Shown here piece by piece: positions 1-33,038 of a DNA stretch of 33,038 nt. Source of the stretch: Megasphaera sp. NM10 (GTDB lineage: Bacteria; Bacillota; Negativicutes; Veillonellales; Megasphaeraceae); assembly GCF_000417505.1 (NCBI RefSeq), contig NZ_APHY01000038.1:4-33041 (forward strand), given 5' to 3'. Numbering within the stretch: the first letter of the stretch is position 1; each line of letters begins with the position of its first letter. The notes under the pieces were generated by a model. That model searched no databases. It saw nothing but the letters and a program-made list of their open reading frames with translations, and was not told the DNA's origin. The translations under genes were made by a program, and so were the position numbers.

Positions 1-2
1 TC

Positions 3-80
3 ATCATCGGGAAGATTGACGTAAATAAGCAAGTATTCCTGATGAAACGGGCTTATCTGATTCACAACGATCCTCGTTAG
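3..80 (+). CDS. C-terminal end of an unrecognised protein, cut by the window edge
   Basis: An open frame runs in from the left edge and ends at a TAG at 78-80, giving 25 residues (ends ...RAYLIHNDPR). I do not recognise the family. It is followed at once by tandem 24-base repeats that resemble the repeated ends of some insertion sequences, so it could be the tail of a transposition gene, but that rests on position only. Confidence 0.3.
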   Translation: MIGKIDVNKQVFLMKRAYLIHNDPR

Positions 81-112
81 AAGGAAAATTAAAGCTTCAA
101 TAAGAAGAAATT

Positions 113-180
113 TGTAAACGATGTGCTTGCATAAAGTGTAAAGGATGTCCTTGCACAAAATGTAAACGATGTTATTCTTG
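113..180. repeat. Tandem 24-base direct repeats (about 2.8 units)
   Basis: Units at 113-136, 137-160 and a partial one at 161-180 all begin TGTAAA(C/G)GATGT, with a TTGCA-type core in the first two units. Multiple short repeats at the end of an element are known for the IS21 family, so this may be an IS end. The other end and the transposase are outside the window or gone. Seen directly: the repeats. Inferred: the IS origin. Confidence 0.6.
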
Positions 181-201
181 ACAGGCGGCCCGCCCCTACA
201 G

Positions 202-237
202 AAAAAGGAGCTGTCTTCGTACGACAGCTCCTTTTTT
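202..237. terminator. Intrinsic terminator, possibly bidirectional
   Basis: A 9-bp perfect stem (GGAGCTGTC at 207-215 with GACAGCTCC at 223-231) is flanked by A5 on the left and T6 on the right. The sequence just before it (CGCCCCTACAGAAAAAGG) is repeated before the terminator at 19044-19080. Confidence 0.85.
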
Positions 238-239
238 CA

Positions 240-335
240 TGTAATATTTCCTATGCTGACTACGCCATCGCCATGGTCGATGAAATCGAAAAGGGCCATC
301 ACATCAATCAGCGCATCAGCGTCGTCGGGGCCTAA
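240..335 (+). pseudogene. C-terminal remnant of an NAD(P)H-binding reductase (COG2910/YwnB-like)
   Basis: The frame ending in TAA at 333-335 reads ...NISYADYAIAMVDEIEKG and then ...INQRISVVGA. An S-Y-x-D-Y-A-x-A-x-x-D-E pattern followed by a short charged tail is typical of the last 30 residues of NAD(P)H-binding SDR-like proteins of the YwnB type. Nothing upstream encodes the Rossmann part: a terminator sits at 202-237, directly before the fragment. It has no start codon or ribosome site and is a scrap rather than a gene. The family assignment is from memory of the motif and is moderate. Confidence 0.45.
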
Positions 336-337
336 GT

Positions 338-493
338 ATTCCTGGATCTCCTAAAAAAGAAGCAGCCCACCTTGTCGTAACCACCGTATCGCAGTGGCTG
401 CGGCAACATGAGCCGATAGAAGTCGTCTTCAACGTTTTTACCGAGGAAGACCGGATAATATATGAACGAGAACTAGTGGAAAAAGGGGAATAG
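338..493 (+). pseudogene. C-terminal remnant of a macro-domain (ADP-ribose hydrolase-like) protein
   Basis: The frame ending in TAG at 491-493 reads GSPKKEAAHLVVTTVSQWL and then IEVVFNVFTEEDRIIYEREL. This matches the final helix-strand-helix of macro-domain proteins of the O-acetyl-ADP-ribose deacetylase type (a G-x-P-K-x-E-A-A helix, then a V-V-F-x-x-F strand and an x-Y-x-x-x-L helix). The N-terminal ADP-ribose-binding half is absent. It lies about 1.1 kb from a sirtuin gene on the opposite strand; the two families are often linked because sirtuins make O-acetyl-ADP-ribose. Clearly not functional as it stands. Confidence 0.55.
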
Positions 494-504
494 TAGATTG
501 TGCG

Positions 505-529
505 GTAGGGGTCGCCGCGTGGGCGACCC
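505..529. repeat. GTAGGGG-type palindromic intergenic repeat
   Basis: GTAGGGGTCGCC and, after a 4-base GCGT centre, GGGCGACCC form a short inverted repeat. It is one member of a family found throughout the gaps of this window (also near 9116, 9218, 19017, 24981, 25089, 28893 and 33000). Confidence 0.7.
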
Positions 530-608
530 GCTGGGCATTTGGAAACGCTCTCCCCGAGTTGGAAAATCGCTCATATTCTGGGGCGGGTTTGCCACGTGCA
601 AGCCCCTA

Positions 609-1469
609 CTAGAACAGCATCTGGAAGTGGATGCGGGTCATTTCGTGGGGGTCCGGGCTGCCGGTCTTGGCCTGGCTGGCGAAGGACTGCATGACGCTGA
701 ATTTCAGGTTCTTGGCGACGATGTAGTCGGCACCGATGCCCCAGCTGCGCTGGTTGTCCATGTCGCTGGAGAAGCGCCACGTGAAGGGGTTGCCGCCCAT
801 GAAGGAGCCGTCGTCGAGGTCGAGGTATTCCAGCCAGGCATCCCAGCTGCCGGGCGTGTGGAAGTCGGCTTTGCCGTACTGGAGGGTGCCCATCCAGGCG
901 TCGCCGTAGTCCTGGCCGTCGACGTTTTTGACACCTGCGTTGAAGCCGATGTGTTCGTAGTTGGCCAGGGCGCTCTATTTGCCGTAGTTGCCGCGGACGA
1001 AGTAGCCGGCGATATATTTGGCAAAATAGTCTTCACCCGAACTGTGGTTGGACTGATGAAGGCGGTTGTAGTAGAAACCGGCTTCGGAACGGGCGGCCTT
1101 GCCGCCGCCGAAGAAGGCGTCGATTTCACCGTAGCCCGTCTTCAGGCCATCCGTACTGAAGTGATCCGAATGGGCGGCGTCGGAAATCGGCTTCACTGTA
1201 TCGACACCGGGTTTCTTGCCGTCTTTGAATTTGCCGTAGCCTGTGGTGATGGCCAAGTTATCGTTGTGATAGCGCAGTTCGGCGCCGTCGAGGGCATCGA
1301 AGTACTGCAGGCCGTAGGCGTCGCGGCCGATGCGGTAGACGTCATTGCGGCCGACGCTGAGTTCCCAGTTCTTGCTGCCGAAGTTGTAGTCCACTTTGGC
1401 CAAATCGACATAGGGATTATTGCCTTCGTCAGAAGCGGCTGCCAGGGTACAGACTACTTGTTTCTTCAC
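609..1469 (-). pseudogene. Broken outer-membrane porin (SLH-porin type, SLH part missing)
   Basis: One reading frame runs from a GTG at 1467-1469 to TAG at 609-611 but is interrupted by an in-frame TAG at 975-977. The first 164 residues begin MKKQVVCTLAAA, the stub of a signal peptide, then jump straight into barrel-like sequence (YVDLAKVDYNFG, WELSVGRNDVYRIG, GAELRYHND). The part after the stop continues the barrel (GIGADYIVAKNLKFSVMQ) and ends HFQMLF. A terminal Phe is the assembly signal of outer-membrane barrel proteins. Intact Negativicutes porins of the OmpM/Mep45 type are over 400 residues and carry a full signal peptide and an N-terminal SLH domain. Both are missing here, so the gene has an internal deletion as well as the nonsense codon. 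Family assignment is from composition and ends. Confidence 0.7.
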
Positions 1470-1544
1470 GAATAAAAGACCTTCTTTCTTCTCATTCTTT
1501 TTGCGTATGCAGAAAAGTGCATAAAATTATACACTGCCTCTAGT

Positions 1545-1574
1545 ATACTACGATGTGTTATGACTGTGTGTCAA
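1545..1574 (-). promoter_or_regulatory. Candidate promoter of the porin remnant
   Basis: On the minus strand TTGACA (1569-1574) is followed after 18 bases by TAGTAT (1545-1550). A purine-rich AGAAGG lies shortly before the GTG start at 1469. Confidence 0.5.
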
Positions 1575-1598
1575 ATGAGAAGGAAGTTTACCTTTTCT

Positions 1599-2321
1599 TT
1601 ATAATTTTACGTGACTGAAGACTTCGCCAATCGGGTCGTGGAGGACCAGGTCGGCGGCGCTGTCCATGTCGGTGCTCGACTTGTTGATGAGGACCAGTTT
1701 ATGGCCGCGGTAGTAGCGGACCAGGCCGGCAGCGGGGTAGACGACGAGGCTCGTGCCGCCGATGATGAGCATGTCGGCGTGGCTGATGTAGTACAGGGAC
1801 TGTTCGATGACGTCGTTGTCCAGGCCTTCTTCATAGAGGACGACGTCGGGCTTGATGGTGCCGCCGCAGGCGTCGCACTTGGGGATGCCTGTGGAATTCT
1901 TCATGTATTCGGCGTCGAAGAATTTGTTGCAGTGCATGCAGAAGTTGCGGTGGACGCTGCCGTGCAGTTCCAGGACATTCTTACTGCCCGCTTTCTGGTG
2001 CAGGCCGTCGATGTTCTGGGTGACGATGGCTTTCAATTTGCCGGCTTTTTCCAGTTCGGCCAGCTTGATGTGGGCCATGTTGGGCTGGGCGTCGAGGGCC
2101 AGCATCTTGTCGCGGTAGAAGCGGTAGAATTCTTCCGTGTTGTCCATGAAGAAGGAGTGGCTGAGGATCGTTTCGGGCGGGTATTTATAGTGCTGGTTAT
2201 ACAGGCCGTCGGTGCTGCGGAAATCGGGGATGCCGCTTTCCGTCGATACGCCGGCGCCGCCGAAGAAGACGATGTTATCGGAATTTTTTACCATGTCGAC
2301 GAATTTTTCAATATTTGTCAT
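1599..2321 (-). CDS. cobB: Sirtuin, NAD-dependent protein deacylase
   Basis: 240 residues, the usual size of a bacterial sirtuin. It removes acyl groups from lysines using NAD, releasing nicotinamide and O-acyl-ADP-ribose in the cytoplasm. Visible motifs: GGAGVSTESGIPDFRS (NAD pocket), TQNIDGLH, the catalytic HG in ELHGSV, a zinc site of two CxxC pairs (CMHC, CDAC), and GGTSLVVYPAAGL. A frame extension to 2339 exists, but the ribosome site AAAGGGG at 2328-2334 places the start at ATG 2321 (MTNIEKF). It begins 14 bases after the HD-domain gene and is probably co-transcribed with it. A macro-domain remnant lies further downstream. The symbol reflects the family; no substrate can be deduced. Confidence 0.92.
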   Translation of the reverse strand: MTNIEKFVDMVKNSDNIVFFGGAGVSTESGIPDFRSTDGLYNQHYKYPPETILSHSFFMDNTEEFYRFYRDKMLALDAQPNMAHIKLAELEKAGKLKAIVTQNIDGLHQKAGSKNVLELHGSVHRNFCMHCNKFFDAEYMKNSTGIPKCDACGGTIKPDVVLYEEGLDNDVIEQSLYYISHADMLIIGGTSLVVYPAAGLVRYYRGHKLVLINKSSTDMDSAADLVLHDPIGEVFSHVKL

Positions 2322-2335
2322 CGTAATTACCCCTT

Positions 2336-2827
2336 TCATACATTGTAGGTGTCTTTCAATAACTGCAGGCCCGACGGGGTGCGGAATACCTTGTCGCGGA
2401 AGGTGGCAATGGCTTCCGGTTTCAGCTGGTCTTCGTAGGCGTTGACCAGGAAATCGGCTTCCAGGAGTATCTGGTAGTCCAGTCCGTCGACACCGTCGTA
2501 GGTGTGATGGTGGGCGATGAGGAAGCAGACCCGGTCGATGAGCTTTTCGTCAGCACCGAGTTCTTCCAGGATAGCCCTGGCCGGGGCGGGTCCTTCGATT
2601 TCCTGATATTTGCCCGACGAGGAACCGTATTTTTCTTCGGCTGCGTGGATGCCGATGTCGTGGAGGACGGCAGCCGTGCGCAGGATGTCCTGCTGGTCTT
2701 CGGGCAGTCCTTCCAGGCGGCCGATGGTGTCGGCATAGGCGTAGACCTTGAGGAAATGATGGATGCGCCGGGCATCGCCGTGGTCGAAGGCGATAGCCTT
2801 CTGTATTACTTGTTCAATAGCTGTCAT
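2336..2827 (-). CDS. HD-domain protein (putative metal-dependent phosphohydrolase)
   Basis: 163 residues. The HD signature is clear: an H-H pair in RIHHFLKVYAYA (about residues 23-24), AAVLHDIG with H56-D57, and a later HHH and L-x-x-AD in IAHHHTYDG and ILLEADFL. These are the metal ligands of the HD superfamily. Short stand-alone HD proteins of this form act on nucleotides or related phosphate esters, but the substrate cannot be read from sequence. It is the first gene of a two-gene unit with the sirtuin. A TATAAT lies upstream. Confidence 0.85.
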   Translation of the reverse strand: MTAIEQVIQKAIAFDHGDARRIHHFLKVYAYADTIGRLEGLPEDQQDILRTAAVLHDIGIHAAEEKYGSSSGKYQEIEGPAPARAILEELGADEKLIDRVCFLIAHHHTYDGVDGLDYQILLEADFLVNAYEDQLKPEAIATFRDKVFRTPSGLQLLKDTYNV

Positions 2828-2850
2828 GTAAATCCCTGCCTTTCTGTTTC

Positions 2851-2879
2851 ATTATACTACAGGGCCGGGAAGATAGGAA
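2851..2879 (-). promoter_or_regulatory. Candidate promoter for the HD-domain/sirtuin unit
   Basis: On the minus strand a perfect TATAAT (2851-2856) lies 24 bases before the ATG. The -35 box at 17 bases (TTCCTA, 2874-2879) is poor. Confidence 0.4.
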
Positions 2880-2907
2880 CGGCCTGATACAAACCATCCA
2901 TAGCCTA

Positions 2908-2936
2908 TTGACAGATTATCACATCATACCGTATCC
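2908..2936 (+). promoter_or_regulatory. Weak candidate promoter for the AGCS symporter
   Basis: TTGACA at 2908-2913 is followed after 17 bases by GTATCC (2931-2936). The -35 is perfect and the -10 poor. A very AT-rich tract (2937-2985) follows. Confidence 0.35.
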
Positions 2937-2999
2937 TTTTTATAGGACTTTTTTTAATTTTTATTTATATTTTTATTTTTATGGTAAGGATGTGATTCT

Positions 3000-4406
3000 A
3001 TGATTATGGCTGTCCTGAACTACCTCGATGATGTCCTTTATTATCCTATCTTAATGGTCATCCTCATTGCAGCCGGCCTTATTTTTTCCTGGAAGACGCG
3101 CTGTGTCCAGCTGCGCCTGTTCCCGGAAAGTATCCGCGTCGTCATGGAAAAACCGACGGAAGCCGGGAAAGTATCGTCTTTCCAGGCCCTCATGGTTTCG
3201 ACGGCGTCCCGTGTCGGTACGGGCAATATCATCGGCGTCTCGACGGCAATCTGCCTGGGCGGTCCCGGTGCCGTTTTCTGGATGTGGCTTCTGGCCATCA
3301 TCGGCGGGGCTACGGCCTTCATTGAAAGCACGCTGGCCCAGATTTACAAGCGCCGCAATCCCCTGGGCCACAGCTACGGCGGTCCGGCCTACTACATTGA
3401 AACGGCCATGCACAAGCGCTGGCTCGGCGTCCTCTTCGCCTTTTCCCTGATCGTGACTTATGCCGGCGGCTTCAACCTGCTCTGCTCGTTCAACATGCAG
3501 TCGACGTTCCTGGTCTACAGCTTCTACGACCCGACGACGACGCCGTGGATCATCGGCGCCATTTTTGCGGCTCTCGTCGCCTACTGCCTCATCGGTGGCG
3601 GCCAGCGCATCATCAAGGTCACATCGGTCCTGGTTCCGCTCATGGGCGGCATCTATATCCTGGCAGCGCTCATCGTCATCGTCTTCCACATTACCAGCCT
3701 GCCGCAGGTCTTCGCCATGATCTTCGCCGATGCCTTCGACTTCCAGTCCATCCTCGGCGGCGTGTCCGGCTCCTGCATGGTCTACGGTATCAAGCGCGGC
3801 CTCTATTCCAACGAAGCCGGTATCGGTTCGGCACCGAATGCAGCAGCCGCAGCCGATGTCAGCCATCCGGTCAAACAGGGCCTGGTCCAGATGCTGTCGG
3901 TCTTCATCGATACCCTCCTGGTCTGCAGTGCTACGGCTTTCATGGGCCTCTTCTCGGGCGTGCCCATCACTAAGGAAGTAGCCGGTGCGGCTTACGTCCA
4001 GAATGCAGCTACGGCCGTCTTCGGCGGCTTCGGTCCGCTCCTGATTACGATCTGCATGCTGCTCTTCGGTTTTTCCACGCTCATCGGCAACTTGTTCTAT
4101 GTCGATAACTGCATCCGCTTCATCCACAAGGGCGCGCCGTCCCACGGCTTCGTCAATACTTTCCGCATTGTCTGCGTCCTCGTCGTCTTCGTCGGCGCCG
4201 GCATGTCCATGGCCGCTGTCTGGGATATTGCCGATATCCTCATGGCCGTCATGTGCTTCATCAACATCCCGGCCTGCTTCATCCTGGGCAACACGGCCGT
4301 CAAGGCCATGCGCGACTATCAGCAGCAGAAGAAGGAAGGCAGGAACCCTGTCTTCAAGGCGGCTTCCATCGGTATTGATGAAAGTACGGTCCAGTATTGG
4401 AAGTAA
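3000..4406 (+). CDS. Sodium/proton:alanine-glycine symporter, AGCS family
   Basis: 468 residues with about ten hydrophobic membrane segments. It imports alanine or glycine with a cation across the inner membrane. Family hallmarks are visible: the N-terminal R-x-x-x-F-x-E-S-x-R-V stretch (LRLFPESIRVV), STASRVGTGNIIGVSTAI, GGPAYYIETAM, and YGIKRGLYSNEAGIGSAPNAAAAA followed by HPVKQGLVQ, the most conserved block of AGCS carriers. Length is normal. The start ATG at 3000 has TAAGGATG upstream; the ATG at 3006 is a possible alternative. The gene stands alone: the ileS promoter starts six bases after its stop codon. Confidence 0.92.
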   Translation: MIMAVLNYLDDVLYYPILMVILIAAGLIFSWKTRCVQLRLFPESIRVVMEKPTEAGKVSSFQALMVSTASRVGTGNIIGVSTAICLGGPGAVFWMWLLAIIGGATAFIESTLAQIYKRRNPLGHSYGGPAYYIETAMHKRWLGVLFAFSLIVTYAGGFNLLCSFNMQSTFLVYSFYDPTTTPWIIGAIFAALVAYCLIGGGQRIIKVTSVLVPLMGGIYILAALIVIVFHITSLPQVFAMIFADAFDFQSILGGVSGSCMVYGIKRGLYSNEAGIGSAPNAAAAADVSHPVKQGLVQMLSVFIDTLLVCSATAFMGLFSGVPITKEVAGAAYVQNAATAVFGGFGPLLITICMLLFGFSTLIGNLFYVDNCIRFIHKGAPSHGFVNTFRIVCVLVVFVGAGMSMAAVWDIADILMAVMCFINIPACFILGNTAVKAMRDYQQQKKEGRNPVFKAASIGIDESTVQYWK

Positions 4407-4411
4407 GCCTC

Positions 4412-4440
4412 TTGACAAATGGGGGAGAAGCCTTTACAAT
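4412..4440 (+). promoter_or_regulatory. Promoter of the ileS T-box transcript
   Basis: TTGACA (4412-4417), a 17-base spacer, then TACAAT (4435-4440). It lies directly after the AGCS stop and about 30 bases before the T-box stem I. Confidence 0.85.
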
Positions 4441-4471
4441 ACGTCTATGTACAAGTAATTGTCATAAAAAA

Positions 4472-4704
4472 TGAAAAGCGATGAACAAGACGGCCAGTGT
4501 CGCCTGTGCCTTTTCAGCGAACCGGGGATAGTGTGAGCCCGGAAAAGGCCGCATGCTGGCGGATCACTTGGGAGCTGCAGCTGCGAACCAGCTGCCGGGT
4601 CGCGTCGTTATTGCGCGTCAAAGTGGCTGCTCCGGCAGTCAATAGGGTGGTACCACGGTGATTACGTCTTCGTCCCTTTTTGGGACGGAGACGTTATTTT
4701 TTTT
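4472..4704 (+). ncRNA. T-box leader, isoleucine specific
   Basis: This is a tRNA-sensing leader that controls ileS. The core T-box AGGGTGGTACCACGG is at 4644-4658. The distal stem I region reads AGCGAACCGGGGATAGTG and continues GAGCCCGG (about 4516-4542). The specifier loop holds ATC followed by A at 4563-4566, an isoleucine codon. The terminator pairs 4664-4676 with 4682-4694 and ends in a T-run (4696-4704). As known for T-boxes, uncharged tRNA-Ile should stabilise the antiterminator and allow ileS transcription; charged tRNA allows termination. Specifier and downstream gene agree. Confidence 0.95.
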
Positions 4705-4728
4705 CACAGATTCAGAGGAGGAAACACA

Positions 4729-7524
4729 ATGGATTACGGTAAGACTTTACATCTGCCTCAGACCGATTTCCCCATGCGCGGCAACTTGCCGAAACGGGAA
4801 CCGGACTTTTTGAAATTCTGGCAGGACAACAAGATTTATGAAAAACGCTTGAAGAAACGGGACGGTGCGCCCAAGTTCATTCTTCACGACGGTCCTCCGT
4901 ATGCCAATGGCAAGATCCACATCGGCCATGCATTGAATAAAGTATTAAAAGACATTATCCTCAAATATAAGACCCAGCAGGGCTGCTATACGAAATACGT
5001 TCCCGGTTGGGATACGCACGGCCTGCCTATCGAACACGCCGTCATCAAAGATACGGGCCTGAACCGCCACGAAATGGCCCCCCTCGACTTGCGTGCCAAA
5101 TGCCGTGACTACGCCCTGGCCCGCGTGGAAGAACAGAAGAAAGACTTCATCCGCCTCGGCGTCCTCGGTGACTGGGACCATCCGTACCTGACGCTGCGCA
5201 AGCCCGTCGAAGTCGCTCAGATCGGCGTCTTCGGGGAAATGGCCAAGAAAGGCTACATCTACAAAGGCCTGAAGACCGTTTACTGGTGCCCGCACTGCGA
5301 AACGGCCCTGGCTGAAGCTGAAATCGAATACAAGGATGATAAATCCTTCTCCATTTACGTCAAATTCAAGTCCGTCGACCTCAGCTGCCATATGCCGAAA
5401 GGTGCCGATCCGGACAAAGTCTTCGCCCTCATCTGGACGACGACGCCGTGGACCATTCCCTGCAACGTCGCCATCAGTGCCAACGAAAACTTTGAATACG
5501 TCTGGGTACGCATCGGCGACGAATACCTGCTCATGGCCAAAGACCTGGTCGAACCGACCATGAAAGCCGGCAAAGTCGACGACTACGAAGTCCTGCCCGA
5601 CGTCATGACGGGCAAACAGCTCGAAGGCCTGGTCTTCAAGCATCCCTTCTATGACCGTAAAGTCCCCATCATCCTCGGCGACCACGTCACTCTCGAAGCT
5701 GGTACCGGCCTCGTCCATACCGCTCCGGACCATGGCCAGGACGACTTTGATGTCTGCAAGAAATACGCTGCCTGGGGCCTCAAGCCGCTGGGCACGGTCG
5801 ACGGCACGGGCCGTTACACCGACAAGGTCCCCGGCTTTGAAGGCCAGTTCGTCTTCGATACGAACGTACCGGTCATCAAGAAACTGGCTGAACTGGGCGC
5901 CCTCTTTGCCAAGAGCACGTTCCGCCATCAGTATCCGCACTGCTGGCGCTGCAAGGAACCGATCATCTACCGCGCTACGGAACAGTGGTTCGCTTCGGTC
6001 GACGGCTTCCGCCAGAAAGCCCTCGATGCCATCGACACGGTCAAATGGATTCCGTCCTGGGGCCATGACCGCATTTACAATATGATCCACGACCGCGGTG
6101 ACTGGTGCATTTCCCGTCAGCGTGTCTGGGGCGTGCCGATTCCTATCTTCTACTGCGAAGACTGCGGCGAACACATCATCAACGATGAAACCATCGCTCA
6201 CTTGCAGAAGATGTTCGCCAAAGAAGGCTCCGATACGTGGTGGATGCACGACGTCAAGGAACTCATGCCGGAAGGCTATAAATGCCCGCACTGCGGCGGC
6301 ACGCACTTCCGCAAGGAATCGGATATCATGGACGTCTGGTTCGACAGCGGCTGCACCCATCAGGGCGTACTGAAAAATGACCCGGACCTCGATTATCCCT
6401 GCGAAATGTACCTGGAAGGCTCGGACCAGCATCGCGGCTGGTTCAACAGCTCCCTGCTCACGTCGGTTGCCGTCAACGGCTATGCTCCGTACAAATCGGT
6501 CCTGACCCACGGCTTCACGGTCGACGGCGAAGGCCGCAAGATGAGTAAATCCGTCGGCAACACCGTCGCTCCCCAGGAAGTCATCGAAAAATACGGCGCT
6601 GACGTCCTGCGCCTGTGGGTATCGTCGGCTGACTACCAGGGCGATATCCGCTTGTCGCCGAAGATCTTGAAACAGCTCTCCGACGTCTACCGCAAGATCC
6701 GCAACACCTTCCGTTACCTCCTGGGCAACCTGGCCGACTTCGATCCGGCGAAGGATATGATCGCCTACCAGGACATGACGGACCTCGATAAATGGGCTCT
6801 CCTGCGCCTGGAACAGGTCTTCGAAGAAGTCACCGACGCTTATGAAAACTACCAGTTCCACGTCATGTACCACGCTATCCACAACTTCTGCACCGTCGAT
6901 TTGAGCGCCATGTACCTGGATGTCATCAAAGACCGCCTGTACACGGAAAAGGCTGATTCCCATATCCGCCGCAGCGCCCAGTCGGCTATGTACATCATCC
7001 TCGATACGCTGGTCAAGATCGTCGCACCGGTCCTGTCCTTCACGGCCGAAGAAGTATGGCAGAACATGCCCGCTGTCGAAGGCAAGGAAGAAAGTGTCCT
7101 GCTCACCGATTGGCCCAAGGCTCACAAAGAATATCTCGACGCTGACCTCGATGCCCGCTGGGCTCAGTTCCTGTCGTACCGCCGCGATTTGACGCGTGTC
7201 CTCGAAGGCGCCCGTAAGGAACACAAGATCGGCCATGCCCTGGACGCAGCCGTCACCATCTATGCCGATGGCGAAGACTACGATTTCCTCAGCCAGTGGC
7301 AGGATCAGCTGGCCACGCTGCTCATCGTCAGCGAAGCCAAACTGGTCAAAGGCGAAGCCCCGGCTGAAGCCGTTGCCGGTGAAGACCACGGCGACATGAA
7401 AGTCGTCGTCGCTCCGTCGACAGCTGAAAAATGCGAACGCTGCTGGATCCACAGCGACACTGTCGGCTCGGATCCGAACCATCCGACCCTCTGCGCCCGC
7501 TGCGCTGCCGTATTAAGTGAATAA
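4729..7524 (+). CDS. ileS: Isoleucyl-tRNA synthetase
   Basis: 931 residues, the full length of bacterial IleRS. It charges tRNA-Ile with isoleucine and edits valine. Landmarks: HIGH at residues 64-67 (GKIHIGHALN), the CP1 editing region with TTTPWTIP and GLVHTAPDHGQDDF, the WCISRQRVWGVPIP block, KMSKS at 604-608, and a C-terminal zinc finger with CERC (902-905) and CARC about twenty residues later. The start ATG follows AGAGGAGG with good spacing. Expression is set by the isoleucine T-box directly upstream, and an intrinsic terminator follows 14 bases after the stop. Confidence 0.98.
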   Translation: MDYGKTLHLPQTDFPMRGNLPKREPDFLKFWQDNKIYEKRLKKRDGAPKFILHDGPPYANGKIHIGHALNKVLKDIILKYKTQQGCYTKYVPGWDTHGLPIEHAVIKDTGLNRHEMAPLDLRAKCRDYALARVEEQKKDFIRLGVLGDWDHPYLTLRKPVEVAQIGVFGEMAKKGYIYKGLKTVYWCPHCETALAEAEIEYKDDKSFSIYVKFKSVDLSCHMPKGADPDKVFALIWTTTPWTIPCNVAISANENFEYVWVRIGDEYLLMAKDLVEPTMKAGKVDDYEVLPDVMTGKQLEGLVFKHPFYDRKVPIILGDHVTLEAGTGLVHTAPDHGQDDFDVCKKYAAWGLKPLGTVDGTGRYTDKVPGFEGQFVFDTNVPVIKKLAELGALFAKSTFRHQYPHCWRCKEPIIYRATEQWFASVDGFRQKALDAIDTVKWIPSWGHDRIYNMIHDRGDWCISRQRVWGVPIPIFYCEDCGEHIINDETIAHLQKMFAKEGSDTWWMHDVKELMPEGYKCPHCGGTHFRKESDIMDVWFDSGCTHQGVLKNDPDLDYPCEMYLEGSDQHRGWFNSSLLTSVAVNGYAPYKSVLTHGFTVDGEGRKMSKSVGNTVAPQEVIEKYGADVLRLWVSSADYQGDIRLSPKILKQLSDVYRKIRNTFRYLLGNLADFDPAKDMIAYQDMTDLDKWALLRLEQVFEEVTDAYENYQFHVMYHAIHNFCTVDLSAMYLDVIKDRLYTEKADSHIRRSAQSAMYIILDTLVKIVAPVLSFTAEEVWQNMPAVEGKEESVLLTDWPKAHKEYLDADLDARWAQFLSYRRDLTRVLEGARKEHKIGHALDAAVTIYADGEDYDFLSQWQDQLATLLIVSEAKLVKGEAPAEAVAGEDHGDMKVVVAPSTAEKCERCWIHSDTVGSDPNHPTLCARCAAVLSE

Positions 7525-7538
7525 AAGTTTGATATATG

Positions 7539-7577
7539 AAAAAAGGGACTGTCACACGTGCGACAGCCCCTTTTTTT
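7539..7577 (+). terminator. Intrinsic terminator of ileS
   Basis: GGGACTGTC (7545-7553) pairs with GACAGCCCC (7562-7570) with one mismatch, preceded by A-rich sequence and followed by T7. Confidence 0.85.
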
Positions 7578-7605
7578 AGCAGTCAGCGGCTAGCAGTTAG
7601 CGGAT

Positions 7606-7711
7606 GGTTTTAAATTTAGTGCTATCCACTAAAAACTACAAATGCTGAGAAATCAACCTCTCAGACCGCCTTTGGCGGCCAGCTCTCCTATGAGGAGAGC
7701 CTTTCGTCAAA
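7606..7711. repeat. AACCTCTCAG-type intergenic repeat, copy A
   Basis: Bases 7629-7711 (83 bp) are identical to the reverse complement of 18890-18972. Inside are two short dyads: GACCGCC-TTTGGCGG and GGCTCTCCT-like arms (CTCTCCTATGAGGAGAG). The flank 7606-7642 also resembles 29025-29061. No reading frame or RNA gene is visible. The 7525-7871 gap otherwise holds the ileS terminator and the sstT promoter. Confidence 0.85.
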
Positions 7712-7781
7712 CATCATACATCAAAGGCAAAGAAAACCTACGTGATAACAAAGAGCTTTACATGAGATTTCTTTTTTTTTA

Positions 7782-7810
7782 TTGAAAATTTACGGCTTTT
7801 GCTTTATAAT
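7782..7810 (+). promoter_or_regulatory. Promoter of sstT
   Basis: TTGAAA (7782-7787), 17-base spacer, TATAAT (7805-7810), about 60 bases before the start codon. Confidence 0.8.
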
Positions 7811-7871
7811 AAACAAGTGTATTCATACATTATACATTTGTAACATGGAATTAGGGTAGGAGGTTTTATTT

Positions 7872-9119
7872 ATGCATAGTTTATGGAATGCATTGAACCG
7901 CATCAGCCTGATCAAGCAGATCATCATCGGCTTGGTCATCGGTATCGCCGTGGCTATGGCTTTCCCGGCAGCAGGGAAGGAACTGGCCTTGCTCGGCGTC
8001 ATCTTCGTCGGGGCCTTGAAGGGCATCGCCCCGGTACTGGTCTTCGTCCTGGTCGCCGCTGCACTGAGCCGCAAACAGGAAGACCACGAATCGAATATCA
8101 AAGATGTCATCATCCTGTATCTCATCGGTACTTTTTTAGCGGCTTTCTTTGCCGTCATGATCAGTTTCGTCTTCCCCCTGACGCTGCAGCTCGACGTATC
8201 GGCTGCCAGCAATAAGGCACCGGAAGGCATTGCCGAAGTCTTGACGACGATCCTCAAGAACATCGTCGACAACCCGGTCCACGCCCTGATGACGGGCAAC
8301 TACATCGGTATCCTCGGCTGGGCCTGCCTGTTCGGCGTTGCCGTCCGCCGCGTCTCCGAATCGTCGAAAGCCGTCCTCGATGACTGTGCCGACGCTGTCA
8401 CGACCTGCGTCCAGTGGATCATCCGCCTGGCTCCGCTCGGCATCATGGGCCTCGTCGCCGACTCCGTTTCGTCCAACGGCATCGGTGCCCTCATCGGCTA
8501 TGCTAAATTGCTCTGTCTTCTCTTAGGGTCGATGCTGCTCTTCGCCTTCGTCATCAACCCGATCATCGTCTACGCCAAGATCCACCGCAATCCGTACCCG
8601 CTGGTATGGAAATGCGTCAAGACGTCTGGCGTCACGGCCTTCTTTACGCGCAGCTCGGCCGCGAATATCCCGGTCAACCTGTCCCTGGCCAAGGAACTCG
8701 GCGTCAATCCCGATACGTATACGGTCACCATTCCGCTCGGTGCGACCATCAACATGTCCGGCGCAGCCATCACCATTTCCATCATGACCCTGGCTGCCGT
8801 CCACACCCTGGGCATTTCCGTCGACTTCCCGACGGCCCTCTTGCTCAGCGTCCTTTCGGCCATCGGCGCCTGCGGTGCTTCCGGCGTTGCCGGCGGCTCG
8901 CTGCTGCTGATCCCCATGGCCTGCAGCCTCTTCGGTATCTCCAATGATATCGCCATGCAGGTCGTCGGCGTCGGCTTCATCATCGGCGTCCTCCAGGACT
9001 CGACCGAAACGGCCCTCAACTCGTCGACAGACATCCTCTTCACGGCAGCTGCCGACTTTGCTCAGCGCGGCTATCCGGAACACCTGGGTGGCGGCCACGA
9101 AGTCAGCCATCAAGGGTAG
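7872..9119 (+). CDS. sstT: Serine/threonine:sodium symporter SstT
   Basis: 415 residues, almost exactly the length of E. coli SstT (DAACS family, glutamate-transporter fold). It takes up serine and threonine with sodium across the inner membrane. The conserved blocks are present along the whole length: [97 protein letters not shown] and [15 protein letters not shown]. The ATG follows AGGAGG. A strong promoter precedes it. The TAG stop lies inside a GTAGG-type repeat (9116 onward), so the last few residues may have been set by repeat insertion. Confidence 0.95.
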
Positions 9120-9280
9120 GAACGCCCCTTGGGCGTTCCGCAGTCCGCAGTTCGCAGTCCGCGGTCCGCGTGTAGGGCGCCACGGATTATGACGAATAAT
9201 GCAGGCCGCCGTTCGCATGTAGGGGCGCCACGTGGGGCGCCCGCCACGGATTATAATGAATAATGCAGTCCGCCGGCCGC
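9116..9280. repeat. Cluster of GTAGGGG-type repeats
   Basis: A hairpin GTAGGAACGCCCC-TTGGGCGTTCC (9116-9139) overlaps the sstT stop. Then come GCAGTCCGCAGTTCGCAGTC-like direct repeats, and then two copies of a unit that starts GTAGGG(G)CGCCACG and ends GGATTAT(G/A)A-GAATAATGCAG (near 9172 and 9219). The second carries an extra 16 bases between two CCACG/CACG boxes. The 26-base section 9218-9243 is identical to the reverse complement of 19017-19042. No gene is seen here. Confidence 0.75.
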
Positions 9281-9329
9281 AAAAGGACCCTCGCATGACG
9301 GTATTCGTCATCATGCGAGGGTCCTTTTT
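9281..9329. terminator. Intrinsic terminator
   Basis: A 14-bp perfect stem, GGACCCTCGCATGA (9285-9298) with TCATGCGAGGGTCC (9311-9324), is flanked by A4 and T5. It probably ends the sstT transcript. Confidence 0.85.
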
Positions 9330-9340
9330 CTTGGTCAAAA

Positions 9341-9389
9341 GCAACCTCTCAGACCGCCTTCGGCGGCCAGCTCCCCTATAAGGGGAGCC
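9341..9389. repeat. AACCTCTCAG-type intergenic repeat
   Basis: GCAACCTCTCAGACCGCC, then TTCGGCGG and CAGCTCCCCTATAAGGGGAG. It has the same two-dyad layout as the copies at 7629-7711 and 25229-25275, with compensating changes in the stems (CTCCCC/GGGGAG instead of CTCTCC/GGAGAG). Confidence 0.8.
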
Positions 9390-9406
9390 GCTAGCCACGA
9401 GCCACT

Positions 9407-9440
9407 AAAAAAGCGTTGTCCGTCAGGACAACGCTTTTTT
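9407..9440. terminator. Bidirectional intrinsic terminator
   Basis: AAAAAAGCGTTGTCC (9407-9421) and GGACAACGCTTTTTT (9426-9440) form a perfect stem with A/T tails on both sides. It lies just past the stop of the DUF1858 gene (minus strand) and can serve both directions. Confidence 0.9.
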
Positions 9441-9445
9441 CTACC

Positions 9446-9655
9446 TTATTTCCCGCTTTCAGCGATGCAGTCATTGAGGTCAGCAATGAGTGCGTCGACG
9501 TCGATGCCGTGGGCACCAGCGCCCTGGCCGATGGTTTCAAAGTGAGCAGCCATGCAGCCAATGCAGCCGAGGCCGTACTGCTGGAAGATTTCAATGATCT
9601 GCGGATATTTCTGAACGGCTTCAATGATACCCGTGTCTTTTGTAATCTGTGCCAT
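9446..9655 (-). CDS. DUF1858 / redox-disulfide-type small protein
   Basis: 69 residues. It begins AQITKDTGIIEAVQKYPQIIEIF, the usual opening of DUF1858 domains, followed by GLGCIGCMAAHFETIGQGA with a C31-x-x-C34 pair. The domain is found alone or attached to hybrid-cluster and ScdA-like proteins and is thought to be a thiol-disulfide or metal-handling unit; no reaction is proven. AGGAGG precedes the start. An extended -10 (TGATATAAT) sits at 9720-9728 on the minus strand. Single-gene unit ending in the terminator at 9407-9440. Confidence 0.85.
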   Translation of the reverse strand: MAQITKDTGIIEAVQKYPQIIEIFQQYGLGCIGCMAAHFETIGQGAGAHGIDVDALIADLNDCIAESGK

Positions 9656-9719
9656 TATTTTTATTCCTCCTTGTCAATTCGTATCCGTACCGTTTTGAAG
9701 GAACTTCCGGATTGCATCT

Positions 9720-9728
9720 ATTATATCA
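9720..9728 (-). promoter_or_regulatory. Extended -10 promoter of the DUF1858 gene
   Basis: On the minus strand TGATATAAT is an extended -10 element 65 bases before the start. No good -35 is visible. Confidence 0.5.
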
Positions 9729-9737
9729 TACTTTTTT

Positions 9738-11058
9738 TCATTTGTGCGAGGAAATACTTTTTTCCTCCAAGAGTTGGCCGTCGGGCAGGAAGCTGCGGAA
9801 GGTCAGGCTGTCGTCCGTCGCTTCCAGGGTCATGTAATTGTCCGTTTCCGGCTGGGGTGCGACGTATTCGTCGAGGCTGTGCTGTTTCCACAATCCCGGA
9901 TACTGGACGTTGCCGGCGACGCCGGTGATGAGGTACAGCGGGCCCGATTCATCGCGCTGGAAGTTCCTGATATGGCCCCGGTCGCGGTAGGTGTGGAGAT
10001 GGGCCGAGAGGACGGCATCGACGCCGTACTGGTCGAAGAGGGGCATCCACAGCCGGCCTTCGGGCGAGAAGCCTTCTTCTCGGGGCTGGGGCCGGTTGGC
10101 GAAGCCGTACTGGAGCGGGTCCTTGTGCATGAGGACGATTTTCCATTTCTTCGTCGTCTTGGCCATGTCTTCCTTGAACCAGGCCACTTCGTCTTCGTCG
10201 AGGCTGGGCTCGAAGTCAGCCAGTTCCTGGAGACTGCGTGTTGAGGACGACGAAGTGGACGTCACCGTAGTCGAAGGAGTAGAACTGGTTCTGGTATTTT
10301 TCCCTGTCGATACGAGGCAGGGCGAAGAGGTGCAGGTAGGCTTCGGGCATGCGGACTTTCCAGTCCTTGTCATACGTTTCGTGGTTGCCCAGGAGGGGGA
10401 CGACGGGGATGCGGGCGATCATGTCGCCGACGACGTCGAACCAGGCGTTCCACTGGTAATGGTCCTGGCCGTTATCGACGAGGTCGCCCATGTTGATGAA
10501 GAACTGGGCGTCCTGGTTGCGCTGCCAGGCAGGCTGGGCCGTGGCGGCCCAGACGCTGTAGTCGCTGGACTGGGAATCCGGGAAGATGAGGGCCTTGAAG
10601 TCATGGCCCTGGGCCGTATGGAAGGACTGCCAGTCACTGCGTTTGTCGCCGGCACCGACGCGGTATTCATAGGCCGTACCCGGTTTTAGATCGCTGACGG
10701 CCGCCGTGTGGATATACGTCGTCACGCCATCGTCGCTGAAGGCGTCACTGGAAGCGGGGAGCTGTATGAGGGAATCGTCGTCGCCGGCTTGGCGGTATTC
10801 GACGACAGGATTCTCTTCGGCGTAGTCCGACTGCCACATGAAGGTCCGCGACGTCGTGCTGTCGGCTGTGATGACCTGGCGGATGTTGGAAGCGTCGACG
10901 GATGCCGTCGACAGGTAGTGGGCCGCCGCGGCTTTGGTGGCCTTGACGCCCTGTCTGGCGACGGTCTTCGTACCCGGCAGCCAGGTATAGGCACTGACGG
11001 CGGCGATGACGGCAGCGGCCAGGGAAAAGGCGATGATTTTTTTATATTTGGCTTTCAT
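9738..11058 (-). pseudogene. Secreted purple-acid-phosphatase-like metallophosphoesterase, frameshifted
   Basis: Two frames together give a protein of about 440 residues. Frame one runs from ATG 11058 (ribosome site AGGAGG) to about 10232: a membrane or signal segment (residues 8-25), a fibronectin-like N domain (about 55-150), then the metallophosphatase core with FPDSQ (D161), GDLVDNG (191-192) and GNHE (224-227), ending at VVLNTQ. Frame two continues without loss from QELADFEP to the TGA at 9738, carrying the remaining metal-binding histidines in VLMHKDP and SAHLHTYRD. A single extra base (or two lost) at about 10226-10234, in TCTCCAGGAAC, causes the break. All catalytic motifs are intact, so this is a very recent mutation or an assembly error. 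An intact protein would hydrolyse phosphate esters outside the inner membrane. Confidence 0.85.
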
Positions 11059-11089
11059 AGAATTCCTCCTGTTTTTTTTGATATAAGTC

Positions 11090-11120
11090 ATTATAAGACA
11101 TGGAGTCAACTCCAAGTCAA
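11090..11120 (-). promoter_or_regulatory. MerR-family-type promoter/operator of the phosphatase gene
   Basis: On the minus strand TTGACT (-35, 11115-11120) and TATAAT (-10, 11090-11095) are 19 bases apart. The spacer holds the dyad TGGAGT-TG-ACTCCA (11101-11114), extended to 8 of 9 matching bases per arm. A 19-base spacer with a central dyad is the established signature of MerR-family activators, and the arms resemble CTTGGAGT-type operators. No MerR gene is visible in the window. Confidence 0.7.
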
Positions 11121-11135
11121 GCAAAAAAGAAAAAC

Positions 11136-11164
11136 TTGACAAGGCCTTCGCTTCGATATAAGAT
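11136..11164 (+). promoter_or_regulatory. Promoter of the trpS T-box transcript
   Basis: TTGACA (11136-11141), 17-base spacer, TAAGAT (11159-11164). It is divergent from the phosphatase promoter, about 15 bases apart at the -35 boxes. Confidence 0.7.
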
Positions 11165-11174
11165 AAATGCATCA

Positions 11175-11449
11175 AAAGTGATAGAGAACGTCCATGAACG
11201 GGAGCAAGTACCGTCATGATACCCTTGACAGCGAGCCGGTGGCAGTGGAAGTCCGGCGAAGAGGCCATGAGCGGGAATGGGCCCGGGAGATGCAGGCTGA
11301 ACGCGAGTAGGTCCTGCCGGAACTTTCACCGTTACCAGGAAAGAATGCATCTACGTGTGCATATGAGCCGGGCAGTTTTGCCAACCAGGGTGGTACCGCG
11401 GAAATGACTTTCCTTTCGTCCCTAATGTGAGGGATGGAAGGATTTTTTT
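11175..11449 (+). ncRNA. T-box leader, tryptophan specific
   Basis: The core AGGGTGGTACCGCGG is at 11387-11401. The distal stem I section reads GCGAGCCGGTGGCAGTGGAA and is followed by GTCCGGC. The probable specifier is TGG at 11278-11280 (in GGGAATGGGCC), the tryptophan codon. The terminator pairs 11411-11423 (TCCTTTCGTCCCT) with 11430-11442 (AGGGATGGAAGGA) and ends in T7. It should let trpS be transcribed when tRNA-Trp is uncharged. Confidence 0.93.
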
Positions 11450-11472
11450 ATTGAACTAGGGAGGAATCCATC

Positions 11473-12459
11473 ATGTCTATTATTTTTTCTGGCATTCAGC
11501 CGAGCGGCAACTTGACTTTAGGCAACTATTTAGGCGCACTGCGCAATTTCTCGAAGATCCAGGACGGCAACGAATGTTATTACTGCGTCGTCAACCAGCA
11601 TGCCATCACGGTCCCTCAGGATCCGCAGCTTTTGCATGAACGTACGCGGAAACTGGCCGCCATCTACCTGGCTTCCGGTCTGGATCCGGAAAAATCGACG
11701 CTCTTCGTCCAGTCGGAAGTCCCGGAACACGCACTCCTGGGCTGGATGATGATTACTTTGTCCTATGTCGGCGAATTGGAACGCATGACCCAGTATAAGG
11801 ACAAGGCTTCCAAACGGGGCGATTCCATCCCGGCCGGCCTGTTGACCTATCCGCCACTCATGGCTGCGGACATTCTCTTGTACCAGACCAACTTCGTCCC
11901 CGTCGGCGACGACCAGAAGCAGCATATGGAAATCACCCGCAACCTGGCCCAGCGCTTCAACCGCCTCTACGGCGAAGTCTTCACCATTCCCGATATCTAC
12001 CTCGGCCAGGACGGCACGCGTGTCATGAGCCTCCAGGAACCGACCAAGAAGATGAGTAAATCCGACGACAACACGACGGCGACGATTTACCTCCTGGACG
12101 AACCGAAAGCCATCGAAAAGAAAATCAAGCGGGCCCAGACGGACAGTGAAAACTCCGTCCATTACGATAAGGAAAACAAGCCGGGCATTTCCAACCTCAT
12201 TGAAATCTTCTCGGCCCTGACCGACCAGACCCACGAACAGGTCGAAGCGGCCTACGCTGGCAAGGGCTACGGCGCCTTCAAGAAAGACGTGGCCGATGCC
12301 ATCATTTCGACGCTGGAACCGATCCAGCAGCGTTACCGCCAGCTCGTCGGCGACCCCGAACTGGACGCCATCCTCGACAAGGGCGCTGCCAAGGCACACG
12401 CAAAGGCCAGCGTCACTTACGAAAAAGCCGCCAAGGCCATGGGTTTATACCGGAAGTAA
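11473..12459 (+). CDS. trpS: Tryptophanyl-tRNA synthetase
   Basis: 328 residues, normal for bacterial TrpRS. It charges tRNA-Trp. It opens FSGIQPSGNLTLGNYLGAL, where TLGN (residues 15-18) is the HIGH-like motif; KMSKS is at 193-197. GDDQKQHMEITRNLAQRFN is the conserved class Ic helix. The ATG at 11473 follows GGGAGG. A tryptophan T-box sits directly upstream. No terminator is obvious after the stop; the next promoter begins about 50 bases on. Confidence 0.97.
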   Translation: MSIIFSGIQPSGNLTLGNYLGALRNFSKIQDGNECYYCVVNQHAITVPQDPQLLHERTRKLAAIYLASGLDPEKSTLFVQSEVPEHALLGWMMITLSYVGELERMTQYKDKASKRGDSIPAGLLTYPPLMAADILLYQTNFVPVGDDQKQHMEITRNLAQRFNRLYGEVFTIPDIYLGQDGTRVMSLQEPTKKMSKSDDNTTATIYLLDEPKAIEKKIKRAQTDSENSVHYDKENKPGISNLIEIFSALTDQTHEQVEAAYAGKGYGAFKKDVADAIISTLEPIQQRYRQLVGDPELDAILDKGAAKAHAKASVTYEKAAKAMGLYRK

Positions 12460-12508
12460 AAATTAAAAATATGGCAACACAACTTAATACTTTATTTTAA
12501 ATATTATA

Positions 12509-12543
12509 TTGACATAACAAAAATAATAAAGTATTATACTTTA
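12509..12543 (+). promoter_or_regulatory. Promoter with overlapping 17-bp palindrome (amino-acid permease)
   Basis: TTGACA (12509-12514), 17 bases, TATTAT (12532-12537). The -10 is embedded in a perfect palindrome TAAAGTATTATACTTTA (12527-12543), and a further half-site ATACTTTA lies upstream at 12487-12494. The placement suggests a repressor operator, but the regulator is unknown. Confidence 0.65.
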
Positions 12544-12562
12544 CACATCGAAAAAATAAATA

Positions 12563-12608
12563 AAGCAGAGGCAACGGTGCCATCAGACACTGTGCTTCTG
12601 CTTTTTTT
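12563..12608 (+). terminator. Leader terminator (attenuator) before the permease
   Basis: AAGCAGAGGCA (12563-12573) pairs with TGCTTCTGCTT (12593-12603) with one G-U, followed by a T-run. It lies between the promoter and the start codon, so transcription must pass it to reach the gene. No T-box or known riboswitch motif is present. Confidence 0.75.
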
Positions 12609-12648
12609 ATTTTGTAAAGTCATCTGTGTTATAAAGGGGGAGTGCCAT

Positions 12649-14133
12649 ATGGCAGCGAAAAAGTCTAGTTTTGACAAAGTACTCAATGCCTGGGACGTCC
12701 TGGTCATCGCCTTCGGGGCAATGATTGGCTGGGCCTGGGTCGTATCGACAGGGGATTGGATCACCGGCGGCGGTGTCCTCGGCGCCATGCTGGGGTTCGC
12801 CATCGGCGGCGTCATGATTTTCTTTGTCGGTCTTACTTATGCCGAATTGACATCGGCTATGCCGCAGTGCGGCGGCGAACACATCTTCAGTTATAAGGCC
12901 ATGGGGCCCATCGGTTCCTTCATATGCACGTGGATGATCGTCCTCGGCTATGTCAGCGTCGTCTGTTTTGAAGCTTGCGCTTTGCCGACGATCCTCGTCT
13001 ACTTGTTCCCGGATTTCCTCATGGGTTACTTGTACACCATCGGCGGCTTCGACATCTATGCGACCTGGCTGGCTGCGGCCGTCATCATCGCTGTCGCCAT
13101 TACGGCCATCAACATCATCGGTGCCAAGACGGCTGCCCGCCTGCAGACCATCCTGACGGCCATCATCGGCGGCGTCGGCATCGTCTTTGTGGCTGCTTCG
13201 GTCCTGACCGGTTCGACGGCCAACCTGGACGGCCAGCTCTTCATGGGCGCTACGACGTCGGAAATGGCCAAGGGTACCCTGGCTATCGCCGTCATGACGC
13301 CGTTCTATTTCATCGGCTTCGACGTCATCCCGCAGGCAGCCGAAGAAATTTCCGTATCCTTGCAGAAAATCGGCCGTATCCTGATTTTGTCCATCGTCCT
13401 GGCCGTATTGTTCTATGCTCTCATCATCTTCGGTGTCGGCTATATCCTCAACCAGAGTGAAATAGCCCTGGCTATGAAAGGCGTCGGCAGCCTGGTCACG
13501 GCCGATGCCATGGCTGTCGCCTTTGGCAGTTCCATGATGGCCAAAGTCCTCATCATCGGCGGTATCTGCGGCGTCGTCACCAGCTGGAACTCCTTCCTCA
13601 TCGGTGGCAGCCGTGCCATGTATTCCATGGCTGAATCGTACATGATTCCTCATACTTTTGCTAAATTGCACGACAAATATAAGACACCGGTCAACGCGCT
13701 CCTGCTCATCGGCGTCTTGTCCATTGCCGCCCTGTTCTTCGGCCGCAAGATGCTGGTCTGGGTCGTCGATGCCGGCAACTTCGGCTGCTGCATGGCTTAC
13801 TGCATGGTTTCCATTTCTTTCCTGATCCTGCGCAAGAAGGCGCCGGACATGGTCCGTCCCTATAAGGTACGCCACTATAAATTCGTCGGTGCCATGGCTG
13901 TCCTCATGTCGGCCTTCATGGTCGTCATGTACATCGTCCCCGGTTCCGGTGCCGCCCTGGCTCCGCAGGAATGGGGCATGGTAGCCGGCTGGTCCCTGCT
14001 GGGCGTCATCTTCGGCGTATACTGCAAGGCCAAATACGGCGAACGCTTCGCTACCCATATCGACGTCGCCATGGATACGGAAGTCAGGGAAGCGACCCTG
14101 CCGTCGAGTGAACTGAAGACGGTCAAATTGTAA
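12649..14133 (+). CDS. APC-family amino-acid permease
   Basis: 494 residues with about twelve hydrophobic segments, typical of amino acid-polyamine-organocation carriers of the inner membrane. The first membrane helix carries the glycine-rich AFGAMIGWAWVVSTGDW, the unwound substrate-binding stretch of the family; PFYFIGFDVIPQAAEEI is the helix-6 equivalent. The start is ATG 12649, set by AAGGGGGAG; the frame is open further upstream, but that part is leader hairpin. It is a close paralogue of the N-terminal half of the fused protein at 16294-18876, including a 62-bp stretch with no base difference (13342-13403 = 16987-17048). It ends in a short polar tail after FATHIDVA. The substrate is not predictable; the neighbouring class III aminotransferase suggests an amino acid with a distal amino group, an inference only. 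Confidence 0.88.
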   Translation: MAAKKSSFDKVLNAWDVLVIAFGAMIGWAWVVSTGDWITGGGVLGAMLGFAIGGVMIFFVGLTYAELTSAMPQCGGEHIFSYKAMGPIGSFICTWMIVLGYVSVVCFEACALPTILVYLFPDFLMGYLYTIGGFDIYATWLAAAVIIAVAITAINIIGAKTAARLQTILTAIIGGVGIVFVAASVLTGSTANLDGQLFMGATTSEMAKGTLAIAVMTPFYFIGFDVIPQAAEEISVSLQKIGRILILSIVLAVLFYALIIFGVGYILNQSEIALAMKGVGSLVTADAMAVAFGSSMMAKVLIIGGICGVVTSWNSFLIGGSRAMYSMAESYMIPHTFAKLHDKYKTPVNALLLIGVLSIAALFFGRKMLVWVVDAGNFGCCMAYCMVSISFLILRKKAPDMVRPYKVRHYKFVGAMAVLMSAFMVVMYIVPGSGAALAPQEWGMVAGWSLLGVIFGVYCKAKYGERFATHIDVAMDTEVREATLPSSELKTVKL

Positions 14134-14210
14134 ATGCCTTCTCAAAGATTGTCTTTAAAATTAGAAAGTTAAAATAACACAGATTTATAAAAATAAAAGC
14201 AAATAACATA

Positions 14211-14239
14211 TTGACAAAGAAAGTGTAAAGTATTACACT
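14211..14239 (+). promoter_or_regulatory. Promoter with overlapping palindrome (aminotransferase)
   Basis: TTGACA (14211-14216), 17 bases, TACACT (14234-14239). GTGTAAAGTATTACAC (14223-14238) is an inverted repeat covering the spacer end and the -10, related in sequence (TAAAGTATTA) to the palindrome at 12527-12543. Confidence 0.7.
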
Positions 14240-14267
14240 ATATTCAACAAAGAAAATAACGGAGACA

Positions 14268-14320
14268 AGAGGCAAGGGAGCCTGATGGAACATCAGCTTT
14301 CCTTGCCTCTGTTTTTGTTT
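14268..14320 (+). terminator. Leader terminator (attenuator) before the aminotransferase
   Basis: AGAGGCAAGG (14268-14277) pairs perfectly with CCTTGCCTCT (14301-14310). An inner stem CTGATG-GAA-CATCAG (14282-14296) stacks on it, and a T-rich tract follows. It lies about 25 bases after the predicted transcription start and 60 before the gene. Confidence 0.8.
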
Positions 14321-14380
14321 GGGGAATTCTTTGTTAGTTATCATTTCTTTATAAAATCATCAGTTTAGGGGGAGTTACGA

Positions 14381-15601
14381 ATGAGATTACGCGATGTAGG
14401 ATTGACCAAAGAAGAAATCAAAGCCAAAGTAGACAAGTACATGATCGAAACGTACGAACGCTTCGACATGATCGCTGAACGCGGCAAGGGCATGTACGTC
14501 TACGATGAAAACGGCACGCCGTACCTCGATTTCTACGCTGGTATCGCCGTCAACAGTGCCGGCAGCTGTAACGATAAAGTCGTCCTGGCCGTCATCGACC
14601 AGTGCATGGACATCATGCAGACCTTCAACTATCCGTACACGGTCCCGCAGGCCCTGCTGGCTGAAAAAATCTGCACGACCATCGGCATGGACAAGATTTT
14701 CTTCCAGAACTCCGGTGCAGAAGCCAACGAAGCCATGATCAAGATGGCCCGTAAATACGGCGTCGAACACTTTGGTCCCAACAAATACGAAATCATTACG
14801 GCAAAAGAATCCTTCCACGGCCGTACCTTTGGTTCCATGAGTGCTACGGGCCAGCCGGACAATGCCTGCCAGATCGGTTTCGGCGCCATGACACCGGGCT
14901 TCAAATATGCTGAATTCAACAATTTGAAAGCCTTTGAAGACGCCATCACGGAAAACACCATCGGCATCATGGTCGAACCGGTACAGGGCGAAGGCGGTGT
15001 CCATCCGGCAACGAAAGAATTCCTCACAGGCCTGCGCAAACTGTGCGATGAAAAAGGCCTGCTCCTCCTCCTGGACGAAGTACAGAGCGGCTGGTGCCGC
15101 ACCGGTGCTGTCATGTCCTACATGAACTACGGCATCAAACCGGATATCGTTTCCATGGCAAAAGCCCTTGGCGGCGGCATGCCGATCGCAGCCATCTGCG
15201 CCCGCGAAGACGTTTCCAAAGCCTTCACCATGGGTTCCCACGGCAGCACCTTCGGCGGCCATCCGGTCTGCTGCGCCGCTGCGTTGGCCGAAGTCAACGA
15301 ACTGTTGGACAAAGACCTGGCCGGCAATGCCAAGAAGATGGGGGCATACTTCCTGGAACAGGCCCGCGAAAAACTGCCGCATCTGAAGGAAGCCCGCGGC
15401 CAGGGCTGCTTCCTGGGGCTTGAATTCGACGACAAGATCAACAGCGTCGACTTGAAGCATAAATGCTTCGACAAACACATGCTGTCGACAGCTATCGGCG
15501 AACACGTCCTGCGCCTGGTACCGCCGCTGATCCTCCAGAAGGAACACGTCGACAAGGCCATTGCCATCATCAAGGAATCGGTCGAAGAATTGGCAAAATA
15601 A
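14381..15601 (+). CDS. Class III aminotransferase (acetylornithine/ornithine type)
   Basis: 406 residues, PLP-dependent. It transfers an amino group, usually the distal one, from substrates such as ornithine, acetylornithine, lysine or 4-aminobutyrate to a keto acid. Visible: NSGAEANEAMIKMARKYG (phosphate binding), SFHGRTFGSMSATGQ, MVEPVQGEGGV, LLLLDEVQSGWCRTG (Asp to the PLP ring) and SMAKALGGGMP with PLP lysine K261, then GSHGSTFGGHPVCCAAA. The start ATG 14381 follows GGGGGAG. It is not in an arginine operon; it sits between an amino-acid permease and a kinase-like gene, which fits amino-acid catabolism better than arginine synthesis. The exact substrate is uncertain. Confidence 0.88.
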   Translation: MRLRDVGLTKEEIKAKVDKYMIETYERFDMIAERGKGMYVYDENGTPYLDFYAGIAVNSAGSCNDKVVLAVIDQCMDIMQTFNYPYTVPQALLAEKICTTIGMDKIFFQNSGAEANEAMIKMARKYGVEHFGPNKYEIITAKESFHGRTFGSMSATGQPDNACQIGFGAMTPGFKYAEFNNLKAFEDAITENTIGIMVEPVQGEGGVHPATKEFLTGLRKLCDEKGLLLLLDEVQSGWCRTGAVMSYMNYGIKPDIVSMAKALGGGMPIAAICAREDVSKAFTMGSHGSTFGGHPVCCAAALAEVNELLDKDLAGNAKKMGAYFLEQAREKLPHLKEARGQGCFLGLEFDDKINSVDLKHKCFDKHMLSTAIGEHVLRLVPPLILQKEHVDKAIAIIKESVEELAK

Positions 15602-15626
15602 GTACACGTAACTGAGGGGTATGAGA

Positions 15627-15668
15627 AGGTGTCTGCCAGAATTGAGGGGTTGGCAGGCACCTTTTCTT
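15627..15668 (+). terminator. Intrinsic terminator after the aminotransferase
   Basis: AGGTGTCTGCCA (15627-15638) pairs with TGGCAGGCACCT (15651-15662) with one G-U, followed by TTTTCTT. It ends only about 20 bases before the next start codon. No separate promoter is visible for that gene, so read-through may be how it is expressed. Confidence 0.85.
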
Positions 15669-15686
15669 AAAAAAGGGGGAAACGAA

Positions 15687-16280
15687 ATGAAACATTTCGT
15701 CATCACTGTGGGATGTGAATTCGGCAGCGGCGGACCGGAAATCGGCAAGATGCTGGCCAAGTCGCTGGGAATCGAATACTACGACCGGGATCTCGTAGAT
15801 AAAGTCGTGGAAAAAATCGGCGTAGAAAAACATCTCGTAGAAGAAGCAGATAATAAGAATTTCGTTCCGTACGGCATTGAAACGTCGTTGGGGACGCGCT
15901 ATGCGAATCTGTCGAATAAAGTCATTTACACGCAGTTCGATGTCATCCGCAAGATGGCCAAAACATCGTGCGTCATCATCGGCCGGTGCAGCGACTATAT
16001 CCTGAAGGGGCAGGATGATGTCGTCAACGTCTTCGTCTATGCACCGACGGAAGTACGCATCAAGACCATCATGGAAAAGATGAATTTATCCGAACGCCAT
16101 GCGGCAGAAGTCATCCGGGATTATGACAATGCCCTCCATCGCCGGTATAAATACATCACCGGCACTTATCGCGGCGACCGTCACAACCGCCACCTGCTGG
16201 TCGACAGCAGCGTCCTGGGTTGGGAAAAGACGGCGAAATTCATCAAATCCTTCGTCGAAATGTGTTTTGAAGAGACTTGA
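15687..16280 (+). CDS. Cytidylate-kinase-like P-loop protein (AAK/PF13189 type)
   Basis: 197 residues. It opens with ITVGCEFGSGGPEIGKMLAK, the modified Walker A of the cytidylate kinase-like family (EFGSGGxEIG), followed by the YYDRDLVDKV motif, CVIIGRCSDYIL, VFVYAPTEVRI and a C-terminal R-rich lid (YRGDRHNRHLLVDSS). Members are predicted nucleotide kinases, but their substrate is not established and the family is distinct from housekeeping Cmk. The start is ATG 15687 with GGGGGA upstream. It ends 13 bases before the fused permease and is almost certainly co-transcribed with it. Why a kinase-like protein accompanies a permease is not known. Confidence 0.82.
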   Translation: MKHFVITVGCEFGSGGPEIGKMLAKSLGIEYYDRDLVDKVVEKIGVEKHLVEEADNKNFVPYGIETSLGTRYANLSNKVIYTQFDVIRKMAKTSCVIIGRCSDYILKGQDDVVNVFVYAPTEVRIKTIMEKMNLSERHAAEVIRDYDNALHRRYKYITGTYRGDRHNRHLLVDSSVLGWEKTAKFIKSFVEMCFEET

Positions 16281-16293
16281 GGGGGTATGAAAG

Positions 16294-18876
16294 ATGGCTA
16301 CAAAAAAGTCTGATTTTGATAAAGTCCTGAGTGCCTGGGACGTCCTGGTCATCGCCTTCGGGGCCATGATCGGCTGGGGCTGGGTCGTATCGACAGGCGA
16401 CTGGATCATGGAAGGCGGCGTCCTCGGCGCTATGCTGGGCTTCGTCATTGGCGGCATCATGGTCTTCTTCGTAGGGCTGACCTATGCCGAACTGACGTCG
16501 GCCATGCCGCAGTGCGGTGGCGAACACGTCTTCAGTTATAAGGCCATGGGGCCCATTGGTTCTTTTATTTGTACGTGGATGATCGTCCTCGGCTATGTCA
16601 GCGTCGTCTGCTTTGAAGCCTGCGCCCTGCCGACGATCGTCGCTTATATTTATCCTGATTTCCTGACGGGTTATCTCTATACCGTTGCCGGCTTCGATAT
16701 TTACGCTTCCTGGCTGGCTGTGGCTATCCTGGTTTCTGTCTTCATTACAGCCATCAACATCGTCGGGACCAAGACGGCAGCTATTTTGCAGACCATCCTG
16801 ACGGTCATCATCGGCGGCGTCGGTATCCTGCTCATCGCCGCATCGGCCCTGACCGGGACGACGGCCAACCTGGAAGGTCAGCTCTTCATGGGGGCTACGA
16901 CGACGGATATGGTCAAAGGGACTTTGGCCGTGGCTGTCATGACGCCGTTCTATTTCATCGGCTTCGACGTCATTCCTCAGGCAGCGGAAGAAATTTCCGT
17001 ATCCTTGCAGAAAATCGGCCGTATCCTGATTTTGTCCATCGTCCTGGCTGTACTCTTCTATGCCCTCATCATCTTCGGTGTCGGCTATGTCATGAATAAT
17101 TCGGAAATCGCCGTTGCCATGAAAGGCGTCGGCGGCCTGGTCACGGCCGATGCCATGGCTGTCGCCTTTGGCAGCTCCATCATGGCCAAGGTCCTCATCA
17201 TCGGCGGTCTCTGCGGTATCATCACCAGTTGGAACTCCTTCCTCATCGGCGGAAGCCGCGCCATGTATTCCATGGCTGAATCGTACATGATTCCGCATGT
17301 CTTTGCGAAATTGCACGACAAATATAAGACGCCGATCAACGCGCTCCTGCTCATTGGCCTCTTGTCCATCATCGCGCCCTTCTTCGGCAAGAAGATGCTG
17401 GTCTGGGTCGTCGATGCCGGTAACTTCGGCTGCTGCGTCGCCTACTGCATGGTCGCCATTTCCTTCGTCATCCTGCGCAAAAAGGCTCCGGAAATGGCCC
17501 GTCCCTACAAGGTCAGCCATTATAAACTGGTCGGCGTCATGGCCATCCTCATGTCGGGCTTCATGGTCGTCATGTACATGATCCCCGGCTCCGGCGCTAC
17601 CCTGGTTCCCCAGGAATGGGGCATGGTCCTGGGCTGGTCCGTCCTGGGCGTCCTCTTCGGCTTCTACTGCAAGGCTAAATACGGCAGTAAATTCGCTACC
17701 CACATCGACGTCGCCGTCGATAATGAAGCCGTCGAAGAAGCGGGCGACCTGGCTTTCGGTCAGGCCATGGCCGCTGCCCTGCACGACGTCGAATCCGATG
17801 CGCCTGTCACCTATGTATCGCAGCCGCTGAGCTTCTCCTTCTCCATGCCTGTGTCCGTCGTCTTCGGTGCCGGTAAGCGCCATATGGCCGGGGAACTCTT
17901 TAAGGCCTATGGGACCAAGGCCCTGGTCGTCACCGATGCCGCTACCAATGGGCGGGACATCGTCAATGAAGTCGAAAAGAGCCTGAAAGAGGCTGGCATT
18001 TCCGTATCCCGCTTTGCTCATATTACGGGGAAATCCCTGGATATTACGGCTGATTCGGCAGTCGACGAAATCAAGAAGAACGGCAGCGACTTCATCGTCG
18101 CCATCGGCGGCAATACCGTCATGGAAGGGGCCAAGCTGATTGCCAGTGCCGCTGCCCGCACCTTGGGCAGGGCCATGATGCCCTTGAATTTCGTACCGAC
18201 GACGTATCACGCCGGCGCCTGCTTCGATGCATCCCTGCCCGATGGCAGCCGCGACAACGCCCTGCTGGCCAAGGTCGTCCTGGTTGATCCGGACTGCATG
18301 ACCGGCATGAGCCAGAAAGACCGGGCTGTCTCCGGCTTCGCCGCCCTGTGCGAATGTATCCGGGCCTATACGGCGCCCGATGCCCAGCCGCTGACTGATG
18401 CCATGGCCCTCTATGCCATCGACATCCTGAATGACAAGCTCGTCGGCGTCTGCGGGGAAAACACAGACAAAGGGGCTTGGGAAAAAGTCGTCCTGGCCGG
18501 CGTCATCGGCAGTATGGTCAGTGCCGAAACGGGCTGCCAGGTCGCCAAAGACCTGAAACAGGCCGTCGCCAAGACGTCTTTTGCAGCCGATGAAGTCCTC
18601 CTGGCCGCCATCGTGCCCGTCGTCGTCGACGCCAAGGCCGGTAAGGATCCCTTCCTCTATGGCAAACTGGCCCGCACCATGGGCGGTTTCACGTCCGATG
18701 ACTGCGCTGCCCGCCTCTGCTACCTGGCCAAGGCCCTGCACCTCGACCTGCGCATTGCCGACATGGGCGTCCATGAAGACGACATCGCCAACCTGGCCGA
18801 AGCCTACATGGGCGAAGAAGCGGCCGAAGCCGTCCGGGAAAAAGCCGCTGCTATGGAAGCCGCATTTGATTCGTGA
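16294..18876 (+). CDS. APC amino-acid permease fused to a degenerate glycerol-dehydrogenase-like domain
   Basis: 860 residues in one uninterrupted frame. Residues 1 to about 475 are an APC permease nearly matching the protein at 12649-14133 (AFGAMIGWGWVVSTGDW, FYFIGFDVIPQAAEEI). After FATHIDVA (about 467-474) comes a linker, then about 514-858 a GldA/iron-alcohol-dehydrogenase fold: MPVSVVFGAGKRHMAGEL, KALVVTDAA, then AIGGNTVMEGAKLIA (G605-G606-N607-T608, where active enzymes have GGGS/GGGK), FVPTTY, VLVDPD. The metal ligands are missing: the usual G-x-D-A-L-x-H becomes GFAALCE (A683, E687), the mid His block becomes ETGCQVAKDLK (746-755), and HGExV becomes AADEV. The cytoplasmic tail may therefore bind a nucleotide without catalysis and sense or gate transport; that is inference. 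It lies 13 bases after the kinase-like gene. Confidence 0.88.
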   Translation: MATKKSDFDKVLSAWDVLVIAFGAMIGWGWVVSTGDWIMEGGVLGAMLGFVIGGIMVFFVGLTYAELTSAMPQCGGEHVFSYKAMGPIGSFICTWMIVLGYVSVVCFEACALPTIVAYIYPDFLTGYLYTVAGFDIYASWLAVAILVSVFITAINIVGTKTAAILQTILTVIIGGVGILLIAASALTGTTANLEGQLFMGATTTDMVKGTLAVAVMTPFYFIGFDVIPQAAEEISVSLQKIGRILILSIVLAVLFYALIIFGVGYVMNNSEIAVAMKGVGGLVTADAMAVAFGSSIMAKVLIIGGLCGIITSWNSFLIGGSRAMYSMAESYMIPHVFAKLHDKYKTPINALLLIGLLSIIAPFFGKKMLVWVVDAGNFGCCVAYCMVAISFVILRKKAPEMARPYKVSHYKLVGVMAILMSGFMVVMYMIPGSGATLVPQEWGMVLGWSVLGVLFGFYCKAKYGSKFATHIDVAVDNEAVEEAGDLAFGQAMAAALHDVESDAPVTYVSQPLSFSFSMPVSVVFGAGKRHMAGELFKAYGTKALVVTDAATNGRDIVNEVEKSLKEAGISVSRFAHITGKSLDITADSAVDEIKKNGSDFIVAIGGNTVMEGAKLIASAAARTLGRAMMPLNFVPTTYHAGACFDASLPDGSRDNALLAKVVLVDPDCMTGMSQKDRAVSGFAALCECIRAYTAPDAQPLTDAMALYAIDILNDKLVGVCGENTDKGAWEKVVLAGVIGSMVSAETGCQVAKDLKQAVAKTSFAADEVLLAAIVPVVVDAKAGKDPFLYGKLARTMGGFTSDDCAARLCYLAKALHLDLRIADMGVHEDDIANLAEAYMGEEAAEAVREKAAAMEAAFDS

Positions 18877-18889
18877 AAATAGTTTGATA

Positions 18890-18972
18890 TTTGACGAAAG
18901 GCTCTCCTCATAGGAGAGCTGGCCGCCAAAGGCGGTCTGAGAGGTTGATTTCTCAGCATTTGTAGTTTTTAG
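18890..18972. repeat. AACCTCTCAG-type intergenic repeat, copy B (inverted)
   Basis: This is the exact reverse complement of 7629-7711 over 83 bases. It starts 13 bases after the stop codon of the fused permease. The 18877-19198 gap contains, in order, this repeat, a GTAGGGG unit, a terminator and a tandem-repeat promoter region. Confidence 0.9.
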
Positions 18973-19016
18973 CCCGCCGGATATATGTAAGATACTTGTG
19001 AAACCGATTTCGTGAA

Positions 19017-19042
19017 CGGGCGCCCCACGTGGCGCCCCTACA
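19017..19042. repeat. GTAGGGG-type palindromic repeat (minus orientation)
   Basis: Bases 19017-19042 equal the reverse complement of 9218-9243. It joins directly onto the terminator at 19044-19080, as the related unit does at 183-237. Confidence 0.75.
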
Positions 19043-19043
19043 G

Positions 19044-19080
19044 AAAAAGGCGCTGTCTTCATGGGACAGCGCCTTTTTTT
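19044..19080. terminator. Intrinsic terminator
   Basis: GGCGCTGTC (19049-19057) pairs with GACAGCGCC (19065-19073), flanked by A5 and T7. It ends the fused-permease transcript. Confidence 0.88.
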
Positions 19081-19116
19081 ACATATACAAAAGATTTTCT
19101 TTTTGCCAGCAGGAGT

Positions 19117-19163
19117 TTGACAATTCTGTGTAGAATATCTTCTGTGTAGAATATCTTAAGATA
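19117..19163 (+). promoter_or_regulatory. Promoter region with a 16-bp tandem duplication
   Basis: TTGACA (19117-19122) is followed by two exact copies of TTCTGTGTAGAATATC (19124-19139, 19140-19155), then TTAAGATA, giving the palindrome TATCTTAAGATA (19152-19163). With one copy the spacing from TTGACA to TTAAGA would be 17 bases. With two it is 33, and the spaced -10 becomes TTCTGT. TAGAAT in either copy is an alternative -10 without a good -35. Confidence 0.5.
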
Positions 19164-19198
19164 AACTAGTTATATAGAGTTGCTTGGAGGTAGTCAAT

Positions 19199-19600
19199 AT
19201 GACACTCAGTTTATTTTGGTCGCGTTATACGCTGGAACTTCGGGAACAGCATCTGCGCGATGTCGATGAACTTTATCATTATCTCATTGCCCGGGAACGA
19301 TGGAACTGGTTCCTGGCCAAGATTCCGGAACAGGCCCAGATCCAGATACTCCGCGGCCACAACCATGGCGAAGATTCCTGGACGTGCCGCAAGTGGCTCG
19401 ACCACATGCTGGACTGGATCAAGGAGAACAAGCCGCCTGCCGTCTATGATGCCGTCATCGACAAGATTCATATGATTGAAGACAAGCCGATTGAAGAACT
19501 AGAAAAACAGGCTGCCCGCAACATTTCGCCGGAAGAGTTGGAAAAACTCCAGCGTGCCGGTTATTTTCAATGTATCGAGGCGCCGAACAAAAGTGAATGA
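19199..19600 (+). CDS. Conserved-looking small protein of unknown function, first gene of the nfeD-floA operon
   Basis: 133 residues, soluble, no signal peptide or membrane segment. It is rich in Trp and charged residues (ERWNWFLAKIPEQAQ, CRKWLDHMLDWIKENKPP) and ends with a helical EELEKLQRAGYFQC tail. I do not recognise a domain. The start ATG 19199 is set by TTGGAGG; an upstream in-frame TTG at 19184 overlaps that ribosome site and is not used. The stop TGA overlaps an ATG in the next frame, and the next likely start is 15 bases downstream, so it is co-transcribed with the NfeD gene and may act on the same membrane machinery. Confidence 0.75.
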   Translation: MTLSLFWSRYTLELREQHLRDVDELYHYLIARERWNWFLAKIPEQAQIQILRGHNHGEDSWTCRKWLDHMLDWIKENKPPAVYDAVIDKIHMIEDKPIEELEKQAARNISPEELEKLQRAGYFQCIEAPNKSE

Positions 19601-19614
19601 AAGCAGGTGAGGGA

Positions 19615-20925
19615 ATGACCTTTCTATTACGCATGATAACAGCTGCTGTCTTATTCTTTTCCCTGGCAGCTGCCGCACCGGCTGCTGTCGTGCAGGCCGA
19701 TTCCGTCCGCGTCCTGCCTATTTCCGGTGACATCGACGGCAGCCAGGCCGCCTTTATCCAGCGCGGCCTGCGCCAGGCCGCCGAAGAAGGCGATACGGCC
19801 GTCGTCATTACCATCAATACCCTGGGCGGCCGCGTCGACAGCGCCTTGAAGATCCGCGACATGCTCATGGCATCCGACGTGCCGACTATTGCCTATGTCA
19901 CGTCGCGGGCCTGGTCGGCCGGGGCCCTCATCGCCCTGTCGTGCCGCCATATCATCATGGCGTCGGGCAGCAGCATCGGCGCTGCCGAACCGATTCCCAA
20001 TACGGAGAAGAACATTGCCGCCCTGAAAGCCGAGTTCAGCGCGACGGCGGCCCAGAATGGCCATAATCCCGGCGTCGCCGAAGCCATGGTCGACAAGTCC
20101 CAGGGCTATCCCGACTATGCCGAACCGGGGAAGATACTGGCCTTATCCGACGGCCAGGCCAGGGAACTCAACGTGTCCGACGGCTCGGCCGATACGTTGT
20201 CCGAAGCCCTGGCCCTGTACAGCTTGGGCGATGCCCGCCTGACCTATGTCGACAAGGACTGGCGTGATGACGCCGTCGGCATCTTGCAGAATCCCTATGT
20301 CCGCACGGTCTTCGTCGCCCTGATCATCGCCGCCTTGCTGGCAGAAATCAAGATGGCCGGCATCGGCGCCGGTATTGCTACGGCCTTCGTCTTCGGCGGC
20401 CTGCTGCTCCTGTCGGGCAACGAGTCCCTGGCCGACGGCCTGAAAATCGTCGCCGCCTTCCTGGTTAGTCTGCTCTGCATCGGCCTGGAACTGGCGTCGC
20501 CTGGCGTCGGCATCTTTGGCCTGGCCGGCGTCGTCCTCTTGTTCGGCAGCCTGTTCTTCATGCTGGGAGCCACGTATGAGGCCGTCTACATCCTGGCCGG
20601 CGGGACGGTCCTGGCCATCATATTGTTCTATATCGTCGGCAAGCATTTGCCCAAGAGCCGGCTTTTTGAAAAATTGACCCTCAAGAACCGTTCGACGAAA
20701 GAAAAGGGATATACGGCCCAGGCCGATTACAGCAAATATCTCTATGAACGGGGCAAGACCATTACCATTCTGCGTCCGTCCGGGACGATCCGCATCGGCA
20801 AAGAGCGCGTCGATGCCACGGCCAACGGCACGTTCATCGGCCGCGACGTCATCGTCCGCGTGGTCAAAGTCGAAGGCAGCCGCGTCGTCGTCGAACCGGA
20901 ACCGGAACGCCATCCCAAACACTGA
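19615..20925 (+). CDS. nfeD: NfeD-family membrane serine protease (ClpP-like + NfeD domain)
   Basis: 436 residues from ATG 19615 (AGGTGAGGG upstream; the in-frame ATG at 19597 overlaps the previous stop and lacks a site). Order: signal peptide (1-29), ClpP-like protease domain with the oxyanion loop [10 protein letters not shown] (69-77) and nucleophile S101 in RAWSAGAL with general base K161 (AMVDKSQG), then four to five membrane helices (about 225-345), and a C-terminal OB-fold NfeD domain ([19 protein letters not shown]). This long form is a membrane-bound protease facing outside the cytoplasm, and archaeal homologues cleave stomatin. It is followed directly by floA, its standard partner in many bacteria. 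Confidence 0.92.
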
Positions 20926-20939
20926 GAAGGAGGTATCTT

Positions 20940-21989
20940 ATGTCTATCGTATCCTTTTTGGCAGTGCCTGTCATCATCATCGTGGCCGCTGTCATCATCG
21001 TATCCCTGTTCCTGCACTTCGTGCCCATCGGTTTGTGGATTTCGGCCATGGCCGCCGGCGTATCCGTCGGCATCGTCAACCTCATCGGCATGCGCCTGCG
21101 CCGGGTCATCCCGTCGAAGATCATCCTGCCCCTGGTCAAGGCCAACAAGGCCGGCCTCGATGTCAACGTCAACCAGCTGGAAGCCCATTACCTGGCCGGC
21201 GGCGACGTCGACCGCGTCGTCGATGCCCTCATTGCCGCCCATCGGGCGACGATGTCCCTGACCTTTGAACGAGCCTGCGCCATCGACCTGGCTGGCCGCG
21301 ACGTCCTGGAAGCCGTCCAGATGAGCGTCAATCCCAAGGTCATCGAAACGCCGTTCATCTCGGCTGTCGCCCAGAACGGCATCGAACTGAAAGTCCGGGC
21401 CCGGGTCACGGTCCGCGCCAACATCGACCGCCTCGTCGGCGGTGCCGGTGAAGCGACGGTCATCGCCCGCGTCGGCGAAGGCATCGTCACCAGTGTCGGC
21501 TCGGCACGGGACCATTCGCTGGTCCTGGAAAACCCTGATGAAATCAGTAAGACCGTCCTCAGCAAGGGCCTCGACGCCGGGACGGCCTTTGAAATCTTGT
21601 CCATCGATATTGCCGACGTCGACATAGGCCGCAATATCGGCGCCCGCCTGCAGACGGACCAGGCCGAAGCGGACAAGCAGATCGCCCAGGCCAAGGCCGA
21701 AGAACGGCGGGCCATGGCTGTGGCCAAAGAGCAGGAAATGCAGGCCTATACCCAGGAAATGCAGGCCAAAGTCGTCGAAGCCCAGGCCGAAGTCCCGTTG
21801 GCTCTGGCCCAGGCCCTGCGCGAAGGCAAGTTAGGCGTCATGGACTATTATAATATGAAGAATATCATGGCCGACACGGACATGCGCGCCGCTGTCGCCC
21901 AGGCCGGCGTCCCCAAGACCCAGTCGGTCCCGACGGGGCAGGACAGTCACCACGACGACCGCGGTCCGGCAGGCCATAGTGAAAAGTAG
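20940..21989 (+). CDS. floA: Flotillin-like protein FloA
   Basis: 349 residues. It is a scaffold of membrane microdomains. An N-terminal membrane hairpin (about residues 5-50) is followed by the FloA-specific [23 protein letters not shown], the SPFH-like region ([50 protein letters not shown]) and an Ala/Glu/Gln-rich coiled coil ([20 protein letters not shown] onward). The tail is polar with a short His/Asp run. AGAAGGAGG precedes the ATG. It starts 14 bases after nfeD, the common FloA-NfeD pairing. Confidence 0.95.
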
Positions 21990-21998
21990 GTGAGCCTT

Positions 21999-22385
21999 AT
22001 GGATATGTTATGGCTCATCGTGGCCTTCGCTCTCATGGCGATCCTGCCGGACCTGCTGCGGCGTCGCCGCCGCTATCCCAGGCGGAAAGGGCCGATTCCC
22101 GTGCCGCCGCGGCGTAAACCCGCACCGGCCAAGGCGCCGGCTCCGGCTGAAACCGGGGAAGATGCGGCTGGGAACGAGATTTCCGCACAGGAAACGACAG
22201 CTCCGGCACAGCCGCCCATCGTGCCGGCCCGTCCGGCTATAGCTCCCGTATCGGTGCCGCACCGCGTCCGGCCCGCGGCCTGGAGCCAGCTGACGCCGCA
22301 GGCGCGGGAGCTCTACGCCGGCTTCGTCTGGTCGGAGATATGGCAGGAACCGCTGGCTTACCGCCGGCGATTAATTAAAAAATAG
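21999..22385 (+). CDS. Small membrane-anchored Pro/Ala-rich protein, unknown function
   Basis: 128 residues from ATG 21999 (site AGGTGAG, which also overlaps the floA stop; an in-frame GTG at 21990 is unlikely). One membrane helix (MDMLWLIVAFALMAILPDLL), then RRRRRYPRR on the cytoplasmic side by the positive-inside rule, a disordered Pro/Ala linker of about 60 residues, and a conserved-looking C-terminal helix pair (LTPQARELYAGFVWSEIWQEP, RRRLIKK). No family recognised. It sits between floA and the hydrolase in the same operon, so it may dock something to the FloA microdomain. Confidence 0.7.
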   Translation: MDMLWLIVAFALMAILPDLLRRRRRYPRRKGPIPVPPRRKPAPAKAPAPAETGEDAAGNEISAQETTAPAQPPIVPARPAIAPVSVPHRVRPAAWSQLTPQARELYAGFVWSEIWQEPLAYRRRLIKK

Positions 22386-22394
22386 AGAGGATTT

Positions 22395-23132
22395 ATGGAA
22401 ATGATTCAAGAAAAACAAGTAGGTATCAAGGGTATCCCCGGTCTGGTCATTACGTCCGGTGAAAAAGCGAAAGGCGTCGTCCTGTTCTATCATGGCTGGT
22501 CGTCGCAGATAGAATTCCAGGCCGTCCGCGGCCGCATCCTGGCTTCCTATGGCTACGACGTCGTCATTCCCGACGCTGTCAACCATGGCCACCGCGGCAC
22601 GCTGGACTATGAATCGAAAGTCGTATACCCCGATTTCTGGCAGACCATCTTCCAGAACCTGACGGAAGTACCGGTCATGCTGGAATATATCCAGGAAAAC
22701 TGGCCTGATACGCCCATCGCCGTCATGGGCCATTCCATGGGCGGCTTCACGGCCTTAGGGGCTGTGAGCCTTTTCAGGGAATTCAAGACGGCTGTCGTCA
22801 TGAACGGCTCCGGCTGGTGGGATGAATCGGACCGCCGCTTCCGGGCAGCCCTGCACATCGAAAAGCCGCGGGCCTACCGTTTCATACAGATGCAGTTCGC
22901 CGCCATGGATCCCTATACGCATATGGACCGCCTCAGCGGCCGGTCCCTCTTGTCCCTCCGCGGCGGTGCCGATGATGTCGTCGACGGGGCTGCCCAGGAA
23001 CTCTATCTGGAAAAACTGGCCCAGCGCGATGACGTCAAGACCCAGTCCATCGTCTACGATGACCTGGGCCACTTCGTCACGACCAACATGATGGGCGATG
23101 CCGTCAACTGGCTCCAAACAGAACTGCATTAA
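22395..23132 (+). CDS. Alpha/beta hydrolase
   Basis: 245 residues, no signal peptide. GHSMGG carries nucleophile S114; the probable acid is D193 or D194 (LRGGADDVVDG) and the base H226 (DDLGHFVTT). The oxyanion stretch is FYHGWSS (31-37). The size and a long region between the motifs resemble prolyl-oligopeptidase-like/BAAT-type small esterases, but no substrate can be assigned. GAGAGG precedes ATG 22395. It starts 9 bases after the previous stop and is the last gene of the operon from 19199. Confidence 0.85.
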   Translation: MEMIQEKQVGIKGIPGLVITSGEKAKGVVLFYHGWSSQIEFQAVRGRILASYGYDVVIPDAVNHGHRGTLDYESKVVYPDFWQTIFQNLTEVPVMLEYIQENWPDTPIAVMGHSMGGFTALGAVSLFREFKTAVVMNGSGWWDESDRRFRAALHIEKPRAYRFIQMQFAAMDPYTHMDRLSGRSLLSLRGGADDVVDGAAQELYLEKLAQRDDVKTQSIVYDDLGHFVTTNMMGDAVNWLQTELH

Positions 23133-23161
23133 AGAGAAAATCGGATTTGCTTAAAAATAAT

Positions 23162-23211
23162 AAGAGGTAAAACCTTTCTCTATGAAAAGAGGTAAAACCT
23201 TTCTCTATGAA
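23162..23211. repeat. Two exact 25-bp tandem repeats upstream of a promoter
   Basis: Units 23162-23186 and 23187-23211 are identical. Each contains AGGT-AAA-ACCT, with flanking AGA/TCT-like arms. They end 28 bases before the -35 of the permease transcript, a typical place for activator or repressor sites. Confidence 0.75.
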
Positions 23212-23239
23212 AAGTATTAAATTAATTACGGCTGCATAC

Positions 23240-23267
23240 TTTACAAATTTAAAAATACGAGTATAAT
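23240..23267 (+). promoter_or_regulatory. Promoter of the YfnA-like permease
   Basis: TTTACA (23240-23245), 16 bases, TATAAT (23262-23267). ATACTTTA (23236-23243), the half-site seen at 12487 and in the 12527 palindrome, overlaps the -35. Confidence 0.7.
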
Positions 23268-23281
23268 ATACGTATAAACAG

Positions 23282-23359
23282 AAACCGCAAAGGTGCGAAA
23301 AGCTAAGAATCAGTCATCTTTATGATAGAAATGATTCGTTTTCCACCTTGGCGGTTTTT
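23282..23359 (+). terminator. Leader terminator (attenuator) before the YfnA-like permease
   Basis: AAACCGCAAAGGTG (23282-23295) pairs with CACCTTGGCGGTTT (23344-23357) with one mismatch and runs into T5. The 48-base loop contains a second short stem (GAATCA-...-TGATTC). It lies between promoter and gene. Confidence 0.75.
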
Positions 23360-23413
23360 ATGTTTTTATAGTTATCATTTATAATCAGGGGATGTATAAC
23401 AGGGGGGATAGGT

Positions 23414-24901
23414 ATGTCAAAGAATATTTTCCGAACGAAAAGCATCAACCAGTTCCTGTCGGAAACGAAACAGGACGGCGGCATGAACCGCGTCCTGGGG
23501 ACTTTCGGCCTGACCATGCTGGGCATCGGCTGTATCGTCGGCACAGGGATCTTCGTCCTGACCGGCATTGCCGCCGCCAATTACTCCGGCCCGGCCCTGG
23601 TCATTTCCTTCATCATCGCCGCACTGGCCTGCGGCTGTGCTGCACTTTGCTATTCTGAATTCGCCGCCATGATTCCCGTAGCCGGCAGCGCCTATACGTA
23701 CGGCTACGTAGCCTTAGGCGAATTTTGGGCCTGGGTCATCGGCTGGGATTTGATTTTGGAATACACCCTGGCCTTGAGCGCCGTGTCCATCGGCTGGTCC
23801 GGCTATTTCGGCAATATCCTGACCAATCTGGGATTGGCTCTGCCGAAAGAATTCATTACGGCGCCGGAAGAAGGGGGCCTCATCAATCTGCCGGCTATGG
23901 CCATCATCTGGATCATCACCTTGATCAACATGAAGGGCATCACCCAGAGCTCCCTGGTCAATGACATCATCGTCGTCATCAAGCTGGCTGTCGTCGGCCT
24001 GTTCATCGCCCTCGGCATCAGCCACGTCGAACCGGCCAACTGGACGCCGTTCATGCCTTATGGCTGGTCCGGTGTCTTCACAGGCGCTTCGGTCATCTTC
24101 TTTGCTTACATCGGCTTCGACGCCGTCTCGACGGCTGCTGAAGAAGTCAAGAACCCGCAGAAAGATTTGCCTCGGGGCATCATCTTATCGCTCATCATCT
24201 GCACGATTCTCTACATTGCCGTATCGGCCATCCTGACCGGCATGGTCCCGTACTTACAGTTCAAGACGACGGCCGCTCCTGTTGCCTATGCACTGCAGCT
24301 CGTCGGCTATCATTGGGGTGCCGCTGCCGTCTCCGTCGGCGCTATCTGCGGCCTCACGTCGGTCCTTCTGGTCATGAGCCTCGGCCAGAGCCGTATCCTC
24401 TTCGTCATGTCCCGCGACGGCCTGCTGCCGCGCTTCTTCGGTCACATCAATAAGACGACCAAGACGCCGGTCCGCAGCTCCTTGTTGGTTGCCATCGTGT
24501 CGTCCATCCTGGCCGGCCTCGTACCTATCGGCATCGTCGCTGAAATGGTCAACATCGGCACGCTGGCAGCCTTCATCATCGTATCGGCATCGGTCATCGT
24601 CCTCCGCAAAAAAGCGCCGGACCGCGTTCGCCCGTTCCGCTGCCCCTGCGTACCGCTGGTACCGATCCTGTCGATCCTCTTCTGCGGTATCCTGGTCATC
24701 ATGCTGCCGACAGTCACGCAGATCCGCTTCATCGTATGGCTGGCCATCGGCCTGGTCATCTACTTCGGCTATGGCTATAAGCACAGCATCATCACCAAAG
24801 CCCAGAAAGGCACGCTGAACGCAGCCCCTGCGGCCGCTGCTGATGAAACAGCCAGAGTACCTTCGGTCCACGAAGGCGCTCACTCCACTATTGAACACTG
24901 A
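23414..24901 (+). CDS. APC-family amino-acid permease, cationic amino-acid transporter (YfnA-like) branch
   Basis: 495 residues with twelve or more membrane helices. It opens NIFRTKSINQFLSET and then GTFGLTMLGIGCIVGTGIF, the usual start of YfnA/CAT-type carriers, with the GxG-rich helix 1. FAYIGFDAVSTAAEEVKNPQ is the conserved helix-6/loop block, and SQ(G)QSRILFVMSRDGLLP matches LGQSRILFVMSRDGLLP of the same branch. Uptake of neutral or basic amino acids across the inner membrane is expected; the exact substrate is open. It is not close to the two permeases at 12649 and 16294. Single-gene unit with leader attenuator and a perfect terminator. Confidence 0.9.
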   Translation: MSKNIFRTKSINQFLSETKQDGGMNRVLGTFGLTMLGIGCIVGTGIFVLTGIAAANYSGPALVISFIIAALACGCAALCYSEFAAMIPVAGSAYTYGYVALGEFWAWVIGWDLILEYTLALSAVSIGWSGYFGNILTNLGLALPKEFITAPEEGGLINLPAMAIIWIITLINMKGITQSSLVNDIIVVIKLAVVGLFIALGISHVEPANWTPFMPYGWSGVFTGASVIFFAYIGFDAVSTAAEEVKNPQKDLPRGIILSLIICTILYIAVSAILTGMVPYLQFKTTAAPVAYALQLVGYHWGAAAVSVGAICGLTSVLLVMSLGQSRILFVMSRDGLLPRFFGHINKTTKTPVRSSLLVAIVSSILAGLVPIGIVAEMVNIGTLAAFIIVSASVIVLRKKAPDRVRPFRCPCVPLVPILSILFCGILVIMLPTVTQIRFIVWLAIGLVIYFGYGYKHSIITKAQKGTLNAAPAAAADETARVPSVHEGAHSTIEH

Positions 24902-24920
24902 CGCATTCTATATATCGACA

Positions 24921-24958
24921 GAAAAAGACCCGCCCTCTCCCCTGGCCGGGTCTTTTTC
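24921..24958. terminator. Intrinsic terminator
   Basis: GAAAAAGACCCG (24921-24932) and CGGGTCTTTTTC (24947-24958) form a perfect 12-bp stem with built-in A/T ends, so it can act in both directions. Confidence 0.9.
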
Positions 24959-25228
24959 TTGCCGTCAGCTGCCAGCCGCCCGCCCTTTGGGCGTCCCCTA
25001 CGCACAAGGCCGCCGGCCGTGTGTCTTTTGCGGCCTGCCATCTGCGGACTGCGGCCTGCGCTCATTTCCATCGCCTGCATGCGATTTCGTAGGGGCCGTC
25101 CCAAAGAGCAGCCCGTTTCAGGATAGGTGTGGTTTCCCCAGCTAGCCCGCCAGGTACCGACCAGCGGGAGGGGAAGGGGGCCAGAACGGACAGCCGTGGC
25201 TGGCGGCCCGCAGGCTTCTTGTTAAAAA

Positions 25229-25275
25229 GCAACCTCTCAGTCAGCTGCGCTGACAGCTCCCCTAGCAGGGGAGCC
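25229..25275. repeat. AACCTCTCAG-type intergenic repeat
   Basis: GCAACCTCTCAGTCAGCTGC, then GCTGACAGCTCCCC-TAGC-AGGGGAG. It has the same arrangement as 7629-7711 and 9341-9389, but with a different first stem (GTCAGC/GCTGAC). Confidence 0.8.
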
Positions 25276-25277
25276 GG

Positions 25278-25363
25278 GCCACGAACCACGAGCCGCGGGC
25301 CACGAACCACGAACCACGAGCCACGAGTCCCTAACCCCTAACCCCTAGCCCCTAACCACTAGT
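25278..25363. repeat. Simple-sequence tract: CCACGAA/G and CCCTAAC repeats
   Basis: A run of variants of CCACGAACCACGAGC (25278-25327) passes into CCCTAACCCCTAACCCCTAG (to about 25360). These are short tandem repeats of about 7 to 9 bases. The second half resembles telomere sequence by chance only. Confidence 0.75.
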
Positions 25364-25427
25364 CACAAGGCGGGCCGCCTAGCCTCTGCTGTCCGTTCCA
25401 GCAACCATCTTGCGCCTTCCGTTGGTC

Positions 25428-25467
25428 GGCACCCGATGGGCTGGAAAGACTTCAGGACGGCCCCTAC
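25428..25467. repeat. GTAGGGGCCGTCCTGAAG-type repeat, minus orientation
   Basis: Read on the minus strand this begins GTAGGGGCCGTCCTGAAG and continues TTTCCAGCC, CATCGGGTGCC. It matches 33000-33038 with only a few differences. Confidence 0.7.
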
Positions 25468-25527
25468 TAGCCACTAACCCCCCATTTGTGGTAAAGTAGA
25501 ACCATATCATCATTGCAGAGGGGAGCT

Positions 25528-26508
25528 ATGAGAATGGAAAAAAAGAAGATATATGTACTGGCCTGTGGCGGGACGATTGCCGGCAAGGCCGCGTCGGCCG
25601 ATGACCTGACGGGGTATGCTGCCGGTCAGACGTCGATAGATGAACTGCTGGAAGCCGTGCCCCAGCTGGCTGATTATGCCGACGTGCAGGGCGAACAGTT
25701 CTGCAACATCGACAGCTCGGATATGACCGAAGCTTTATGGCTGTCCCTGGCCAATCGGGTCCAGGAAGTAGCCGACCGGGAAGACGTGGACGGTATCGTC
25801 ATCACTCACGGCACGGATACGATGGAGGAAACGGCGTATTTCCTCGACCTCACGGTCCACACCATCAAGCCCGTCGTCCTTACGGGTTCCATGCGGCCGG
25901 CGACGGCCATCAGTGCCGACGGTCCGCTGAACCTCCTGGAAGCGGTCCAGGCCGCGTCCTGGCCGGACCTGGGAAAATACGGTGTCGTCATCGTCATGAA
26001 CAGCACCGTCCACAGCGCCCGCTTCGTCGAAAAGACCGATACGACCCATGCCGATACTTTTAAAGGCCGCCAGATGGGCTGCCTGGGCTATATGCAGGAC
26101 GGCCGGCCCCGCCTGTACCAGCAGCCCCTGCGCAAGCATACGTGGTCGTCGGACCTGGCCGCTCCTAAAGAACTGCCAGCCGTCGCCATCGTCTATGCCT
26201 ATGTCGGCCTCACCGCTGACGACGTACGCCGCCTGGCCCAGGGGAAAGCGGGACTGGTCATCACGGGTCTCGGTCATGGCAAGATGCCCGAACTGGTCTG
26301 GCAGGCCTTGCAGCCCTTGATGGAACAGGGGCTGGTCGTCGTCCGGGCTGCCCGCGCCCTGGGCGGCATGGTCACCCAGGTCCCGGCTTATGACGGGACG
26401 GTCACAGCCGATTCCCTGACGCCGCAGAAGGCCAAGATCCTCTTGCAGCTGGCCCTGGCCCACACGACGGACCGGGAAAAAATACAGGCCATCTTCGACG
26501 CCTATTGA
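25528..26508 (+). CDS. L-asparaginase (type II-like sequence, no signal peptide)
   Basis: 326 residues from ATG 25528 (AGAGGGGAG upstream; the frame is open to a TTG at 25513, which overlaps that site). It hydrolyses asparagine to aspartate and ammonia. Catalytic elements: T16 in ACGGTIAG, the flexible loop Tyr in LTGYAAGQTS, T96-D97 in HGTDTMEETA, and Lys in VEKTDTTHADTFK. MRPATAISADGPLNLLEAV and the EKTDTT block are closer to type II enzymes, but the protein starts MRMEKKKIYVLACGG with no export signal, so it should be cytoplasmic. The aspartate would feed central metabolism of an amino-acid fermenter (inference). Stands alone. ansA/ansB naming is not decided. Confidence 0.92.
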   Translation: MRMEKKKIYVLACGGTIAGKAASADDLTGYAAGQTSIDELLEAVPQLADYADVQGEQFCNIDSSDMTEALWLSLANRVQEVADREDVDGIVITHGTDTMEETAYFLDLTVHTIKPVVLTGSMRPATAISADGPLNLLEAVQAASWPDLGKYGVVIVMNSTVHSARFVEKTDTTHADTFKGRQMGCLGYMQDGRPRLYQQPLRKHTWSSDLAAPKELPAVAIVYAYVGLTADDVRRLAQGKAGLVITGLGHGKMPELVWQALQPLMEQGLVVVRAARALGGMVTQVPAYDGTVTADSLTPQKAKILLQLALAHTTDREKIQAIFDAY

Positions 26509-26636
26509 GGCCTGCAAATCACGGCTCTATGCCTTCCCTAATAGGGCGGGGTGTGATAAAATAAATAAGATATGAAACATAGGTATGCAATCCATGTATC
26601 CTTTACGACACTGACATAGATAGGAGCGAATGAATC

Positions 26637-27665
26637 ATGAACAAGTACAAAAAATTGATGGTCCTTACGGCCCTGACAGCCGCCCTCGGCACGTCGGCTT
26701 TTGCCGCATCGACGGGGATTACGGATATCAGCAATTATTGGGGCAAAGACGCTATCCAGTATTTTTATAACCAGCACTACATCAGCGGCACGAACGGCCA
26801 GTTCCGTCCGAACGAAGACATTACCCGTGAAGGCGCAGCTGCCATCATCAACAACATGATCGGTGAAGATTCCAAAGTCAAGACGACCAACTTCAGCGAC
26901 GTCAAAGGCCGCTGGTCCGAACGGGCCATCGCCTCGCTGGTCGACAAACAGATCATGAGCGGTTACAGCAACGGCACGTTCAAACCGGAACAGAAGATCA
27001 CCCGCGAAGAATTTGCTGTCATCGCTTACAACTACATGACTTACAAGGGCATGAGCACCCTCGAAGGGGCCGCTCCCTATGCCGACGAAGCCAAGATTTC
27101 CAGCTGGGCCCGTCAGGCCGTCGACGCCCTGGCTGCTGCCGGTTACATGAAGGGCGGCAACTACAACATGTTCAACCCGAAACAGTATGTCACCCGCGGT
27201 GAAGCCGTCAACGTTCTCTACCGCATCCTGACCGGCGTCAAGGAAACGACGCAGAGCCAGGACGGCCTGGAATCCAAGGCCTTCAAGGATATCAAAGACG
27301 TCTACGGCTCAATCAAAGCCTTTGCATCTGACGGCATCATGTACTGGCAGGGCGACAAGCTCCACATCGGCGTCAAAGACCCGAAGAACAAACAGAAACT
27401 GGCCGATGCCATTGCTGCCGACAAGGATATCCCGGCCGAATCGGTCTATGTCCAGAAATCGACGTACAGCTATGACGACTATAAGAACCTCATGGCCCAG
27501 GCCGAAAAGATTTACAAGGCTACGGAAGCGACGAATGCTACCGTTTCGACGGAACCGGATTACCTCAATGAAAAAGTCGTCCTCACAGTCAGCTCCATTT
27601 CCAAAGAAACACAGAACAACCTCAATAAAGCCCTGGGCAGTGCCCTTCGCATCGTCATTCAGTAA
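26637..27665 (+). CDS. Secreted SLH-domain protein, paralogue 1
   Basis: 342 residues. Signal peptide 1-23 (MNKYKKLMVLTALTAALGTSAFA). Three S-layer homology repeats: about 27-72 (ITDISNYWGKDAIQYFYNQHYISG with FRPNEDITREGAAAIIN), 87-130 (FSDVKGRWSERAIASLVDKQ, FKPEQKITREEFAVI) and 146-195 (YADEAKISSWARQAVDALAAAGYM, FNPKQYVTRGEAVNVLYRIL). SLH repeats bind secondary polymers of the wall; in Negativicutes they link the outer membrane to modified peptidoglycan. Residues about 220-342 form a domain I do not recognise, shared with the next gene (YGSIKAFASDGIMYWQGDKL, EPDYLNEKVVLTV). The ATG at 26637 has TAGGAGCG upstream. Confidence 0.9.
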   Translation: MNKYKKLMVLTALTAALGTSAFAASTGITDISNYWGKDAIQYFYNQHYISGTNGQFRPNEDITREGAAAIINNMIGEDSKVKTTNFSDVKGRWSERAIASLVDKQIMSGYSNGTFKPEQKITREEFAVIAYNYMTYKGMSTLEGAAPYADEAKISSWARQAVDALAAAGYMKGGNYNMFNPKQYVTRGEAVNVLYRILTGVKETTQSQDGLESKAFKDIKDVYGSIKAFASDGIMYWQGDKLHIGVKDPKNKQKLADAIAADKDIPAESVYVQKSTYSYDDYKNLMAQAEKIYKATEATNATVSTEPDYLNEKVVLTVSSISKETQNNLNKALGSALRIVIQ

Positions 27666-27686
27666 TCGCAGCAGAGGAGGATTTCC

Positions 27687-28889
27687 ATGGTACGGAATAA
27701 AATCGCTGCCATCCTGGCAGCTGCGGCCATCTTGTCCGTCAGTGCCGTTTCGGCCGATGCCCCTTATACAGACCTGGGCAGCCTGACCGACCGCGCGGCT
27801 GTCGATTACCTCTATGATACGCAGTGCCTGACCTTCATCACAGGGGATACCTTTGAGCCAAACCGGGTCCTGACCCGCGGCGACCTGGCCCAGCTGCTCT
27901 ATAATTCGGCAGCCAATATCCCCCTGGCACCGGTGGAAGCGGCCGGTGCCCACGATGTGCCGTCGGGCACGGCTGGTGATGCCATGAACAGCGTCGCCGC
28001 CCAGGGTATCCTGGCAGGCTATCAGGATGGGAATTTCTATCCCGAAGAACCGGTGAGCCGCGAAGAATTTGCCGACGTCATCTACCGCTACTTGCAGTAC
28101 AATCAGCTGGCCGACCCGGACCAGGCCGTCAAGCCCTATGCCGATGCCGCGTCGATTGCGCCGGCTTACGCCAGGGCCATCGACGTCCTGCACAGCAAGA
28201 ACATCATGGTGCCGGCAGATAACTATTTCCATCCCAAAGAAGGCATGACCCGGGCCGATGCCGCCCAGGTATTTTACCGCCTCATGCACTCCGACGGGGA
28301 CTATACGTCTCATGTCCAGGTCGAATCGCAGCTCATCAAGGCCATCAATGCCGAATACGGCTCAGTGCCGATCTACTTCCGCAGCGGTACGATGTACTGG
28401 GATGGCGATACCCTGGTCCTGGGCATCAAAGGCGCTCCCAGCAAATACTTGCAGCAGCGCATCAACACGGACGTAGCCAAGCCGCAGGCCGTCAAGATAC
28501 GTCGCGTATCCTTGAGCCACAGCGATTACAGCCAGCTCATGAATAAGGCCATCCATTGCGTCGTCGACAACGAAGGCGTCCAGAACTACGTCGGCGCCCT
28601 GCCGGACTACGTCAATGAACAAGTCGTCCTCACTGTCCGCCATCCCGTCAGCAAGGCGACGCTGGCTGAACTGGCCAAACGCGTCGGCGCCGGCCGGGTC
28701 CGTCTGGAAACGGCTCCTATCGCCGGGAAAGCTCCCATCGTCCAGGTAGCCGGACAGACAGACACAGCGGAAGAAGCCCCTGTGACGACAGAAAACACGA
28801 AAAAAGAAACGAAACAACTCTATTCCAAACTCTTAGACGACGCCACATCGAGCGCCATCACCTCCGTCCAGAACGACGTGATGAAGTGA
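27687..28889 (+). CDS. Secreted SLH-domain protein, paralogue 2
   Basis: 400 residues. Signal peptide 1-23 (MVRNKIAAILAAAAILSVSAVSA). Three more divergent SLH repeats: about 25-70 (YTDLGSLTDRAAVDYLYD, FEPNRVLTRGDLAQLLYN), 88-135 (FYPEEPVSREEFADVIYRYL) and 150-200 (YADAASIAPAYARAIDVL, FHPKEGMTRADAAQVFYRLM). The following region (about 222-340) parallels that of the preceding protein: YGSVPIYFRSGTMYWDGDTL, LSHSDYSQLMNKA, LPDYVNEQVVLTV, SKATLAELAKRVG. An extra polar tail of about 60 residues follows. AGAGGAGG precedes the ATG. It starts 21 bases after paralogue 1: tandem duplication in one operon. Confidence 0.88.
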   Translation: MVRNKIAAILAAAAILSVSAVSADAPYTDLGSLTDRAAVDYLYDTQCLTFITGDTFEPNRVLTRGDLAQLLYNSAANIPLAPVEAAGAHDVPSGTAGDAMNSVAAQGILAGYQDGNFYPEEPVSREEFADVIYRYLQYNQLADPDQAVKPYADAASIAPAYARAIDVLHSKNIMVPADNYFHPKEGMTRADAAQVFYRLMHSDGDYTSHVQVESQLIKAINAEYGSVPIYFRSGTMYWDGDTLVLGIKGAPSKYLQQRINTDVAKPQAVKIRRVSLSHSDYSQLMNKAIHCVVDNEGVQNYVGALPDYVNEQVVLTVRHPVSKATLAELAKRVGAGRVRLETAPIAGKAPIVQVAGQTDTAEEAPVTTENTKKETKQLYSKLLDDATSSAITSVQNDVMK

Positions 28890-28892
28890 TTT

Positions 28893-28917
28893 GTAGGGGA
28901 CGCCCAAAGGGCGTCCC
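28893..28917. repeat. GTAGGGG-type palindromic repeat
   Basis: GTAGGGGACGCCC-AAA-GGGCGTCCC, three bases after the stop of SLH paralogue 2. Its first 21 bases recur inverted at 24981-25001. Confidence 0.75.
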
Positions 28918-28933
28918 GCAGGTCGCAGTTCGC

Positions 28934-28985
28934 AAAAGGGACTGTCGCATGAAGGTTTATTCCATCATGCGCGGTCCCTTTCTCT
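28934..28985 (+). terminator. Intrinsic terminator of the SLH operon
   Basis: GGGACTGTCGCATGA (28938-28952) pairs with TCATGCGCGGTCCC (28964-28977) with a small mismatch, followed by TTTCTCTTT. Confidence 0.7.
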
Positions 28986-29024
28986 TTATAGTTTGTAGTA
29001 CGGAGTTTGTAGTTTGTAGAAAAT

Positions 29025-29061
29025 GGCTTTAAATTTAAAAGCATTCACTAAAAACTACAAA
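29025..29061. repeat. Partial copy of the left flank of the 7606-7711 repeat
   Basis: GG(C/T)TTTAAATTTA and, after about ten variable bases, CACTAAAAACTACAAA are shared with 7606-7643. The AACCTCTCAG part is absent. A nearby TTTGTAGTTTGTAG (about 29007-29020) can pair with CTACAAAC. Confidence 0.55.
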
Positions 29062-29081
29062 CTGCAAACTTAAAACTCAAA

Positions 29082-29731
29082 TCACACTCCGAAGAGTTCT
29101 CCCAATTCTTCCCGCGTGTCGATGAGGTATGTCGGCTGGAGGGATTCCAGGAAGTCCCGGTCGCGGAAACCCCAGGTGACCAGGGCTGCGTCGAGGCCGG
29201 CGTTATCGGCCGTTTCTTTGTCGACTTCCGAGTCGCCGACGTAGATGGCGTCGTCTTTGGCACAGCCCAGGCGCTTCAGGCTTCCCAGACCATGTCCGGA
29301 GCCGGTTTTTTGCGGTACATCGGCGTTTCACCCAAGGAGAAATCGACATAGTCTTTGAAGTATTCATCGTGCAGTTCCGATACGGCACCCTGGCCTTTGT
29401 TGGAGACGATAGCCATGTGGTAGCCGGCCGCCTTGAGCCGGCCCAGGACCTGGGGAATGCCGTCGTAGGGAAAGGTCGTCGTCTGGCAGTGGGCGCTGTA
29501 ATAGGCGATGAACTCTTCCGTCATCGTCCGCCGCAGGGGTTCCGGCGCGTCCGGTGCGGCCTTGTCGATGAAGCCGTCGTATCCGAAGCCCAGGCAGGGG
29601 CGGATGGCATCCTGCGTCAGGGCGGGCAGGCCGTGACGGGCAAAAACATAGTTCAGGCTTTTCGTCAATTCGTCCAGCGTATCCAGGACGGTGCCGTCCA
29701 TGTCGAAGACGATGGCTTTATATTTTTCCAT
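29082..29731 (-). pseudogene. HAD-family phosphatase (phosphoglycolate-phosphatase-like), frameshifted
   Basis: Start ATG 29731 is set by AAAGGAG (8 bases away; the frame extends to a TTG at 29755 that lies upstream of that site). FDMDGTVLDT (D10, D12) is HAD motif I, IVSNKG motif II, and KPAPDMVWEA the motif III lysine region. The frame then hits TGA at 29276-29278, but the next frame continues directly with KRLGCAKDDAIYVGDSEVD (motif IV) and ends LIDTREELGELFGV at TGA 29082-29084. One missing C in GAAGCC(C)TGAAG at about 29279 explains the break. Full length would be about 216 residues, normal for Gph-like enzymes that remove phosphate from phosphoglycolate or similar small molecules. Every motif is kept, so a sequencing or assembly error is as likely as a mutation. 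Confidence 0.85.
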
Positions 29732-29774
29732 GAAAAAGACTCCTTTGAAGGACAAAAAATCAGTTTACTCTTTT

Positions 29775-29803
29775 ATTATACGAAAGTGCGAATTAATCGG
29801 CAA
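29775..29803 (-). promoter_or_regulatory. Promoter of the HAD phosphatase gene
   Basis: On the minus strand TTGCCG (29798-29803), 17 bases, TATAAT (29775-29780), about 45 bases before the ATG. It is divergent from the 29877 gene. Confidence 0.6.
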
Positions 29804-29876
29804 TAGGGAGTAGCTCATGCCGTCATCTTATGCTACAATGGGAAAAGAAGTTTGATAAAATAGAGGAGAGGATGAC

Positions 29877-32117
29877 ATGACAAACTTTTTGCCGTACGCT
29901 ATCATAGCGGGCATAGCAATCGTCTTTTTTGTAATTTGTTATATTATGTATTCCGGCGGAGGGCACTCTGAGAGTAGTCCCCAAACGGAGAAGAAAGGGA
30001 ACACGAAGACGAAGACGCGCTACGACAGCGAGCCGCAGCCGCTGCGCAGGGTCCAGCACCGCAGCCCGGCAACAGTTAAGCATGCCAGACAATTACCGAA
30101 GGAAGCGGACGACGAAGAAACAGCCCCCTTGCCACAGGTCCCGAAAATGACACTGGGCGAACGGCGGGAGCATCCGGAAGAAACGGCCTTTGTCACGACC
30201 AAAGGCGAAGCCGTCCGCCGCAATAGCCGAATCGTCTATAAAGAAGCTCCCAAAGCCCAGGAACCTCCGGTCCACAAGGGCCCCAATGCGGATGACCTCG
30301 ATGCGACGCGCGTCCTGTCCCGCGATGAAATCCTGGAAGCCATGGAAAAGGTAGACAAAGAAGAAGCCGCTGCCTATAAGGCCCGCGAGGAAGAAGCCAA
30401 ACTAGCCCGTCAGCGCCAGGCCGAACAGGAAAAAGAAGCCCAGGAACAGCAGCTGGCCCGCAACCGGGAACGGCGCGAACAGGCCCGCCGCGAAGCCGCT
30501 GCGGCCAAGGAAGCCAATGCCCGCCGGGAAGAACGGGCACGCTGGGCCGAAGAAGTAGCCCAGACCGAAGAAGACAAGCCGCCCCTGGCTGATATGGCCG
30601 CCATCGTCTCGGCTGACCTGGCCGCTAAAGATGGCGGCGCCGCCCCGGCCGCCAGGAAACAGGCTGCCCCGGCAGCTGAACCGGCAGCATCTGAAACAGA
30701 AGCGCCGAAAGACACGCACCGCAAGCACATTCTCCGCGACGTCATGGCCGAAACGGCCAAAGCCGCCGGCACAGCCAAAGCCGTCGCCGACGCACCGGCT
30801 GCCGCCAAGAAACGGGCCGTATCCGAGGCGACACAGGTCCTGGAAGGACCTGTCGTCAGCGAAGGCATGAAAGCCGTCGCTTCCCAGCTGGAACAGACCC
30901 AGCGCATGGAACCGATCCACATCGACTCGGCCATGACGGCCAAGAAGAAAGCCGTCCCGGAAGAAACAATGGTCATGCCGCCCATCCGGGCCCACAAGTC
31001 CCAGGAAAAAGCGACACCTGTCGTCAAGCCGGCACCGGTCGTCAAACCGTCCCAGACGTCGTGGGATTCCAATACGTCCGGGACCGATACGCGCAACCCG
31101 TCACTGGGCAATGCGCCGCACTATGCGTCCGTATGGGAATCGGAAAGCACTGTCGATTCGCCTGTCGTCCGCCAGTGCGTCTCTCACTTCCTGCGCCAGT
31201 ACGGCGTCGTTTCACCGGAACTGCAGCAGCAGACGGAATACATCACGTCGGCGGCCTTTGACCAGATCGGCTGCCAGACCGATACGGAACGGCAGCAGGC
31301 CCTGTCACCGCTCATCGTCCAGGAAGCTTTGCAGAACGTCCAGAAAGCCTATGCCGCTCATCCCGATGATTACGTCGGCACCATTGCCCTGCAGGCCTTT
31401 TACGATATCGTCCACTGCTCGCCCATTTCGACGCGCCATCTGGTCGCCATCGATGCCTTGAAGGTCATGCCCTATTTGACCCAGGGCCATTACCAGATCC
31501 TGGCGATTCTCTTATTGTTCCTGTATTCGCGCAACTCCCATAACGTCGACAAGGATTCGTTCTGCCGCTATATCGACAAGTACGTCTATCCCTTCCTGGA
31601 TGGATTCCCGACGGAACGGCCTTACTACCAGCAGCTCGATTACTTGCACTGCACGGCTTTTGAAGCCAAGGAAACGCATTTTGCCGAAATCCTGTCCGAT
31701 TCGTATCCGCTCTTGTTCCGCTACCGCGGTTTCACAGAAGAAGAATTGCGCAAAGCCCTCAAAGGCAAGCGCATCCCCGATGAATTCATCGTCCCGTCCT
31801 TCAATTCGCCACTGGTCAAACTGGCCATGGTCGATGAAAGCATGGCCAAACGCTTCTTCCGCATGACCGGCATCAACGACCGCAACATGCAGGACCACAT
31901 CCTGCGCCTGGCCAAGAAACGCCCGGCCAACTTCAGCGGCGAAGAAGCCCTGGACATCATGGAAGATATTTCGCCGGTCCTGGCCGACTTGGGCGATATC
32001 TGGGACAGCTCGCTGCTGCGCGTATCGACGCTGTCGCTCCTGGGCCTGTACTTGGCTCAGGGCTTCGTCAAGGAAATCATTGGCGAAGAATTCGATTTGT
32101 CCCGCTGGTTTGAATAA
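29877..32117 (+). CDS. Large membrane-anchored protein with charged coiled coil and helical C-terminal domain, unknown function
   Basis: 746 residues. One N-terminal membrane helix (about 5-26, YAIIAGIAIVFFVICYIMYS), then a basic, polar stretch, a strongly charged Glu/Arg/Ala-rich coiled coil (about 145-245, EEEAKLARQRQAEQEKEAQE), an Ala/Pro-rich low-complexity linker (to about 415), and a folded C-terminal domain (about 425-746) that is mostly helical, with aromatic-rich blocks such as YLTQGHYQILAILLLFLYSR, YRGFTEEELRKALKGKRIP and a final FDLSRWFE. The C-terminal part recalls the LPO_1073/Vpar_1526 family known from Veillonella; this is recall without a search. GAGGAGAGG precedes ATG 29877. 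The promoter may be the extended -10 TGCTACAAT near 29830. It is followed 11 bases later by galU, so it may be an envelope-related protein. Confidence 0.8.
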   Translation: MTNFLPYAIIAGIAIVFFVICYIMYSGGGHSESSPQTEKKGNTKTKTRYDSEPQPLRRVQHRSPATVKHARQLPKEADDEETAPLPQVPKMTLGERREHPEETAFVTTKGEAVRRNSRIVYKEAPKAQEPPVHKGPNADDLDATRVLSRDEILEAMEKVDKEEAAAYKAREEEAKLARQRQAEQEKEAQEQQLARNRERREQARREAAAAKEANARREERARWAEEVAQTEEDKPPLADMAAIVSADLAAKDGGAAPAARKQAAPAAEPAASETEAPKDTHRKHILRDVMAETAKAAGTAKAVADAPAAAKKRAVSEATQVLEGPVVSEGMKAVASQLEQTQRMEPIHIDSAMTAKKKAVPEETMVMPPIRAHKSQEKATPVVKPAPVVKPSQTSWDSNTSGTDTRNPSLGNAPHYASVWESESTVDSPVVRQCVSHFLRQYGVVSPELQQQTEYITSAAFDQIGCQTDTERQQALSPLIVQEALQNVQKAYAAHPDDYVGTIALQAFYDIVHCSPISTRHLVAIDALKVMPYLTQGHYQILAILLLFLYSRNSHNVDKDSFCRYIDKYVYPFLDGFPTERPYYQQLDYLHCTAFEAKETHFAEILSDSYPLLFRYRGFTEEELRKALKGKRIPDEFIVPSFNSPLVKLAMVDESMAKRFFRMTGINDRNMQDHILRLAKKRPANFSGEEALDIMEDISPVLADLGDIWDSSLLRVSTLSLLGLYLAQGFVKEIIGEEFDLSRWFE

Positions 32118-32128
32118 GGAGCATCGTT

Positions 32129-33003
32129 GTGAAAAAAATCCGTAAAGCCGTCATCCCGGCGGCCGGGTTCGGCACCCGTTTCCTGCCGGCGACGAAGGCG
32201 ACACCGAAAGAAATGCTGCCTATCGTCGATAAACCGACCATCCAGTATATCGTCGAAGAAGCCCTGCAGAGCGGCATCGAAGAAATCCTCATCATCAGCG
32301 GCCATGCCAAACGGGCCATTGAAGACCATTTCGATACCAATCCGGGCCTGGAACTGCACCTGGAAGAAAGCCATAAGATGGGGCTTCTGAACATGGTCCG
32401 CAGTATCTCTGAAATCAATATCCACTACATCCGGCAGAAACACATGCGGGGCCTGGGCGACGCCATTCTCTGCGCCCAGTCCTTCATTGCCGATGAACCC
32501 TTTGCCATCCTCCTCGGCGACGACGTCGTCTACAATGAAACCAATCCGGCCCTGCGCCAGATGATCGACTTGTACAACGACCTCGATGCGACCATCCTGG
32601 GCTGTCAGGAAGTGCCTTTAGAAAAAGTGTCGTCTTACGGCATCGTCCAGGGGACACCTGTCGAAGGGAAGGACATCCTGAAAGTCAACCGCGTCGTCGA
32701 AAAGCCGGACATCGAAGAAGCACCGAGCCGGACGGCCGTCCTGGGCCGCTATATCGTCACGCCGGACATCTTTGAAATCCTGGCCCATACCCAGCCGGGC
32801 AAGGGCGGGGAAATCCAGCTCACCGACGCCTTGCAGACCATGGCCAGCCGCGAAGCCGTCTATGCTACTGCTTTGAAGGCAAACGCTACGACGTAGGCGA
32901 TAAACTGGGCTTCCTCAAAGCCAACGTCGAATACGCCCTGCGCCGCCCGGACCTGGCCGCCCCGTTCCGCCAGTTCCTGAAGGAAGTTGTTCGTGGTTCG
33001 TAG
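32129..33003 (+). pseudogene. galU: UTP-glucose-1-phosphate uridylyltransferase, frameshifted near the 3' end
   Basis: GTG start at 32129 with AAGGAG seven bases upstream. It opens KKIRKAVIPAAGFGTRFLPA with TKATPKEMLPIVDKP, the nucleotidyltransferase signature of GalU, and contains ILLGDDVVYNE and VEKPDIEEAPS. It would make UDP-glucose for envelope polysaccharides. After REAVYA the frame goes wrong and stops at 32896, while the next frame continues YCFEGKRYDVGDKLGFLKANVEYALRRP, the true GalU C-terminus, to TAG 33001-33003. One missing base at about 32864-32866 explains it. Full length would be about 291 residues. galU is usually important for growth, so an assembly error is likely. The true stop falls in a GTAGGGG repeat that has probably supplied the last residues. 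Confidence 0.88.
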
Positions 33004-33038
33004 GGGCCGTCCTGAAGCCTTTCCAGCCTGATCGGTGC
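33000..33038. repeat. GTAGGGGCCGTCCTGAAG-type repeat at the right edge
   Basis: It starts at the last base of the codon before the galU stop and runs off the window. It matches the reverse complement of 25428-25467 apart from a few bases. Confidence 0.7.

Follow-up and report, generated by a model that had tools for sequence, protein, structure and literature searches.

What would a bacterial amino-acid permease gain from a whole dehydrogenase fold at its C-terminus, when the residues that make such a fold an enzyme are gone? This question is raised by a gene of Megasphaera sp. NM10 (contig NZ_APHY01000038.1) lying within the window, by which we mean the whole 33,038-nucleotide stretch of DNA that was analysed. 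The reading that we prefer, with moderate confidence and on the strength of sequence comparison and structure models, is that this gene encodes a GABA-type APC permease with a catalytically dead, cytosolic C-terminal Fe-ADH domain that would serve in regulation or docking.

The fused gene and its setting

The fusion gene runs through positions 16294..18876 (+) as one stop-free frame of 860 residues, with gaggggg ahead of the ATG and a codon score close to that of the neighbouring genes (the training set included this frame). Pfam places AA_permease_2 at residues 12-444 (profile positions 1-420 of 427, 138.8 bits) and Fe-ADH and ADH_Fe_C at residues 519-642 and 678-842 (78.0 and 56.1 bits), all above their cutoffs. 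The permease part (residues 12-461; 16327..17676, +) is delimited by Pfam, hydropathy and charge count; with 12 hydrophobic segments, the last ending by residue 461, and nearly the whole profile covered, it is a complete APC permease. A linker follows (residues 462-513; 17677..17832, +), in which D485, F488, G489, A491 and A495 are invariant in the five fusions described below, and then the Fe-ADH-fold domain (residues 514-860; 17833..18873, +), recognized by Pfam, AlphaFold2 and structure comparison. A preliminary description of this DNA had reported a single 860-residue frame joining a complete permease to a complete dehydrogenase fold, and both the frame and Pfam agree. Because Lys and Arg number 17 in the loops on the N-terminal side (domain excluded) and 4 in those on the opposite side, the predicted topology should place the Fe-ADH-fold domain in the cytosol, where the preliminary description had also put it. 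A full-length AlphaFold2 model built on four sequences reached a pLDDT of 35.9. Opposite the fusion lies a 939-residue antisense open frame (16243-19062, minus), taken as a codon-bias shadow.

Among the matches listed, the fusion occurs in five of 15 Megasphaera genomes: the window's own (G000), G006, G007, G008 and G011. Its carriers include M. cerevisiae DSM 20462 and two Megasphaera MAGs. Since five genomes share the fusion, and G006, whose copy is 92% identical to the window's, is assembled as a single contig, the fusion is not an assembly join; that artefact, which the preliminary description had named as the observation that would undo its claim, can be rejected and the fusion is genuine. 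Across the class, 15 of 380 genomes have a permease match at 1e-80, five of them as frames of 861-881 residues and the remainder as unfused frames of 493-519 residues. In the phylum, 13 of 398 genomes match the permease at 1e-70, with a long frame solely in G000. Within the genus, again among the matches listed, an unfused permease orthologue of about 70% identity is present in G003, G004 and G014, and seven genomes, some of them incomplete, have no permease match at 1e-80. In three genomes of the genus the permease stands without the domain, aminotransferase or kinase-like gene nearby.

We read the gene contexts of relatives by tblastn. Every fusion genome has the same gene order: a class-III aminotransferase, a cytidylate-kinase-like gene and then the fusion, which ends the operon. 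The window's aminotransferase (14381..15601, +; PF00202) is ArgD-like, scoring 418.4 bits on TIGR00707 against a cutoff of 410.05. The cytidylate-kinase-like gene (15621..16280, +; PF13189) adjoins the fusion in every case; its start may lie later than annotated here, because relatives align from residue 23. Ahead of the aminotransferase, all five genomes have a leader (14211..14319, +) with a TTGACA promoter-like box, a strong hairpin and then a T run. The hairpin has a fold z of -5.4, with none of 200 shuffles as stable, and the leader looks like a transcription attenuator; Rfam gave no matches in the window. Downstream of the operon (19597-21989) are an NfeD1b-type gene and a FloA flotillin gene, which are likewise found in G006, G011, G007 and G008.

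An arginine-pathway role as ArgD was considered for the window's aminotransferase and tentatively set aside: a second copy (L130) has an AA_kinase gene next to it, the kind of neighbour that an arg cluster would have. A search for ArgJ passed its cutoff in none of the five genomes.

The window also holds a paralogous permease without the domain (12649..14133, +), which matches the fused one at 84% identity across 481 residues. Within their first 460 codons the two permeases differ by a dS of 0.474 with a dN/dS of 0.19. In G006 the interval from trpS to the aminotransferase contains no counterpart, so the paralogue appears to be either a fairly young copy or one that G006 has lost. The preliminary description had offered it as a natural comparison for the fused gene. 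For that it is usable but imperfect: the closest genome, G006, lacks it, and it evolves faster.

The metal site and cofactor loops of the domain

By homology and fold the domain belongs to the Fe-ADH family, as its Pfam matches, its structural neighbours and its place among Fe-ADHs in a tree agree. An AlphaFold2 model of residues 511-860, built on 12 sequences, gave a pLDDT of 83.1 and a pTM of 0.84; its alignment held intact Fe-ADHs from viral contigs, which leans the model toward the Fe-ADH fold. The model superposes on 1,3-propanediol oxidoreductase (3bfj) with Z 40.0 over 343 of 350 residues at an rmsd of 3.2, whereas E. coli GldA (5zxl) reaches Z 29.0 and the GldA entries overall Z 29-30. 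Among NCBIfam models of the family, the best match of the fusion is ErcA at 88.8 bits (cutoff 550, not reached), as against 32.2 bits for glycerol dehydrogenase PRK09423 (cutoff 336, also not reached). Judged by these profile scores and the model, the fused domain is an Fe-ADH proper and not GldA-like, and the GldA-type label of the preliminary description has to be replaced. Relatives of such enzymes are also encoded on IMG/VR viral-collection contigs (L157-L175), several of them full length and alike; three of four scans of viral contigs yielded no relatives.

To compare motifs, we aligned the five fusions with eight free-standing relatives, in which 47 columns are invariant. The four metal ligands of the family correspond to Asp242, His246, His330 and His357 of ADHFE1 in an excerpt of PMC5125639. 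All four positions (683, 687, 752 and 766) are replaced in every fusion and kept in every relative. A683 (18340..18342, +) stands for the ligand Asp, with Ala or Thr across the fusions; E687 (18352..18354, +) and K752 (18547..18549, +) stand for ligand His, with Glu, Lys or Gln at the first and Lys, Glu or Ala at the second. At the last position, where the alignment is loose, D766 (18589..18591, +) takes the place of His and no fusion has His. The residues that the preliminary description had listed are as it gave them (GGNT at 605-608, A683, E687, AADEV around 766), and neither 752 (Lys) nor 756 (Gln) is His; the ligand loss that it reported in one protein is common to all five.

The cofactor loops are affected as well. 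The excerpt of PMC5125639 describes GGGS as conserved in all subfamilies and in contact with the pyrophosphate. Its place is taken by GGNT at residues 605-608 (18106..18117, +) in the window, and across the five fusions the position reads GGNT, GGNT, GGSE, GGND and GGND; what had been described as a kept landmark is instead a broken GGGS motif. Residues 639-643 (18208..18222, +) replace the relatives' GTGSE loop. In total, 17 of the 47 columns are lost in all five fusions, including the four ligands, the last two residues of GGGS (its third Gly and its Ser) and three positions out of the five in GTGSE. Thirteen columns are kept in all five, mostly structural ones: F514, G525, G540, F574, D599, G605, G606, A613, K614, A617, T636, D665 and P699. 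None of the fusions keeps any of the four ligands or GGGS, a pattern at odds with a working metalloenzyme. Of the His residues in the domain, just 576 and 816 are invariant across the fusions, so we see no shifted three-His site; by this count the other finding that would have overturned the preliminary description, metal ligands at shifted positions, is not apparent.

The domain holds 14 invariant residues that are specific to the fusions. In the nucleotide half, five of these (D548, A575, H576, V609 and F633) sit at strand ends or immediately next to them. In the alignment D548 falls on the VTD of Bacillus methanol dehydrogenases, a position at which the eight relatives have Gly or Ser, and an excerpt of PMC5125639 lists these dehydrogenases among the enzymes with Asp at the position that sets NAD preference. 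We infer that D548, invariant in all five fusions, occupies this position, and because of it nucleotide binding is still conceivable, if no more. Sensing of NAD(H) by the fused domain, suggested in the preliminary description, is possible but unproven, because GGGS and GTGSE are broken too.

Could the domain still be a reductase that works without metal, as the maleylacetate reductases of the Fe-ADH family do? The excerpt of PMC5125639 describes those enzymes as active in metal-free form, and they match the model well (3hl0, Z 36.5; 3w5s, Z 35.7). D548 and G605-G606 are kept, and the apparently active Fe-ADH of the unfused operons discussed below offers a plausible job. The same excerpt, however, ties metal loss in maleylacetate reductases to replacement of the Asp alone. 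Set against this published description, the fusions do not follow the pattern: all five lack GGGS and three of the GTGSE residues as well as the four ligands. We consider a surviving reductase very improbable.

Constraint on the domain and its ancestry

If the domain does no chemistry, is it maintained at all? We estimated dN/dS by the Nei-Gojobori method; the least saturated pairs are G000-G006 and G007-G008, and the others are near or beyond saturation. For G000-G006, dN/dS is 0.113 in the domain (dS 0.56) and 0.071 in the permease; for G007-G008, it is 0.188 (dS 1.4) and 0.036. The other, near-saturated pairs that gave values range from 0.22 to 0.39 in the domain, the more saturated pairs G006-G007 and G006-G008 lying at 0.36-0.39, and reach 0.50 in its N-terminal half. 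The low values in the two least saturated pairs indicate that the domain is constrained, which rejects an absence of constraint, and those of the N-terminal half indicate that constraint is weaker on the cleft half. By these estimates the domain is under purifying selection, clearly looser than that on the permease.

The most serious of the rivals to a regulatory or docking domain is a passive leftover: a former Fe-ADH fused to the permease when a gene boundary was lost, without a task, and held in frame since a misfolded tail would harm the permease. Three observations speak for it. The domain evolves far faster than the permease, with 37-40% identity between the window's fusion and the three distant fusions where the permease retains 84-85%; its catalytic and cofactor motifs are all lost; and the same genome has a paralogue that does without the domain. 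The dN/dS values of 0.113 and 0.188 argue against it, as does the survival of the frame and the fold-defining residues in all five genomes over saturated synonymous divergence. On balance we think this explanation unlikely.

Unfused forms of the operon are found in family f14, which we take to be the Selenomonadaceae. In all seven f14 genomes with the permease, the aminotransferase and the kinase-like gene stand ahead of an unfused permease, the aminotransferase of G341 being truncated at the end of its contig. A separate Fe-ADH follows the permease in six of the seven (cut in G342), and in G340 the contig ends first. The five complete permease-adjacent Fe-ADHs of this family keep the Asp and His motifs, GGGS and GTGSE. 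A further pair of permease and Fe-ADH genes is present on contig 9 of the fusion genome G007 (L098, 8268-12737), in a second operon that also has an aminotransferase and a P-II-like gene; the Fe-ADH gene begins before the permease gene has ended.

These operons bear on the idea that the domain is a pure scaffold, which would only oligomerise the permease or tether the aminotransferase or kinase-like protein at the membrane. A scaffold is consistent with a kept fold core and an abandoned active cleft, with an unchanging pair of operon partners across the five fusion genomes, and with the assembly of Fe-ADHs as dimers or pentamers of dimers described in an excerpt of PMC5125639. The unfused operons, however, have the same partners, and a scaffold leaves the new invariant residues at the strand ends of the nucleotide half unexplained. 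We regard a role of this kind alone as quite unlikely.

Is the fused domain, then, the f14 enzyme joined to its neighbour? In a first Fe-ADH tree (46 sequences, 4 of 50 left out), the fused domains group together (100/100), and their neighbours are free-standing enzymes of G370, G016 and family f4, presumably the Veillonellaceae; the f14 permease-adjacent Fe-ADHs are placed elsewhere. A second tree of 32 rows left out 14 of the 46 (nine near-copies and five rows on long branches, including the permease-adjacent Fe-ADH from contig 9 of G007). On this set, uniting the fused and f14 groups costs 54.8 log units (AU test, p-AU 4.9e-6). The tree and the AU test both reject orthology with the separate f14 enzyme; the fused stem is long (1.4 to 1.46), however, which qualifies this result and leaves the exact sister of the fused domains unsure. 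Because a different Fe-ADH lineage follows the f14 permease, permease and Fe-ADH appear to have been partnered at least twice. The ancestor of the fused domain was probably a working Fe-ADH, as its free-standing relatives still appear to be.

Possible function and relation to known systems

What the permease carries is suggested by its neighbours. Among more distant permease relatives in the phylum, we read contexts in eight of 11 matching genomes (G000 and G088 not counted); an aminotransferase adjoins the permease in six of the eight. All five neighbouring aminotransferases that were scanned pass the GABA transaminase model TIGR00700, and both SSADH candidates pass TIGR01780. A GABA-type (omega-amino acid) substrate is likely on the basis of these gene neighbours. 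As a counterpoint, the window's own aminotransferase is ArgD-like and the permease falls below the cutoff for GabP (TIGR01773, 42.7 bits against 678.1); among the 25 top NCBIfam matches listed for the fusion, none passes its cutoff.

That the metal site is lost and yet selection preserves the domain suggests that an enzyme fold has been reused as a control or docking part. In the regulatory or docking reading that we prefer, the fused domain would do no chemistry and would most likely bind a pathway metabolite or a nucleotide in a remodelled cleft, and uptake would thereby be matched to the aminotransferase pathway. One point against this dead regulator is that cleft residues differ among the fusions (GGNT, GGSE, GGND). 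A more specific version, to which we give a low probability, makes the dead dehydrogenase a cytosolic ligand-sensing gate, its metal and hydride centre taken apart and its Rossmann-like cleft rebuilt around D548 and H576, with a nucleotide, or an aldehyde or amino acid of the pathway, controlling uptake.

Points of comparison come with the case itself, in the form of the unfused operon whose Fe-ADH is intact, the paralogue that lacks the domain, and the divergence among the five fusions. With these one could test how a working enzyme becomes a control part, and why on at least two occasions this permease was joined by an Fe-ADH as partner.

Cytosolic control domains attached to transporters are already known, but none of the titles and abstract beginnings listed in searches of the open-licence literature describes a secondary transporter fused to a fermentation enzyme that has lost its catalysis. 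Potassium systems with RCK or KTN domains are transporters with cytosolic nucleotide-fold control domains; they are like the fusion in having a nucleotide-fold domain on a transport protein, but the fold family and the transporters are different, and the likeness is one of resemblance only. In G070, an 848-residue frame on contig 8 (L024, 396-2939) likewise puts an APC permease and a cytosolic signalling domain into one protein, but there the fused part is a HATPase_c domain of the histidine-kinase type; next to it, among the matches listed, is a second similar permease in an 826-residue frame.

The Fe-ADH family itself offers a precedent for a part in signalling: in Pseudomonas, YiaY/ErcA is an Fe-ADH tied to a membrane-associated sensor, a hybrid histidine kinase, with a regulatory role; according to an excerpt of PMC12997753, losing the Fe-ADH or its partner kinase lowers expression of the ped cluster. 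There, however, the Fe-ADH is encoded apart from its partner, which is a kinase and not a transporter, and the fusion scores far below the ErcA cutoff of 550. APC permeases (the TIGR00909 subfamily, BcaP and GABA permeases) share with the fusion a complete 12-segment permease; the fusion differs in its extra 350-residue dehydrogenase-fold domain and reaches no subfamily cutoff. For that domain, the closest likeness in whole fold is to DhaT (3bfj), FucO (1rrm) and the Bacillus methanol dehydrogenases (8zwd, 8zrl), with Z 38-40 over 342-344 of 350 residues; unlike these enzymes, it is without the metal ligands, GGGS and GTGSE, and it is joined to a transporter.
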